From positions 186,001 through 250,000 of the forward strand of contig JASCNX010000005.1 of assembly GCA_029968055.1 (NCBI GenBank): a stretch of DNA of 64,000 bases. The letters are read 5' to 3'. Positions within the stretch are counted from its first letter, which is position 1. The number at the start of each line of letters is the position of its first letter. The position numbers and the translations under genes were made by a program. Below are positions 1-64,000 of the stretch, piece by piece. Origin of the DNA: Xenophilus aerolatus (GTDB taxonomy: Bacteria; Pseudomonadota; Gammaproteobacteria; Burkholderiales; Burkholderiaceae_C). Below the pieces are notes generated by a model. It worked only from the letters and a program-made list of their open reading frames with translations. It made no database searches and was not told the origin of the DNA.

Positions 1-914
1 CGAAGATCCTCGAGCACCGTGGCCTGTCCAAGCTCAAGGGCACCTACACCGACAAGCTGGCGCAGATGGCGCTGCCGCGAACCGGTCGTGTGCACACCCA
101 CTACGCGCAGGCCGTGGCGGTGACCGGCCGGCTGTCGAGCAACGACCCCAACCTGCAGAACATCCCGATCCGCACGGCCGAGGGCCGGCGCGTGCGCGAG
201 GCCTTCGTCGCACCGCCAGGCCATGTGATCGCCAGCGCCGACTATTCGCAGATCGAGCTGCGCATCATGGCCCACATCAGCGGCGACGAGGCCCTGCTGC
301 GCGCCTTCACCGAGGGCATGGACGTGCACCGCGCCACCGCCGCCGAGGTCTTCGGCCTGCCGCCCGAGCAGGTGAGCAGCGAGCAGCGACGCTATGCCAA
401 GGTCATCAACTTCGGCCTCATCTACGGCATGAGCAGCTTCGGGCTGGCGCGCAACCTGGGCATCGACAACACGGCGGCCAAGAGCTACATCGACCGCTAC
501 TTCGCGCGCTACCCGGGCGTGAAGCACTACATGGACGAGACGCGTGCCAGCGCCAAGGAGCGCGGCTATGTCGAGACCGTGTTCGGCCGGCGCCTGTACC
601 TGCCCGAGATCAACTCGCCCAACGGCCCGCGCCGTGGCGGTGCCGAGCGTGCGGCCATCAACGCGCCCATGCAAGGCACCGCGGCCGACCTCATCAAGCT
701 CAGCATGAACAAGGTGCAGGCGGTGCTCGACGCCGAGCGGCGCGGCACCCGGATGATCATGCAGGTGCACGACGAACTGGTGTTCGAGGTGCCCGAGGCG
801 GAAGTCGACTGGGTGCGCGGCGAGATCCCGCGCCTGATGGCCGGCGTGGCCGACCTGAAGGTGCCGCTACTGGCCGAGATCGGCGTGGGACCGAACTGGG
901 ACCAGGCCCATTGA
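1..914 (+). CDS. polA: DNA polymerase I, C-terminal polymerase domain (5' end outside window)
   Basis: This is the last roughly 300 codons of DNA polymerase I, which fills gaps in repair and Okazaki fragment processing. The reading frame is already open at base 3 and ends in TGA at 912-914. Polymerase motif A is visible as [16 protein letters not shown], the O-helix as [19 protein letters not shown], and motif C as [13 protein letters not shown] with the catalytic HDE. The thumb, 3'-5' and 5'-3' exonuclease domains lie upstream of the window. Nothing suggests disruption. The next gene starts 34 bases downstream. Confidence 0.97.
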
Positions 915-948
915 TCGCTTTTCCAACATGACGAGGAACCCAAGCCCG

Positions 949-2253
949 ATGTATCGATCCAGAACCACACTGCGCGTCCTGGCCCTGGCCTGCGCCCTGG
1001 CAACGGGTGCCGGCGCTGCGCTGGCGGCCCCCGACGCCCGCATCGCCGCGCTCGCCGCCGAGCAGAAGCAACCCTTGCTCGACTCGCTGTCGCAGCTCGT
1101 CGGCATCGAGTCCGGCAGCCGCGACCTCGAAGGGCTGGACAAGATCGCCGCCCTGATCGCCGACCGGCTGAAGGCGCTGGGTGGGCGCGTGGAACTGATC
1201 GAGCCCGGCAGCCCGGTCTCGCCCGAGGTCTACCGCATGGAGGACACGCCCGAGAAGATCGGCAAGATGGTCAAGGCCACCTTCACCGGCACCGGGACCC
1301 GGAAGATCATGCTCATCGCCCACATGGACACCGTGTACCAGGTGGGCATGGGCGCCAGGCAGCCCTTCCGCATCCAGGGCGACAAGGCCTACGGCCTGGG
1401 CATCGCCGACGACAAGCAGGGCATCGCCGTCATCCTGCATGCGGTGGCCATGCTGCAGAAGCTGGGCTTCAAGGAGTACGGCCAGCTGACGGTGTTGATC
1501 AACGGCGACGAGGAGATCAGCTCGCCGGGCTCGCGCGCGCTCATCACGAAGCTGGCGAGCGAGCACGACGCCGTGCTGTCGCACGAAGGCGCGTCGGTGG
1601 CCGAGGACAAGCTGTCGCTGGCCACGGCCGGCATCGGTGCGGTGTCGCTGAAGGTGCAGGGCAAGGCCTCGCACGCCGGCTCGGCGCCCGAGCGCGGCGT
1701 GAACGCCTTCTACGAGATGGCGCACCAGGTGCTGCAGATGCGCGACCTGTCCGATCCGGCCACGGGCCTGAAGATGAACTGGACCGTGGCGCAGGCCGGC
1801 AACAACCGCAACGTGATCCCGGCCACGGCCACCGCCATGGCCGACGTGCGCGTGACCCAGGTCGCCGACTACGACCGCGTCGAGCGCGCCATTGCCGAGC
1901 GGGTGAAGAAGCAGCTCATCCCCGAGGCCAAGGTCGAGGCGAAGTTCGAGCGCCGCCGCCCGCCGCTCGAGTCCAATCCGGCGTCGCTGGCGATGGCCAA
2001 GCACGCCCAGTCGATCTACGAGGAAATGGGGCGCAAGCTCGGCGCCGACGACAAGGTCGCCGGCGGCGGCACCGATGCGGCCTTCGCGGGGCTGTCCGGC
2101 AAGGCGGCGGTGGTCGAGCGCTTCGGGCTGCAGGGCTTCGGAGCGCACTCGGCCGATGCGGAGTACGTCCTCATCGACTCGATCGAGCCGCGGCTGTACC
2201 TCGTGACGCGCATGGTGATGGACATCGCACAGGGCAAGGTGGCGGCGCGCTAG
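949..2253 (+). CDS. Periplasmic M20 metallopeptidase, glutamate carboxypeptidase-like
   Basis: A 434-residue zinc peptidase of the M20 family, resembling carboxypeptidase G2, which releases C-terminal glutamate from peptides or folates. Visible M20 motifs are the metal ligands in AHMDTVY, the bridging Asp in GIADDKQG, the catalytic Glu pair in NGDEEISS and a C-terminal His in GFGAHSADAEY. The N-terminus MYRSRTTLRVLALACALATG ending in ALAAPD is a clear Sec signal peptide. I chose the ATG at 949 because an AGGAA lies about 10 bases ahead; an ATG at 928 is in frame but has no ribosome site. The exact substrate is unknown. Confidence 0.88.
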   Translation: MYRSRTTLRVLALACALATGAGAALAAPDARIAALAAEQKQPLLDSLSQLVGIESGSRDLEGLDKIAALIADRLKALGGRVELIEPGSPVSPEVYRMEDTPEKIGKMVKATFTGTGTRKIMLIAHMDTVYQVGMGARQPFRIQGDKAYGLGIADDKQGIAVILHAVAMLQKLGFKEYGQLTVLINGDEEISSPGSRALITKLASEHDAVLSHEGASVAEDKLSLATAGIGAVSLKVQGKASHAGSAPERGVNAFYEMAHQVLQMRDLSDPATGLKMNWTVAQAGNNRNVIPATATAMADVRVTQVADYDRVERAIAERVKKQLIPEAKVEAKFERRRPPLESNPASLAMAKHAQSIYEEMGRKLGADDKVAGGGTDAAFAGLSGKAAVVERFGLQGFGAHSADAEYVLIDSIEPRLYLVTRMVMDIAQGKVAAR

Positions 2254-2375
2254 CGGTTCCTGGCGCGCGATGCACGCATGCCCACCGGCAACGCAGTGGC
2301 ATCGTGGCCGCGCGCGGTGCGCTCGCGCGCCATCGATAGACTGCCGGCTCCTTCCATTCCCCAGGAGCTTGCCTC

Positions 2376-3272
2376 ATGCGCGACGACGACCTGAAACGCG
2401 ACTTCGACTCCCTGCGCCCCGGTGACAGCACCGAAGCCGGTGCCACGCGCCGCACCGCCATCAAGGCGGCGCTGGGGGTGGGGTATGCCGCGGCCACCTT
2501 GCCGATCGCTGCGCAGACGGCCATCAAGACCTCGGACGAAGGCCTGAAGGCCGGCCCGATCAAGTACACCGTCAACGGTTTCGACGTGCCGGCCTACGCC
2601 GCGGCGCCGGCGGGCAAGACCGGGGTGCCGGTGATCCTGGTCATCCAGGAGATCTTCGGCGTGCACGAGTACATCGCCGACACCTGCCGCCGCTTCGCCA
2701 AGCTGGGCTACCTGGCCATCGCGCCCGAGCTTTATGCGCGCCAGGGCGATCCGAAGGGCTACACCGACATTCCCAAGCTGCAGGCCGAGCTGGTGTCCAA
2801 GGTGCCCGACGCGCAGGTCCTGGGCGATCTCGACGGTGCGCTCGCCTGGGCCAAGGCCAACGGCGGCGACACGTCCAAGGCGGGCATCACCGGCTTCTGC
2901 TGGGGCGGACGCATCGTGTGGCTGTACGCTGCCACCGGCAAGGTGAAGGCCGGCGTGGCCTGGTACGGCCGGCTGGTCGGCCAGCCCAGCGAGAACACGC
3001 CGAAGCACCCGGTCGACGTGGCCGCCGGCCTGCAGGCGCCGGTGCTCGGCCTGTACGGCGGCAAGGACCAGGGCATCCCCCTTGACACGGTCGATAAGAT
3101 GAAAGCGGCACTGGCCACCGGCACCCCGGCGGCCAAGGCTTCCCAGTTCGTCGTGTACCCCGAGGCGGGCCACGCCTTCCATGCCGACTACCGGCCGAGC
3201 TACCTCCAGAGCGCGGCCGAGGACGGCTGGAAGCGCGCCCTGGCCTGGTTCAAGCAGTACGGCGTGGCCTGA
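2376..3272 (+). CDS. Dienelactone hydrolase family protein
   Basis: A 298-residue alpha/beta hydrolase of the dienelactone hydrolase (carboxymethylenebutenolidase) family. The catalytic triad is visible: nucleophilic Cys in GFCWGG, Asp in GGKDQG and His in [37 protein letters not shown] stretch near residues 25-50 looks like a Tat-type or membrane-targeting segment after a hydrophilic lead, so export is possible. CAGGAG sits 8 bases before ATG. It stands alone and is followed by a strong intrinsic terminator at 3314-3344. No other chlorocatechol-pathway gene is nearby, so the substrate cannot be inferred. Confidence 0.88.
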
Positions 3273-3313
3273 GGCTGCCGCACCAGCGCAACGGGAAGCC
3301 AGCCGTCAGAATG

Positions 3314-3344
3314 CAGCCGTCCTTCGGGGCGGCTGTTCTTTTTT
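3314..3344 (+). terminator. Intrinsic terminator of the dienelactone hydrolase gene
   Basis: A 9-bp stem (3314-3322 with 3327-3335, one G-U pair) closes the stable UUCG tetraloop and is followed by a T-rich tract, TTCTTTTTT. It also argues against the GTG at 3345 as the start of the next gene, since that codon directly follows the terminator. Confidence 0.88.
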
Positions 3345-3389
3345 GTGAGAAACCGGGCGCCAGCGCCCGTCCTGATTGCGCAAACAGCG

Positions 3390-4391
<1,002 letters not shown>

Positions 4392-4531
4392 GAAAGCGTC
4401 CGCCCGTCAAGGGGCGGCGTCATGTCCCCCATGGGGCGGTGGATTCCGGTGGCGAGCGGGGCGCAACGGGTTCACCATCCGGGTGCGCCGGGCCCGCTGC
4501 GCCGTGGCGTTCAGATCGTTCAGGAGATCCC

Positions 4532-4747
4532 ATGTCCGCCCTCCCCAGTGCCCGCGTTCCCGATCCGGCCCTCGACGACGAGGCCGACGACCTGCCCGTC
4601 GACGACGCTGCCGCCGTCGATGACGACGAAACCCCGAACGAAGAGCTGACGGAGTCCGGCCTGGACCTCAGCGAAGCCAGCGAGCTGGACGCCGACAACG
4701 TGCTCGCCGACGAGGAAAGCGCGCGCGTGCTTCAGGCGCCGGACTGA
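4532..4747 (+). CDS. Small highly acidic protein of unknown function
   Basis: A 71-residue protein dominated by Asp, Glu, Ala and Leu (for example LDDEADDLPVDDAAAVDDDE), without Cys, membrane segment or signal peptide. It is probably intrinsically disordered. CAGGAG lies 8 bases before the ATG. It follows the ZIP transporter by 140 bases and converges on the dodecin gene, only 34 bases away. I recognise no family. The good ribosome site, and a composition unlike the out-of-frame translations nearby, support it being real. Confidence 0.65.
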   Translation: MSALPSARVPDPALDDEADDLPVDDAAAVDDDETPNEELTESGLDLSEASELDADNVLADEESARVLQAPD

Positions 4748-4781
4748 GCCCGACCGGCTTGCCGGCGCGCGGGCAGGCCGC

Positions 4782-4988
4782 TCACTCGAGCGTGAAGCCG
4801 ACCTTCAGCGTGACCTGCCAATGGGCGATCTTGCCGTCGGTCACGTGGCCGCGCGTCTCGACCACCTCGAACCATTGGATGTTGCGCACCGTCTCGCTGG
4901 CCTTGGCGATGGCGCTCTGCACGGCATCGTCGCTGCCGATGGGCGAGGACCCCGTGAGTTCGAGGATCTTGTAGACGTGGTGACTCAT
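4782..4988 (-). CDS. Dodecin family flavin-binding protein
   Basis: A 68-residue dodecin, a small protein that assembles into hollow dodecamers and binds flavin (riboflavin, FMN) or coenzyme A, buffering free flavin in the cytoplasm. The sequence matches the family in length and pattern: a [10 protein letters not shown] first strand, a helix with [21 protein letters not shown], and the VxxxTxGxV.D motif in [23 protein letters not shown]. The Trp at the flavin-stacking site is present (IQWFEV). AGGAA lies 8 bases before the ATG at 4988. An in-frame upstream extension to 5042 lacks a ribosome site and was not used. Confidence 0.92.
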
Positions 4989-5118
4989 GGCGTGTTCCTG
5001 GCGTGGAGGGACGATGTCGGCGAATGCGCCGGCGCATCCCATTCTGAGGCGAAAGCCGAGGCGAAAGGCCCCGGCGCGCAGTGCGGCAGCCCCTTGCGTC
5101 GGCGGCCGGGGCGGGGGC

Positions 5119-5622
5119 TCAGTGCCCCTCGACCTTCTTGTGTTCGCCCAGCTGCGGCCGGCCGTCGCCGGTCAGTGCCGCCCGGGCAATCTTCAGCAGC
5201 TGCGACACCTTGCTCTCCGTCACGTCCCAGAACTCGGCGCTGTCGATGCGCACCGCCAGGAGCCCCAGGTTCGGATCGTCCGCGCCGGCCGGGAACCACG
5301 CCTTGGCCGCGCTGTTGAAGAGGGCCCGCTTCAGGGCCTCGTCCTCAAGCAGCGCCGCACGCCCGGCCACCGACACGTAGCTGTCGTCGTCCGGATTGGC
5401 GTAGGCCACGTTCACCACATCGTCGTGCGGCAGGTGCTGGGCGATCACGCCGTCCTTCGGCACGAAGAAATACAGGGTGGCGTCTTCGTCCACCGAGCGG
5501 TTCTGCGTCGTCAGCGGGTGGCTGTGCAGCAGGCCGTCATCATGGCGGTGGGTGAACATGCCGAAGCGGGTGTCCTTGATCAGCTCCCACAGGCGGGCGT
5601 GGTCTGCGGTGTCGGTGGACAT
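5119..5622 (-). CDS. Pyridoxamine 5'-phosphate oxidase-fold general stress protein
   Basis: A 167-residue protein of the general stress protein 26 type with a split-barrel flavin-binding fold. Typical features are [26 protein letters not shown] at the N-terminus, DATLYFFVP, and [21 protein letters not shown], with the end [21 protein letters not shown] characteristic of this subgroup. It probably binds FMN or a related cofactor in the cytoplasm. The start at 5622 is preceded by AAGAGGAG. An in-frame ATG at 5673 would add 17 residues without a comparable ribosome site. It is separated from dodecin by 130 bases on the same strand and may be co-regulated with it. Confidence 0.87.
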
Positions 5623-5772
5623 GGTCGGAACTCCTCTTGATCGGGTCGGGTGGATGGATGAATGAATCCTCACCCTAGGCCTTGCCCGCCCCCGGTCAGT
5701 CGCCGGCCACCGCGTGCGCGTGTGCGCCCCCGCCGACCGGCGTGTCGGAGGGGAGGGTGCGGGGCGCCCCGC

Positions 5773-6771
5773 TCAGCTCCTGAAGAAGGCCAGGAGGTCC
5801 GGGTTGATCACATCGGCATGCGTGGTGAGCATGCCGTGCGGGTAGCCCTTGTAGACCTTGAGCGTGCCGTTCTTGAGCAGCTTGGCCGACTTGAGCGCGG
5901 AGTCGGCGATCGGCACGATCTGGTCGTCGTCGCCATGCAGCACCAGCGTGGGGATGGTGATGGCCTGCAGGTCCGCCGTCTGGTCGGTCTCCGAGAAGGC
6001 CTTGATGCCGTCGTAGTGGGCCTTGGCGCTGCCCATCATGCCCTGGCGCCACCAGTTCTGCACCACGCCCTGCGACACCTTCGCGCCCTCGCGGTTGAAA
6101 CCGTAGAACGGGCCCGAAGCCACGTCGAGGAAGAGCTGCGCACGGTTGTCGGCCACACCCTTGCGGAAGCCGTCGAACACCTCGACCGGCAGGCCTTCGG
6201 GGTTGCCGGCGGTCTTGAGCATCAGCGGCGGAACGGCACTCACCAGCACCGCCTTGGCGGCGCGGCCGCTGGGCTGGCCGTGCCTGGCCACGTAGCGTGC
6301 CACCTCGCCGCCGCCGGTCGAATGGCCGACGTGGAAGACCTTCTTGAGGTCCAGCGCCTCGACCACCGCGAAGGCGTCGGCGGCGTAGTGGTCCATGTCA
6401 TGGCCCTCGCTCACCTGCGTCGAGCGGCCGTGCCCGCGGCGGTCGTGCGCGATCACGCGGAAGCCGCGCTGCACGAAGTACAGCAGCTGCGCGTCCCAGT
6501 CGTCGCTCGACAGCGGCCAGCCGTGGTGGAACATGACGGGCTGGCCGTCGCGCGGCCCCCAGTCCTTGAAGAAGATCTCGACGCCGTCTCGGGTGGTGAC
6601 CGTGTTCATGGCTTTCTTTCCTTGGTGGTTGCGCGCACGGTGCGCGCGGGAGGGTGAATCGGCCGCGTGGGCGAGGGCGGGCAGGGCGGCGAGCGAGGCC
6701 GCCGCTGCCGTGCCCAGGATCAGTTTTCGCCGGCCATCGTCGATGTCGCGCAGCGTCGGGTTGTCGTTCAT
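5773..6771 (-). CDS. Chloroperoxidase-like alpha/beta hydrolase with possible Tat signal
   Basis: A cofactor-free haloperoxidase/esterase-type alpha/beta hydrolase. The core shows HHGWPLSSDDW (oxyanion region), nucleophile Ser in GHSTGGGE, Asp in LHGDDDQIVP and His in YPHGM. Two starts are credible. From 6771 the protein has 332 residues and begins with MNDNPTLRDIDDGRRKLIL followed by GTAAAASLAALPALAHA, which reads as a twin-arginine export signal, with AGGAA 8 bases upstream. From 6609 it is the usual 278-residue cytoplasmic form, with AAGGAAAG upstream. I list the longer form because both the ribosome site and the signal are coherent. The next gene upstream on this strand is another hydrolase. 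Confidence 0.8.
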   Translation of the reverse strand: MNDNPTLRDIDDGRRKLILGTAAAASLAALPALAHAADSPSRAHRARNHQGKKAMNTVTTRDGVEIFFKDWGPRDGQPVMFHHGWPLSSDDWDAQLLYFVQRGFRVIAHDRRGHGRSTQVSEGHDMDHYAADAFAVVEALDLKKVFHVGHSTGGGEVARYVARHGQPSGRAAKAVLVSAVPPLMLKTAGNPEGLPVEVFDGFRKGVADNRAQLFLDVASGPFYGFNREGAKVSQGVVQNWWRQGMMGSAKAHYDGIKAFSETDQTADLQAITIPTLVLHGDDDQIVPIADSALKSAKLLKNGTLKVYKGYPHGMLTTHADVINPDLLAFFRS

Positions 6772-6827
6772 TCTTCCGGTTCCTGGCAAGCGCTGGCGCG
6801 TAAGCGGATGTTCTTCGGGCCTGGCGC

Positions 6828-7529
6828 TCAGCCGCGCACGGCGCGCACCGCGTCCAGGATCACTTCCGCCACCGCCTGTGGCTGCGAGAGCAGCGACATG
6901 TGGCTGGCGGCGAGTTCGGTCGTGCGGGCCTTCAGGCGTGCGCTCAGCGCGTGCTGCAACTCCACGCTCACGGCCCGGTCCTCGGTCGAGAGCACGTACC
7001 AGTTCGGGCGCGTTTGCCAGGCAGCCTGCGTCACCTTGTCGCCGAAGGTGCTCGCACCGAGCGGCGGCGACACGGCGGCCAGCACGCGCGCCTCTTCGGC
7101 CGGCAGGTCCTGCGCCACGTTGTGCAGGAAGCCCTCCACGCTCATGACCAGGCTGCCGGTGGTGTCGGCCGACACGGTCGACAGGCCCGGCGGCGCGGGA
7201 TGGGCCGCGACCTGGTCGCCCGTGGATTCGCCCACGTCCGGCGCGAAGGCCGCGACATAGACCAATGCCTTCACCTTCGGGTCGTTGCCGGCCTCGGTGA
7301 TGACGGTCCCGCCCCAGCTGTGGCCGGCCAGTACCACCGGCCCGTCCAGCTGGTCGAGCGCGTGGCGGGTGGCCGCGACATCGGCCGCGAGCGAAGTGGT
7401 GGGGTTCTGCACTGCCTTGACCGCAACGCCGGCGCGCTGGAGGAGGGGGATCACCCGCCCCCAGCTGGAGGCGTCGGCCCAGGCGCCGTGGACGAGGACG
7501 ACGGTGGGTTGGGGCGTGGAAGAGGGCAT
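6828..7529 (-). CDS. Alpha/beta hydrolase, salicylate esterase/EstC-like
   Basis: A 233-residue alpha/beta hydrolase. VVLVHGAWADASSW is the oxyanion-hole motif, GHSWGG carries the nucleophilic Ser, and the C-terminal ASHMSLLSQP supplies the catalytic His, the pattern of the plant methyl-salicylate-esterase-like group in bacteria. STEDRAV probably holds the acidic residue. I chose the ATG at 7529; the 53 codons upstream are Arg-rich and out of character. It lies 56 bases upstream of the chloroperoxidase-like gene on the same strand and is probably co-transcribed with it. Substrate unknown. Confidence 0.85.
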   Translation of the reverse strand: MPSSTPQPTVVLVHGAWADASSWGRVIPLLQRAGVAVKAVQNPTTSLAADVAATRHALDQLDGPVVLAGHSWGGTVITEAGNDPKVKALVYVAAFAPDVGESTGDQVAAHPAPPGLSTVSADTTGSLVMSVEGFLHNVAQDLPAEEARVLAAVSPPLGASTFGDKVTQAAWQTRPNWYVLSTEDRAVSVELQHALSARLKARTTELAASHMSLLSQPQAVAEVILDAVRAVRG

Positions 7530-7649
7530 GGCGGTTCTCGCTCGGGTGGAGGCGCCTGCCCGGTGCGTGCCACTTCGATCCCTGGCGGCCGCGCACCCGG
7601 CCGAGGCGCGGGAAGGCCGTACTGTCTTTGCCGCTTGCCGCCGCGTCTT

Positions 7650-7663
7650 GCAGAAAATTCTGC
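7650..7663. promoter_or_regulatory. Short inverted repeat upstream of the hydrolase pair
   Basis: GCAGAA-AA-TTCTGC lies in the 192-base gap between the alpha/beta hydrolase start and the M20 gene end, in the only AT-rich patch there. It could be an operator for the hydrolase operon. Nothing else supports this. Confidence 0.3.
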
Positions 7664-7721
7664 GGCTATGGACATTTGCCGCGCCCACCGGAGGCGCTCG
7701 CCGTCCAGGCCGCTGTGAGCC

Positions 7722-8969
7722 TCAGGCCAGCAGGTCGGCCAAGGTGCGCGCGATCACCTGGGTGGCGCGGCGCAGGTCCTCGAGGTCGATGCGCTCGTCG
7801 TTGCGCTTGGCGTGCGACTCCAGCACGGTGCGCGGGCCGGCGCCATAGATCACGCCGGGGATGCCCGCCTCGCCGTACAGCCGCACGTCGGTGTAGAGCG
7901 GCGTGCCCATGGCCGGGATCGGCTGGCCGAAGAGCTCCGCGCCGTGCTTCTGGATCGCGTCGACCAGCGGCCGGTTGCCGGCCAGCGGCTTCATCGAGTT
8001 GGCCAGCAGCAGGCGCTTGACCTCGACCGTGATGCCGCCCGCCGGCGTGGTGAACTCCGCCGCGGCCTTCGCGATCACGTCACGGATGTCGGCCTCGACC
8101 TCGGCGGGGTTTTCCTCGGGGATCATGCGGCGGTCGAGCTTGAACATGACCTTGCCGGGCACGACGTTGGTGTTGGTGCCGCCCTCGATGCGGCCCACGT
8201 TGAGGTAGGGGTGCGTGATGCCCTCGACCTTCGACGTCACTTGCCTGTAGCGCGTGTTCTGCGCATAGAGCGCGTCGAGGATGTGCACCGCGCCCTGCAG
8301 CGCATCGACGCCGGTGGCCGGGATGGCCGCGTGCGCCATCTTGCCGTGCACCGTCACCTCCATCTGCAGGCAGCCGTTGTGGGCCGTCACCACCTCGTAG
8401 CTGAAGCCGGCGGCGATCATCAGGTCGGGCTTCGTCAAGCCGTTCTTCAGGAGCCAGCCCGGGCCGAGCAGGCCGCCGAATTCCTCGTCGTAGGTGAAGT
8501 GCAGCTCCACGCTGCCCTTCGCGGGCCGGGCGACGGCTTCGAGCGCGCGCACGGCGAAGGTGAAGCTCGCGAAGTCGCTCTTGCTCACCGCGGCCGCGCG
8601 GCCGAAGAGCTGGCCGTTCTCGATCTCGCCGCCGTAGGGGTCGTGCGTCCAGCCTTCGCCGGGCGGCACCACGTCGCCATGGGCGTTCAGGGCCACGGTC
8701 AGGCCGCCGTCGCCCGGGGCGCCGTACTTGCGGCGCACGATGAGGTTGGTGATCGATTCCAGGCCGTAGTCCTTCACCTGCTGCGCCGGCACGGCGTGCT
8801 TCTCGGCGTCGAAGCCCCAGGCGGCGATCAGTTCGGCCGTGCGCTCGGCGTGCGGCGCGTTGTTGCCCGGCGGCGTGTCGGTGGGCACGCGCACCATCTC
8901 CCGCAGGAAGGCCACTTCCTCGTCGAAGTGGGCGTCGATCCAGGCGTCGAGCTTGGCGTAATCCGTCAT
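7722..8969 (-). CDS. M20 family amidohydrolase coupled to the allantoin operon
   Basis: A 415-residue ArgE/DapE-like zinc hydrolase. Metal ligands are in NAHGDVVPPGEGW, the catalytic Glu pair in YDEEFGG and a late His in ESHAKRND. The segment GRAAAVSKSDF replaces the usual GRGAADMKGG, so the bridging Asp of the canonical motif is not at its normal place. The start ATG at 8969 overlaps the TGA of the UraD-AllC fusion by four bases (ATGA), so the two are translationally coupled. Position makes hydrolysis of an allantoate breakdown product such as ureidoglycolate a reasonable guess, but that is inference from context; the family also contains deacetylases and dipeptidases. Confidence 0.85.
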   Translation of the reverse strand: MTDYAKLDAWIDAHFDEEVAFLREMVRVPTDTPPGNNAPHAERTAELIAAWGFDAEKHAVPAQQVKDYGLESITNLIVRRKYGAPGDGGLTVALNAHGDVVPPGEGWTHDPYGGEIENGQLFGRAAAVSKSDFASFTFAVRALEAVARPAKGSVELHFTYDEEFGGLLGPGWLLKNGLTKPDLMIAAGFSYEVVTAHNGCLQMEVTVHGKMAHAAIPATGVDALQGAVHILDALYAQNTRYRQVTSKVEGITHPYLNVGRIEGGTNTNVVPGKVMFKLDRRMIPEENPAEVEADIRDVIAKAAAEFTTPAGGITVEVKRLLLANSMKPLAGNRPLVDAIQKHGAELFGQPIPAMGTPLYTDVRLYGEAGIPGVIYGAGPRTVLESHAKRNDERIDLEDLRRATQVIARTLADLLA

Positions 8970-10744
8970 GGGTTCTGTTCTTTGGCCAGGTTGTCCAGCA
9001 GGCGCTGGAAGGCTTCCACGGCGAGCTGCATGTCGTCGTTGGTGCTCATCTCGAGCGGGTTGTGGCTGATGCCGGAGTTGATGCCGCGCACGAAGAGCAT
9101 GGCCTGGGGCATGACCTCGTGCAGCTTCATCGCATCGTGGCCGGCGCCGCTGGGCATGCGAAAGAGCGGCACGCCCAGGGCATCGACGGCCTGTTCCCAG
9201 CGCCGTTGCCAGGCCGGGTTGCTCGGTGCGGCACTGGCGCGCATCGTTTCCTCGAGCGTGTAGCGCACGCCGCGGCGCGCGCAGATGTCCTTCAGCGCCG
9301 CCAGCACGTCGGCCACCACGGCGTCGCGCTGCGCATCGTTGGGCGCGCGGATGTCCAGGCTGAACTTGCAGTTGCCGGGCACGACGTTGATCGAGCCGTT
9401 GAGCACCTGCAGCATGCCCACGGTGGCGACCGAGTCGCTGTCGCGGCCGGCGCGTTGCTCGGCGAAGAGGATCAGCTCGGCGACGGCGCAGGCCGCATCG
9501 CGCCGGCGGTCCATCGGCGTGGTGCCGGCGTGGCTGGCCATGCCGATCACTTCGCCGACAAAGCGCACGCTGCCGTTGATGGACGTGACGATGCCCAGCG
9601 GCAGGTCCAGTTCGTTGAGCACCGGGCCCTGCTCGATGTGCACTTCGACGAAGCCGAGGTACTTCGACGGATCGCGCTGGATCTTCGCGATCTCCTCGGG
9701 CTTCAGGCCGGCGTGGGCCATGGCGTCGCGCATGGTCACGCCGTCTGCGTCCTGCTGGTCCAGCCAGGCCGGGTTGAAGTGCCCGATGAGCGCACCGGAG
9801 CCGAGGAAGGTGGCCTTGTAGCGCTGCCCCTCTTCCTCGGCGAAGCCCACCACCTCGAAGGCGAAGGGCAGGCGCCGGTTCAGGCGCTTGAGCTCGCGCA
9901 CGCAGGCCATGGGCACGAAGATGCCCAGGCGCCCGTCGTACTTGCCGCCGTTGCGCACGGTGTCGTAGTGGCTGCCGGTCAGCAGCGTCTTCGCACCCGG
10001 CGTGGCAGCTTCGTAACGCCCGACGACGTTGCCCACGGCATCGATCTCCACCGTGTCGAAGCCGCAGGCCCGCATGTCGGCCGCGATCTGCGCCGCGGCG
10101 GCGCGGTGGGCGTCGGTGAGGTAGGTGACCGTGAGCTGGCCCAGCTCGGCGTAGCCCGGGTCGGTGTGCACCGACAGCGCCTCCTGCCAGTCCCACACCA
10201 CGTTGCCCAGTTCGGGCGAGACGCCGAACTTGTCGTTCAAGCGGATCTCGGCGATGCGGTGGATGTTGCGCAGCGACTCGGCGCGCTCGAAGTCGGGATG
10301 GTGGTGCAGCCGGCGCTCGAAGGTGGCGATGATCTCCTTCTTCATGAGGCCGGTGCCGCGCGGCCCGCGCACCGCCAGGATGAAGGGGAAGCCGAACTTC
10401 TCGCCATAGGCCTGGTTGAGCGTGCGGATGTGCGCCAGCTCCTCGGCCGTGCAGTTCGTCAGGCCCGCCTTGCCTTGCTCGTTCGTGGATTCGGCCGTGA
10501 GCGTGTTGGCCTCCATCTGCTTGCCCGCGAGTTCCGGGTGCATGCGGATCAGCGTGAGCTGCCGCTCGGCCGGCGCGGTGGACACGGCCTGCGCCATCGC
10601 ATGCTTGAGGTGCTGCAGCGAGCGGAAGGGGCGCGCGGCGATCGCCTTCTCGGCCACCCAGGGCGAGTGCTCGTAGATGCCGTCGAGCAGCGCGACCGCC
10701 TCGGACGCGCTGGCGGCGTTGAGTTGTTCGATGGTGATGGGCAT
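8966..10744 (-). CDS. Fused OHCU decarboxylase (UraD) and allantoate amidohydrolase (AllC)
   Basis: A 592-residue bifunctional purine-catabolic enzyme. Residues 1-165 are UraD, which decarboxylates 2-oxo-4-hydroxy-4-carboxy-5-ureidoimidazoline to S-allantoin; visible family motifs are RMHPELAGK, FGFPFILAVRG and HRIAEIRLNDKF. Residues 175-592 are an M20/carbamoylase-type allantoate amidohydrolase, with metal ligands in GSHYDTVRNGGKYDGRLG, Glu pair in FAEEEGQRY, HIEQGPVLNE and SHNPLE. The two catalyse steps on either side of allantoinase. The gene starts one base after the PuuE stop (TGACATG, transcribed leftward) and overlaps the M20 gene, forming a tight puuE-uraD/allC-M20 operon. Confidence 0.93.
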   Translation of the reverse strand: MPITIEQLNAASASEAVALLDGIYEHSPWVAEKAIAARPFRSLQHLKHAMAQAVSTAPAERQLTLIRMHPELAGKQMEANTLTAESTNEQGKAGLTNCTAEELAHIRTLNQAYGEKFGFPFILAVRGPRGTGLMKKEIIATFERRLHHHPDFERAESLRNIHRIAEIRLNDKFGVSPELGNVVWDWQEALSVHTDPGYAELGQLTVTYLTDAHRAAAAQIAADMRACGFDTVEIDAVGNVVGRYEAATPGAKTLLTGSHYDTVRNGGKYDGRLGIFVPMACVRELKRLNRRLPFAFEVVGFAEEEGQRYKATFLGSGALIGHFNPAWLDQQDADGVTMRDAMAHAGLKPEEIAKIQRDPSKYLGFVEVHIEQGPVLNELDLPLGIVTSINGSVRFVGEVIGMASHAGTTPMDRRRDAACAVAELILFAEQRAGRDSDSVATVGMLQVLNGSINVVPGNCKFSLDIRAPNDAQRDAVVADVLAALKDICARRGVRYTLEETMRASAAPSNPAWQRRWEQAVDALGVPLFRMPSGAGHDAMKLHEVMPQAMLFVRGINSGISHNPLEMSTNDDMQLAVEAFQRLLDNLAKEQNP

Positions 10745-10745
10745 G

Positions 10746-11699
10746 TCAGGCCTTCGGCTGGGGCTGGTACGGGTGCACCTTCTTCCAGTGCTGCGCGATG
10801 TCGATGCGGCGGCAGACCCACACGCGCTCGTGCTTCTGGATGTGGTCCAGAAAGCGCTGCAGCGCGCCGATGCGGCCCGGCTTGCCGAGCAGGCGGCAGT
10901 GCATGCCGATGCTCATCATCTTGGGCGCGTCCTCGCCCTCGGCATAGAGCGCGTCGAAGCTGTCGCGCAGGTAGGTGAAGAAGTGCTCGCCGGTGTTGAA
11001 GCCCTGCGCCTGCACGAAGCGCATGTCGTTGCAATCGAGCGAGTAGGGCACCACCAGGTGGGGTGCAACGCTGCCGTCGGTCTTGGTGACTTCGGTCCAG
11101 AAGGGCAGGTCGTCGCCGTAGTAGTCGCTGTCGTACTCGTAGTCGCCGCGGTCGACCACCAGGCGGCGGGTGTTGGGGCTGTCGCGGCCGGTGTACCAGC
11201 CCTGCGGCCACTGGCCGCCGGTCATGTCGCGCAGCACGTGCGTGGCCAGCTCCATGTGCCGGCGCTCGTAGCTCTCGGGGATGTTCTGGTAGTGGATCCA
11301 GCGCAGGCCGTGGTTGGCGATCTCGTAGCCGTTCTTCACGAAGACGTCGAGCAGCTCGGGGTAGCGCTGCACCGCCATGCCCACCGCGAAGATGGTCATC
11401 GGCAGGCCGCGCTTCTCGAACTCGCGCAGGATGCGCCACACGCCGGCGCGCGAGCCGTACTCGTACATCGACTCCATGGTCATGTGGCGGTTCTCGTAGG
11501 CCGCGGCCGTGACCATTTCCGACAGGAAGGTCTCGGTGGCCGCGTCGCCGTGCAGCGGGCTGTTCTCGCCGCCTTCCTCGTAGTTGAGGACGAAGTTCAC
11601 CGCGATCTTCGCGCGGCCGGGCCACTGGGCATGCGGCACGTCGCGGCCGTAGCCGACCATGTCGCGCGGGTAGGGCAGGTTGCTAGTGTCTTCACTCAT
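10746..11699 (-). CDS. puuE: Allantoinase PuuE, polysaccharide-deacetylase type
   Basis: A 317-residue cofactor-light allantoinase that opens the hydantoin ring of S-allantoin to allantoate. It belongs to the polysaccharide deacetylase fold, not the amidohydrolase fold. Characteristic stretches are YPRDMVGYGRDVPHAQWPG at the N-terminus, NFVLNYEEGGENSPLHGD, GYEIANHGLRWIHYQN and the Asp/Tyr-rich DYEYDSDYYGDDLPF. It is the first gene of the leftward operon with the UraD-AllC fusion and the M20 hydrolase, and lies 30 bases downstream of the GntR regulator on the same strand, so the regulator may be co-transcribed with it. Confidence 0.93.
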   Translation of the reverse strand: MSEDTSNLPYPRDMVGYGRDVPHAQWPGRAKIAVNFVLNYEEGGENSPLHGDAATETFLSEMVTAAAYENRHMTMESMYEYGSRAGVWRILREFEKRGLPMTIFAVGMAVQRYPELLDVFVKNGYEIANHGLRWIHYQNIPESYERRHMELATHVLRDMTGGQWPQGWYTGRDSPNTRRLVVDRGDYEYDSDYYGDDLPFWTEVTKTDGSVAPHLVVPYSLDCNDMRFVQAQGFNTGEHFFTYLRDSFDALYAEGEDAPKMMSIGMHCRLLGKPGRIGALQRFLDHIQKHERVWVCRRIDIAQHWKKVHPYQPQPKA

Positions 11700-11729
11700 G
11701 TCGATCGGCTTTCTCGATGCGGGCGGGGG

Positions 11730-12395
11730 TCAGGAGAGGGCGAGCGACACGTCGCTCGTGGGCACCTTGCGGTCGAAGGTCAGGTTGGCCTCGACGTTCA
11801 GCAGGTGATCGGTCATCAGGCGCACGGCGCGGTCTTCGTCCTTGGCGGCCAGCGCCCTCACGATGTCGGCGTGCTCGTCGTTGGAATGCTCGGCGGCGCT
11901 GGTGCTCTGGTACATCAGCGTGATGAGGGCGCAGCGCGAGATCAGCTCGCCCAGCATCTGCGCCAGCACCTGGTTGCCCATGAGCTCGGCCATGCGCACG
12001 TGGAAATCGCCGAGCAGCTCGGTGCGGCCGGAGACGTCCTCGCCGGCCACGGCCGAACGCTCGAGCGCGACGTGTTCCTTCAGCGCCTTGATCTTGGCGG
12101 GCGTGACGGTGCGCACGAACTCGCGCGTCATCTCGGCCTCGAGCATGCGGCGCACCGCGAACACCTGCCGCGCCTCGTCGGCCGCGGGCGCCGCCACGAA
12201 GGCGCCGCGCGCGGGCTCCAGCCGGATCAGCCGGTTCTGCGACAGCTGGAACAGCGCCTGGCGCACCAGCGTGCGCGAAACGCCGAAGTGGTCGGCCAGC
12301 TTCTGTTCGGCGAGCTTGCTCCCCGGCTGCAGCCGGTGCTCCACAATGGCCTTGGTCAGGGCATCGACGATCGCGCGGGTCGTGGTCGGCTCCAT
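11730..12395 (-). CDS. GntR-family regulator, FadR/FCD subfamily, of purine genes
   Basis: A 221-residue transcription factor. The winged helix-turn-helix covers residues about 8-70 (AIVEHRLQPGSKLAEQKLADHFGVSRTLV in sequence terms, split by short linkers) and the rest is an all-helical FCD ligand domain with the metal-binding His/Asp pattern DFHVRMAEL and NDEHADIVRAL. It lies between the allantoin operon and divergent hiuH. A TGTATACA palindrome just upstream of its start, repeated upstream of puuD, fits the GT-AC operator type of this subfamily. The ATG at 12395 was chosen because the upstream extension runs into the operator. Confidence 0.9.
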   Translation of the reverse strand: MEPTTTRAIVDALTKAIVEHRLQPGSKLAEQKLADHFGVSRTLVRQALFQLSQNRLIRLEPARGAFVAAPAADEARQVFAVRRMLEAEMTREFVRTVTPAKIKALKEHVALERSAVAGEDVSGRTELLGDFHVRMAELMGNQVLAQMLGELISRCALITLMYQSTSAAEHSNDEHADIVRALAAKDEDRAVRLMTDHLLNVEANLTFDRKVPTSDVSLALS

Positions 12396-12424
12396 GCAGG
12401 GAATGATAGTGCTGCACGGCAAAT

Positions 12425-12435
12425 CTGTATACACT
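12425..12435. promoter_or_regulatory. Putative GntR operator between gntR and hiuH
   Basis: CTGTATACACT contains the 8-bp palindrome TGTATACA (12426-12433) in the 94-base divergent region. The identical 11-mer occurs at 14366-14376 upstream of puuD. FadR-subfamily GntR proteins typically bind GT-N-AC palindromes. It could equally be a shared -10 element. Confidence 0.6.
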
Positions 12436-12489
12436 TTTGTCGACCGAACCTCATCATCATCGAATCTTCAGCCAGCAAGGAGTAGCCCC

Positions 12490-12840
12490 ATGGGCCTGAG
12501 CACCCACGTACTGGACACGATGCACGGCTGCCCCGCCGCGGGCATGGACGTCGCGCTCTACACCACCGAGGGCGAGTCGGCCACGCTGGTGCGCCGCTTC
12601 ACGCTGAACCAGGACGGGCGCAGCGATTCGCCGCTGTACGACAACAGCACGCTCAAGGTCGGCACCTACCGGCTGGTGTTCGACGTGGCGGGCTATTTCG
12701 CGGCGCGGGGCGTCGCATTGCCGCAGCCCAATTTCCTGAACCGGGTGGCGCTGGACTTCGGCGTGGCGCACACCGACCAGCACTACCACGTGCCGTTGCT
12801 GGTGAGTCCGTGGAGCTATTCCACGTACCGCGGCTCCTGA
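12490..12840 (+). CDS. hiuH: 5-hydroxyisourate hydrolase
   Basis: A 116-residue transthyretin-like protein that hydrolyses 5-hydroxyisourate, the product of urate oxidation, to OHCU, the UraD substrate. The N-terminal motif LSTHVLDTMHGCPA, the Arg and His positions (LVRRFTLNQDGR, DQHYHVPLLVSPWSYSTYRGS) and the invariant C-terminal YRGS are all present. AAGGAG lies 9 bases before the ATG. It is transcribed divergently from the GntR gene and converges on a lipoprotein gene. Cytoplasmic; no signal peptide is seen, unlike some gammaproteobacterial periplasmic copies. Confidence 0.95.
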   Translation: MGLSTHVLDTMHGCPAAGMDVALYTTEGESATLVRRFTLNQDGRSDSPLYDNSTLKVGTYRLVFDVAGYFAARGVALPQPNFLNRVALDFGVAHTDQHYHVPLLVSPWSYSTYRGS

Positions 12841-12916
12841 GCGGCGCATGGCCGGATCGGGCCGCAGCAGTTGCCGGCCGGGCGCCGAAGGCCGCCCCGC
12901 CGATCGAAGGCCGCCG

Positions 12917-13417
12917 TCAGGGCGCGGCCTGCAGCTGCCCTTCGCTCAGCGTGTCGAGCTGGAAGCGGCCGCTCTCGTCCCACAGCCAGGTGTCGGTCCA
13001 CACGACGGCGCCGAGCCGCGGGGACACCGGGTAGGGCGCTGCCGCGAGCACCGTCCGCTCGATGCCCGCGATGGCGTCGGGCGCGTGCTGGGGTGCGCGA
13101 AGCCAGTGCAGCGATCGCACCTGCCCGGCCGAGTCGATGCTGACCTGCAGCGTGCCGATGGCATAGAGCAGCGGCGGCAGCTGCCCGCGGTAGATGCGGC
13201 TGCCGTTGAGTGCGTAGACGTGACGCGCGGCATCGCGCCGGTAGTCGCGCGCGCTGGCGGCGCTGGAACTGCCCGCCCGGCCGCCCGAGGCGGTGGGCGC
13301 GGCATCGGACAGCTGGCCGGCAACCTTGCCGCCGGTGCCGCAGCCGGCGAGCCACAGGGCGGCGAGCAGTGCCGCGCCCAGGCAGAGGCGGCGGATCGGG
13401 GTGGACGAACGCATCAT
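12917..13417 (-). CDS. Hypothetical lipoprotein
   Basis: A 166-residue predicted lipoprotein: MMRSSTPIRRLCLGAALLAALW is a signal peptide and LAGC the lipobox. After a Ser/Ala/Gly-rich linker the mature part (from about DYRRDAARHVYALNG) contains alternating strands such as LYAIGTLQVSIDSAGQVRSLHWLRAP, reminiscent of the TonB C-terminal-like fold, but I do not assign a family. It sits between hiuH and xdhC, divergent from xdhC, without evident purine link. The start could be either of two adjacent Met codons (13417 or 13414). Confidence 0.72.
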   Translation of the reverse strand: MMRSSTPIRRLCLGAALLAALWLAGCGTGGKVAGQLSDAAPTASGGRAGSSSAASARDYRRDAARHVYALNGSRIYRGQLPPLLYAIGTLQVSIDSAGQVRSLHWLRAPQHAPDAIAGIERTVLAAAPYPVSPRLGAVVWTDTWLWDESGRFQLDTLSEGQLQAAP

Positions 13418-13482
13418 GCGCGGGGTTATACCTGCTGGCCGCCAGCGCATGGTGACCGAAGGTGTCGCGCAGGGGCTCGCCG

Positions 13483-14313
13483 ATGACGGCCGGCGTGGGC
13501 GCACTCGACCAGTGCCTGGCGCGGCTGGCGCACGAAGACGGCGTGCTGGTGCGCGTCGATGCCACGCAGGGCTCGGCCCCGCGCGAGGCCGGAACCTGGA
13601 TGGCCGTGTGGCGCGACGCGCTCACCGGCACCATCGGCGGCGGGCAGCTCGAATTCCAGGCTATCCAGGCGGCGCGTGCGCTGCTCGACGGCGGCGAGGC
13701 TGCGCCGCCCGAGGCGGCGCCCCTGCGCTACCCCCTCGGCCCCAGCCTGGGGCAGTGCTGCGGCGGCGTCGTGTTCCTGCGCTACGAGCGCATCGGCGCT
13801 GCCGACGCCGGCCGGCTGCGGCGCGAACTCACCGAACATCTGCGGCCGGTGGCGCTCTTCGGCGGCGGCCATGTGGGCGCCGCCATTGCGCGCTTGCTGT
13901 CGACGCTGCCCTATGCGGTGCGCTGGATCGACAGCCGTGACGGCGTGTTCCCGGCCGCACTGCCGGCCCAGGTCCACACCGAGCACAGCGAGCCGGTGCA
14001 GGACGCGGTCGCCGACCTGCCGGCCGGCTCGCACGTGCTCGTCATGAGCTTCAGCCACGCCGAGGACCTGGACATCGTCATCGCCTGCCTCAAGCGCCTG
14101 CGCGAGCGCGACGACCTGCCCTACGTGGGCCTCATCGGCAGCAGGACCAAGTGGGCCACCTTCCGCCATCGCCTGGAGGCGCGCGGCTTCACCGCGGCGG
14201 AGATGGACCGCATCACCTGCCCCATCGGCATCCCCGGCATCACCGGCAAGGAGCCCGAGGTGATCGCGGTGGCGGTGGCGGCACAGTTATTGCAAATTCA
14301 CGCACGGGCCTAG
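13483..14313 (+). CDS. xdhC: Xanthine dehydrogenase accessory protein XdhC
   Basis: A 276-residue chaperone that binds and sulfurates the molybdenum cofactor before insertion into xanthine dehydrogenase. The N-terminal domain has DATQGSAPREAGTWMAV and IGGGQLEFQAI with a conserved CCGG (GQCCGGVV). The C-terminal Rossmann-like part begins at VALFGGGHVGAAIA and ends GLIGSRTKWATFRHRL and CPIGIPGITGKEPEVIAVAVAAQLL. I chose the ATG at 13483 with AGGGG upstream; an in-frame GTG at 13462 is possible. Unusually, the enzyme it serves (xdhA-xdhB) lies 23 kb away in this window. Confidence 0.93.
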   Translation: MTAGVGALDQCLARLAHEDGVLVRVDATQGSAPREAGTWMAVWRDALTGTIGGGQLEFQAIQAARALLDGGEAAPPEAAPLRYPLGPSLGQCCGGVVFLRYERIGAADAGRLRRELTEHLRPVALFGGGHVGAAIARLLSTLPYAVRWIDSRDGVFPAALPAQVHTEHSEPVQDAVADLPAGSHVLVMSFSHAEDLDIVIACLKRLRERDDLPYVGLIGSRTKWATFRHRLEARGFTAAEMDRITCPIGIPGITGKEPEVIAVAVAAQLLQIHARA

Positions 14314-14365
14314 GGTTTCCCACAGCAGGGCGCCGATCAAAAAAATCACGATGCAAGCGCCCGAA

Positions 14366-14376
14366 CTGTATACACT
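14366..14376. promoter_or_regulatory. Putative GntR operator upstream of puuD
   Basis: A second exact copy of CTGTATACACT, 137 bases ahead of puuD in the gap after xdhC. Its match to the site at 12425-12435 suggests that urate oxidase and HIU hydrolase share one regulator. Confidence 0.6.
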
Positions 14377-14512
14377 CCAGTCCACAACACGCCGCAGCGG
14401 AGCGCGATGCATCCCCACGATGCCGACGTTCGCGGCCCTTTCTCTGCTCACAGAGCCCGCGGTGGTGAGCAGGCCGGAATGCGGCGCCATGGTGCGCCGC
14501 GAGGGTTGAGCG

Positions 14513-15718
14513 ATGGAAAGCTATTACCTCGACTGGGCCAACCTGCTGCTGCGCTGGGTCCACGTCATCACCGCGATCGCATGGATCGGCGCGTCCTTCT
14601 ACTTCGTGATGCTGGACAACAGCCTCGAGAAGCCGCAGGACCAGGAGTCTCTCGACAAGGGCGTGGGCGGCGAGCAGTGGGCCGTGCACGGCGGCGGCTT
14701 CTACAACATGCAGAAGTACCTGCTGGCGCCCAGGAAGCTGCCCGACCACCTGCACTGGTCGTACTGGGAGAGCTACTCCACCTGGATCTCGGGCTTCACG
14801 CTGTTCACGATGTCCTATCTGTGGAACGCGAGCACCTACCTGATCGACAAGTCCAAGATGGACTGGCAGCCCGGCGCCGCCATCGGCGTGGCGCTGGCCT
14901 TCTTCGTCGTCTTCTGGATGGTGTACGACGGCATCTGCCAGATCTTCGGCCGCCGAAAGAACGGCGACACCGTCGTCGGCGTGCTGGTCGCGCTCTTCAT
15001 CGCCTTCGCGACCTGGCTGGCCTGCCAGTGGTTCGCCGGCCGCGCGGCCTTCCTGCTGGTGGGCGCGATGATGGCCACCACCATGAGCGCCAACGTGTTC
15101 TTCTGGATCATCCCCGGCCAGCGCAAGAACGTGGCGGCGCTGCGCGAGGGCAAGCCGGTCGACCCGGTGCACGGCCAGCGCGGCAAGCAGCGCAGCGTGC
15201 ACAACACGTATTTCACGCTGCCGGTGCTGTTCGCGATGCTGAGCAACCACTACAGCTTCACCTACACGCACAAGTACAACTGGATCGTGCTGCTGCTCAT
15301 CATGCTCGGCGGCGCGGCGATCCGGCAGTTCTTCGTGGTGCGGCACCGCTTCAAGCTGGGCAACGCGAAGAACCCGCTGCCCTATGCGCTCTTCGGCATC
15401 GCCGTTCTGGGCCTGACCATCGTGTGGATGAAGCCCGAGCCGGTGGCTGCGCCCGCGCCGTCGGCCGCCGCCGCGCCGGTGTCCTATGCCGAGGTGCAGA
15501 AGGTGCTGGAACAGCGCTGCTACATGTGCCACGGCGCCGCCGTGCAGATGAAGAACGTGCGCCTGGACACGCCCGACCAGGTGGCCGCGCATGCACAGGC
15601 CGTCTACCAGCAGGTGGTCGTGACCAAGATCATGCCGATGAACAACGCCACCGGCATCACCGATGCCGAGCGCGCGCTGGTCGGCAAGTGGTTCAACAGC
15701 GGCGCCAAGACGAACTGA
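14513..15718 (+). CDS. puuD: Membrane urate oxidase (urate hydroxylase) PuuD with cytochrome c domain
   Basis: A 401-residue inner-membrane enzyme that oxidises urate to 5-hydroxyisourate and passes electrons to the respiratory chain, replacing soluble uricase. The N-terminal part starts WANLLLRWVHVITAIAWIG and holds about eight membrane helices with conserved His (WVHVITA, NHYSFTYTHKYNW). The C-terminal periplasmic cytochrome c domain has the haem motif CYMCH at residues 336-340 and a likely axial Met later (TKIMPMNNATGITDAE). This architecture is that of the PuuD family described by Doniselli and colleagues. It converges on the 8-oxoguanine deaminase gene across a perfect palindrome. Confidence 0.94.
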   Translation: MESYYLDWANLLLRWVHVITAIAWIGASFYFVMLDNSLEKPQDQESLDKGVGGEQWAVHGGGFYNMQKYLLAPRKLPDHLHWSYWESYSTWISGFTLFTMSYLWNASTYLIDKSKMDWQPGAAIGVALAFFVVFWMVYDGICQIFGRRKNGDTVVGVLVALFIAFATWLACQWFAGRAAFLLVGAMMATTMSANVFFWIIPGQRKNVAALREGKPVDPVHGQRGKQRSVHNTYFTLPVLFAMLSNHYSFTYTHKYNWIVLLLIMLGGAAIRQFFVVRHRFKLGNAKNPLPYALFGIAVLGLTIVWMKPEPVAAPAPSAAAAPVSYAEVQKVLEQRCYMCHGAAVQMKNVRLDTPDQVAAHAQAVYQQVVVTKIMPMNNATGITDAERALVGKWFNSGAKTN

Positions 15719-15746
15719 TGTGCGGCCGCCGCGGCGGCCGCACATC
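15717..15746. repeat. Perfect 30-bp palindrome at a convergent gene junction
   Basis: GATGTGCGGCCGCC, then GC, then the exact reverse complement. It starts inside the puuD stop codon and ends 6 bases before the stop of the leftward deaminase. The RNA from either strand would form a very stable GC-rich hairpin, so a bidirectional terminator is the simplest reading, although no T-tract follows. Confidence 0.85.
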
Positions 15747-15752
15747 GGGCAC

Positions 15753-17171
15753 TCAACGCGCGGCTTCCGCCAATTCCACTGCGAGCCGGTTGTGACGCTC
15801 GACCAGCGGTTCCAGCTCGACGGTGGCCAGGCGCCCTTCGCGCACCACCACCTGTCCGTTGACCACCGTGTACGCCGCCTGCGGGCTGGCGCACATCAGC
15901 AGGCTCGCGACCGGGTCGTGCACCGCGCCGCCGGCGAAGGCGAGTGTGCGCAGATCGAACATCGCCAGGTCGGCGCACATGCCGGGCGCCAGGTGGCCGA
16001 TGTCGCTGCGGCCCAGCACCTGCGCGCCGCCGCGGGTGGCCACCTCGAGCACGTTGCGCGCCGTCATCTCGGCCGGGCCGTGGTCGCAGCCGAAATCCCA
16101 ACGGCCATCGGGCCCGATGGCCGGGGCGTCCAGCGAGCGCCGCACGCGTGCCAGCAGCAGCGCCTGCCGCGCCTCGCCCACCATGTGCGCGCCGTCGTTG
16201 CTGGCGCTGCCGTCCACGCCCAGGCCCACGGGCACGCCGGCGTCGAGCATCTGCCGCAGCGGTGCGATGCCCGAGGCCAGCCGCATGTTGCTGCAGGGGC
16301 AGTGGGCCACGCCGGTGTGCGTGCGCGCGAAGAGCCCGATGCCCGGTGCGTCGAGCTTCACGCAGTGCGCATGCCACACGTCGTCGCCCAGCCAGCCCAG
16401 GTCCTGCGCGTACTCGGCCGGCGTGCAGCCGAATTTCTCGCGCGTGTAGGCGATGTCGTGGTCGTTCTCGGCCAGGTGGGTGTGCAGGCGCACCTTGTAG
16501 GCCCGCGCGAGCCGGGCCGACTCGCGCATCAGGTCGCGGCTCACCGAGAAGGGCGAGCACGGCGCCACCGCCACGTTCACCATCGCGCCGTGCGCGCGGT
16601 CGTGCCAGCGCTCGATGAGGCGCTGCGTCTCGGCCAGGATGGCGTCTTCCTTCTCGACCACGCCGTCGGGCGGCAGGCCGCCCTGCGATTCGCCCAGGCT
16701 CATGCTGCCGCGCGATGCGGTGAAGCGCATGCCGATGCGCTGCGCGGCCTCGATGCTGTCCTCGAGGTTGATGCCGTTGGGATAGATGTAGAGGTGGTCG
16801 CTGCTGGTGGTGCAGCCCGAGAGCAGCAGTTCGGCCATCGCCACCTGCGTCGAGACCTGCACCATCTCCGGCGTCAGTCCGGCCCAGATCGGGTACAGCC
16901 CGCGCAGCCAGCCGAAGAGCTCGGCGTCCTGTGTCGCGGGGATCGCCCGGGTCAGCGACTGCGTCATGTGATGATGCGTGTTGACCATGCCCGGCATGAC
17001 CAGGTGGCCGCGCGCATCGATCACCTCGTCGGCCTCGGCGGGCAGATCCGCCGCCGGGCCGATGGCCGCGATGCGATGCCCGTCCACCAGCACCGAGGCG
17101 CCGCGCAGCTCGCGCCGCTGATCGTCGAAGGTGGCAACGCAGTCGGCGTTGTGGACCAGCAAGGTCGTCAT
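15753..17171 (-). CDS. 8-oxoguanine deaminase-like amidohydrolase
   Basis: A 472-residue amidohydrolase of the cytosine/guanine/atrazine deaminase group. Zinc ligands are visible in NTHHHMTQS, HLAEND, HAHCV and GVDGSASND. HHHMTQSLTRAIPATQDAELFGWL and PCSNMRLASGIAPLRQML closely match proteins characterised as 8-oxoguanine deaminase, which convert 8-oxoguanine to urate; hydroxyatrazine-type substrates are the alternative. A product of urate fits its place beside puuD. The ATG at 17171 has AAAGG upstream. It is divergent from the glycerate kinase gene across only 46 bases. Confidence 0.87.
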   Translation of the reverse strand: MTTLLVHNADCVATFDDQRRELRGASVLVDGHRIAAIGPAADLPAEADEVIDARGHLVMPGMVNTHHHMTQSLTRAIPATQDAELFGWLRGLYPIWAGLTPEMVQVSTQVAMAELLLSGCTTSSDHLYIYPNGINLEDSIEAAQRIGMRFTASRGSMSLGESQGGLPPDGVVEKEDAILAETQRLIERWHDRAHGAMVNVAVAPCSPFSVSRDLMRESARLARAYKVRLHTHLAENDHDIAYTREKFGCTPAEYAQDLGWLGDDVWHAHCVKLDAPGIGLFARTHTGVAHCPCSNMRLASGIAPLRQMLDAGVPVGLGVDGSASNDGAHMVGEARQALLLARVRRSLDAPAIGPDGRWDFGCDHGPAEMTARNVLEVATRGGAQVLGRSDIGHLAPGMCADLAMFDLRTLAFAGGAVHDPVASLLMCASPQAAYTVVNGQVVVREGRLATVELEPLVERHNRLAVELAEAAR

Positions 17172-17217
17172 TGAGCAAAGCCTTTTCTTGTCGTCGAACA
17201 AAAACGGAGACCCGACC

Positions 17218-18543
17218 ATGATGGCATCGAACCCGCCCACGCCGCAAAACAATCCGCGCGGCTTCCTCGAACACCTGTACCGCGCCGCCGTCACGCGCGC
17301 GCTGCCGCTGGCCAACATGGGCGCCTTCCTGCCCCGGCCGCCCAAGGGCCGCACGCTGGTGCTCGGCGCGGGCAAGGCGGGCGGGTCGATGGCACAGGCG
17401 CTCGAAGCGCTGTGGCCGGCCGACGCACCGCTCGAAGGCCTCGTGGTCACGCGCTACGACCACATTCCGCCGCGCCCCGAGGGCCTGAAGCAGCGCATCG
17501 AGGTCGTCGAGGCCGCGCACCCCGTGCCCGACGAGGCCGGCCAGCGTGCCGCCGAGCGCATGCTCGCGCTCACCGAAGGGCTGACGGCCGACGACCTGGT
17601 GCTGTGCCTCATCTCCGGCGGCGGCTCGGCGCTGCTCACGCTGCCGGCCGAAGGCCTGACGCTGGCCGACAAGCAGCGCATCAACAGGGAACTGCTTGAA
17701 TCGGGCGCCCACATCGGCGAGATGAACTGCGTGCGCAAACACCTCTCGCGCATCAAGGGCGGCCGGCTGGCGGCCGCCTGCGCGCCGGCGCAGGTGGTCA
17801 CGCTCACGATCAGCGACGTGCCGGGCGACGACCCGGCCATCATCGCCAGCGGTCCCACGGTGCCCGACGCCAGCACCTGCGCCGACGCGCTGGCCATCCT
17901 CGCGCGCTACCGCATCGAGGTGCCGGCGGCCGTGCGCGCCTCGCTCGAGAGCGGCGCCCTCGAGACGCCCAAGCCCGGCGACGCCGCGTTCGCCGGCCAC
18001 GTGACGCACCTTATCGCCACGCCGCAGCAGTCGCTCGAGGCCGCGGCCGACGCGGCGCGCGCTGCGGGCATCGATGCGCACATCCTCAGCGACGAGATGG
18101 AAGGCGAATCGCGCGAGGTCGGCAAGGTGCACGGCGCGCTGGCCCGCGCCGTGGCGCAGCGCGGCGCACCCTTCGCGCGGCCGTGCGTGATCCTCTCCGG
18201 CGGCGAAACCACCGTCACCATCCGCCAACGCCCGCCCGGCACGCCCAAGGGCCGCGGCGGACGTGCGGGCGAGTTCTGCATGGGCCTGGCCGGTGCGTTG
18301 ATGGGCCAGCCCGGCGTGTGGGCGCTGGCGGCCGACACCGACGGCATCGACGGCGTGGAAGACAACGCCGGCGCCGTGGTCACGCCCGACACGCTGGCCC
18401 GCGCCGAAGCCGCGGGACACAAGCTCGCCGCCTTCATGGACCGCAACGACGCCTACGGCTACTTCAACGCCATCGGCGACCTGGTCGTGACCGGGCCCAC
18501 GCACACCAACGTCAACGACTTCAGGGTGCTATTGATTCTGTAG
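17218..18543 (+). CDS. Glycerate 2-kinase, MOFRL family
   Basis: A 441-residue kinase of the TtuD/GckA type, which phosphorylates D-glycerate to 2-phosphoglycerate. Signature segments are VLGAGKAGGSMAQAL, LCLISGGGSALL, LSDVPGDDP-like TISDVPGDDPAIIASGPTVPD, and the C-terminal MOFRL region VILSGGETTVT with GRGGRAGEFCMGLA and ADTDGIDG. Glyoxylate from allantoin breakdown reaches central metabolism through tartronate semialdehyde and glycerate, so its location at the end of the purine block is sensible; glyoxylate carboligase is not in the window. GGAG lies 9 bases before ATG-ATG. Confidence 0.92.
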   Translation: MMASNPPTPQNNPRGFLEHLYRAAVTRALPLANMGAFLPRPPKGRTLVLGAGKAGGSMAQALEALWPADAPLEGLVVTRYDHIPPRPEGLKQRIEVVEAAHPVPDEAGQRAAERMLALTEGLTADDLVLCLISGGGSALLTLPAEGLTLADKQRINRELLESGAHIGEMNCVRKHLSRIKGGRLAAACAPAQVVTLTISDVPGDDPAIIASGPTVPDASTCADALAILARYRIEVPAAVRASLESGALETPKPGDAAFAGHVTHLIATPQQSLEAAADAARAAGIDAHILSDEMEGESREVGKVHGALARAVAQRGAPFARPCVILSGGETTVTIRQRPPGTPKGRGGRAGEFCMGLAGALMGQPGVWALAADTDGIDGVEDNAGAVVTPDTLARAEAAGHKLAAFMDRNDAYGYFNAIGDLVVTGPTHTNVNDFRVLLIL

Positions 18544-18637
18544 CGTGTGACCAAGGCGCGGCGAGCGTTGCAGGGCTTTACCCCTCGCCCGCCGCGATTC
18601 GCACGCATAATTGGACGCCGTCCACATCGATCCTGAC

Positions 18638-19324
18638 GTGAGCCTCGACACCGCCCGCCCGTCCCCCCCGCCGCGCAGCACCTACCGCCACGGCGACCTG
18701 CGCCGCGCGTTGCTGGAGGCAGGCATCAACTTGGCGCGCGAAGGCGGTCCCGACGCCGTGGTGCTGCGCGAGGCCACCCGCCGCGCAGGTGTGGTGCCCA
18801 ACGCCGCGTACCGCCACTTCGGCAGCCGCGATGCGCTGCTCGACGCCGTGCGTTCGGCGGCGCTGGCCACCGCCGCGCGCGCCATGGAAGACGCCTGGCG
18901 TGCCGCCGGTGCCGACCTGCCGCGGGCCAGCGCGCCGGGCGGCGTGCCGGGTGCCGACGCCGTCACGTCCGCACAGGCCGCGGTGCGTGCCGTGGGCACC
19001 GGCTACCTGCGCTTCGCGCGCCGCGAGACCGGCCTCTTCCGCACCGCCTTCGCGACCCCGGCACCGCCCGCGGCCGCGCGCGACCCCGCACGCGCCGGCA
19101 CCAGCGGGCTCAACCCCTTCGAGCTGCTGGGCACCGCGCTCGACCGCCTGGTCGCCGCCGGCGCCATGCCGCCCGAGCGCCGGCCCGGCGCCGAATACCT
19201 GGCCTGGTCGGCCGTGCACGGCCTGGCCATGATGGCCATCGACGGGCCGCTGCGGGCGCTGGACGATGCGCAACTGGACGCGCTGGGCCAGCGGCTGCTG
19301 GACATGGTGGAGCGCGGGCTGTGA
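18638..19324 (+). CDS. TetR-family transcriptional regulator
   Basis: A 228-residue regulator. The N-terminal helix-turn-helix is YRHGDLRRALLEAGINLARE, then VVLREATRRAGVVPNAAYRHFGSRDALLDAVRS, typical of TetR proteins; the C-terminal part resembles the WHG domain group (ETGLFRTAFAT, AWSAVHGLAMMAIDGPLR). No ATG is available at a sensible place: GTG at 18638 is my choice, TTG at 18611 the alternative. Its stop overlaps the GTG of the phosphatase gene (GTGA), so the two are coupled. Its target is unknown. Confidence 0.85.
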   Translation: MSLDTARPSPPPRSTYRHGDLRRALLEAGINLAREGGPDAVVLREATRRAGVVPNAAYRHFGSRDALLDAVRSAALATAARAMEDAWRAAGADLPRASAPGGVPGADAVTSAQAAVRAVGTGYLRFARRETGLFRTAFATPAPPAAARDPARAGTSGLNPFELLGTALDRLVAAGAMPPERRPGAEYLAWSAVHGLAMMAIDGPLRALDDAQLDALGQRLLDMVERGL

Positions 19325-19797
19325 GCGGCGGGCCGCCCCGCATCCTTTTCGTTTGCACCGGCAACATCTGCCGTTCGCCGACCGCGCATGCGCTGCTCGT
19401 GCACCGCGCCGAGGCGCTGGGCTGGTCAGTCGAGGTCGACAGCGCCGCCATCTCCGACGAGGAGCGCGGCAACCCCTTCGACCGGCGGGCCGCGGCCGAG
19501 CTGCGCCGCCGCGGCGTGCCGATGCATGCGCACTGCGCGCGCCAGGTTCGGCGCGAGGACTTCGCGCGCTTCGACTGGCTCGTGGGCATGACGCAGGCGC
19601 ACTGCGCGGCGCTGCGCCGCCTGGCTCCGCCCGGTGCGGCCGACCGCGTGCTGCTGCTCATGGACGGCGTGCCGGGCCACGACGGCGAGGATGTGCCCGA
19701 CCCCTGGTACGGCGGCGAGGCCGACTTCCGCCATGCCTTCGACCTCATCGCGCTGGGCGTCGACGCGCTGGTCGCGCGCTTGCGGCCGGCGGGCTGA
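19321..19797 (+). CDS. Low-molecular-weight protein-tyrosine phosphatase
   Basis: A 158-residue cytoplasmic phosphatase. The P-loop CTGNICRSP (C-X5-R-S) opens the protein after strand RILFVCT, and the general-acid loop VPDPWYGGEADF lies near residue 133. Length and layout are normal for the family. Translation starts at a GTG overlapping the TetR stop by four bases. The gene converges on the thioesterase with only three bases between the stops. Substrates are not predictable; there is no linked tyrosine kinase or exopolysaccharide operon. Confidence 0.94.
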   Translation: MSGGPPRILFVCTGNICRSPTAHALLVHRAEALGWSVEVDSAAISDEERGNPFDRRAAAELRRRGVPMHAHCARQVRREDFARFDWLVGMTQAHCAALRRLAPPGAADRVLLLMDGVPGHDGEDVPDPWYGGEADFRHAFDLIALGVDALVARLRPAG

Positions 19798-19800
19798 GCG

Positions 19801-20226
19801 CTATTCGCAGAGTGCGCGGATCTCCGGCGGAATCGGCAGCGCGCGCAGGCGGCCGTCGGGGCGCTTGCCGCCGAAGATGCGCACGTCCTCGGCCTCGAGG
19901 ATCAGCGTTTCGCCCTGCGGGTCGTCTCGCGTCACGCGGTAGCCCTGCACGAAGCTCTTCTCGCGCCACTCGCGCACCGTCACGTCGATGTGCAGCGTGT
20001 CGCCGTAGCTGGCGGTGTTGACGAAGCGCGACTTCGTATCGACCAGCGGCGTGCCGATCACGCCCAGCGTCTTCGTCGTCTCTTCCCAGCGCGGCACGCC
20101 GCATTCGGCGAAGAAGTGGCGCGAGGCGGCGTCCATCCAGCCGAAGAAGTTGGGGTACCAGACGATGCCCGCGGGGTCGCAGTCGCCGAATTCGACGCGG
20201 GCGGTGTAGACGATGTGCTTGCTCAT
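19801..20226 (-). CDS. Acyl-CoA thioesterase, 4-hydroxybenzoyl-CoA thioesterase type
   Basis: A 141-residue hot-dog-fold thioesterase. VEFGDCDPAGIVWYPNFFGWMDAA is the signature of the 4-hydroxybenzoyl-CoA/YbgC group, with the catalytic Asp in DPAGIVWYPN. IDVTVREWREKSFVQGYRV is the central strand set. It may hydrolyse aromatic acyl-CoA produced from indolepyruvate or related metabolism, given that iorBA lies 1 kb upstream on the same strand. The gap to the TctC-like gene is only 16 bases, so the two are probably co-transcribed. Confidence 0.9.
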   Translation of the reverse strand: MSKHIVYTARVEFGDCDPAGIVWYPNFFGWMDAASRHFFAECGVPRWEETTKTLGVIGTPLVDTKSRFVNTASYGDTLHIDVTVREWREKSFVQGYRVTRDDPQGETLILEAEDVRIFGGKRPDGRLRALPIPPEIRALCE

Positions 20227-20242
20227 GCGTGCAGGTTAACGC

Positions 20243-21241
20243 TCAATCCGCACGGATTCCGCGCTCCCTGATGATCGCCCCGAAGCGCTGCGAGTCGGCC
20301 ATGGCCTTGTCGTGGAAGGCCGCGGGCGTGCCTGGCGCAGCCTCGCCGCCGAGCTGCGCGATGCGCTCGCGCACGGCCGGCATCGCCAGCACCTTGTTGA
20401 TCTCGGCGTTGAGCTTCGCGATCACCGGCGCCGGCGTGCCGGCCGGTGCGTAGAGGCCGAACACCGTGTCGGCATCGAAGCCCTTGAGGCCCGCCTCATC
20501 CAGCGTCGGCACGTCGGGGAAAAGCGGCGAGCGCTTGGGGCTGCCCACCGCCAGCAGCCGCAGCTTGCCGGCCTTGACCTGCTGCAGCGCGATGCCGGGG
20601 TCGAAGTAGAAGTCGATCTGTCCGGCCAGCAGGTCCTGCAGCGCCGGCGCGGCGCCGCGGTAGGGCACATGCGTGGCGAAGGTGCCGGTCTGCGACTTGA
20701 ACATCTCGCCCGCCAGGTGCGGCGAGCTGCCCACGCCCGGCGAGCCGTACGAGAGCTTGCCCGGCCGCGCCTTGAGGTAGGCGATGAATTCGCGGATGTC
20801 CTTGGGCGGCAGCTCCGGCCGCTCGACCAGGAAGACCAGCACGCGCGCCGCAGCGGCCACCGGCACCAGGTCCTTGGCGGGGTCGAAGGGCATCTTCTGG
20901 TAGAGGTGCGGGTTGACCGACACCATGCCGCCGCTGCTCATCAGCAGCGTGTAGCCGTCGGGCGCCGAGCGCGCCACCGTCTCGCCGCCGATGTTGCCGT
21001 TGGCGCCGCCGCGGTTCTCGATCACCACCGGCTGGCGCAGCGCCTCCGACAGCGGCTGGCCGATGAGGCGGGCCAGCTGGTCGGCCGCGCCGCCCGGCGG
21101 GAAGTTCACGACCACCTTGATCGGCTTGTCGGGCCAGGCCTGGGCGGCCGTGGGGAGCGGCAGCGCCAACACGGCGGCGAGCAGGCCGGCGGCGCCCCAT
21201 GCGAAGCCGCGGCGCGAGGGGTGGGAAGCGTGGCGTTTCAT
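20243..21241 (-). CDS. Bug/TctC-family periplasmic substrate-binding protein
   Basis: A 332-residue periplasmic binding protein of the tripartite tricarboxylate transporter type. SRRGFAWGAAGLLAAVLALPLPTAAQA is the signal peptide. The mature part starts WPDKPIKVVVNFPPGGAADQLARLI and contains VIENRGGANGNIGGETVARSAPDGYTLL, the most conserved family block, and VPYRGAAPALQDLLAGQIDF. As usual in Burkholderiales no tctAB membrane genes adjoin it. Neighbouring iorBA and thioesterase genes suggest an aromatic or branched carboxylate ligand, but this is only context. Confidence 0.93.
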   Translation of the reverse strand: MKRHASHPSRRGFAWGAAGLLAAVLALPLPTAAQAWPDKPIKVVVNFPPGGAADQLARLIGQPLSEALRQPVVIENRGGANGNIGGETVARSAPDGYTLLMSSGGMVSVNPHLYQKMPFDPAKDLVPVAAAARVLVFLVERPELPPKDIREFIAYLKARPGKLSYGSPGVGSSPHLAGEMFKSQTGTFATHVPYRGAAPALQDLLAGQIDFYFDPGIALQQVKAGKLRLLAVGSPKRSPLFPDVPTLDEAGLKGFDADTVFGLYAPAGTPAPVIAKLNAEINKVLAMPAVRERIAQLGGEAAPGTPAAFHDKAMADSQRFGAIIRERGIRAD

Positions 21242-21280
21242 CGTCTTGTGTCTCCGGATGGTTTTTTTGTGAAAGGCGAA

Positions 21281-22909
21281 TCAGGACGGCCGTGTCGCGG
21301 GCGGCCGGCGCATCCAGCGGATGGGCTGCTCGCGCACCGGGCGCGGCGGCGCGCCGTGCTGGCGCAGCGTGGCGTCGAGTGCGGTGCCGGTCTCGTCGGC
21401 CAGCGCGGCCGTGCGTGCGGCAGCGACGGCGGCAGCGCGCTCGGCGGGCGTGCGGCCCGGGCTGCGCGCGAGGTGGTCGACGATGTGCAGCAGGTTCGTC
21501 TTGCCGCGCTCGTTGGTGCTGCCGTAGCCCTTGATCAGCCGGCCGCACAGCGCCAGCTCGTGGCCCAGGTCCCAGCCTTCACGCGTGCCGGACTCCACGG
21601 CCCCCAGCCAGCGCTCGATCAGCGCCTGTTCCTCGGCGAAGCGGCTGCCACGCCTGCGCAAGCCCTTGAGCGACGAGAGCATGCGCAGCGCGGCCATGCC
21701 CAGCACCGAATGGCTGCCCACCTTCAGCGGCATCGCCCAGGGTTGCAGGCCGCGGCGCTGCCGGGCCGCGTCCCATGCGTTCAGGCGCTTCGCCAGGGTG
21801 GGGGGCAGCAGGGCAGCGAACTCGGGCACGCCGGGCTTGAAGTGGTCGTACACGCGCAGCAGGTCGTCGTCGCCGGCCTTCGCTTCGGTGCGCACGCGCT
21901 CGGCGCGGCTGGCGCGGGCCTTCAGCGCGGCCACCCGCACGATGTCGTCGAAGGCCATCCACAGCGCGAGCCAGCGCGCCATCTCGCGCGTGATCGCGTG
22001 GCCCTTCCCGCCTGCCGGGTCGTCCGCCCGCTCGGCCTGCAGCACGCGCGCGAGCCGGTCGACGTACAGCTTCGCGTAGGCGGCATCCTGGTAGTCGAGC
22101 ACGCGGGCGTGGCCCAGCGCCAGCATCTCGTGCGTGGCGGCCGGGAAGCCGCGGGCCAGATCGGGGGGCAGCGCCCGCGGGGCGGGGGCGGCGTGCTCGT
22201 CGTTCGACAGCAGTCGCTCGACCATCGCCGCCTGCGAGCGCGCGGCGGCCACGGCATCGAAGGCGGCCGCGAAGCCGCGCAGGCTGGCCTGGGCCGCGCC
22301 GCCCGGCGTGGCCTCGGGTCCGCGGATGGCGGCCTCGAAGCTCTCGCGGCCGAAGGGCAGCAGGCCGCTGCCGGCGATGGCGCCCAGCATCACGCTGCTG
22401 ACGATGGTGCCGTTGCTGCGTGCCAGCGCACCCATGTCGAGCAGGTGGTGCTCGCGGCTGAAGCGGCGCACCACCTCCAGCAGGCGCTCGGCGTCCATGC
22501 GCCCGTCGCCGGGCACCATGCGCTCGGCGGTGGTCAGGCTGCGGCCGGTGGAGGTGATGACGCAGGTGCGCTCGGCGCTGGCCATGCCGTGGCCGATCTG
22601 GCGCACCGTTTCCATCAGCTCCGACGAGACCAGGGCATCGAGCGTGCCGGCGGCCGGCGTGAGGCTGAACACCGGCCGCCGCCCGCCCAGTTGCGCGAGC
22701 GGCACCGGGAACACCTCGACGTAGTAGGTGGTCGCACCGGTGCGCTGCGCCACGCCGGGAATGGAGGTGCTCTGGGCCGCATGGCCGGCATGGCGCGCGG
22801 CCTCGATCAGCCATTCGGTGAGCACGCCGCCGCCTTCGCCACCGAGGGCGCACAGCAGCAGGGTAATGGGGCGGGGGGCGGGGATTGTTTGGGTCATCGG
22901 TCGTGTCAT
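21281..22909 (-). CDS. iorB: Indolepyruvate oxidoreductase beta-family subunit with C-terminal extension
   Basis: A 542-residue protein. Residues about 15-200 form the gamma-type domain of 2-oxoacid:ferredoxin oxidoreductases (LLLCALGGEGGGVLTEWLIEAA, GVAQRTGATTYYVEV, STGRSLTTAERM). The remaining 300 residues are an extension common in proteobacterial long IorB proteins, probably the DUF6537-type region (KGYGSTNERGKTNLLHIVDHL). With IorA it would oxidatively decarboxylate aryl pyruvates to aryl-acetyl-CoA. The start is uncertain: ATG at 22909 or 22897, or TTG at 22915; none has a strong ribosome site. A large palindromic repeat separates it from iorA. Confidence 0.88.
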   Translation of the reverse strand: MTRPMTQTIPAPRPITLLLCALGGEGGGVLTEWLIEAARHAGHAAQSTSIPGVAQRTGATTYYVEVFPVPLAQLGGRRPVFSLTPAAGTLDALVSSELMETVRQIGHGMASAERTCVITSTGRSLTTAERMVPGDGRMDAERLLEVVRRFSREHHLLDMGALARSNGTIVSSVMLGAIAGSGLLPFGRESFEAAIRGPEATPGGAAQASLRGFAAAFDAVAAARSQAAMVERLLSNDEHAAPAPRALPPDLARGFPAATHEMLALGHARVLDYQDAAYAKLYVDRLARVLQAERADDPAGGKGHAITREMARWLALWMAFDDIVRVAALKARASRAERVRTEAKAGDDDLLRVYDHFKPGVPEFAALLPPTLAKRLNAWDAARQRRGLQPWAMPLKVGSHSVLGMAALRMLSSLKGLRRRGSRFAEEQALIERWLGAVESGTREGWDLGHELALCGRLIKGYGSTNERGKTNLLHIVDHLARSPGRTPAERAAAVAAARTAALADETGTALDATLRQHGAPPRPVREQPIRWMRRPPATRPS

Positions 22910-22933
22910 GCTCAAGCACCGTAAGAAAAATCG

Positions 22934-22997
22934 AACCGTTCAGGCTGAGCTTGTCGAAGCCTCGCGTGGCGCTTCGACAGGCTCAGCGTGAACGGTT
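22934..22997. repeat. REP-like palindromic element between iorA and iorB
   Basis: Two 27-base arms (22934-22960 and 22971-22997) are reverse complements at 25 of 27 positions around a 10-base loop. They contain GAGCTTGTCGAAGC and GCTTCGACAGGCTCAGC, a core I recognise as a dispersed palindrome in many proteobacterial genomes. It lies just downstream of iorA and within 25 bases of the iorB start. Confidence 0.9.
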
Positions 22998-23022
22998 CCG
23001 ATCGATCGAATGGCATGTCGCA

Positions 23023-25179
23023 TCAGGCCGGGCGCAGCGCGCGCACCACCGCGCCCTGCAGGGCGTGCAGCAACCGTTCGTGCCAGCGCGGGTTCTGCAC
23101 CACCTCGGCGCGGTAGAAGCTCGGGCACAACGTGGCGGCATGCGCGTTGGCGCCGCACAGGCCGCAGCCCACGCAGCCGTCGATCACGGTGGCGACCGGG
23201 TCGACCTTGAGCGGATCGGGGTTGTCCTTGAGCGTCAGCGTGGGGCAGCCCGACAGCCGGATGCAGGCGTGGTCGCCGTTGCACACGTCCTCGTCGACGC
23301 CGTACTTCACGCGCACCACGCGCTGGCCTTTCTTGAGCAGGCTGCCGATCCAGGGCTTGATGCGGCGCTGGCGCTCCAGCTGGCACTCGCCCTCGGCAAT
23401 GATCACCTTCAGGCCCTCGAAGGGGCTGGTGAAGGCCTCGGTCAGCGTGGCGCGCATGGCCTCCACCTCGTAGGTATGGACCGTGCGCATCCATTTCACG
23501 CCCAGGCCGTTGAGCGTGCTCTCGATGGTCTGGTTCTTGTGCGCCAGGCTCTGCTGCTTGTCCTCGGCGCGGGTCTTCACCTCCTCGTCGGGGGTGGAGA
23601 TGATGTCCTGCGTGCCGGTGGCGCTGGTGTAGCCGTTCTTGAAGATCAGCAGCACCGCATCGTCGCCGTTGAAGAGCGCGCTCTGCACGCCGGTGAGCAG
23701 CCCGTTGTGCCAGAAGCCGCCGTCGCCCATGATCGACAGCACGCGCCGCTGCATCATGGGCGAGACGCCCGCGCGGCTGGCCAGGCTCATGCCGTAGCCG
23801 AGGATCGAGTGCCCGGTGCCGAAGGGCTCGAAGGTGCCCAGCGCGTGGCAGCCGATGTCGGCCGCCACGTGCACCGGCCCGACCTCCTGCTGCGCCAGCT
23901 TGAGGGCCGAGAACACCGGCCGCTCCGGGCAGCCGATGCAAAAGCCCGGCGGTCGCGCGGGCAGCGGCCGGCCCAGCATCGCGGCCACCGCACGGCGCCG
24001 CTCGTCGTTGCCGGCCAGCCACTGCGACGCCGACTCGGTCTGCGCAGTGGCCGGCAGGTAGCGTGCGGCGAAGGCGCCGACGCCGCGCGCCATCACCTCG
24101 GTCGTGTACTCGCCGGCCATCTGCAGCAGGTCCTTGCCGTGCAGGGCCGTCTGCAGGTCGCGACGGCGCAGCAGCGTGGCGATGTCCTGCTCGATGTACT
24201 CGGGCTGGCCTTCCTCGACCACCAGCAGCGCGCGCTTGGCCGCTGCGAACTCCGCCACCTGCTCCGGCACCAGGGGGTAGGTCACGTTGAGCACGAGGAT
24301 CGGGATCTCGCTCTCGCCGTAGGCGTCGGCCAATCCCTGCTGCTGCAGGGCCCGAACGAGCGCGTTGTACAGCCCGCCCTGCACCACGATGCCGAGATCG
24401 TCGCGCCGGCCGGGCATGAGTTCGTTGAGCTGGTGCTCGGCGATGTAGCGCTGCGCGGCCGGGATGCGCTCGGCCGTCTTGCGCTTCTCGTGGCCGAAGG
24501 TCACGGGCGGGTGCGCGAGGCGGTCGTAGTCGAAGCCGGCCGGCTCGGTCATCAAGGCGCGGGTCGACACGGCCGGCGCCCGGTTGTCCTTGCAGTCGAA
24601 GCTGCCGCGCACGTGGCAGGTGCGGATGCGCAACTCCATGACGCAGGGCATGTTCGAGGCTTCGGAGAGGTTGAAGCCTTCCTCCACCATGCGCACCATC
24701 ACCGGCAGGTCGGGCCGGGGGTCGAGCAGGCACAGGCTGGACTTGAGGGCATAGGCATGCGTGCGTTCCTGGATCACGCTGGCGCCTTCGCCATAGTCTT
24801 CGCCCACCACGACCAGCACGCCGCCGCGCACGCCGGGCGAGGCGAGGTTCGACAGCGCGTCGGCCGCCACGTTGGTGCCGACGATGGATTTCCAGGTCAC
24901 GGCGCCGCGCAGGGGGTAGTGGATCGAGGCGCCCAGCATGGCGGCGGCGGAGGCCTCGTTGGAGCACGCTTCGACGTGCACGCCCAGCTCGTCCATGTAG
25001 TCCTTGCCCTGGACCATCACGTCCAGCAGGTGCGACACCGGCGCCCCCTGGTAGCCGCCGACGTAGGCCACGCCGGCCTGCAGCAGGCCCTTGGTGATGG
25101 CGAGGATGCCCTCGCCGTGGAAGGTGTCGCCGGCGCCCAGGCGCAGCGCGCGCACCTCCTTGCTGAAAGAAACTTCCAA
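23023..25179 (-). CDS. iorA: Indolepyruvate ferredoxin oxidoreductase alpha subunit
   Basis: A 718-residue thiamine-diphosphate enzyme subunit. The N-terminal transketolase-like domain has GNDAHGEG-equivalent AGDTFHGEGILAITKGLLQAGV and GGYQGAPVSHLLDVM; the ThDP-binding region is DIGCHALGTFEPF and MGDGGFWHNG. A ferredoxin-like tail carries CVGCGLCGANAHAATLC from residue 669. It converts aryl pyruvates from amino acid transamination to aryl-acetyl-CoA, reducing ferredoxin or another acceptor. The start codon is TTG at 25179, with GGAG upstream; no ATG or GTG lies near. It is divergent from a LysR gene that probably regulates it. Confidence 0.92.
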   Translation of the reverse strand: MEVSFSKEVRALRLGAGDTFHGEGILAITKGLLQAGVAYVGGYQGAPVSHLLDVMVQGKDYMDELGVHVEACSNEASAAAMLGASIHYPLRGAVTWKSIVGTNVAADALSNLASPGVRGGVLVVVGEDYGEGASVIQERTHAYALKSSLCLLDPRPDLPVMVRMVEEGFNLSEASNMPCVMELRIRTCHVRGSFDCKDNRAPAVSTRALMTEPAGFDYDRLAHPPVTFGHEKRKTAERIPAAQRYIAEHQLNELMPGRRDDLGIVVQGGLYNALVRALQQQGLADAYGESEIPILVLNVTYPLVPEQVAEFAAAKRALLVVEEGQPEYIEQDIATLLRRRDLQTALHGKDLLQMAGEYTTEVMARGVGAFAARYLPATAQTESASQWLAGNDERRRAVAAMLGRPLPARPPGFCIGCPERPVFSALKLAQQEVGPVHVAADIGCHALGTFEPFGTGHSILGYGMSLASRAGVSPMMQRRVLSIMGDGGFWHNGLLTGVQSALFNGDDAVLLIFKNGYTSATGTQDIISTPDEEVKTRAEDKQQSLAHKNQTIESTLNGLGVKWMRTVHTYEVEAMRATLTEAFTSPFEGLKVIIAEGECQLERQRRIKPWIGSLLKKGQRVVRVKYGVDEDVCNGDHACIRLSGCPTLTLKDNPDPLKVDPVATVIDGCVGCGLCGANAHAATLCPSFYRAEVVQNPRWHERLLHALQGAVVRALRPA

Positions 25180-25289
25180 GGCCGTGTCTCCGGTGTGTCG
25201 TGTCGATCGTGGGTGCGTGCTTCGGACGCAGCGGGCGCAGTGTGAGCCTGTGGCTTCGTGCGCTCAATACAATGAAGCGGCTATCCGAC

Positions 25290-26204
25290 ATGCATGCCAT
25301 GCATATCGACCAACTCGACCTCAACCTGCTGCGCCTGTTCGACGCCGTCTACCGCAGCCGCAACGTCGGCCGTGCGGCCGAGGCGCTGGGCATCACCCAG
25401 CCCGCCGCGAGCCACGGCCTGACGCGGCTGCGCCTGGCGCTGGGCGATGCGCTGTTCACCCGGGCGCCCGGCGGCGTGGCGCCCACGCCGCGCGCCGAGC
25501 GGCTGGCCACCGCGGTGCAGGCTGCACTGGGCACGCTGGCGCAGGCATTGGCCGAGCCCGGCCGCTTCGATCCTGCGGCGTCGAGCCACAGCTTTCGCAT
25601 CCACATGAGCGACATCGGCGAGAGCCGCTTCCTGCCGCCCCTGATGCAGCGCCTGCGCGAGACGGCGCCGGGCGTGCGGGTCGAGACGCTGCCGCTGCGC
25701 CCGGCCGACATCGCCGTGGCGCTCGACGAAGGGCGCATCGACTTCGCCTTCGGCTTCCTGCCCAAGGTGAAGGACACGCGCCGCCAGCACCTGCTCCAGG
25801 ACCGCTACATCGTGCTGCTGCGGGCCGACCACCCGTTCGCGCGACGGCGCCAGCGCGGCGCTGCCTTGCTGCGTGCGCTGCGCACGCTCGACTACGTGGC
25901 CGTGCGCACCCACACCGACACGCTGCGCATCCTGGAACTGCTGGGACTGGACGACCGCGTGCGGCTCGTGACCGAGCACTTCATGGTGCTGCCGGCCATC
26001 GTGCGCGAGACCGACCTCGCGGTGGTCATGCCGCGCAACATCGCGCGCAGCTTCGGCGAGGGCGCGGGCTTCGCGATCGTGCAGCCCGACTTTCCGCTGC
26101 GCGACTTCGGCGTCTCGCTGCACTGGAGCCGGCGCTTCGAGGACGACGCGGCCAACCGCTGGCTGCGCCAGCTGATCGTCGGGCTGTTCGGCGAGGCGGG
26201 TTGA
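25290..26204 (+). CDS. LysR-family regulator divergent from iorA
   Basis: A LysR-type transcription factor of about 304 residues. LDLNLLRLFDAVYRSRNVGRAAEAL and GITQPAASHGLTRLRLALGDALF form the winged helix; the remainder is a periplasmic-binding-like effector domain (FRIHMSDIGESRFLPPLMQRL). Four possible starts exist; ATG at 25272 overlaps a TACAAT -10 box at 25267-25272, so I prefer 25290 or 25299. The motif ATGCAT-GCC-ATGCAT overlaps these starts. Divergent location from iorBA suggests it controls that operon. The effector is unknown. Confidence 0.88.
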   Translation: MHAMHIDQLDLNLLRLFDAVYRSRNVGRAAEALGITQPAASHGLTRLRLALGDALFTRAPGGVAPTPRAERLATAVQAALGTLAQALAEPGRFDPAASSHSFRIHMSDIGESRFLPPLMQRLRETAPGVRVETLPLRPADIAVALDEGRIDFAFGFLPKVKDTRRQHLLQDRYIVLLRADHPFARRRQRGAALLRALRTLDYVAVRTHTDTLRILELLGLDDRVRLVTEHFMVLPAIVRETDLAVVMPRNIARSFGEGAGFAIVQPDFPLRDFGVSLHWSRRFEDDAANRWLRQLIVGLFGEAG

Positions 26205-26222
26205 GGCCCCGCGCCCGGCGTT

Positions 26223-26651
26223 TCAGTCGATGCGTTCGAAGACGATGTCCTGGGCGCCTTCCCACAGTACCTTCACGCCCAGGGCACGCAGGTTCTCCTT
26301 GCCTTCCACGATCGTCAGGAAGTGGTTGCCCGCGAGCTGGCCCATCTTGCTGGCGAAGCTGCAGGCGCCGTAGGCCATGATGATCTCGGTCTCGCTGTAG
26401 CCGCCGGGATAGAAAAGGATGTCGCCCACCGAGGGGTGGCTGGTGTGGTTCTCGAAGCCCACCGGCTGGCCGCCGAGTTCGAGCTTCCACTCGCCCAGCG
26501 GCACCCAGCAGCCTTCGCCGCTCCAGCGCACGTGGATGATCTTCTGCCGGTAGGGCAGCAGGGTGAGGAAGGCTTCGACCGTCTTGGGCGCGTCGGGATG
26601 CGTTTCGGCGATGAAGCTGTGGCCGGCGGCCAGGATTCGGATGCGGGTCAT
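26223..26651 (-). CDS. DUF3830 family protein (cyclophilin-like fold)
   Basis: A 142-residue protein recognised as DUF3830 by TVEAFLTLLPYRQKIIHVRWSGEGCWVPLG and HPSVGDILFYPGGYSETEIIMAYGACSFASKMGQLAGNHFLTI. The fold is expected to be a cyclophilin-like barrel that may bind a small ligand; no catalytic function is established. It is the last gene of the leftward arm of the LacI-controlled cluster, nine bases downstream of the ABC ATPase gene. Such genes often accompany transporters and cyclic amidases, and here it does so again. Cytoplasmic, no signal peptide. Confidence 0.78.
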   Translation of the reverse strand: MTRIRILAAGHSFIAETHPDAPKTVEAFLTLLPYRQKIIHVRWSGEGCWVPLGEWKLELGGQPVGFENHTSHPSVGDILFYPGGYSETEIIMAYGACSFASKMGQLAGNHFLTIVEGKENLRALGVKVLWEGAQDIVFERID

Positions 26652-26659
26652 GGAAGGGA

Positions 26660-27442
<783 letters not shown>

Positions 27443-27459
27443 GCGATGTGCTCCGCAGT

Positions 27460-28356
27460 TCAGGAAGACGAGGGGAGGGTGGCGCTCAGGCCCAGCTCGG
27501 CCACGATGCGGCGGGCCGTGGCATGGCCTTCGGCATCCAGCGGCAGGCGCGGCGGGCGCGGGCTGCCCACCGGCAGGCCCATCGCCGCGAGCAGCGCCTT
27601 GGTGCCCGCCACGTACGACTGGCCGGCCACGAAGTCGATCATGGGGAAGTGGCGAAAGGCGATCTCGCGGGCCTCCACGAAGCGGCCCGCCTGCACGAGG
27701 TCGTGGATGCGCGCCATCTCGCCCGGCGCACCGTTGGAGGGCACGGCGGCCCAGCCCACGGCGCCCTCGACGTAGGACTCGTAGCCCATGATCCCGCCGA
27801 ACACGTTCATGCGGCCGTCGGTCAGGCGCACGATGTCGCGCACGCGCGTCACTTCCAGCGTCGACTCCTTGATGTAGCGGCAGTTGTCGATCTCCGACAA
27901 CCGGGCCACCAGCGGCGGGCGCAGGTCGATGTTGGTCACGGCCGGGTTGTTGTAGACCATGATCGGGATGCCGATCGCGTCCGAGATGGCGCGGTAGTGC
28001 GCCAGCACCTCGGCGTCGGTGGGCGTGCAGTAGAAGGGCGGCAGCACCATCACCCCGTCGGCACCCAGCGCCTCGACCTGGCGGCTGCGGCGGACGGCCA
28101 CGCGCGTGTCCTCGGCCGTGGTGCCGATGAGCACGGGCACGCGGCCCGCCGCGCGGCGGATCACGGTGGCCGCGACCTGCTCGAACTCCTCGTCGCTCAG
28201 CGACAGGAACTCGCCGGTGGAGCCCAGCGGGATGAGTCCGTGGATGCCGGCCTCGATCTGCCAGTCCACATAGCGCTCCAGCGTGGGGAGGTCCACCGCG
28301 CCTTCGGCGTCGAAGGGCGTGACCATGATGGTGTAGGTGCCGCGGAAGGTCTTCAT
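27460..28356 (-). CDS. DapA-family lyase/aldolase, canonical active site
   Basis: A 298-residue class I aldolase-fold enzyme of the dihydrodipicolinate synthase/N-acetylneuraminate lyase superfamily. The active-site set is intact: PLGSTGEF, Tyr135 in PIMVYNNP and Schiff-base Lys163 in RYIKEST. Members cleave or form C-C bonds of 2-oxo acids or dehydrate them. GGGA at 9 bases fixes the ATG at 28356. It lies 14 bases downstream of a diverged paralogue and upstream of the ABC ATPase. DapA for lysine synthesis is unlikely in this catabolic context. The substrate is unknown. Confidence 0.9.
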
Positions 28357-28370
28357 GTCGTGGCGTCCCT

Positions 28371-29303
28371 TCATGCGGCCAGCAGGCCTGCGGCGACGAG
28401 GGCGGCGTGGATGCGCGTCGTCTCCGCATCGTCCAGCGGCAGCAGGGGCGGGCGCGGCGCCGCGTGGGGCAGGCGGCCCAGCAGCTTCAGGGCGGTCTTC
28501 ATGCGGTTATGGATGTCGACGCCCGGGGCACGGTAGAAGGCGCGGCACAGCGGCACCAGGCGCGCATTCGCCTCGCGTGCCTTGGCCAGGTCGCCGGCGG
28601 CCATCGCCTCGTGCAGCGCGACGAGCAGGGGCGCCGCCACGCTGCCCAGCCCCGACAGGATGCCGTCGCCGCCATAGGCCAGCGAGGCCATGAGCCAGCC
28701 GTTGTTGCTGGTGAGCATCGACACCGGGCGCGGCAGGCCGCGCAGCACGGCCAGCACGTCTTCGTAGAGCTCGGGCGAATCGCTGCCGTCCTTCACGCCG
28801 ACGATCTGCGGCACCTCCTCGCACAGGCGCTGCATCAGCGCCGGCGCGAAGGCCTGGCCCGAGGCGCGCGAGAGCTGGAACAGAACGATCGGCAGGTCGC
28901 TCGCCGCCGCCACGTCGGCCACGAAGCGGCGAACCATGTCCGGCCGCAGCGCGGCGCCGTTGGCGAAGAGCGCAGGCGGGAAGAGCAGCAGGCCGCTCGC
29001 ACCAGCGGCGGCGGCGTCGCGGGCCAGCCGGCAGGCATCGCGCGGGTCTTCCGCCACCACGCCGGCCACCACGGGCACATCGCCGGCCGCCTCGGCCGCC
29101 AGCGCGATCACCTCGCTGCGTTCGGCGGCGTCGAGCGAGCTCGTCTCGCCGGCATGGCCGTTGACGACGACGGCGTGCACGCCGCGCGTGCCGGCCACGT
29201 CCGCGATATGCGCGCGCACAGCGGCGGCATCGACGTCGCCGTCAGGCGTGAAAGGGGTGAGGGTGGCGGGCCAGACGCCGCCGCCGGAGAGATGCAAGGC
29301 CAT
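28371..29303 (-). CDS. DapA-family lyase, diverged paralogue
   Basis: A 310-residue DapA-superfamily protein. Schiff-base Lys171 is present in IVGVKDGSD, but the catalytic Tyr position is Phe142 ([12 protein letters not shown]) and the usual GTTGE loop reads GHAGE ([12 protein letters not shown]). The proton relay therefore differs from that of the neighbour and the reaction may differ as well. It is the first gene of the leftward arm; its ATG at 29303 lies 44 bases from the first LacI-type operator. The extension to 29351 overlaps the operator and was not used. Confidence 0.87.
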
Positions 29304-29346
29304 GTCGATCCACGGGTCGAAGAAGGGAAGCAGTATGAGACATTTC

Positions 29347-29366
29347 TGCAATCGATTGCAATCAAT
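29347..29366. promoter_or_regulatory. LacI-type operator O1
   Basis: TGCAATCGATTGCAATCAAT; the first 14 bases are a perfect palindrome with the central CG typical of LacI/GalR operators. It lies immediately upstream of the leftward DapA-like gene and is identical over 20 bases to the site at 29435-29454. Confidence 0.88.
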
Positions 29367-29434
29367 CTCGGATTATTCCGACGGAGATGTCATGGAATTG
29401 CAAAACTAGGTTGGATGGAGCTAGGATACGAGAA

Positions 29435-29454
29435 TGCAATCGATTGCAATCAAT
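29435..29454. promoter_or_regulatory. LacI-type operator O2
   Basis: An exact 20-base copy of the site at 29347, in the same orientation, 88 bases away (about eight helical turns) and 33 bases before the lacI-family start. Two in-phase sites suit repression of both arms through DNA looping, including autorepression. Confidence 0.88.
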
Positions 29455-29486
29455 GCCCGATTTTGGGGCGCTCACGGAGATGCACC

Positions 29487-30497
29487 ATGGCGGTGACATT
29501 GCGCGACGTCGCGCGTGCCGCCGACGTGTCCGTGGCCACGGCCTCCCGGGCCCTCGCGGGCTCCAGCCTGATCAACCACGTGACGCAGCGCCACGTGGTG
29601 CAGGTCGCGGCGGCGCTGGGCTACCGCACCAACACCTTCGCCCGCGCGCTCAAAACCAAGAGCTCGCGCCTGGTCGGCCTCACGGTCCACAACCTCGACA
29701 ACGCCTCCTTCCAGGTGCTGGCCTCGGTGGTCCAGGCGCGCGTGCAGGCCGCGGGCTACCAGGTCATCCTCAGCATCAGCGGCGACGACGCGGCGCAGGA
29801 GAAGGAGATCCTGCGCACGCTGGTCGACCACGGTGTCGACGGCCTGATCGCCGTGCCCACGGGCGCCAACGGCGCACAGCTGCTGGCCATGGAGCACGCC
29901 GAGATCCCGGTGATCTGCGCGGTGCGCCGGGTCGAAGGCGCCTCGCTCGAATCGGTGCTGGCCGGCGACCTCGACGGCGCTTACAACGGCACCCGCCACC
30001 TGCTGGGGCTGGGGCACCGGCGCATCGGGCTGATCGTCGGCCCCGGCGAGACCACCTCCGGCAAGGAGCGCCTGGCGGGCTACCGCCGTGCCTTGCAGGA
30101 AGCGGGCCTGCCCATCGACCCGGCCCTCGTCCAGACCGGCCGCTACCTGCCGGCTACCGGCGTCGCCGCGGCCAACGCTTTGCTGTCGCTGCCCGAGCCG
30201 CCGACGGCGCTGTTCGTCGCCAACCACGAGTCCTCGGTCGGCGTGCTGCGCGTGATCGCCGAGCGCGGCATCTCGGTGCCGCAGGACCTGTCGCTGCTCT
30301 TCTACGAAGACTCGCCCTGGTTCGAGTGGCAGCGCCCGGCCATCAGCGTGGTGGACAGCGGCGCGGCCGAGATGGCCAACCTCGCCGTCGACCGCCTGAT
30401 GCAGCGCTTGGGCGGCGTGGCCAACAGCGGCCGCGAATACCGCGTGGGCTCGCGCCTGATCGAGCGCGCGTCCTGCCTGAACCTCTCCAACCCCTGA
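29487..30497 (+). CDS. LacI-family repressor of the divergent catabolic cluster
   Basis: A 336-residue LacI/GalR regulator. The helix-turn-helix and hinge are TLRDVARAADVSVATASRAL with NHVTQRHVVQVAAALGYRTN and the minor-groove helix around ARALKTKSS; the rest is a sugar-binding-like effector domain (GLTVHNLDNASFQVLASVVQ, GHRRIGLIVGPGETTSGKERLAGY). GGAG lies 8 bases ahead of the ATG. It heads the rightward arm, and two identical operators lie between it and the leftward arm. The ligand is probably the imported substrate or an intermediate of the pathway. Confidence 0.94.
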   Translation: MAVTLRDVARAADVSVATASRALAGSSLINHVTQRHVVQVAAALGYRTNTFARALKTKSSRLVGLTVHNLDNASFQVLASVVQARVQAAGYQVILSISGDDAAQEKEILRTLVDHGVDGLIAVPTGANGAQLLAMEHAEIPVICAVRRVEGASLESVLAGDLDGAYNGTRHLLGLGHRRIGLIVGPGETTSGKERLAGYRRALQEAGLPIDPALVQTGRYLPATGVAAANALLSLPEPPTALFVANHESSVGVLRVIAERGISVPQDLSLLFYEDSPWFEWQRPAISVVDSGAAEMANLAVDRLMQRLGGVANSGREYRVGSRLIERASCLNLSNP

Positions 30498-30502
30498 ACC
30501 GC

Positions 30503-30895
30503 ATGCCCTACGTCGAAATCCTGGCGCCCCGCGCCGACAGCTCCCGCAAACGAGAACTCGCCGGCGTCGTGACGCGCGGCATCGTCGACGGCTTCGGCGT
30601 CGCGCCGTCCACCGTCACCATCTACTTCCAGCCCATCGAGCCCGCCGACTATGCGCACGAGGGCGAACTGGGCCAGCCCGACGCCGGCTCGCGCGTGTTC
30701 GTGAAAGTGCATGCCTACCGCCGCACCCCGGACGAGCGGCGCGCCGTCGCCGAGGCCGTCACGCCGGCCCTGGCCGCCTGCTTCGACACCACCGGCCACA
30801 ACGTGGCGGTGTACTTCCTCGACCGCGAGCGCGACGAGGTCGCGCACGACGGCCACCTCGCCAGCGACGAACTGGCCGCCCACCCCGCCGCCTGA
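30503..30895 (+). CDS. Tautomerase-superfamily protein, two fused 4-OT-like halves
   Basis: A 130-residue protein. The N-terminal half starts MPYVEILAPRADSSRKRELAGVV, placing the catalytic Pro at position 2, which becomes the N-terminus after Met removal, followed by a helix and TVTIYFQPIEPADY. The second half (VFVKVHAYRRTPDERRAVAEAVTPALAACF, NVAVYFLDRERDE) repeats the strand-helix-strand plan without an N-terminal Pro. It therefore looks like a fused-dimer tautomerase, a group with isomerase, dehalogenase or hydratase activities. It lies 5 bases after lacI and 7 before the acyl-CoA dehydrogenase. Confidence 0.78.
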   Translation: MPYVEILAPRADSSRKRELAGVVTRGIVDGFGVAPSTVTIYFQPIEPADYAHEGELGQPDAGSRVFVKVHAYRRTPDERRAVAEAVTPALAACFDTTGHNVAVYFLDRERDEVAHDGHLASDELAAHPAA

Positions 30896-30902
30896 GCCCG
30901 AC

Positions 30903-32045
30903 ATGAGCCACTTCTACACCGAAGACCAGATCTCCCTGCGCGACACCGCGCGCCGCTTTGCCGAGGCCGAGGTGCTGCCGCGCGCCGCCGCCATCGACCG
31001 CGAGGACGCCTTCGACCGCACCCTCTACCGCGGCATGGCCGAACTGGGCCTGTTCGGCACCAGCCTGCCCGAGGTCGCCGGCGGCTCGGGCTTCGACACC
31101 GTCGGCACCTGCCTCGTGATGGAAGAGCTGGCGCGCTGCTCGGGCGCCATCGGCAACGCCTTCGCGATCCCGGTCGAGGCGGCGCTCTTCCTGCACCACC
31201 ACGGCAACGAGAGCCAGAAGGCGCTCATCCCCGGCATCCTCGACGGCTCGATCCTCATGGCCACGGCCATGACCGAGCCCGACTACGGTTCGGACACGGC
31301 GAGCATCACCACTTCGGCCCGGCGCACGGCCGACGGCTGGGTCATCAACGGCACCAAGGCCTGGGTCACGCTGGGCGGCGTGGCCGACCGCATCATGGTC
31401 TTCGCACGCACCGGCAAGGACGCGGGCCACAAGGGCATCAGCTGCTTCATGGTCGATGCGCGCCAGCGGGGCGTGAGCCGCGGCAAGAACGAAGAGTTGC
31501 TCGGCATGCACGGCCTGGAGGACTGCCAGATCATCCTCGAGGACGTGCTCGTGCCCGAAGAGGCCATGATCGGCGCCGAGAACACGGCCTTCAAGACGGC
31601 CATGGGCAACTTCAACTTCAGCCGGCTGCTGATGTCGTCCATGGCCCTGGGCATGGCGCAGGCCGCGATGGAGGATGCCGTGGCCTACGCCACCACGCGC
31701 AAGCAGTTCGGCGGCCCGATCATGGGCTTCCAGGCCATCCAGTTCATGGTGGCCGACATGTCCACCGACATCGCCGCCGCGCGGCTGCTGATCCATCATG
31801 CCGCGCGCCTGTACGACGCCGGCCAGCCCTACGCCAAGGAAGCCGCGCACGCCAAGCTCTTCACCACCGACATGGCGATGAAGCACGTGTCGAACGCGTT
31901 GCAGATCCACGGCGGCAACGGCTACTCGCGCGATTACCGCATCGAGCGCCTGTTCCGCGACGTGCGCCTGGCGCAGATCTACGAAGGCACCAACCAGATC
32001 CAGCGCGTGATCATCGCGCGCCAGGTCGAGAAAGAACTGGCCTGA
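30903..32045 (+). CDS. Acyl-CoA dehydrogenase
   Basis: A 380-residue FAD-dependent acyl-CoA dehydrogenase that introduces an alpha-beta double bond into an acyl-CoA thioester. Family blocks are ATAMTEPDYGSDTASITTSA, NGTKAWVTLGG and the C-terminal QIHGGNGYSRDYRIERLFRDVRLAQIYEGTNQIQR. The Glu of YEGTNQIQ is the position used as catalytic base in short- and medium-chain members. It is followed by a CoA-transferase and a MaoC hydratase, giving the activation-oxidation-hydration order of a beta-oxidation-like route. The electron acceptor would be ETF, not encoded here. Confidence 0.95.
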   Translation: MSHFYTEDQISLRDTARRFAEAEVLPRAAAIDREDAFDRTLYRGMAELGLFGTSLPEVAGGSGFDTVGTCLVMEELARCSGAIGNAFAIPVEAALFLHHHGNESQKALIPGILDGSILMATAMTEPDYGSDTASITTSARRTADGWVINGTKAWVTLGGVADRIMVFARTGKDAGHKGISCFMVDARQRGVSRGKNEELLGMHGLEDCQIILEDVLVPEEAMIGAENTAFKTAMGNFNFSRLLMSSMALGMAQAAMEDAVAYATTRKQFGGPIMGFQAIQFMVADMSTDIAAARLLIHHAARLYDAGQPYAKEAAHAKLFTTDMAMKHVSNALQIHGGNGYSRDYRIERLFRDVRLAQIYEGTNQIQRVIIARQVEKELA

Positions 32046-32056
32046 GGGAGCGCGCC

Positions 32057-33664
32057 ATGATCAGTTGCATCACGGCCGACGAGGCCGCAGCCCTCATCCG
32101 CGATGGCGACTTCGTCATCACCGGCGGCAACGGCGGCTCGGGCGTGCCCGAGGCGCTGTTCGAAGCCGTCGAACGCCGCTTCCTCGCCGGGCAGGGGCCG
32201 CAGGCCATCACGCTGTTCCACATCACCGGCGTGGGCGCGCTGACCGAGAAGGGCCTGTGCCGCTTCGCGCACCCGGGCCTGGTGAAGCGCGTCATCGGCG
32301 GCAACTTCGGCATGCAGCTCCCGTTCATCCAGATGATCGTGAACAACGAGCTCGAGGCGTACAACTTCCCCCAGGGCGTGATGACGCACCTGTGCCGCGC
32401 GATGGCCGGCCGCCAGCCCGGCATCCTCACGCACGTAGGCCTGGGCACCTACATGGACCCGGAACAGGACGGCGGCCGCATGAACGCGCGCACCACCGAG
32501 CCGCTGGTCGAGCGCGTGCGCGTGGCCGGCGCCGACTACCTGTTCTACCGCGCCCCGGGCGTGCCCACGGTGGCGCTTATCCGCGGTACCTCGGTCGACG
32601 AGGACGGCTACGTGAGCATGGAGCACGAGGCCACCGCGCGCGAGGACCTGTCGATGGCGCAGGCCGTGCACAACGCCGGCGGCACGGTGATCTGCCAGGT
32701 CAAGCGCCGCGTGCGCCGCGGCACGCTGCACCCGCACATGGTGAAGATCCCCGGCTTCCTGATCGACCACGTGGTGGTCGAGCCCGAGCAGCTGCAGACC
32801 TACACCACGCGCTACGACCCGGCCCGCTGCGGCGAGACGCGCCTGCCCGCGTCGGGCATCGCGCCCGACCCGCTGGATGCGCGCCGCGTCATCGCGCGCC
32901 GCGCCGCCTTCGAGCTGCGCCCGGGCGACGTGGTGAACCTGGGCGTCGGCATTTCGGCCATGATCCCCAACGTCGCTGCGGAAGAGGGCATCGACGAGCT
33001 CATCACGCTCACGGTGGAATCGGGCGTGGTAGGTGGTGTGCCGGGACATGCGCGCGAATTCGGCACGGCGGTGAATCCGCGCGTCATCCTCGACCAGGGC
33101 TACCAGTTCGACTTCTACGACGGCGGGGGCCTGAGCTGTGCCTTTCTCTCGTTCGCCGAGGTCGACGCCGAAGGCAACGTCAACGTGACGCGCTTCGGCC
33201 GCCGCTACGACGGCGCGGGCGGCTTCATCAACATCACGCAGAACACCCGCCGGCTGGTGTTCAGCGGCTCGCTCACCGGCGGCGACGCCGACGTGCGGGT
33301 GGAGGGCGGCGAGCTCGCGATCCACCGCGACGGCAAGTTCCGCAAGTTCGTGCCGGCCGTGGGGCAGATCAGCTTCTCGGGAAAGCTGGCGCGCGAGCGC
33401 GGCCAGCAGGTGAGCTTCGTCACCGACCGCGCGGTTTTCGAGCTCGAGGCCGACGGCATCGTGCTGACCGAGATCGCACCGGGCGCGCGCCTGAAGGAGG
33501 ACGTGCTCGACCACATCGGCTTCAAGGTCCGCGTGAGCGAATCGCTCAGGACGATGGACGCGCGCATCTTCCGCGCCGGCCCGATGGGCCTGCACGATGC
33601 CTTCGTCGCGCAGCCGCCGCGCCATGTCGCGCGCGATGCGGATCAGCAGGAGGCGGCACGATGA
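32057..33664 (+). CDS. Fused-subunit class I acyl-CoA transferase
   Basis: A 535-residue CoA-transferase with both catalytic halves in one chain, resembling propionate/acetoacetate CoA-transferases. The N-terminal half has FVITGGNGGSGVPEALFEAVE, the C-terminal half GDVVNLGVGISAMIPNVAAEEG and the catalytic Glu321 in TVESGVVGGVPG, which forms a glutamyl-CoA intermediate. It would activate the carboxylic acid left after ring opening by the cyclic amidase, using acetyl-CoA or another donor. GGAG lies 9 bases ahead of the ATG. The stop overlaps the MaoC start as ATGA. Confidence 0.93.
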   Translation: MISCITADEAAALIRDGDFVITGGNGGSGVPEALFEAVERRFLAGQGPQAITLFHITGVGALTEKGLCRFAHPGLVKRVIGGNFGMQLPFIQMIVNNELEAYNFPQGVMTHLCRAMAGRQPGILTHVGLGTYMDPEQDGGRMNARTTEPLVERVRVAGADYLFYRAPGVPTVALIRGTSVDEDGYVSMEHEATAREDLSMAQAVHNAGGTVICQVKRRVRRGTLHPHMVKIPGFLIDHVVVEPEQLQTYTTRYDPARCGETRLPASGIAPDPLDARRVIARRAAFELRPGDVVNLGVGISAMIPNVAAEEGIDELITLTVESGVVGGVPGHAREFGTAVNPRVILDQGYQFDFYDGGGLSCAFLSFAEVDAEGNVNVTRFGRRYDGAGGFINITQNTRRLVFSGSLTGGDADVRVEGGELAIHRDGKFRKFVPAVGQISFSGKLARERGQQVSFVTDRAVFELEADGIVLTEIAPGARLKEDVLDHIGFKVRVSESLRTMDARIFRAGPMGLHDAFVAQPPRHVARDADQQEAAR

Positions 33665-34128
33665 GCGCGTCGAAGGAACTCTGGTTCGAGGACGTGGTGG
33701 TCGGCACCGAAATGCACAGCGACGCGCACACCGTCAGTGCAGAGGCCATCGCACAGTTCTGCGACCTCACGCAGGACCACCATCCGCTGCACACCGATGC
33801 GGCCTATGCGAAGTCGCGCGGCTTTCCGGGCGTCATCGCCCATGGCCTGTTCGGCCTCTCGCTCATGGAGGGCCTGAAGACCGCGATGGGCCTCTACGAG
33901 AACAGTTCCATCGCCTCGCTCGGCTGGGACGACGTTCGCTTCGTGCGGCCCGTGGTCGCCGGCGACGAGGTGCATGTGAGCTTCCGGGTCGTCGACAAGC
34001 GTCTGTCGTCCAAGGGTGGGCGCGGCGTGGTGACCGAGGCCTTGCAGCTCGTGAACCAGCGCGGCGAATGCGTTATCGAGGCCCGGCATGCGGCGCTCGT
34101 CGCGTGCCGCAACGACGCAGTGCATTGA
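33661..34128 (+). CDS. MaoC-family enoyl-CoA hydratase
   Basis: A 155-residue hot-dog-fold hydratase. The hydratase-2 motif is clear: LTQDHHPLHTDAAYAKSRGFPGVIAHGL with catalytic Asp and His. It would hydrate the enoyl-CoA made by the upstream dehydrogenase. GWDDVRFVRPVVAGDEVHV is a second conserved block. The start overlaps the CoA-transferase stop by four bases. It is followed by an unusual pyrimidine-rich gap before the transporter genes. Confidence 0.92.
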   Translation: MSASKELWFEDVVVGTEMHSDAHTVSAEAIAQFCDLTQDHHPLHTDAAYAKSRGFPGVIAHGLFGLSLMEGLKTAMGLYENSSIASLGWDDVRFVRPVVAGDEVHVSFRVVDKRLSSKGGRGVVTEALQLVNQRGECVIEARHAALVACRNDAVH

Positions 34129-34134
34129 GTCGAA

Positions 34135-34194
34135 CTCTTTTTCTTCTTTTTCGCTTCTGCTTGCCCGCTTCTTGCTAACTGCTTCCTGTTCTTC
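34135..34194 (+). other. Pyrimidine-rich, G-poor leader
   Basis: About 60 bases made almost entirely of T and C (CTCTTTTTCTTC onward), strikingly poor in G for this genome, lie between maoC and the ABC binding protein. Such C/T-rich G-poor RNA could load Rho or simply be an unstructured leader. No hairpin is present. Confidence 0.5.
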
Positions 34195-34218
34195 AACAAC
34201 CCGCTCCATCGCTTCATC

Positions 34219-35061
34219 ATGAAACACACTTACCTCATCGCCGGCCTCGTGCTCGGCGCCGCTGCCACCCTTCCCGCCTTCGCGCAAAGCTGCACGCCCA
34301 AGGTCGCGGCCGATCAACTGGTCACGCCCGGCAAGCTGCAGATGTCGATCAACCCCACGCTGCCCCCCCAGCAGTTCGTCGACGAGAAGGGCGAGCTGCA
34401 GGGCCTGAACGTCGAGCTCGGCAAGGCCGTGGCCAAGAAGCTGTGCCTGGAGCCCGTCTTCATCCGCATGGACATGCCGCCCATGATTCCTGCCATGCAG
34501 GCCGGCCGCTTCGACCTCATCAACACCGGCATGTTCTGGACCGAGCAACGTTCCAAGCTCATGTTCATGATTCCCTACGGCCAGCAGGCCATGAGCATCT
34601 ACACCGTGCCCACGAGCAAGCTGAAGATCACCAAGTTCGAAGACCTCGCGGGCCACGTGGTGGGCATCGAGACCGGCACCTACCAGGAACGCAAGGCGCG
34701 CGAGTACAACGCCGCCATGGTCGCCAAGGGCGAGAAGACCATCGACTTCCGCACCTTCGCCACGGCGTCGGAAACGACCGCGGCCCTGCGCGCCGGCCAG
34801 CTCGAGGCGGGCATCAACATCGACGAGACCGCCAAGGCCTTCGAAGAGCGAGGCATCGCCAAGATCTGGCTGAGCGGCATCAACGGCACCGACATCACGC
34901 TGGCCTTCCGCACCAAGGGCGCGGCCGACGCGGCGGCCAAGGCGCTGGACGAGCTGAAGGCCGAGGGCGTCTACGACCAGCTCTTCGACAAGTTCAAGAT
35001 GACGCGCCTGAAGGACGTCAAGAACTTTGCCATCCGCGGCACCGGCCCGGCACCCAAGTAA
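34219..35061 (+). CDS. Periplasmic amino-acid-type ABC substrate-binding protein
   Basis: A 280-residue family 3 solute-binding protein. MKHTYLIAGLVLGAAATLPAFAQS is a Sec signal peptide. The mature protein begins with LVTPGKLQMSINPTLPPQQFVDEKGELQGLNVELGKAVA, and the ligand-binding second lobe includes VGIETGTYQERKAREYN and AGINIDETAKAFEERG. Ligands of this family are polar amino acids or similar small polar molecules. It is followed after 18 bases by its permease and then by the cyclic amidase, so the ligand is probably the amidase substrate. Confidence 0.93.
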   Translation: MKHTYLIAGLVLGAAATLPAFAQSCTPKVAADQLVTPGKLQMSINPTLPPQQFVDEKGELQGLNVELGKAVAKKLCLEPVFIRMDMPPMIPAMQAGRFDLINTGMFWTEQRSKLMFMIPYGQQAMSIYTVPTSKLKITKFEDLAGHVVGIETGTYQERKAREYNAAMVAKGEKTIDFRTFATASETTAALRAGQLEAGINIDETAKAFEERGIAKIWLSGINGTDITLAFRTKGAADAAAKALDELKAEGVYDQLFDKFKMTRLKDVKNFAIRGTGPAPK

Positions 35062-35079
35062 GCATCCCGAGGACCGGCC

Positions 35080-35790
35080 GTGTTCAACGTCGACGCATTC
35101 CTGTCGTACCTGGTCAACCCGTACCTGCTGGGCGGCGTCGGCATCACGATCGGCCTGACGGTCGCCACCATCGCCATCGGCCTGGTGCTGGCCCTGCCGC
35201 TGGCGCTGGGCAGCATGTCGAGCAACCGGCTGTTCAACGCGCCGGCACGCTTTTACGTGTGGGTGTTCCGCGGCACGCCGCTGCTGGTGCAGCTGGTCAT
35301 CATCTACACCGGCCTGCCGCAGCTGGGCATCCGGCTGGACGTGCTCACCTCGGCGGTGCTGGCGTTGAGCCTCAACGAGGCCGCTTACCTGTCGGAGACC
35401 ATCCGCGCCGGCTTCTCGGCGGTCGCCAAGGGCCAGGTCGAGGCGGCCAAGGCGCTGAGCCTGTCGCGCGTGGCGACGCTGCGCCTGGTCACGCTGCCGC
35501 AGGTGATCCGCATCATCATCCCGCCGCTGGGCAACTCGGTGAACGGGCTGCTGAAGGCGACCTCGCTCGCGTCGGTGATCTCGATGGAAGAGCTCATGCG
35601 CCGCAGCCAGGTGCTGATGCAGATGAAGTTCGAGGTGCTCGAGCTCTACTGCGTGGCGGCCTGCTACTACCTCGTGCTCACGACGCTCTGGAACCTCGTG
35701 CAGGTGCGCCTCGAGCGCCACTACGGCAAGGGCTATGCGCCTCGCAGCAGCAAGAAGGCTCCGATTCCCCGCGTCGCGATGGCGCGCTGA
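35080..35790 (+). CDS. Polar amino acid ABC transporter permease
   Basis: A 236-residue HisM/GlnP-type permease with about five membrane segments. The coupling EAA-loop is visible as AAKALSLSRVATLRLVTLPQVIRIIIPPLGN. RGTPLLVQLVIIYTGLPQLGI is a typical early conserved segment. The start codon is GTG at 35080 with GAGGA upstream. It lies directly after the binding protein gene; the ATPase is presumably the one at 26660, in the opposite arm. Only one permease is present, so it would work as a homodimer. Confidence 0.93.
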   Translation: MFNVDAFLSYLVNPYLLGGVGITIGLTVATIAIGLVLALPLALGSMSSNRLFNAPARFYVWVFRGTPLLVQLVIIYTGLPQLGIRLDVLTSAVLALSLNEAAYLSETIRAGFSAVAKGQVEAAKALSLSRVATLRLVTLPQVIRIIIPPLGNSVNGLLKATSLASVISMEELMRRSQVLMQMKFEVLELYCVAACYYLVLTTLWNLVQVRLERHYGKGYAPRSSKKAPIPRVAMAR

Positions 35791-35806
35791 CCCCGACCGC
35801 AGACCC

Positions 35807-37240
35807 ATGGCCGACTTCGACCTCGTCATCCGCAACGCGCAGGCCGTGACGGCCAGCGACATCTTCCACTGCGACATCGGCGTGCGCGACGGCCGCGTGG
35901 TGCAGCTCGGGCTGGGCCTGGGTGCCGGCACGCACGAGATCGATGCGGCCGGCCGCGCCGTGACGCCCGGCGGCGTCGACACGCACTGCCACCTCGACCA
36001 GCCGCAGGCGCCGCCCGTGGTGTCGGCCGACGACTTCCTCACCGGTTCGCGCTCGGCGGCCTGCGGCGGCACCACCACGGTGATCCCGTTCGCGGCCCAG
36101 CACAAGGGCCAGTCGCTGCGCGAGGCGGTGGACGACTACCACCGCCGCGCGAACGGCAAGTCGTGCATCGACTATGCCTTCCACCTCATCGTGAGCGACC
36201 CCACGCCGACGGTGCTGAAGGAGGAACTGCCGGCCCTGATCGCCGAGGGCTACACGTCGTTCAAGATCTACATGACCTACGACGACATGAAGCTGGACGA
36301 CCGGCAGATCCTCGAGGTGCTGGACGTGGCACGCAGCCATGGCGCCATGGCCATGATCCACGCCGAGAACTCCGACTGCATCGCCTGGCTGACCGGCCGG
36401 CTGCAGGCCGCGGGCAAGACGGCGCCGCGCTACCACGCGCACGCCCGGCCGCTGCTGGTGGAGCGCGAGGCCACGCACCGCGCGATCGCGCTGTCGGAGC
36501 TGGTCGACGTGCCGATCCTCATCGTGCACGTGTCGGGCCGCGAGGCGGTCGAGCAGATCCGCTGGGGGCGGGCGCATGGGCTGCAGGTCTTCGCCGAGAC
36601 CTGCCCGCAGTACCTCTTCCTGACCGCCGAGGACCTGGGCATCGACGACAGCTACGAGGGCGCCAAGTGCGTCTGCAGCCCGCCGCCGCGCGACAAGGCC
36701 AACCAGCAGGTGATCTGGGACGGCCTGGCCGACGGGCTGTTCACCGTGATCTCGTCCGACCACGCCCCCTACAACTTCGAGGGCGAGGGCGGCAAGCATC
36801 CGGCCGGCGAGGAGGTGCCCTTCAACCACATCCCCAACGGCATTCCCGGCATCGAGACCCGCATGGCGCTGCTGTGGTCCGAGGGCGTGCTGGGCGGGCG
36901 CATCACGCCGCAGAAGTTCGTGGAGCTGACGGCGACCAACCCCGCCAAGGCCTACGGGCTGCATCCGCGCAAGGGCACCATCGCCGTGGGCGGCGATGCC
37001 GACCTGGTCATCTGGGACGAGCGCGAGCTGGTGCTGACCAACGGCATGCTCCACCACGCCGTCGACTACACGCCCTACGAGGGCATGCGCCTGGCCGCCT
37101 GGCCCGGCACGACCATCGCGCGCGGGCAGGTGGTGTGGGACGGCACGCGCTACCTCGGGCAGGCCGGCCAGGGCCGGTTCCTGCCCTGCGGCCTGCCCAC
37201 GCTGCTGCCCGCACGGCGCGAGATGGCCGCCGGTCGCTGA
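35807..37240 (+). CDS. Dihydropyrimidinase/hydantoinase-like cyclic amidase
   Basis: A 477-residue amidohydrolase. Metal ligands are DTHCHLDQP, the carbamylated Lys in FKIYMTYDDMK, HAEN, HVSG and the catalytic Asp in SSDHAPYN. PGGVDTHCHL, ACGGTTTVIPFA and CSPPPRDKANQ mark it as dihydropyrimidinase-type, which opens hydantoins, dihydropyrimidines or cyclic imides. No N-carbamoylase or beta-ureidopropionase is nearby; instead the operon carries CoA chemistry, so the ring-opened product may be a dicarboxylic half-amide rather than a carbamoyl amino acid. That is inference. It ends the rightward arm. Confidence 0.92.
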   Translation: MADFDLVIRNAQAVTASDIFHCDIGVRDGRVVQLGLGLGAGTHEIDAAGRAVTPGGVDTHCHLDQPQAPPVVSADDFLTGSRSAACGGTTTVIPFAAQHKGQSLREAVDDYHRRANGKSCIDYAFHLIVSDPTPTVLKEELPALIAEGYTSFKIYMTYDDMKLDDRQILEVLDVARSHGAMAMIHAENSDCIAWLTGRLQAAGKTAPRYHAHARPLLVEREATHRAIALSELVDVPILIVHVSGREAVEQIRWGRAHGLQVFAETCPQYLFLTAEDLGIDDSYEGAKCVCSPPPRDKANQQVIWDGLADGLFTVISSDHAPYNFEGEGGKHPAGEEVPFNHIPNGIPGIETRMALLWSEGVLGGRITPQKFVELTATNPAKAYGLHPRKGTIAVGGDADLVIWDERELVLTNGMLHHAVDYTPYEGMRLAAWPGTTIARGQVVWDGTRYLGQAGQGRFLPCGLPTLLPARREMAAGR

Positions 37241-37363
37241 GGGGCAGGGCGGCGCATCCGCGCGGGGCGCGCGGGTGCACGCGGCGCGGCTGCGGCCAAG
37301 GCGCGGTGTGGTGAGGTGAGGTGCGTGGCGCGGGAATTGCTCGACGCCCCTACGGGCTTACCC

Positions 37364-37376
37364 GTATGCTCCATAC
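37364..37376. promoter_or_regulatory. Inverted repeat upstream of xdhA
   Basis: GTATG-CTC-CATAC in the 252-base gap before xdhA. It could be a binding site for the LysR regulator at 41.6 kb or another factor. A second patch, GCATAAGCCCTATGACGC, follows but is not a clean repeat. The first part of this gap is GC-rich and shows nothing I recognise. Confidence 0.35.
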
Positions 37377-37492
37377 CGGCCTGCGCATAAGCCCTATGAC
37401 GCGGCGCGTATGCCTGGCGCCAGTGCAGGGGCGAACATCCCGGCCAGGGCCCGGACGCCATGCCGGCCCGTCGCCCGCCCACGAATGCCCAC

Positions 37493-39076
<1,584 letters not shown>

Positions 39077-39092
39077 GCGCCAAGGAGCCACG

Positions 39093-41546
39093 ATGAACAA
39101 GCCGATCGACCCTGCGCTGCTGCAGCCCGCGCACGCCTTCGCCGACTACCTGGCCAACACGGCAGCGCGCATCGACACCGATGCCGAGGCCCAGGCACTG
39201 GCCCAGGGCGCGCGGGTGGGCATCAGCCGCCCGCACGAATCCGCACAGCTGCACGTGGCGGGCGAGGCCACCTACACCGACGACCTGCCCGAGCTGGCCG
39301 GCACGCTGCACTGCGCGCTGGGCCTCTCGCCGGTGGCGGCGGGGCGCCTCACGGGCCTGGCACTCGAGGCCATCCGCGCCATGCCCGGCGTGGTGGACGT
39401 CCTCACCGCGGACGACGTGCCGGGCGCCAACGACTGCGGCTCGATCGTCCACGACGATCCCCTGCTGTGCCCCGTCGGCCCGCAGGACGACGGTTCGCCG
39501 GGGGGCGAGATCCGCTACCTGGGCCAGCCGCTCTTCGCGGTGATCGCCCGCACCCGCACCGAGGCGCGCCGCGCCGCGGCGCGTGCCAAGGAGGCGGCAC
39601 AGGTCGAGGCCGCCGAGCCGGTCATCACGCCCCAGCAGGCGCATGCGCGCGGCCAGTACGTGGTGCCGCCGATGCACCTCCAGCGCAGCGCCCGGGGCAT
39701 CGAGGTGCGTGCCGCCATCGACGCCGCGCCGCACCGCCTCGCGGGCCAGCTCGACGTCGGCGGGCAGGAGCAGTTCTACCTGGAAGGGCAGATCAGCTAC
39801 GCCATCCCGAAGGAGGGCGGCACGATGCACGTGCACTGTTCCACCCAGCACCCGAGCGAGATGCAGCACCTGATCGCCCATGCGCTGCACCTGCACTCGA
39901 ACGAGGTGCACGTGGAGTGCCGGCGCATGGGGGGCGGCTTCGGCGGCAAGGAGTCGCAGTCGGGCCTGTTCGCCTGCATCGCCGCCGTGGCGGCGAACAA
40001 GCTGCGCCGGCCGGTCAAGCTGCGGCCCGACCGCGACGACGACTTCATGATCACCGGCCGCCGCCACTGCTTCTGGTACGAGTACGAGGTCGGCTACGAC
40101 GACGAGGGCCGCCTCCTGGGCGCGGAGATCACGATGGTCTCGCGCGCCGGCCACTCGGCCGACCTCTCCGGCCCGGTGATGACGCGCGCCCTGTGCCACT
40201 TCGACAACGCCTACTGGCTGCCCGAGGTGTCGATGCACGGCTTCTCGGGCCGCACCAACACCCAGAGCAACACGGCCTTCCGCGGCTTCGGCGGCCCGCA
40301 GGGCGCGATCGCGGTCGAGTACATCCTCGATTCGGTGGCACGGGCGCTGGGCCGCGATGCACTGGCCGTGCGCCGCGCCAACTTCTACGGCACCACCGAG
40401 CGCAACGTCACGCCCTACGGCCAGACGGTGAGCGACAACGTCATCCACGAACTGGTGGACCAGCTGGCCGACAGCAGCGGCTACGAAGCGCGGCGCGCCG
40501 CCATCGAGGCCTTCAACGCGGGCAGCGCGGTGCTCAAGCGCGGCCTGGCGCTGACACCCATCAAGTTCGGCATCAGCTTCAACGTGCCGCACTTCAACCA
40601 GGCCGGCGCGCTGGTGCACGTCTACACCGACGGCTCGATCCTCGTGAACCACGGCGGCACCGAGATGGGCCAGGGCCTGAACACCAAGGTCGCGCAGGTG
40701 GTGGCGCACGAACTGGGCGTGGAATTCGAGCGCGTGCGGGCCACGGCCACCGACACCACCAAGGTGGCCAACACCTCGGCGACCGCGGCTTCCACCGGCG
40801 CCGACCTGAACGGCAAGGCGGCGCAGGACGCGGCCCGCCAGATCCGCGTGCGCCTGGCCGAGTGCGCCGCCCGCCGGCACGGCGGCACGCCCGACGAGGT
40901 GCGCTTCGCCAACGGCAAGGTGCTGGTGGGCGGCCGCGAGCTGAGCTTCGCCACCGTGGTGGCCGAGGCCTACACCGACCGCGTGCAACTGTGGTCCGAC
41001 GGCTTCTACAGCACGCCCGGCCTGCACTGGAACTCGCAGACCATGCAGGGCCACCCCTTCTACTACTTCGCCTACGGCGCCGCCGTGAGCGAGGTGGTGG
41101 TGGACACCCTCACCGGCGAGTGGAAGCTGCTGCGCGCCGACGTGCTGCACGACGCCGGCCGCTCGCTCAATCCCGCGGTGGACATCGGCCAGGTGGAGGG
41201 CGCCTTCATCCAGGGCATGGGCTGGCTCACCACCGAGGAGCTGGTGTGGCACCCCACGACCGGCAAGCTCACGACCCACGCCCCGAGCACCTACAAGATC
41301 CCCACGGCCAACGACTGCCCGCCGGTGTTCAACGTGCGCCTGTTCGACGGGCCCAACGTCGAAGACTCCATCCACCGCAGCAAGGCGGTGGGCGAGCCGC
41401 CGCTGCTGCTGCCTTTCTCGGTGCTGTTCGCGATCCGCGACGCGGTTTCGGCCGTGGGCGGGCACCGGGTCGATCCGCCGCTGCGCGCGCCCGCGACCAG
41501 CGAGGCCATCCTGTCGGCGATCGGCGCCGTCCAGCGCGCGGCCTGA
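39093..41546 (+). CDS. xdhB: Xanthine dehydrogenase large subunit (molybdopterin)
   Basis: An 817-residue molybdenum subunit that hydroxylates hypoxanthine and xanthine. Visible family motifs are GISRPHESAQLHVAGEATYTDD at the start, RRMGGGFGGKESQ, AFRGFGGPQGA, GTEMGQGLNTKVAQ and the active-site Glu in KAVGEPPLLLPFSVLFAIRDA. AAGGAG precedes the ATG by 6 bases. With XdhA it forms the heterotetramer typical of bacterial XdhAB. A LysR gene follows on the same strand after 87 bases and an NCS2 permease after that. Confidence 0.96.
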   Translation: MNKPIDPALLQPAHAFADYLANTAARIDTDAEAQALAQGARVGISRPHESAQLHVAGEATYTDDLPELAGTLHCALGLSPVAAGRLTGLALEAIRAMPGVVDVLTADDVPGANDCGSIVHDDPLLCPVGPQDDGSPGGEIRYLGQPLFAVIARTRTEARRAAARAKEAAQVEAAEPVITPQQAHARGQYVVPPMHLQRSARGIEVRAAIDAAPHRLAGQLDVGGQEQFYLEGQISYAIPKEGGTMHVHCSTQHPSEMQHLIAHALHLHSNEVHVECRRMGGGFGGKESQSGLFACIAAVAANKLRRPVKLRPDRDDDFMITGRRHCFWYEYEVGYDDEGRLLGAEITMVSRAGHSADLSGPVMTRALCHFDNAYWLPEVSMHGFSGRTNTQSNTAFRGFGGPQGAIAVEYILDSVARALGRDALAVRRANFYGTTERNVTPYGQTVSDNVIHELVDQLADSSGYEARRAAIEAFNAGSAVLKRGLALTPIKFGISFNVPHFNQAGALVHVYTDGSILVNHGGTEMGQGLNTKVAQVVAHELGVEFERVRATATDTTKVANTSATAASTGADLNGKAAQDAARQIRVRLAECAARRHGGTPDEVRFANGKVLVGGRELSFATVVAEAYTDRVQLWSDGFYSTPGLHWNSQTMQGHPFYYFAYGAAVSEVVVDTLTGEWKLLRADVLHDAGRSLNPAVDIGQVEGAFIQGMGWLTTEELVWHPTTGKLTTHAPSTYKIPTANDCPPVFNVRLFDGPNVEDSIHRSKAVGEPPLLLPFSVLFAIRDAVSAVGGHRVDPPLRAPATSEAILSAIGAVQRAA

Positions 41547-41633
41547 GCATGTCCTGCCGTGCCTGTGGCGCGGGCCTTGCGGCTTCGCGCGCTATAACCA
41601 CGCCCGTTTTCCCTCGATGAACGGGATGTGGCC

Positions 41634-42575
41634 ATGAGAGACCAGGCGCTGTTCGACAAGATCGATCTTCATCTCATCCGGGTGCTGCACACCGTGCTGA
41701 CCGACCGCAGCGTCTCGCGCGCCGCCATCCGCCTGGGCATGTACCAGCCGGCGGTTTCGGCGGCGCTCAAGCGGCTGCGCGAGCTGGCCGGCGACCCGCT
41801 GCTGGTGCGTTCGGGCTCGGGCATGGTGCCCACCGACGCGGGCCTGCGCATGATCGAGCCGGCGGCCAGCATCCTGCGCGCGGCCGAGATGCTGTTCTCG
41901 GACGCGCGCGGCTTCGACCCGCAGACCGCGGGCACGACCTTCCGCATCGCGGCCAACGATTCGCTCGACCCGCTCTTCCTGCCGATGGTGGTCACCCAGG
42001 TCAAGCGCCTGGCGCCGATGGCGCGCATCGAGATCCATCCGCTCTCGTCCGACGGCGACTACCACGCCCACCTGGCCCATGGCGAGCTGGACCTGGTCAT
42101 CGGCAACTGGCTCAAGCCGCCGGAGGACCTGCACATCTCGCGCCTCTTCGGCGACGAGGTGGTGTCGATGGTGAGTGCCGAGCATCCGGCGGTGCGGCGC
42201 GGCTGGACGCTGGACACCTGGCTGGAGGCCGAACACCTGGCTCCCACGCCCACGCACCCCGGCGCGCGCGGGATCATCGACCAGATGCTCGATGCGATCG
42301 GGCGCCAGCGCAACATCACGGCCCGCTGCGCGCACTTCGGCCTCATGCCGGACATGGTCGCGTCGAGCCTGCTGGTGCTCACCACCGGGCGGCAGTTCTG
42401 CGAGCGCTTCGCCGAGCGCCTGCCGCTGCAGATCCTCGATTGCCCGGCCACGCTGCCGCGGCTGCTCTATTACCAGCTATGGCACGAGCGCACGCATTCG
42501 TCGAGCGCCGCGCAATGGCTGCGCGAGCAGGTCAAGGGCGTGGCGGCGTCGCTGCGCCCGCCACCGCCTTCCTGA
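41634..42575 (+). CDS. LysR-family regulator in the xdh-permease region
   Basis: A 313-residue LysR regulator. IDLHLIRVLHTVLTDRSVSRAAIRL and MYQPAVSAALKRLRELAGDPLLVRS are the DNA-binding domain, close to the NodD/PA2206-like group with effector domain starting FRIAANDSLDPLFLPM. It lies between xdhB and the AzgA-type permease on the same strand, so control of xanthine uptake and oxidation is likely. ATG at 41634 follows an in-frame GTG at 41628; either may be used. Effector unknown. Confidence 0.9.
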   Translation: MRDQALFDKIDLHLIRVLHTVLTDRSVSRAAIRLGMYQPAVSAALKRLRELAGDPLLVRSGSGMVPTDAGLRMIEPAASILRAAEMLFSDARGFDPQTAGTTFRIAANDSLDPLFLPMVVTQVKRLAPMARIEIHPLSSDGDYHAHLAHGELDLVIGNWLKPPEDLHISRLFGDEVVSMVSAEHPAVRRGWTLDTWLEAEHLAPTPTHPGARGIIDQMLDAIGRQRNITARCAHFGLMPDMVASSLLVLTTGRQFCERFAERLPLQILDCPATLPRLLYYQLWHERTHSSSAAQWLREQVKGVAASLRPPPPS

Positions 42576-42618
42576 GCACCGACGCTTCCCGAACACACAC
42601 AACAAAAGGAGACAACCC

Positions 42619-43920
42619 ATGAACTGGACCGAGCGCATCTTCAAGCTGCGCGAACACGGCACGACCGTGCGCACCGAGGTGGTGGCGGGCATCACCACCT
42701 TCCTCACGATGGCCTACATCATCTTTGTCAACCCCTCGATCCTGGGCGACGCGGGGATGCCGAAGGAGTCGGTCTTCGTCGCCACCTGCCTGATCGCGGC
42801 GCTGGGCACGGCCATCATGGCGCTGTACGCCAATTACCCGATCGCGCTGGCGCCGGGCATGGGGCTCAACGCCTACTTCGCCTACGTGGTGGTGCTGCAC
42901 ATGGGCTTCACCTGGCAGGCGGCCTTGGGGGCGGTGTTCGTGTCCGGCTGCCTGTTCCTGCTGGTCACGGTGTTCCGGCTGCGCGAGCTGATCATCCGCG
43001 GCATTCCGCTGTCGCTGCGCTATGCCATCACGGTGGGCATCGGGCTCTTCCTGGCGCTGATCGCGCTCAAGAGCGCCGGCATCGTGGCGCCCTCGAAGGC
43101 GACCTACGTCACGCTGGGCGACCTGCACACGCCGCAGGCGGTGCTGGCCATCCTGGGCTTCTTCCTCATCGTGGTGCTGGACCGGCTCAAGGTGCCCGGC
43201 GCCATCCTCATCGGCATCGTGAGCGTCACGCTGGCGAGCTTCTTCTTCGCCGGCAACGCGTACCGCGGCATCTTCTCGGCACCGCCCTCGATCGCGCCGA
43301 CCTTCCTGCAGCTGGACATCAAGGCCGCCCTGGCCGGCGGCATACTGAACGTGATCCTGGTGTTCTTCCTGGTCGAGCTGTTCGACGCCACCGGCACGCT
43401 GATGGGCGTGGCCAAGCGGGCCGGGCTGCTGGTGCCGGGCAAGATGGACCGGCTCAACCGCTCGCTGCTGGCGGACTCGGCCGCGATCTTCGCCGGCTCG
43501 CTGCTGGGCACCTCGAGCACCACGGCTTATGTCGAGAGCGCTGCCGGCGTGCAGGCGGGCGGCCGCACGGGACTCACGGCGCTGACGGTGTCGGTGCTGT
43601 TCCTGGCCTGCCTGTTCATCGCCCCGCTGGCGGGGGTGGTGCCGGCCTATGCGACGGCACCCGCGCTGTTCTTCGTGGCATGTTTGATGCTGAGGGAACT
43701 GACCGAACTGGATTGGGAGGAAACCACCGAAGTCGTGCCGGCCGCCGTGACGGCGCTGGCCATGCCCTTCACCTACTCGATCGCCAACGGCCTGGCCTTC
43801 GGCTTCATCACCTACGCGGTGCTCAAGCTCTTCACGGGGCGGGCGCGCGAGGTGCACTGGATGGTGTGGGTGATCGGCGGCATCTTCCTGTTCAAGTTCA
43901 TCTGGATCGAAGGCCACTGA
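42619..43920 (+). CDS. NCS2/AzgA-type purine permease
   Basis: A 433-residue proton-coupled nucleobase transporter with about 12-14 membrane segments. The AzgA subgroup is recognised by RTEVVAGITTFLTMAYIIFVNP, ALAPGMGLNAYFAYVVV, ELFDATGTLMGVAKRAGLL and SLLGTSSTTAYVESAAGVQAGGRTGL. Characterised members carry hypoxanthine, guanine or adenine, which matches the deaminases and XDH in this region. AAAGGAG lies 7 bases before the ATG. It lies 43 bases after the LysR gene and could be transcribed with it. Confidence 0.95.
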   Translation: MNWTERIFKLREHGTTVRTEVVAGITTFLTMAYIIFVNPSILGDAGMPKESVFVATCLIAALGTAIMALYANYPIALAPGMGLNAYFAYVVVLHMGFTWQAALGAVFVSGCLFLLVTVFRLRELIIRGIPLSLRYAITVGIGLFLALIALKSAGIVAPSKATYVTLGDLHTPQAVLAILGFFLIVVLDRLKVPGAILIGIVSVTLASFFFAGNAYRGIFSAPPSIAPTFLQLDIKAALAGGILNVILVFFLVELFDATGTLMGVAKRAGLLVPGKMDRLNRSLLADSAAIFAGSLLGTSSTTAYVESAAGVQAGGRTGLTALTVSVLFLACLFIAPLAGVVPAYATAPALFFVACLMLRELTELDWEETTEVVPAAVTALAMPFTYSIANGLAFGFITYAVLKLFTGRAREVHWMVWVIGGIFLFKFIWIEGH

Positions 43921-43968
43921 GCCGGCGCGAGCCGGCCCGGGAGCGGTGACAATGCGGAAAATTTGCAT

Positions 43969-43985
43969 GCTATTGTTTTCATAGC
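43969..43985. repeat. GCTAT-N7-ATAGC inverted repeat, copy 1
   Basis: GCTATTGTTTTCATAGC in the 135-base gap between the purine permease and the ABC operon, just after a GACAAT -10-like box (43950-43955 region). The same architecture with the same 7-base spacer recurs at 60253-60269. I recall such elements as dispersed in Comamonadaceae. Confidence 0.6.
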
Positions 43986-44055
43986 TGCTCGCGCCCGTCC
44001 CGCAGGCGTTTCGAGGGTTTTTCATACACAACAGAGCGACGACCGAAGGCCACCC

Positions 44056-45609
44056 ATGTCCACCCCCAGACTCCAGCTCGCGGGCATCACCAAGCGCTAC
44101 CCCTCCGTGGTGGCCAACAGCGGCGTGTCGCTGACGGTGCAGCCCGGCGAGACCCACGCCGTGCTCGGCGAGAACGGCGCCGGCAAGTCCACGCTGATGA
44201 AGATCATCTACGGCTCCGTCAAGCCCGACGAGGGCACCGTGAGCTTCAACGGCCAGCCGGTGCACATCCGCAACCCGCAAGAGGCGCGGGCGCTGGGCAT
44301 CAGCATGGTGTTCCAGCACTTCAGCCTGTTCGACACGCTCACGGTGGCCGAGAACGTGTGGCTGGGTCTCGACAAGAGCCTCGCACTGGCCGAGGTCACC
44401 CGCCGCATCGTCGCCAAGGCCGGCGAGTACGGGCTGGAGATCGATCCCCAGCGGCCCGTGCACACGCTGTCGGTGGGCGAGATGCAGCGCGTGGAGATCA
44501 TCCGCGCGCTGCTGACCGACCCCAAGCTGCTGATCCTCGACGAGCCGACCTCGGTGCTGACGCCGCAGGCCGTGCTCAAGCTCTTCGTGGTGCTCAAGCA
44601 ACTCGCGTCGGAGGGCTGCTCGATCCTCTACATCAGCCACAAGCTGCACGAGATCCGCGAGCTGTGCACCGCCTGCACGGTGCTGCGCGGCGGCAAGGTG
44701 ACGGGCGTGTGCAACCCGCAGCAGGAGACCAACGAGTCGCTCTCGCGCCTGATGATCGGCGCCGAGCCGCCGCCGCTGCAGCACCGGCCGTCGAACACCG
44801 GCGCGGTCGCCCTTCGCGTGAAGGGCCTCAGCCTGCCGCGCGAGGACCAGTTCGGCATCGACCTCGAGGCCATCGCGATGCAGGTGCGCGGCGGCGAGGT
44901 GGTCGGCGTGGCGGGCGTGTCGGGCAACGGGCAGAAGGAGCTGCTCTACGCCCTGTCGGGCGAGGACGTGCGGGCCGAGCCCGGCATGGTCGAGGTCTTC
45001 GGCCAGCCGGCCGGCCGCCTGAGGCCGCGCGCGCGGCGCCGCCTGGGGCTGCACTTCGTGCCCGAGGAACGGCTGGGCCGCGGCGCGGTGCCCACGCTGG
45101 GCCTGGCGCACAACCTGCTGCTCACGCGCGACGACGCGGTGGGGGCGGGCGGGTGGCTGCGCACCGGCCAGATGGAGCGCCAGGCGCGCGCCATCATCGA
45201 GCGCTTCAAGGTCAAGGCCGGCGGCCCGAACGCCGCCGCCAAGTCGCTCTCGGGCGGCAACCTGCAGAAGTTCATCGTCGGCCGCGAGATCGACGCCAAC
45301 CCCAAGCTGTTCATCGTCTCGCAGCCGACCTGGGGCGTGGACGTCGGCGCCGCGGCGCTGATCCGCGCCGAGATCCTGGCGCTGCGCGACGCCGGCTGCG
45401 CGGTGCTGGTGGTGAGCGAGGAACTGGACGAGCTGTTCGAGATCTGCGACCGGCTGCACGTGATCGCCAAAGGGCGGCTGTCGCCCTCGATCGACCGCGC
45501 CGCGGCCACCGTGCCGCAGATCGGCGAATGGATGAGCGGGCTGTGGGACGGCGCGGCCGCCGCCCGCCCGCTGCACGACGTGGAGGAGGGCAGCCATGCT
45601 CAAGCTTGA
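44056..45609 (+). CDS. BMP-type nucleoside/purine ABC transporter, double ATPase
   Basis: A 517-residue ATPase with two nucleotide-binding halves, as in ribose and nucleoside importers of the YufO/NupB/BmpB type. The first half has Walker A GENGAGKST, LSVGEMQRVEIIRALL and LLILDEPTSVLTP. The second has a degenerate Walker A (VSGNGQKE), LSGGNLQKFIVGREI and LFIVSQPTWGVDVGAA, where the usual Asp-Glu-Pro has become Ser-Gln-Pro, a normal asymmetry in this family. It is first of four genes (ATPase, two permeases, binding protein), overlapping the next gene by 14 bases. Confidence 0.93.
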   Translation: MSTPRLQLAGITKRYPSVVANSGVSLTVQPGETHAVLGENGAGKSTLMKIIYGSVKPDEGTVSFNGQPVHIRNPQEARALGISMVFQHFSLFDTLTVAENVWLGLDKSLALAEVTRRIVAKAGEYGLEIDPQRPVHTLSVGEMQRVEIIRALLTDPKLLILDEPTSVLTPQAVLKLFVVLKQLASEGCSILYISHKLHEIRELCTACTVLRGGKVTGVCNPQQETNESLSRLMIGAEPPPLQHRPSNTGAVALRVKGLSLPREDQFGIDLEAIAMQVRGGEVVGVAGVSGNGQKELLYALSGEDVRAEPGMVEVFGQPAGRLRPRARRRLGLHFVPEERLGRGAVPTLGLAHNLLLTRDDAVGAGGWLRTGQMERQARAIIERFKVKAGGPNAAAKSLSGGNLQKFIVGREIDANPKLFIVSQPTWGVDVGAAALIRAEILALRDAGCAVLVVSEELDELFEICDRLHVIAKGRLSPSIDRAAATVPQIGEWMSGLWDGAAAARPLHDVEEGSHAQA

Positions 45610-46735
45610 ACTGCGGCCGCAGCTGTCGCGCTTCTGGAGCTACGGCTCGCCCATCCTGGCGCTGGCGATCACGGTGCTGATCGGCATCGCGCTCTTCGCC
45701 GCCCTGGGCAAGGACCCGGTGCGCGGGCTGCAGGTCTTCTTCTGGGAGCCGATCAAGAGCCCCTACGCCATCGGCGAACTGCTGGTGAAGGCGACCCCGC
45801 TGCTGATCATCGCGCTGGGGCTGGCCGTGTGCTTCCGCTCCAACGTGTGGAACATCGGCGCCGAGGGCCAGTTCGTGCTGGGCGCCATCGCCGCGGGCGG
45901 CGTGGCGCTGCTGGCCGACAAGGGCACCGGCCCGTGGATCATCCCGGCCATCCTGATGGCCGGCATCCTGGGCGGCATGCTGTGGGCGGCCATCGTGGCC
46001 TGGCTGCGCGACGTCTGCAACGCCAACGAGATCCTCACCAGCCTGATGCTGGTCTACGTGGCCACGCTGCTGCTGCTGTGGCTGGTCGGCGGGCCGTGGA
46101 AGGACCCGATGGGCTACAACTTCCCGCAGACCAAGACCTTCGAGGCCGTGACGCAGATGCCGCGGCTCATGAAGGGCTCGCGCGTGTCGATCGGCGTGCC
46201 GATCGCGCTGGTCGCGGCGGCGGTGCTGTGGGTGTTCCTGTTCCGCACGCGGCTGGGCTTCGCGCAGCAGGTCGGCGGCCTCGCGCCGGCGGCGGCGCGC
46301 TATGCGGGCTTCTCGGCGCGGCGCGCGGTGTGGATCGCGCTGCTGACCTCGGGGGCCGCCGCGGGCCTGGCCGGCGCGCTCGAAGTGGCCGGCCCCATCG
46401 GCCAGCTCACGCCCTATGTGCCCGCCGGCTACGGCTTCGCGGCCATCATCGTGGCCTTCGTCGGACGGCTGCATCCGGTGGGCATGGTCTTCTCGGCCAT
46501 CCTCATGAGCATGTTCTACATCGGCGGCGAGCTCGCGCAGTCGCGCCTGGGCCTGCCCAAGTCGCTCACCGCGGTGTTCCAGGGCCTGCTGCTGTTCACG
46601 CTGCTGGCCTGCGACACGCTGGTGGCGTATCGCATCCGCATGAAGGCCAATGCGCGGCCGGCACCTGTCACCGCCGGCACTGCGTCGCTTCAGGCCTCGA
46701 CACCCGACATCGCAAGCCAGGCAAAGGGGGCCTGA
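45596..46735 (+). CDS. BMP-type ABC transporter permease 1
   Basis: A 379-residue membrane subunit of the branched-chain amino acid/ribose permease superfamily, in the position of YufP/NupC. Conserved segments are LLVKATPLLIIALGLAVCFRSNVWNIGAEGQFVLGA and CNANEILTSLMLVYVA; about nine membrane helices are visible. GGAGG lies before an ATG that overlaps the ATPase gene by 14 bases. It would form a heterodimer with the next gene product to import nucleosides or purine bases such as those used by the surrounding catabolic enzymes. Confidence 0.92.
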   Translation: MLKLELRPQLSRFWSYGSPILALAITVLIGIALFAALGKDPVRGLQVFFWEPIKSPYAIGELLVKATPLLIIALGLAVCFRSNVWNIGAEGQFVLGAIAAGGVALLADKGTGPWIIPAILMAGILGGMLWAAIVAWLRDVCNANEILTSLMLVYVATLLLLWLVGGPWKDPMGYNFPQTKTFEAVTQMPRLMKGSRVSIGVPIALVAAAVLWVFLFRTRLGFAQQVGGLAPAAARYAGFSARRAVWIALLTSGAAAGLAGALEVAGPIGQLTPYVPAGYGFAAIIVAFVGRLHPVGMVFSAILMSMFYIGGELAQSRLGLPKSLTAVFQGLLLFTLLACDTLVAYRIRMKANARPAPVTAGTASLQASTPDIASQAKGA

Positions 46736-46736
46736 C

Positions 46737-47657
46737 ATGGAAAACTACGCACTCCTCCTGGGCGCCATGCTCAGCGCCGGCACCGTGCTGGCCATCGCGG
46801 CGCTGGGCCTGCTCATCAACGAGAAGGCCGGCATCGTCAACCTGGGCGCCGAGGGCATGATGCTGTGCGCCGCCATCGCGGGCTTCGCGGGCTATGTGCA
46901 CACGCACAACCCGTGGGTCGGCTTCCTGGCGGGCATGGCGGCCGGCGCGGCGCTGGCGGCGGTGTTCGGCGTGCTGGTGATCTGGCTCAACACCAACCAG
47001 TACGCCACCGGCCTGGCGCTGTCGCTCTTCGGCGTCGGCTTCTCGGCCTTCGTGGGCATCAACTACGTGCAGGCCAAGGCGCCGGGCGGCATGGGCTTCG
47101 CGGTTCCCGTGCTGGGCGACATTCCCTTCGTCGGGCCGGCGCTCTTCCGGCATCACCCGCTGGTGTACTTCGCGGTGGCGCTGACCTTCGCACTGGTGTG
47201 GTTCCTGTATCGCACGCGGGCCGGCCTGGTGCTGCGCTCGGTCGGCGAGTCGCCGGAGTCGGCCCATGCGCTGGGCTATCCCGTGCGACGCATCCGCCTC
47301 CTGGCCGTGGTCGCCGGCGGCGCGCTGTGCGGGCTGGCGGGCGCCTACCTGTCGGTGGCGTACACGGGCCTGTGGGTCGAGAACATGGTGGCTGGCCGCG
47401 GCTGGATCGCGCTGGCGCTGACCACCTTCGCCACCTGGCGGCCGGTGCGCGTGTTGCTGGGTGCCTACCTCTTCGGCGGCGTGACGCAGCTGGGCTTCCA
47501 CCTGCAGAGCGCGGGGGTCGACGTGCCCAGCCAGTTCCTGGCCATGATGCCGTACCTGGCCACGATCGTGGTGCTGGCGCTGATCTCGCGCAACCCGGCC
47601 TTCATCCGCGTGAACATGCCGGCGTCGATCGGCAAGCCCTTCTACCCGGGCTCCTGA
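46737..47657 (+). CDS. BMP-type ABC transporter permease 2
   Basis: A 306-residue membrane permease, YufQ-like, the partner of the preceding protein. GLLINEKAGIVNLGAEGMMLCAAIAGF is the characteristic N-terminal block and GESPESAHALGYPVRRIRLLAVVAGGALCGLAGAYLSV the conserved cytoplasmic loop with following helices. Its ATG lies one base after the previous stop (TGACATG). The binding-protein gene follows after 68 bases. Confidence 0.93.
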   Translation: MENYALLLGAMLSAGTVLAIAALGLLINEKAGIVNLGAEGMMLCAAIAGFAGYVHTHNPWVGFLAGMAAGAALAAVFGVLVIWLNTNQYATGLALSLFGVGFSAFVGINYVQAKAPGGMGFAVPVLGDIPFVGPALFRHHPLVYFAVALTFALVWFLYRTRAGLVLRSVGESPESAHALGYPVRRIRLLAVVAGGALCGLAGAYLSVAYTGLWVENMVAGRGWIALALTTFATWRPVRVLLGAYLFGGVTQLGFHLQSAGVDVPSQFLAMMPYLATIVVLALISRNPAFIRVNMPASIGKPFYPGS

Positions 47658-47725
47658 GCCCGGCCGGGGCATTCATAATCGCGAGTCCCTTTTTCCAGCC
47701 AACTGTCCTGTCGAGGATCTCTTTC

Positions 47726-48895
47726 ATGCAAGCACTGAACAAGCGCTCCCTGCTCAAGCTGGCCGCCCTGTCGGCCGTCGCGTCGGCCGCCCTGATGGGC
47801 TGCGGCAAGAAGGAGGAGGCCCCGGCGCCCGCCGCCGCACCGCCTGCGCCGGCCCCGACCGCCGCTGCGCCCGCACCCGCGCCGGCCGCACCGCTGAACA
47901 TCGCCTTCGCCTACGTCGGCCCGGTCGGCGACGGCGGCTGGACCTTCGCGCACGACACCGCGCGCAAGGCGCTGGAGAAGGAATTCGGCGACAAGATCAA
48001 GACCACCTTCGTCGAGAGCGTGCCCGAGTCGGCCGACGCCGAGCGCGTGTTCCGCGACTTCGTGGGCCAGGGCAACAAGCTGGTCTTCGGCACCACCTTC
48101 GGCTACATGGAGCCGATGCTCAAGGTCGCCAACGACAGCAAGGACGTCAAGTTCGAGCATGCCACCGGCTACAAGACGGCCGAGAACATGCGCACCTACG
48201 ACAGCCGCACCTACGAAGGCGCGTACATGGCCGGCATCATCGCCGGCGCCATGACCAAGTCGAACAAGCTGGGCGTGGTGGGTTCGGTGCCGATCCCCGA
48301 GGTGCTGCGCAACATCAACTCTTTCACCCTGGGCGCCCAGTCGGTGAACCCGAAGATCACCACCAACGTGGTGTGGGTCAACGAGTGGTTCAGCCCGCCG
48401 AAGGAAACCGAAGCCGCCACGGCGCTCATCAACGGCGGCGCCGACGTGCTGTTCCAGAACACCGACTCGCCCGCCGTGCTCAAGACCGCGCAGGAAAAGG
48501 GCAAGCGCGCCTTCGGCTGGGATTCGGACATGACCGCCTACGGCCCCAAGGCCCACCTGGCCTCGGCCATCATCAACTGGACGCCGTACTACATCAAGGC
48601 CACCAAGGACGCGCTGGAAGGCACCTGGACCACCGGCCAGACCTGGTGGGGCGTAAAGGAAGGCGCGATCGACATCGTGTCGCTGGCCGAAGACGTGCCG
48701 GCCGAGACCAAGGCCAAGGTCGAGGAAGTGAAGAAGGGCCTGAAGGACGGCAGCTTCCAGATCTGGAAGGGCCCCATCGTCGGCCAGGACGGCAAGGAGC
48801 TCATCGCCGCCGGCGCCGCTGCCGACGACAAGTTCCTCTCGGGCGTGAACTTCTACGTCAAGGGCGTGGAAGGCAAGGTGCCTGGAAAGAACTGA
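47726..48895 (+). CDS. BMP-family ABC substrate-binding lipoprotein
   Basis: A 389-residue periplasmic binding protein of the Bmp/Med family, which binds nucleosides or purines. The signal peptide ends in the lipobox LMGCGKK, so the protein is membrane-anchored, followed by a 30-residue Ala-Pro linker. The binding domain begins LNIAFAYVGPVGDGGWTFAHD and includes FGTTFGYMEPMLKVA, YMAGIIAGAMTKSNKLGVVGS and FGWDSDMTAYGPKAHL. It ends the transporter operon, with a strong terminator 29 bases downstream. Confidence 0.94.
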   Translation: MQALNKRSLLKLAALSAVASAALMGCGKKEEAPAPAAAPPAPAPTAAAPAPAPAAPLNIAFAYVGPVGDGGWTFAHDTARKALEKEFGDKIKTTFVESVPESADAERVFRDFVGQGNKLVFGTTFGYMEPMLKVANDSKDVKFEHATGYKTAENMRTYDSRTYEGAYMAGIIAGAMTKSNKLGVVGSVPIPEVLRNINSFTLGAQSVNPKITTNVVWVNEWFSPPKETEAATALINGGADVLFQNTDSPAVLKTAQEKGKRAFGWDSDMTAYGPKAHLASAIINWTPYYIKATKDALEGTWTTGQTWWGVKEGAIDIVSLAEDVPAETKAKVEEVKKGLKDGSFQIWKGPIVGQDGKELIAAGAAADDKFLSGVNFYVKGVEGKVPGKN

Positions 48896-48923
48896 ACGGT
48901 CCTGCGAACGACCCGATCCAGGA

Positions 48924-48950
48924 AAGGCCGCGCAAGCGGCCTTTTTCTTG
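48924..48950 (+). terminator. Intrinsic terminator of the BMP transporter operon
   Basis: A perfect 9-bp stem (48924-48932 with 48937-48945) closes a GCAA loop and runs into TTTTTCTT. It lies 29 bases after the binding-protein stop. Confidence 0.93.
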
Positions 48951-49002
48951 GGTCTTGTCTGATGCGATCGTTGGGCGCGTACGAAGAGGGCATGATGACG
49001 CC

Positions 49003-50771
<1,769 letters not shown>

Positions 50772-50774
50772 GCC

Positions 50775-52091
50775 ATGGCCGAGCAACCGCACGCGGGGAC
50801 GGCCGCGGTCCTGCGCACGCTGGCCAACGGAGTGCGCCTGCTCGCCGTGCCCATGCCGCATGTGCAGAGCGCCAGCGTGGGCGTGTTCCTGCGGGTCGGC
50901 TCGCGCGACGAGACGCCGGCCAGCAACGGCATCAGCCACGTGCTCGAGCACATGGCCTTCAAGGGAACGGCCACGCGCTCGGTGCAGGCGATCAACCTGG
51001 ACGCGGAGCGCCTGGGCGCCGACGTGAATGCGTTCACCGGCAAGGATTCCACGGCCTACTTCATGACGGGCCTGGGTCGCCACGCCAACGCGCTGCTGCG
51101 CATGACGGCCGACATCGTGCTGAACAGCAGCTTTCCCGAGCACGAGCTGCAGCGCGAGCTGGAGGTGATCCGCCAGGAGGCGATCGAGTACGACGAGGAC
51201 CCGCAGGACAGCGCCGACGACCTGCTCGACCGCGCCCTCTGGGGCGACGCGCCCATGGGCATGCCGGTGATCGGCACGCTGGCCAACATCGAGGGCTTCA
51301 CGCGCGGCGACCTGGTGCGCCATGTGCAGTCGCACTACGTGGCCGACAAGACGGTCGTCGCCGCGGCCGGCCATTTCGACGTCGAGGCCTGGATGGCGCT
51401 GGCCGGCGAACTGTTCGGTGCCATGCCCTCGGCGCCCGATCCGTCGACGGCCCGGCCGCCGGTGCCGGCCGCGTACGTCGGGCAAGCGCTGGCGCGCCGC
51501 TTCACGCAGGTGTCGCAGGTGTTCGTGAACATCGCCTATCCGGTGGCGCCTGCGCAGCCCGAGGCGATGCCCGCGCAGCGCTGGCGTCTGGCGGCCGCGG
51601 TGGCCGCCAACCTGTTCGGCAGCGGCATGTCCTCGCCGCTGTCCGACACGATCCGGGAGAAGCTCGGGCTGGCCTACACGGTCGACGCCACGCTCGACAA
51701 GGGGGACGTCTGGGCCAACTTCGTCGTGAGCGCGGTGACGACCCCCGACAAGCTGGACGCGCTGGTCGCGGCCGCGGGCGAGCTGCTGCGTGCCCAGGCG
51801 AGTGCGATCGACCCGGTGCACCTGGAGCGGGCCAGGAACCAGCTGACCGTGTCACGCGTCCGTGCCGCCGAACGCACCTACGCCACCATGGAGCAGGCCG
51901 TGGAGGAACTGATGGCCAGCGGCACCGTGATGCCGACGGCCGACACCCTCGCCATGATCGAGGACATCGGCGCCGACGAGGTGCGCGCCGTCTTCGAACG
52001 CATGCTGGCGCAGCCGCCTGCGCTGGCGATCACGGGCAAGGGCGCCAATGCGCGAGCCGCGCGCCAGCTCGCCGCGCGCCTGGCGGCATGA
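50775..52091 (+). CDS. M16-family zinc peptidase
   Basis: A 438-residue pitrilysin/processing-protease family member. The inverted zinc motif is HVLEHMAFKG (HxxEH), with the third ligand Glu about 77 residues later in VIRQEAIEYDEDP. The C-terminal half holds the substrate-binding SPLSDTIREKLGLAYTVDA. Length matches the single-chain 420-440 residue bacterial peptidases. No signal peptide is seen, so it is probably cytoplasmic. It begins three bases after the adenine deaminase stop, hence likely co-transcribed, though function is unrelated. Confidence 0.92.
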   Translation: MAEQPHAGTAAVLRTLANGVRLLAVPMPHVQSASVGVFLRVGSRDETPASNGISHVLEHMAFKGTATRSVQAINLDAERLGADVNAFTGKDSTAYFMTGLGRHANALLRMTADIVLNSSFPEHELQRELEVIRQEAIEYDEDPQDSADDLLDRALWGDAPMGMPVIGTLANIEGFTRGDLVRHVQSHYVADKTVVAAAGHFDVEAWMALAGELFGAMPSAPDPSTARPPVPAAYVGQALARRFTQVSQVFVNIAYPVAPAQPEAMPAQRWRLAAAVAANLFGSGMSSPLSDTIREKLGLAYTVDATLDKGDVWANFVVSAVTTPDKLDALVAAAGELLRAQASAIDPVHLERARNQLTVSRVRAAERTYATMEQAVEELMASGTVMPTADTLAMIEDIGADEVRAVFERMLAQPPALAITGKGANARAARQLAARLAA

Positions 52092-52115
52092 AGTCCTGGG
52101 CAGGTCGGCGCTGCG

Positions 52116-53366
52116 TCATGACGCGGTAGCGGCGCCCAGCTTGCGGCGGCGCTGCACCCACGCATTGCCCAGCGCACCGGCGGCCATCAGCACGCAGGTG
52201 CCCAGGAACACCGCCGGCATGCCGATGTGCCCGCCGACGTAGCCGCCCATGAGCGGCCCGGCGACCTGGCCCACGTACTGCGCGGACACCGACCAGCCGA
52301 GCATCTGGCCGGCGGCGTTCTCGGGCACGTGGTGCCGGATCACGGCGGCGATGCAGGGCAGCAGCCCGCCCAGCGACAGGCCCATGAGGAAGCGCAGCGC
52401 CACCAGCTGCCAGCCGGCGGTGACGAAGGCCTGCGGCACCAGCAGCAGCGCCGACACCGCGAGGCAGGCGACGATCACGTTCCAGTGCCCGATGCGGTCG
52501 GCCAGCTTCCCCAGGCGCGCGGCCGAGAGGATGCTGCCCAGCGCGGCGGCGGACATCACCACGCCTGCCACCAGCGTGACCTGCGCCGCGTCGCGCACCA
52601 GCGTGGCCACGTAGACGGTGATGATCGGCTCGATCGACATGTTGGCCAGCATCAGCAGCATGCCGGTGACGAACATGGCCGCGACCGGCCCCTTGTCGGG
52701 GATCGAGGCCCAGCCGGCACCCACGGGCTTGCCCTTGGCGTCGCGCGGCCGCGGTGCCTCCCGGATGAGCAGGGCGGTGGCCAGGAAGGCCACGAAGATC
52801 ACCGCGCCCGCAGCGAAGAAGGTGGCGCGGATGCCGATCAGCGGTGGCAATGCGCCACCCACCAGCGGGCCGACGAGGTTGCCCGCCATGATGGCCGAGG
52901 ACATCGTGCCCAGCGCCCAGCCCGAACGGGCCTTGGGCGTCTGCGTGGCCACGAGCAGCATCGAGCCCGACGCATAGCCGCCCAGCAGGCCGGCCAGCAG
53001 CCGCAGGCCGACGAGCTGCCAGACGTCCTGCGCGATGCCGATGAGCGCCATGGCCATCGCCATGCCCAGGCTGGCACGGATGAGCATCAGCTTGCGGCCG
53101 TACAGGTCGGCGAGCCGGCCCCACAGCGGCGCCACCAATGCGGCGGTGAGGAAGGTCGCGCCGTAGGCCGCACCCGACCACTGCACGATGGCGGCATGCT
53201 CCTTGACGCCCAACTGCTCGACGTACAGCGGCAGGAAGGGCAGCAGCAGCGTCATCGCCACGATGGTCGTGAACGAGCCGAACATGCACACCGCGAGGTT
53301 GCGGCGCCACGGGCCCTCGTCGGGGATCGGGGTGGGCGCACTCGCGCCGGAGGCCGCGGAAGACAT
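52116..53366 (-). CDS. MFS transporter, drug-efflux type
   Basis: A 416-residue major facilitator with about 12 membrane helices. Motif A is GRLADLYGRKLML in the first loop and a relaxed copy, RLGKLADRIGHW, in the second half. The pattern resembles TetA/MdtG-type proton antiporters, but a purine or metabolite efflux role cannot be excluded. The N-terminus MSSAASGASAPTPIPDEGPWRR is hydrophilic. It converges with the M16 peptidase across 24 bases and is divergent from the second BMP binding-protein gene. Confidence 0.9.
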   Translation of the reverse strand: MSSAASGASAPTPIPDEGPWRRNLAVCMFGSFTTIVAMTLLLPFLPLYVEQLGVKEHAAIVQWSGAAYGATFLTAALVAPLWGRLADLYGRKLMLIRASLGMAMAMALIGIAQDVWQLVGLRLLAGLLGGYASGSMLLVATQTPKARSGWALGTMSSAIMAGNLVGPLVGGALPPLIGIRATFFAAGAVIFVAFLATALLIREAPRPRDAKGKPVGAGWASIPDKGPVAAMFVTGMLLMLANMSIEPIITVYVATLVRDAAQVTLVAGVVMSAAALGSILSAARLGKLADRIGHWNVIVACLAVSALLLVPQAFVTAGWQLVALRFLMGLSLGGLLPCIAAVIRHHVPENAAGQMLGWSVSAQYVGQVAGPLMGGYVGGHIGMPAVFLGTCVLMAAGALGNAWVQRRRKLGAATAS

Positions 53367-53463
53367 GCGCCCGATTCTGCGGCGCGCCCGGCGATCGCGC
53401 CCTTGCCGATGCGCGGCGGTGGGCATCGCGGCGGCAGAAGGCGCCGCTCCTACAATCGCGGTT

Positions 53464-53500
53464 CGCGCTGCAGGCGTCCCGGCTGCAGCGCGTTTTGTTT
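53464..53500 (+). terminator. Attenuator-like hairpin in the leader of the second BMP gene
   Basis: A perfect 10-bp stem, CGCGCTGCAG (53464-53473) with CTGCAGCGCG (53483-53492), runs into TTTTGTTTG. It lies directly after a TACAAT -10-like box at 53451-53456 and about 110 bases before the gene, so transcripts would meet a terminator right after initiation. It faces away from the divergent MFS gene. Confidence 0.6.
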
Positions 53501-53534
53501 GTTCGTCGTCGGGCCGACCCGTGACGACAGGCAT

Positions 53535-53575
53535 CCCCTCGGGGGGCGGTCGACCTGATGCGACCGGCCGAGGGG
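53535..53575 (+). promoter_or_regulatory. Second leader hairpin before the BMP gene
   Basis: CCCCTCGG (53535-53542) pairs with CCGAGGGG (53568-53575), enclosing an inner CGGTCG/CGACCG stem with an ACCTGATG loop and a GGGG bulge. With the upstream attenuator it may form a regulated leader RNA. I recognise no riboswitch class. Confidence 0.45.
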
Positions 53576-53610
53576 CCTTCCATGTCACCGGGTCCATGTC
53601 GAGGAACACC

Positions 53611-54708
53611 ATGTACAAAAACCTCGTCGGCCGCGCCGTTCTGGCGTGTGCCGCGACTTTTCTTTGCCTTCCCACCCTGGCGCAGAAGCCGGCCCCCGAG
53701 CCGCTGAAGATCGGCTTCGTCTATGTGGCGCCGCTGTCCGATGCGGGCTGGGTGCGCCAGCACGACGAGGGCCGCAAGGCCATCGAGGCGGCGCTCCCGG
53801 GGCAGGTGAAGACCACCTACGTCGAGAACGTGGCCGAAGGCGCCGACGCCGAGCGCGTGATCCGCGATCTGGCGATGCAGGGCAACCGGCTGATCTTCAC
53901 GCCGAGCTTCGGCTACATGGAGCCGACCCTGAAGGTGGCGAAGGACTTCCCCGAGGTGAAGTTCGAATCCATCACCGGCTACAAGCGCGCGCCCAACGTG
54001 GCGACGGCCAACGCGCGCTACTACGAGGGCCGCTACCTCGCCGGCGTGGCGGCCGGCCGCATGACCAAGTCGAACATCGCGGGCTACGTGGCGGGCTTCC
54101 CGATCCCCGAGGTGCTGCAGGGTCTGAACGCCTTCACGCTGGGGATGCGTTCGGTCAATCCGAAGGCGCAGGTCAAGGTGGTGTGGCTCAACGTCTGGTT
54201 CGATCCGCCGCAGGAGCGCGACGCGGCCATGCGCCTGTTCGACCAGGGGGTGGACGTGATCGCTTTCCACACCGGCTCGACGGCCGTCATGAAGGCCGCG
54301 CAGGACCGCGGCCGCTGGGCCGTCGCCTACCACTCCGACATGCGCCAGGTGGCGCCCGACGCGCAGCTCGTCGCCGTCACGCACCGCTGGGGCGACTACG
54401 ACACGCGCCGCGCGAGGGCGGTGCTCGACGGCACCTGGAAGAGCGAGGACACCTGGGGCGGCGTGAAGGAGGGCATGGTGCGCGTCGGCGACTTCGGGCC
54501 CAAGGTGCCGGAAGCGGTGCGCCAGGAAGTGCTCGCGCGGCAGCAGGACATTGCCGCCGGCCGGCTGCAGCCTTTTCGCGCCGGCGGGCAGGATGTGCGC
54601 GACAACGAGGGCCACGTGACGATCGCCAAGGGCAGCGCGCTGACCGACGCGCAGATCCTGCAGATGAACTGGCTGGCCGACGGGGTGCAGGGGCGCATCG
54701 CCCGCTGA
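53611..54708 (+). CDS. BMP-family periplasmic binding protein, second copy
   Basis: A 365-residue Bmp/Med-family binding protein, related to the one at 47.7 kb (shared FGYMEPTLKVAKD, GYKRAPN, GYVAGFPIPEVLQGLNAFTLGMRSVNP). The signal peptide MYKNLVGRAVLACAATFLCLPTLAQ ends with an Ala-type cleavage site and no lipobox, so it is soluble in the periplasm. GAGGAA lies 6 bases before the ATG at 53611. No permease or ATPase gene adjoins it; it may share the transporter at 44-47.7 kb with a different ligand range. Its leader contains two hairpins. Confidence 0.92.
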   Translation: MYKNLVGRAVLACAATFLCLPTLAQKPAPEPLKIGFVYVAPLSDAGWVRQHDEGRKAIEAALPGQVKTTYVENVAEGADAERVIRDLAMQGNRLIFTPSFGYMEPTLKVAKDFPEVKFESITGYKRAPNVATANARYYEGRYLAGVAAGRMTKSNIAGYVAGFPIPEVLQGLNAFTLGMRSVNPKAQVKVVWLNVWFDPPQERDAAMRLFDQGVDVIAFHTGSTAVMKAAQDRGRWAVAYHSDMRQVAPDAQLVAVTHRWGDYDTRRARAVLDGTWKSEDTWGGVKEGMVRVGDFGPKVPEAVRQEVLARQQDIAAGRLQPFRAGGQDVRDNEGHVTIAKGSALTDAQILQMNWLADGVQGRIAR

Positions 54709-54892
54709 GGCGGTTGCGCCGGCCTTCATGGCGGCCTGTGCCCGATCCCCGGGCGCTGCACGCCGATCGGCCCCGGGTCAACGTGCTGACCCGCGGGCGA
54801 CTCGCAGCCGGGGAAGGCGCCCGGCGCGGCGCTACGATGGCGCGGCGCCAGGCCGCCCGCGTGGTGGCCGGGGCGTCTGAAGGATCCGCCCC

Positions 54893-56815
54893 ATGTCTCT
54901 TGCTCCCGCCACCCCGTCGGCCGCGTTCTCGGCCGCCGCTCCCATCCGCAGCATCGACGACGTGCGACGCCTCGAGGCCACGCCGCTGGCCGAAGCGCTG
55001 ACCGTCCGCAGCACCTACGAGATCTTCCGCAATGCGGCTGCCGCCTTCGGCGACAAGCCGGCGCTGACCTTCCTGCGCACCGGCAACCCGGCCGACGCGC
55101 CGCTGCGCTGGAGCTATGCGCAGCTGCTGGCCGGCATCCACCAGACCGCCAATGCGCTGCATGCGCTGGGCGTGGGTCCGCAGGACGCGGTCGCCGTGCT
55201 GCTGCCCGGCTGCCTGGAATACCACCTGGCCCTGTGGGGCGGCGAGGCGGCCGGCATCGTGCAGCCGCTCAACCCGCTGCTCACCGACGAGAAGCTGGTG
55301 TCGCTCATGAACGCCGCCCGCGCCAAGGTGCTGATCGCCTGGGGCAGCGACGACGAGTCGGGCATGTGGTCCAAGGCGATGCGCATCCGCGGCCAGGTGC
55401 CGACGCTGGTGCAGGTGCTGCGCGTGTCTCCTCTCGACGAGGCCGCGGCGCCGGCGCTGCCCGAAGGCGTGGCCGATTTCGCGGCCGTGCGCGCCGCCCA
55501 GCCGGCCGACCGGCTGGTGAGCGGCCGCGACATCGCGCCGGCCGACATCGCCGCGTACTTCCACACCGGCGGCACCACCGGTGCGCCCAAGCTCGCGCGC
55601 CACAGCCATGGCGCCCAGGTGTTCACCGCCTGGGCCGGCGTGCAGCTCACGGGACTGGGCCCGAAGGACATCACCATCAACGGCTACCCGCTCTTCCACG
55701 TCGCGGGCGTGCTGCCGGCCTCGCTGGCATCGCTGTCGGCCGGGGTGGAGGTCATCATCCCGACGACCGCCCTGATGCGCAACAAGGAGGTGCTGGCGAA
55801 CTACTGGCGCCTGGTCGACACGTACAAGCCGACCTCGCTCTCGGCCGTGCCCACCGTGCTGGCCGCGCTGGCGAACGTGCCGCTGGAGGGCGCCGACATC
55901 TCCTCGATCCGCTACTGCCGCACCGGTGCCGCCGTGCTGCCGCCCGAACTGGGCCAGCGCTTCGAGCGCCAGTTCGGCCTGCATGTGCACGAGAGCCTGG
56001 GCATGACGGAGATGGCGGGCATCTCGACCATCACGCCACCGGGTGTGGTGGGGCCGGCGGGCTGCGTGGGCTTTCGCCTGCCGTATTCGCAGCTGCGCAT
56101 CGTCGCGCTCGACGCCCAGGGCGGCGCGAGCGACCGCGACGTGGCGCCGGGCGAAACGGGCATGGTGCTCTTCAAGTCGCCCAACCTCTTCTCGGGCTTC
56201 CTGGACGCGCAGGACACGGCCAAGGCCTTCACGCCCGACGGCTGGCTGGCCACCGGCGACCTGGGCTGGCTCGACGGCGACGAGCGGCTCAACCTCACCG
56301 GCCGCTCCAAGGACCTGATCATCCGCAGCGGCCACAACATCGACCCCAAGACCATCGAGGACGCGCTGGGCGCGCATCCCGCGGTGCAGCTCACGGCCGC
56401 GGTGGGCGCGCCCGACGCGTACGCCGGCGAGCTGCCCGTGGTGTTCGCGACGCTGGTGCCGGGTGCGCAGGTCACGCCGGAGGAGTTGCTGGCCTTCACG
56501 GCCGAGCGGGTGGACGAAGCGCCGGCGCGGCCCAAGGCCGTGTACCTGGTCGACCACCTGCCGATGACCAACGTGGGCAAGATCTTCAAGCCCGAACTGC
56601 GCCAGATGGCCGCCTGCCGCGTGGCCGACGCGCTGATCGCGCAGGCCGCCGACCGGCTGGGCGTGCCCGCGGCCGAACGGCCGCAGGCCAAGCCCGAGGG
56701 CGAGGCGGGGGTGCACGTGGCGCTGCCGGCCGGTGCCCGGGCCGCCGCATTGCGCGCAGCGCTGGAGGCCTCGCTCGGGGCGCTGCCGATGAAGGTGCGC
56801 ATCGAGGGCCCCTGA
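54893..56815 (+). CDS. Acyl-CoA synthetase (AMP-forming)
   Basis: A 640-residue ANL-superfamily acyl-CoA ligase. The ATP loop is YFHTGGTTGAPKLARHSH; later motifs are ESLGMTEMAG, DGWLATGDLGWLDGDERLNLTGRSKDLIIRSGHNIDP, and the C-terminal Lys in MTNVGKIFKPELR. About 65 residues follow that Lys, longer than usual. It carries a carboxylate to its CoA ester; the acid is unknown. It lies between the second BMP protein and guanine deaminase. The 184-base gap upstream holds a CGGGTCA/TGACCCG hairpin (54774-54793) and a weak TACGAT box. Confidence 0.91.
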   Translation: MSLAPATPSAAFSAAAPIRSIDDVRRLEATPLAEALTVRSTYEIFRNAAAAFGDKPALTFLRTGNPADAPLRWSYAQLLAGIHQTANALHALGVGPQDAVAVLLPGCLEYHLALWGGEAAGIVQPLNPLLTDEKLVSLMNAARAKVLIAWGSDDESGMWSKAMRIRGQVPTLVQVLRVSPLDEAAAPALPEGVADFAAVRAAQPADRLVSGRDIAPADIAAYFHTGGTTGAPKLARHSHGAQVFTAWAGVQLTGLGPKDITINGYPLFHVAGVLPASLASLSAGVEVIIPTTALMRNKEVLANYWRLVDTYKPTSLSAVPTVLAALANVPLEGADISSIRYCRTGAAVLPPELGQRFERQFGLHVHESLGMTEMAGISTITPPGVVGPAGCVGFRLPYSQLRIVALDAQGGASDRDVAPGETGMVLFKSPNLFSGFLDAQDTAKAFTPDGWLATGDLGWLDGDERLNLTGRSKDLIIRSGHNIDPKTIEDALGAHPAVQLTAAVGAPDAYAGELPVVFATLVPGAQVTPEELLAFTAERVDEAPARPKAVYLVDHLPMTNVGKIFKPELRQMAACRVADALIAQAADRLGVPAAERPQAKPEGEAGVHVALPAGARAAALRAALEASLGALPMKVRIEGP

Positions 56816-56901
56816 GCCCCGCGCCGGCATACACGCCGGCCGGATGCCGGCTATCCGGCGCGGCATATCCCGAGCGGGGCGCAATTCGTTAAGCTGGGCC
56901 G

Positions 56902-58191
56902 ATGATTGCCTACCGTGCCGCCCTCCTGCGCTTCGACGATGCCGGACGCCCCCTCTACGACGAGGACGGGCTGCTGGTCGTGGACGCCGACGCGCAGGGC
57001 CGCCAGCGCGTGCTCGATGCCGGCGACTTCCGCGCCGTGTCGGCGCGCCACCCCGAAGCACCGGTGACGCACCTGCCGGGCCGCATCCTGGCGCCGGGCT
57101 TCATCGACATGCACATCCACTTTCCGCAGACCGACATCATCGGTGCGCCCGCGGAAGGGCTGCTGCCCTGGCTCGAGAACTACACCTTCCCGGCCGAGAG
57201 CCGCTTCGCCGACCCGGCGCATTCGGCCGAGGTGGCCGAGTTCTTCCTCGACGAGCTCATGCGCAACGGCGTCACGACGGCGCTGACCTTCGCGACCTCG
57301 CACCCGGCCTCGGTCGACGCCTTCTTCGAGGCCTCGCAGCGGCGGCAGCTGCGCATGATCGGCGGCAAGGTGCTGCAGGACCGCCACTCGCCCGACGGCG
57401 TGCGCGACCAGACCGAGCAGAGCCTGATCGACACCGAGGCGTTGATTCGCCGCTGGCACAAGGTCGACCGGCTGGGCTACGCGATCACGCCGCGCTTCGC
57501 GCCCAGCTGCACCGATGCGCAGCTCGCCGGTGCCGGCGAATTGGCCACCACCTACGGCGACACCTGGATCCACTCGCACGTGGCCGAGAACCTGGACGAG
57601 GTGAAGTGGGTGCGCGAGCTCTTTCCGAAGGCGCGTTCCTACCTCGACGTGTATGTGGGCTTCAGGCTGATGCGCGAGCGCGCCGTGTACGCCCACTGCA
57701 TCCATTTCGACGACGCCGACCGGGCACTCATGCGCGAGACGGGCGCGGCGGCCGCGGTCAGCCCCACGAGCAACCTGTTCCTGGGCAGCGGTTTCTTCGA
57801 CTTCGAGGGCGCGCAGCGCATCGGCTACCACCATGGCCTGGCCAGCGACGTCGGCGGCGGCACCAGCTTCAGCCCCTTCCACACCATGCTGTCCGCGTAC
57901 TACGTCGGGCGCGAGGGCCAGACCAAGCCGGGCTTGAGCCTCGCGCCCTCGCAGCTGTGGTGGCGCCACACCGGCGGCGCGGCCGAAGCGCTGGGCCTGG
58001 CGGGCGTGGTGGGCAACCTTCAGCCCGGCTGCGAAGCGGACTTCCTCGTGCTGAATCCGGCGGCCACGCCGCTGCTGGCGCGCAAGACGGCGCGCGCCGA
58101 GAACGTCGAGGAGCTGCTGTTCTCGATGATCGTGCTGGGCGACGACCGGCTGGTCGAACGCACCGTCGTGTCGCAGGCCGGCGCCGCCTGA
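56902..58191 (+). CDS. guaD: Guanine deaminase
   Basis: A 429-residue zinc amidohydrolase that converts guanine to xanthine. Family hallmarks are PGFIDMHIHFPQTDIIGAPAEGLLPWLENYTFP, TFATSHPASVDAFF, HSHVAENLDEV, AHCIHFDD, SPTSNLFLGSGFF and ASDVGGGTSFSPFHTM. The product feeds XdhAB at 37-41.5 kb. It stands as a single gene with an 86-base upstream gap; the ATG has no strong ribosome site but the N-terminus fits the family length. Confidence 0.96.
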   Translation: MIAYRAALLRFDDAGRPLYDEDGLLVVDADAQGRQRVLDAGDFRAVSARHPEAPVTHLPGRILAPGFIDMHIHFPQTDIIGAPAEGLLPWLENYTFPAESRFADPAHSAEVAEFFLDELMRNGVTTALTFATSHPASVDAFFEASQRRQLRMIGGKVLQDRHSPDGVRDQTEQSLIDTEALIRRWHKVDRLGYAITPRFAPSCTDAQLAGAGELATTYGDTWIHSHVAENLDEVKWVRELFPKARSYLDVYVGFRLMRERAVYAHCIHFDDADRALMRETGAAAAVSPTSNLFLGSGFFDFEGAQRIGYHHGLASDVGGGTSFSPFHTMLSAYYVGREGQTKPGLSLAPSQLWWRHTGGAAEALGLAGVVGNLQPGCEADFLVLNPAATPLLARKTARAENVEELLFSMIVLGDDRLVERTVVSQAGAA

Positions 58192-58323
58192 GCGCGAGCG
58201 CCGGGCCCGCATGCCAAAATGGCCGCCCTCGCGCGCGGCCATCCCCCGGATCGGTCCATGGCGCGCGGGTCGCCCTGGCGCAGGGCGTTCCACACCGGCA
58301 CTGAACACACACACGAGGGCGGC

Positions 58324-58890
58324 ATGTCCATCAAGAGCGACAAATGGATCCGGCGCATGGCCGAGCAGCACGGCATGATCGAGCCCTTCGAGCCGGGCCA
58401 GGTGCGCGAGCAGGGCGGCCACAAGCTCATCAGCTACGGCACCAGCAGCTACGGCTACGACATCCGCTGCGCGCCCGAATTCAAGGTCTTCACCAACATC
58501 CACAGCACCGTGGTGGACCCGAAGCACTTTGACGAGAAGAGCTTCGTCGACTTCCACGGCGACAGCTGCATCATCCCGCCCAACAGCTTCGCGCTGGCGC
58601 GCACGGTGGAGTACTTCCGCATCCCGCGCAACGTGCTGACCATCTGTCTGGGCAAGAGCACCTACGCGCGCTGCGGCATCATCGTCAACGTCACGCCCTT
58701 CGAGCCGGAATGGGAAGGCTACGTGACGCTGGAGTTCAGCAACACCACGCCGCTGCCGGCCAAGATCTATGCGGGCGAGGGCTGCGCCCAGGTGCTGTTC
58801 TTCGAGAGCGACGAGGTCTGCGAGACGAGCTACAAGGACCGCGGCGGCAAGTACCAGGGCCAGCACGGCGTGACGCTGCCCAAGGCCTGA
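58324..58890 (+). CDS. dcd: dCTP deaminase
   Basis: A 188-residue enzyme that deaminates dCTP to dUTP for dTMP synthesis. Conserved blocks are [11 protein letters not shown], the active-site [44 protein letters not shown] (split here by its natural linker) and the tail [15 protein letters not shown]. Length is typical. GAGGGCGGC precedes the ATG. A CCAAAAT box lies about 110 bases upstream and is a plausible -10 element. It is a housekeeping gene and marks the end of the purine-catabolic region. Confidence 0.96.
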
Positions 58891-58999
58891 GCGGCCTGAG
58901 CGCGCGGCCTGCGCCGTCCTACACGGCGATGCGCGGCGCGCCGGTGGGCGAACCGGGGCCGCGCGCCGACCATGCCGCCACGCCCACTCGGAGCCCGGC

Positions 59000-59251
59000 A
59001 TGTCCTCTCCCTTTCACGTCGACGGCGAGTTCTCGCCCTATCGCGCACTGTTCGTCGCGGCACTGCTGGCGGTGGTGCTGGCCCAGGTCGCGGCCCTCTT
59101 CATGGTCACGCGCGGCCAGGTGCTGCAGGCCGCGCAGCGCGATGCGCAGGCGCGCGTCGCCGCGGTGTCGCCGGACGGCGCCTCCTCTGTGGCAACGGCT
59201 GCGGCACCGGCTCGCATGCTCGTCGCGGGCGGCGACATGCCGGCACGCTGA
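59000..59251 (+). CDS. Small single-span membrane protein of unknown function
   Basis: An 83-residue protein with one clear membrane helix at about residues 15-36 (YRALFVAALLAVVLAQVAALFMV) and an Ala-rich, probably periplasmic or cytoplasmic tail (AQRDAQARVAAVSPDGASS). I recognise no family. It sits between dcd and a ypfJ-type metalloprotease on the same strand. The frame is continuous and the hydrophobic segment is well formed, which argues for a real gene; the ribosome site is weak. Confidence 0.55.
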   Translation: MSSPFHVDGEFSPYRALFVAALLAVVLAQVAALFMVTRGQVLQAAQRDAQARVAAVSPDGASSVATAAAPARMLVAGGDMPAR

Positions 59252-59304
59252 GCGCGTACCATGACGCCACATCGCGCGGCGGTGGACGCGCCAAGGGGAA
59301 CGAC

Positions 59305-60189
59305 ATGAGGTGGGAAGGCAACCGCGAATCCGACAACGTGGAAGATCGCCGCTCCGACGGCGGTGGCGGCGGCTTCGGCGGCCTGCCCATCGGCGGGCGT
59401 GGCGTCGGGCTGGGCACCATCGCCGTGGCGCTGATCGCCGGCTGGATCTTCGGCATCAACCCCCTCACGCTGCTGAGCATGTTCGCCGGCAACGGCGCGC
59501 CGGTGGTGCAACAGCAGCAGGCACCGGCCCATCCGCCGCCGGCGAACGACGAGGCGGCGCGCTTCGTGTCCACCGTGCTGGCCGACACCGAGGACGTGTG
59601 GAAGCCGATCTTCCAGGCCGGTGGCGCAACGTATCGCGACCCGAAGCTGGTCCTGTTCCGCGGCATGACGCCCACGGCCTGCGGCACCGGGCAGAGCGCG
59701 ATGGGGCCGTTCTACTGCCCCGGCGACCAGAAGGTCTACATCGACCTGAGCTTTTTCGACACGCTGCAGCGCCAGCTGGGTGCGGGCGGCGAGTTCGCGC
59801 GCGCCTACGTGATCGCGCACGAGGTGGGCCACCATGTGCAGAACCAGCTGGGCATCACCGGCAAGGTCGACTCGATGCGCGGGCGCGTCAGCGAGCGCGA
59901 GCAGAACGCGATGTCGGTGCGCGTCGAGCTGCAGGCCGACTGCTTCGCCGGCGTGTGGGCCAACAAGGCCAACAACGCGCGCCAGATCCTCGAGCAGGGC
60001 GACATCGAGTCGGCCATGAACGCGGCCGCGAAGATCGGCGACGACGCGCTGCAGCGCTCCGCCGGCCGCGCCGTGGTGCCCGACAGCTTCACCCACGGCA
60101 CCAGCGCGCAGCGCCAGCGCTGGTTCTCCAACGGCTTCAAGACCGGCTCGATCAAGGCCTGCGACACGTTCAATACCAACAGCCTCTGA
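59305..60189 (+). CDS. YpfJ-family neutral zinc metallopeptidase
   Basis: A 294-residue putative membrane-anchored metallopeptidase. The N-terminus MRWEGNRESDNVEDRRSDGGGG is the family hallmark, followed by one membrane helix (GLGTIAVALIAGWIFGINPL), a Pro/Gln-rich linker and the catalytic domain with the HEVGHH zinc motif and Glu in VELQADCFAGVWAN. MGPFYCPGDQKVYIDLSFF and the end WFSNGFKTGSIKACDTF are also typical. AAGGGGA precedes the ATG by 8 bases. Its physiological substrate is not known. Confidence 0.94.
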   Translation: MRWEGNRESDNVEDRRSDGGGGGFGGLPIGGRGVGLGTIAVALIAGWIFGINPLTLLSMFAGNGAPVVQQQQAPAHPPPANDEAARFVSTVLADTEDVWKPIFQAGGATYRDPKLVLFRGMTPTACGTGQSAMGPFYCPGDQKVYIDLSFFDTLQRQLGAGGEFARAYVIAHEVGHHVQNQLGITGKVDSMRGRVSEREQNAMSVRVELQADCFAGVWANKANNARQILEQGDIESAMNAAAKIGDDALQRSAGRAVVPDSFTHGTSAQRQRWFSNGFKTGSIKACDTFNTNSL

Positions 60190-60252
60190 GATACGGGGGA
60201 TTGGGCACGGCGCGGCGAATCGGGCGCCAGCGCCGTCGGGCCTGTGCCGGAT

Positions 60253-60269
60253 GCTATTAATTTGATAGC
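60253..60269. repeat. GCTAT-N7-ATAGC inverted repeat, copy 2
   Basis: GCTATTAATTTGATAGC in the 143-base gap between the metallopeptidase and rhlE. It shares arm sequence and spacer length with the copy at 43969-43985. Confidence 0.6.
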
Positions 60270-60292
60270 GATCCGAGCCGTAACCGCACTGT

Positions 60293-60315
60293 CACTGCCG
60301 CTTTTTGCGGCAGTG
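60293..60315 (+). promoter_or_regulatory. Hairpin and -10 box upstream of rhlE
   Basis: CACTGCCGC-TTTTT-GCGGCAGTG forms a perfect 9-bp hairpin directly ahead of GACAATCGCGGG, a likely -10 element for rhlE. The stem may terminate the metallopeptidase transcript or overlap the -35 region. Confidence 0.45.
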
Positions 60316-60332
60316 CGACAATCGCGGGCTTC

Positions 60333-61787
60333 ATGAGTACTCTCTATTCCGACCTCGCGCTGGCGGATCCCCTCAAGCGCGCCGTGGCCGACATGGGCTA
60401 CGAGAACATGACGCCGATCCAGGCGCAGGCCATTCCGGTGGTGCTGACAGGCCAGGACGTGATGGGCGCCGCGCAGACCGGCACCGGCAAGACGGCCGCC
60501 TTCTCGCTGCCCCTGCTGCAGCGCCTGCTCAAGCACGAGAACGCCTCCACGTCGCCCGCCCGGCACCCGGTGCGTGCGCTGGTGCTGCTGCCCACGCGCG
60601 AGCTGGCCGACCAGGTGGCCCAGCAGGTCAAGATGTACGCCAAGTACACGCAGCTGCGCAGCACCGTTGTCTTCGGCGGCATCGACATGAAGCCGCAGAC
60701 GGCCGAGCTGAAGAAGGGCGTCGAGGTGCTGGTCGCCACGCCGGGCCGCCTGCTCGACCACATCGAGGCCAAGAACGCGGTGCTCAACCAGGTCGAGTAC
60801 GTGGTGCTCGACGAGGCCGACCGCATGCTGGACATCGGCTTCCTGCCCGACCTGCAGCGCATCCTGAGCTACCTGCCCAAGCAGCGCACCACGCTGCTGT
60901 TCAGCGCCACCTTCTCGCCCGAGATCAAGCGCCTGGCCGGCAGCTACCTGCAGAACCCGGTCACCATCGAGGTGGCGCGGCCCAACGAGACGGCCTCCAC
61001 CGTCGAGCAGCATTTCTACAGCGTGGGCGACGACGACAAGCGCCGCGCGCTCAAGCAGATCGTGCGCCAGCGCGGCATCACGCAGGCCTTCGTCTTCGTC
61101 AACAGCAAGCTGGGCTGCGCCCGGCTGGCGCGCTCGCTGGAGCGCGAGGGCCTGCGCTGCACGGCCCTGCACGGCGACAAGAGCCAGGACGAGCGGCTGA
61201 AAGCGCTGGCCGCCTTCAAGGCCGGCGAGGTCGACCTGCTGGTGTGCACCGACGTGGCCGCGCGCGGCCTCGACATCAAGGACGTGCCGGCGGTGTTCAA
61301 CTTCGACGTGCCCTTCAATGCCGAGGACTACGTGCACCGCATCGGTCGCACGGGCCGCGCCGGCGCCTCCGGCCTGGCCGTGACCTTCGCCGGCGGCGGC
61401 AACGACGTGCGGCTGGTGGCCGACATCGAGAAGCTGATCAAGAAGAAGATCGAGCTCGAAGCCATCGAGTTCGAGGACGAGCGCCCGCGCGGCCGCATCA
61501 ACGACGGGCGCCGCCACTGGCGCGAGGCCGGCGAGGCGGGCGACGCCCGCGACGCGCTCGACCGCCCGCGCGATTCGCGTTCGGAAGGCTACCGTTCGCC
61601 GCGTCCGCAGCGCACGCCCTCGGCGCCGCGCGACCCGTTCTTCGACAAGCCCTACGAGGCCGGCGACCGCGAGGAGGCCCCGGCCTGGGAGGCCGCCGCC
61701 AAGGCGCCGGCGCCGCGCGTGTCGACCAACATCAAGACCAAGCGCAAGGTGGCGGCGCTGTTCAAGTCCTCCGAACCGGCCAACTGA
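60333..61787 (+). CDS. rhlE: DEAD-box ATP-dependent RNA helicase RhlE
   Basis: A 484-residue RNA helicase acting in ribosome assembly and RNA decay. The Q-motif (MTPIQAQAIP), Walker A (AQTGTGKTAAF), PTRELADQV, TPGRLLDH, DEAD box (VLDEADRMLDIGF), SAT (LFSATFS) and HRIGRTGRAG motif VI are all present, in order. The C-terminal 100 residues are basic and Arg/Asp-rich (RGRINDGRRHWREAGE onward), ending with NIKTKRKVAALFKSS, as in proteobacterial RhlE proteins. It converges with apaH across 72 bases. Confidence 0.95.
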   Translation: MSTLYSDLALADPLKRAVADMGYENMTPIQAQAIPVVLTGQDVMGAAQTGTGKTAAFSLPLLQRLLKHENASTSPARHPVRALVLLPTRELADQVAQQVKMYAKYTQLRSTVVFGGIDMKPQTAELKKGVEVLVATPGRLLDHIEAKNAVLNQVEYVVLDEADRMLDIGFLPDLQRILSYLPKQRTTLLFSATFSPEIKRLAGSYLQNPVTIEVARPNETASTVEQHFYSVGDDDKRRALKQIVRQRGITQAFVFVNSKLGCARLARSLEREGLRCTALHGDKSQDERLKALAAFKAGEVDLLVCTDVAARGLDIKDVPAVFNFDVPFNAEDYVHRIGRTGRAGASGLAVTFAGGGNDVRLVADIEKLIKKKIELEAIEFEDERPRGRINDGRRHWREAGEAGDARDALDRPRDSRSEGYRSPRPQRTPSAPRDPFFDKPYEAGDREEAPAWEAAAKAPAPRVSTNIKTKRKVAALFKSSEPAN

Positions 61788-61859
61788 GCCCCGCTCGTCG
61801 CAGGCCGGCCCAGGGATGGCAGGCCGCCGACGAAGGACCGAAGAACGCCCCCAGGCGCG

Positions 61860-62702
61860 TCAGCCCGGGGCCTGCGCCTGCGGGCAGTGCACCTGAAGCA
61901 GTTCTCGGTCGGCCAGTGTGGCGCCGATGCGCACCGCGCTGAGGCAGCCGCCCCAGACGCAGCCCGTGTCCGTCGACAGCAGGTCGGCGCGCGACAGCCA
62001 ACCCAGCGTCGACCAGTGGCCGAAGGCGAGCACCGCGTCGGCCGTGCGGCGGCCCGGCACGTCGAACCAGGGGAGGTAGCCGGCCGGTGCCTCGCCGGCG
62101 CCGTCCTTGGTCTCGAACTCCATCTCGCCGTCCGCGGTACAGAAACGCAGCCGCGTGAGGGCATTGACGATGACGCGCAGGCGGGCGCTGCCGGTCAGCG
62201 TGTCGTCCCAGCGTGCCGGTTCGTTGCCGTACATCTCGGTGAGGAAACCGCCGAGCGCCGGCCCGCGCAGCACGGCTTCGAGCTCGGCCGCGCAGGCCAT
62301 GGTCGTGGCCACGTCCCAGGCCGGCAGCACGCCGGCGTGGACCATCAACAGGTCCTGCCCGCCGATGCGCCGGTGCAGCGCCATCGATTGCCCCCGCAGC
62401 CAGTCGAGCAGCGCGGCGCGGTCGGGCGCGGCGAGGATCGGCCCCAGCGTGTCGCGGCGGCCCGGCTTGCGCACGCCGTGGGCCACGCCCAGCAGGTGCA
62501 GGTCGTGGTTGCCCAGCAGGCTCTGCGCCGCGGCGCCCAGCGCCTGCACGCGACGCAGCACCGCCAGGGAGTCGGGGCCGCGGTTGACCAGGTCGCCCAG
62601 CAGCACCAGCTGGTCGCAGCTGGGCGAGAAAGCGATCTCGCCGAGCAGGCGGCCCAGGGCTTCGTCGCAGCCCTGCACATCGCCGATGAGATAGAGTGAC
62701 AT
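61860..62702 (-). CDS. apaH: Symmetrical bis(5'-nucleosyl)-tetraphosphatase ApaH
   Basis: A 280-residue metallophosphatase that splits Ap4A into two ADP and removes Np4 caps from RNA. Motifs GDVQGC, GDLVNRGPDSL and GNHDLH bind the two metals, followed by the family-specific MVHAGVLPAWD, MYGNEPARWDD and GHWSTLGW. Length is normal. It is divergent from the CorC-family gene across 24 bases. Confidence 0.95.
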   Translation of the reverse strand: MSLYLIGDVQGCDEALGRLLGEIAFSPSCDQLVLLGDLVNRGPDSLAVLRRVQALGAAAQSLLGNHDLHLLGVAHGVRKPGRRDTLGPILAAPDRAALLDWLRGQSMALHRRIGGQDLLMVHAGVLPAWDVATTMACAAELEAVLRGPALGGFLTEMYGNEPARWDDTLTGSARLRVIVNALTRLRFCTADGEMEFETKDGAGEAPAGYLPWFDVPGRRTADAVLAFGHWSTLGWLSRADLLSTDTGCVWGGCLSAVRIGATLADRELLQVHCPQAQAPG

Positions 62703-62726
62703 TCCTTCATTCTCTCCCCGCCCTCG

Positions 62727-64000
62727 ATGGACGTTCTTCTGTTGGCATTGCTGACGACGTGCAATGCCTTGTTCGCGATGTCCGAAATGGCGCTGGCCAC
62801 CAGCCGGCGCGCCCGACTGGCCGCCCTGGCCGAAGCCGGCGATGCCGGTGCCATCGCCGCCCTCAAGTTGATGGAGTCGCCGACGCAGTTCCTGTCGACG
62901 GTGCAGATCGGCATCACCTCCATCGGCATGCTCAGCGGTATCGTGGGCGAAGCGGCCTTCGCCGGGCCGCTGGCCGTGTGGATGGAGTCGCACGGCATGG
63001 GCGAGGGCACGGCGAGCGTGGCGTCCACGGCGCTGGTGGTCACGGCCATCACCTTCTTCACCATCATCTTCGGCGAGCTGGTGCCCAAGCGCATCGGGCA
63101 GCTGTACCCGGAGCCGGTGTCGCGCTGGATCGCACGGCCCATGAGGATGCTGGCGAAGGTCGCCAAGCCCTTCGTGTGGCTGCTCTCGGGCGCCACGGCC
63201 ACGGTGCTCAAGCTGCTGCGCATCGACTCGTCGGCGGCGCGTGCCGTGACCGAGGAGGAGATCTCCGCCAGCCTGGAAGAGGGCGTCGATGCCGGCGTCA
63301 TCGAGATGCACGAGCACCAGATGGTGCGCAACGTTTTCCACCTCGACGAGCGGCGCCTGTCCTCGCTGATGGTGCCGCGCGCCGACATCGAATGGATGCA
63401 GGCCGGCTTCACCGTGGCCGACGCGCTCGACAAGGTGGCGGCGGCCGCGGCGCTGAACCTCGTGCATTCCTGGTACCCGGTGTGCCGCAACTCGCTGGAC
63501 GACGTGGTCGGCGTAATCAGCGTGGCCCGCCTGCTGCAGCTGGGCCGCGACCACGAGGGCACGATCGAATCGGCCGTGCAGACCGCCTCCTTCGTGCCCG
63601 AGACGCTGACCGGCCTCGAGCTGCTCGAGCAGTTCCGCGCCCGCGCCGGGCGGCTGGTGTTCGTGGTCGACGAATACGGCGTGGTCCAGGGCCTGATGAC
63701 GCCGCGCGACCTGCTCGAAGCCATCACCGGCGAGCTGCAGCCCGGCATGGCCACCGACGCCTGGGCCACGCCCGGCGGCGACGGAAGCTGGGAGCTCGAC
63801 GGGTTGATGCCCGTGTCGGAACTGCGCGCGCGCCTGGCGATCCGCGAGCTGCCCGACGAGGAGCGCGGCCGCTACAACACCGTGGCCGGTCTGCTGATGT
63901 CGGTGTCGGGCCACCTCCCCGAGGTCGGCGAGCGCATCGACTGCGCGGGCTGGCAGTTCGAGGTGCTGGCGCTCGACGGCCGGCGCATCGACCGCGTGTG
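62727..64000 (+). CDS. CorC/HlyC-family (CNNM) transporter, 3' end outside window
   Basis: The first about 424 codons of a hemolysin-III-unrelated CorC/HlyC-type membrane protein, now grouped with CNNM magnesium/cobalt transporters. The DUF21 membrane domain begins MDVLLLALLTTCNALFAMSEMALATSRR and contains FFTIIFGELVPKRIGQLYPE. Two CBS motifs follow (RRLSSLMVPRADIEWM, then VFVVDEYGVVQGLMTPRDLLEAITGEL) and the CorC_HlyC C-terminal domain starts near SWELDGLMPVSELRARL. The frame is open to the last base. It shares a very short divergent region with apaH. Confidence 0.93.
   Translation, partial: MDVLLLALLTTCNALFAMSEMALATSRRARLAALAEAGDAGAIAALKLMESPTQFLSTVQIGITSIGMLSGIVGEAAFAGPLAVWMESHGMGEGTASVASTALVVTAITFFTIIFGELVPKRIGQLYPEPVSRWIARPMRMLAKVAKPFVWLLSGATATVLKLLRIDSSAARAVTEEEISASLEEGVDAGVIEMHEHQMVRNVFHLDERRLSSLMVPRADIEWMQAGFTVADALDKVAAAAALNLVHSWYPVCRNSLDDVVGVISVARLLQLGRDHEGTIESAVQTASFVPETLTGLELLEQFRARAGRLVFVVDEYGVVQGLMTPRDLLEAITGELQPGMATDAWATPGGDGSWELDGLMPVSELRARLAIRELPDEERGRYNTVAGLLMSVSGHLPEVGERIDCAGWQFEVLALDGRRIDRV

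Follow-up and report, generated by a model that had tools for sequence, protein, structure and literature searches.

The window, by which we mean the whole 64-kb stretch of Xenophilus aerolatus DNA analysed here (GC 70%), holds two gene groups that diverge from a common intergenic region. The leftward group begins with two DHDPS-family genes, the rightward group with a gene for a LacI-family repressor, and the DNA between them carries the 20-mer TGCAATCGATTGCAATCAAT twice. The features are as follows.

26223..26651, minus strand: DUF3830 gene, the last of the leftward operon
26660..27442, minus strand: ABC transporter ATPase gene, polar-amino-acid type
27460..28374, minus strand: DHDPS-family gene 2, overlapping gene 1 by 4 bp
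28371..29303, minus strand: DHDPS-family gene 1 (PF00701), the first of the leftward operon, with its start, ATG 29303, placed from relatives
29332..29337, minus strand: predicted leftward -10 (CATACT), 18 bp from the -35
29347..29360, no strand: putative operator 1, an exact palindrome TGCAATCGATTGCA overlapping the predicted leftward -35 and spacer
29356..29361, minus strand: predicted leftward -35 (TTGCAA), inside operator 1 and one base beyond it
29398..29403, plus strand: predicted lacI -35 (TTGCAA)
29422..29427, plus strand: predicted lacI -10 (TAGGAT), 18 bp from the -35
29435..29448, no strand: putative operator 2, an exact palindrome TGCAATCGATTGCA on the predicted lacI transcription start
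29487..30497, plus strand: lacI-family repressor gene, 336 aa, the first of the rightward unit (Pfam LacI HTH and Peripla_BP_3)
30503..34128, plus strand: tautomerase, acyl-CoA dehydrogenase, CoA-transferase and MaoC genes, downstream of lacI and separated by gaps of -4 to 11 bp
34219..37240, plus strand: ABC substrate-binding protein, permease and dihydropyrimidinase/hydantoinase genes, 90 bp after the preceding gene group

Xanthine dehydrogenase genes come next, after a 219-bp gap. When gene order was compared with four relatives (L069-L072, 20 kb each, counting only matches above 38% identity), the two DHDPS genes, the ATPase, lacI, the tautomerase, the acyl-CoA dehydrogenase, the CoA-transferase, MaoC, the substrate-binding protein and the permease kept their order in all four; a close hydantoinase homologue stood beside the permease in two of the four, DUF3830 was found in two, and the xanthine dehydrogenase genes in one. 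A literature search for this gene set found no account of it. The longest open reading frame of the first leftward gene starts at TTG 29351, which falls inside operator 1, and it is only for this start that the operator abuts the leftward gene, as an earlier note on this DNA had it. Because the DHDPS proteins of the relatives align from ATG 29303, a stop codon lies two or three codons upstream of this ATG in four loci (three distinct sequences), and the distance between the ATG and operator 1 varies among relatives by single bases and not by multiples of 3, we place the real start at ATG 29303, 43 bp from operator 1.

The 20-mer stands at 29347-29366 and 29435-29454 in the same orientation, with a start-to-start distance of 88 bp, just as the earlier note had it; no third place was found in the 64-kb window with up to 3 mismatches allowed, and none of 100 dinucleotide shuffles of the window contained two matches. 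The perfect 14-bp palindrome with central CG that the earlier note had seen in each copy is TGCAATCGATTGCA, and its exact copies in the genome (5,117,920 bases, 11 contigs) number two, both at the twin-site locus. A scan of the genome found no other copy of the palindrome in the 5.12 Mb, either exact or at one mismatch; at two mismatches there are ten places, and none for the reversed control pattern. We also observed a 9-bp direct repeat, ACGGAGATG, at 29381-29389 and 29474-29482, downstream of each operator at a similar distance; the second copy occupies the position expected of the lacI ribosome-binding site, and the first precedes a 5-codon open reading frame, ATGGAATTGCAAAACTAG.

To follow the sites through relatives, we compared 24 loci (window included), which give 18 distinct upstream regions. 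The LacI orthologues came from a genome-contig scan (20 loci, 11 of them at 83-98% identity) and from whole genomes: of 399 sampled from the family, 5 have one (own included), as do 12 of the 101 genomes of the genus to which G347 belongs, a single one (the own) of 399 sampled from the order, and 6 of 15 in the own genus (own included). The comparison omitted nine distant LacI homologues (L016-L024, 25-33% identity) which were judged non-orthologous and for whose loci no TGNAANCGNTTNCA site was printed, as well as second copies of loci already included (L025-L028); L073 and L074 entered only the comparison of leftward starts and the reading of recognition residues. In every one of the 18 distinct regions the same lacI is preceded by both palindromes, which constitutes a phylogenetic footprint at orthologous loci, and only one operator 1 has a single mismatch to the TGNAANCGNTTNCA core. 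The same DHDPS-family gene is on the far side in 17 of the 18 regions, the 18th ending too early to tell; counted by loci, it is there in 21 of the 23 relatives, the remaining two being L012 and L037, which have a common upstream sequence and stop short of the gene.

What the relatives keep is TGNAAWCGWTTNCA, the palindrome with an A/T edge, which is the usual shape for the LacI family. The two 20-mers are identical in this genome, as described earlier; their 6-nt tail (ATCAAT), however, varies among relatives, and the 20 bp as a whole are not the operator that is kept. Within the 18 sequences the core positions are invariant or nearly so: the central CG and the A at NT-4 are present at both sites in all 18, and NT-6 is G in all of them except for one G-to-A change in one sequence. 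The palindrome also varies at NT-2 (A/T) and, in one half of each site, at NT-5. Among named organisms, Xenophilus and other Comamonadaceae have the closest relatives of the lacI gene. A search of plasmids gave one, CP099604.1, and a search of viral contigs gave none. In one Comamonadaceae strain, lacI lies at 167638-168633 of G465:C2, which agrees with CP099604.1 in length and position; the cluster with both operators thus appears to be carried on a 290-kb plasmid, and it may therefore move.

The promoters are predicted solely from the conservation of the hexamers, which were read from the same 18 sequences. For lacI, the -35 keeps a fixed position relative to operator 2 and reads TTGCAA here and in four other sequences and TTGACN in 13 of 18, while the -10 has its first T and its last T in 18 of 18 and its A in 17 of 18, TANNNT being found in 17 of 18. 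On the leftward side, TTGCAA is kept in 18 of 18, and CATACT at the given distance in 17 of 18. The lacI -10 ends 7 bp before the palindrome, so that operator 2 would cover the expected start point. Each of the proposed hexamers matches the consensus at 4 of 6 positions in the window; a consensus scanner found no sigma-70-like promoter in 29250-29520, and a terminator scan returned nothing.

The 336-residue protein belongs to the LacI/GalR family by its matches to PF00356 (42.4 bits, cut-off 27) and PF13377 (114.4 bits, cut-off 26.5). It fits none of the named NCBIfam subfamilies of LacI regulators (RbsR, PurR, GalR, CcpA and others), since none of the 18 NCBIfam models that matched reached its curated cut-off, the best score being 187 bits against a cut-off of 550. 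Its residues 3-327 align to residues 4-326 of the 360-residue LacI chain and it ends 9 residues later; the 26 LacI rows read are 336-340 aa long. The tetramerisation helix of LacI lies at about residues 340-357, and the protein here ends before this C-terminal helix, on which the LacI-type tetramer loop depends. A single-sequence structure prediction had a mean pLDDT of 38.8 and was left unused. The recognition helix reads V15 A16 T A S R20 (GalR numbering), with V or I at 15, A at 16 and R at 20 in 26 of 26 rows, some of which come from one genome. According to the family code, as given in the part of PMC2978694 consulted, R20 pairs with G at NT-6 and residues 15 and 16 pair with NT-5/NT-4; the combination of R20 and G at NT-6 found here agrees with this code, which was built on a TVSR group, whereas the helix here has TASR.

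From these comparisons, we consider it highly probable that the twin sites serve as operators for the LacI-family repressor encoded next to them, in a divergent operon pair that is under local control and autoregulated. The form of the motif, the neighbouring LacI/GalR gene and the retention of both sites in every distinct region sustain the earlier description of LacI-type operators in a divergent promoter. In a survey of 1303 regulators, 1251 had even palindromes, 1173 of these with a central CG as at both sites here, and 72% of the surveyed LacI-family regulators autoregulate (PMC4052901). It counts against this assignment that TGNAANCGNTTNCA, the loose consensus of the family, shows no enrichment in the genome (5 places, compared with 9 for the reversed control) and that the scanner calls no promoter at the proposed hexamers. 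The two sites, the degree to which they are conserved and the promoter-like hexamers kept beside them are direct observations; from them we infer binding by this LacI, repression rather than activation, and induction. Without inducer, one repressor dimer would sit on each palindrome. The dimer on operator 2 would cover the transcription start of the rightward unit (lacI, tautomerase, acyl-CoA dehydrogenase, CoA-transferase, MaoC and transporter genes), and the dimer on operator 1 would cover the -35 of the leftward unit (two DHDPS-family genes, ABC ATPase and DUF3830). A small molecule from the substrate or the pathway would then free the repressor, so that both operons would be switched on together and more repressor would be made. 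Two independently bound dimers would be enough for this; a loop between them is possible, and not needed. The locus is thus an ordinary, well-conserved LacI-family autoregulated divergent pair of an already known type. A literature search for the palindrome as a printed motif gave matches on other subjects only, and no account of it was found.

The regulator might also act through a GalR-like loop, in which the dimers on the two operators are in contact and hold both promoters in a loop of 88-90 bp, HU perhaps bending the spacer, which is richer in AT; we regard this as possible and doubtful. The spacing is 88, 89 or 90 bp in 17 of the 18 distinct regions (inner spacer of 36, 37 or 38 nt), though the inner spacer is nearly randomised, with a mean identity of 0.51 as against 0.46 when shuffled (153 pairs), and the sole exception, the sequence of L012 and L037, has 101 bp (inner spacer of 49 nt) and holds a tandem 12-bp repeat, which is close to one added turn. 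The spacer has a GC content of 0.33-0.47 in a window of 70% GC, and GalR itself loops at 113 bp with HU, its dimers touching directly (PMC4693257). Such a constant spacer resembles selection on length; however, the lacI leader, which has no need of phasing, is as constant within one group, with 25 nt in 11 of 11 Variovorax/plasmid-type sequences (L012 left out), even where the identity of a pair falls below 0.5 (15 of 15 such pairs). Rare indels may therefore explain the constant spacer too, and the leader control does not separate the two explanations. This control is imperfect, because the leader is somewhat less randomised than the spacer (0.58, compared with 0.44 shuffled, in 55 pairs) and because its length in the full set of 18 sequences is either 25 or 37 nt, a step larger than most in the spacer. 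The independent changes of spacing length are few, the protein lacks the C-terminal tetramerisation helix, and a dimeric LacI mutant does not loop (PMC4693257).

The helical phase can be read in both directions. A distance of 88 bp corresponds to 8.38, 8.04, 7.94 and 7.59 turns at 10.5, 10.95, 11.08 and 11.6 bp per turn, respectively, the last three values being in-vivo fits for lac loops (PMC1762422), so that two of these fits (8.0 and 7.9 turns) favour the loop and the values at 10.5 and 11.6 bp per turn (8.4 and 7.6 turns) speak against it. The earlier suggestion that the spacing is close to eight helical turns and would suit looping holds at about 11 bp per turn, and does not at 10.5. The natural lac spacing is about 92 bp, which is some 0.36 turn away from 88 at 11 bp per turn. 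According to PMC1762422, repression has a strong peak at the natural spacing, a point against the loop here; about 92 bp is named there for another experiment. DNA looping between the operators is thus possible, a well-marked but unproven chance. In its most ambitious version, a GalR-like dimer that has no tetramerisation helix would keep both divergent catabolic operons in a single loop of 88-90 bp, and selection would have preserved the helical phase across several genera while the inner DNA was randomised, with about one added turn as the only large change; this seems to us rather unlikely.

Alternatively, a LacI paralogue that shares the motif, for example one facing an intradiol-type dioxygenase gene, could control the sites, alone or together with this regulator, which would give cross-regulation. 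In the own genome, TGSAAWCGWTTRCA matched four further places at one mismatch (the reversed control had 3 matches). A looser search, confined to the window, returned two further places at two mismatches, which is within chance (8 of 100 shuffles reached the same total). Two of these near matches, L042 and L045, adjoin other lacI genes; at L004 and L044 the six query proteins had no match within 3 kb. L042 (own C4:326297-326310) is a single perfect palindrome, TGTAATCGATTACA, 28 bp before the start codon of a third LacI paralogue, and a gene judged by eye to encode an ABC substrate-binding protein lies downstream of that paralogue; a palindrome of the same form before another lacI is as expected of local operators. 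At L045 (own C3:27842), and at L064-L066 and L068 in relatives, a different LacI paralogue faces an intradiol-type dioxygenase gene, and its operators are almost identical to the twin sites. We also noticed two identical TGCAATAAATTGCA palindromes 5.7 kb apart (own C7:169691 and C7:175382), two mismatches from the operator.

Across 15 genomes (10 of the 12 lacI-bearing ones from the genus of G347, leaving aside G425 and G495, and 5 of the own genus), TGSAAWCGWTTDCA occurred at 34 places, with 0 for the reversed control in all 15. The operator pair beside this lacI accounts for 26 of the 34 and is present in 13 of the 13 genomes that have the gene, while the other two genomes, which lack the gene, show a single site apiece and no such pair. 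Five of the eight extra sites were read (those of G400, G430 and G446 are outside the five), and four of them are TGCAAWCGWTTGCA-type sites between the other lacI and a dioxygenase gene; at the G482 site, PF00775 and PF04444 dioxygenase domains and a LacI-family protein were confirmed, the other sites being judged by eye, and the G320 site precedes an apparent sugar ABC binding protein gene. These sites, together with L045, favour control by the paralogue, whereas the constant association of both operators with this lacI and the difference in recognition residues (V/I15 A16 here, V15 S16 or F15 S16 in the paralogue) speak against it, and we consider it improbable. Cross-talk between the dioxygenase-facing paralogue and the regulator of the twin sites is nonetheless possible. 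The regulon signature that the earlier note had proposed is a limited one: nothing but this divergent pair carries the motif in the own genome, yet other lacI paralogues have similar sites, and a match to the motif does not by itself point to this regulator. As judged from the scans, the regulon looks local and the motif is common to the paralogues.

A chance repeat or a recently duplicated leader with no regulatory role, which the 9-bp repeat after each site at a similar distance might suggest for this genome, is very improbable, since none of the 18 distinct regions has lost either palindrome while the ACGGAGATG pair and the 20-mer tail are not kept in relatives, and since shuffles gave no second 20-mer.

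The local autoregulated pair resembles known systems in several respects. E. coli lac has an operator on the transcription start and a second operator about 90 bp away, an arrangement like the one here; LacI has a tetramerisation helix, which the present regulator lacks, and unlike those of lac, the sites here are identical palindromes, each on its own predicted promoter. E. coli GalR has the recognition residues V15 A16 R20, the same as found here, and is likewise a dimer without a tetramerisation helix. While gal has two promoters of one operon, the present locus has two divergent operons, with a spacing of 88-90 bp and a loop that is only a candidate. As here, there are two operators at gal, and they are able to cooperate at 113 bp (PMC4693257). 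The local LacI/GalR regulons described by Ravcheev et al. 2014 (PMC4052901) share the even CG-centred palindromes and autoregulation, and they likewise include more than one site in divergent regions and local control of neighbouring operons; their inter-site distances peak at 13, 22 and 32 bp, in contrast to 88-90 bp here. The terms ‘Comamonadaceae’ and ‘dihydrodipicolinate’ are absent from the searched text of that paper, supplements aside.

The general view of how LacI-family regulators work is unchanged by this locus. It provides a defined predicted operator for a member of the LacI family outside the named NCBIfam subfamilies, and the natural spacing series (88, 89, 90 and 101 bp) could be used for testing short-loop models of dimeric repressors. 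For the Comamonadaceae, it would offer a local regulon, compact and open to testing, that governs a catabolic cluster so far uncharacterised.
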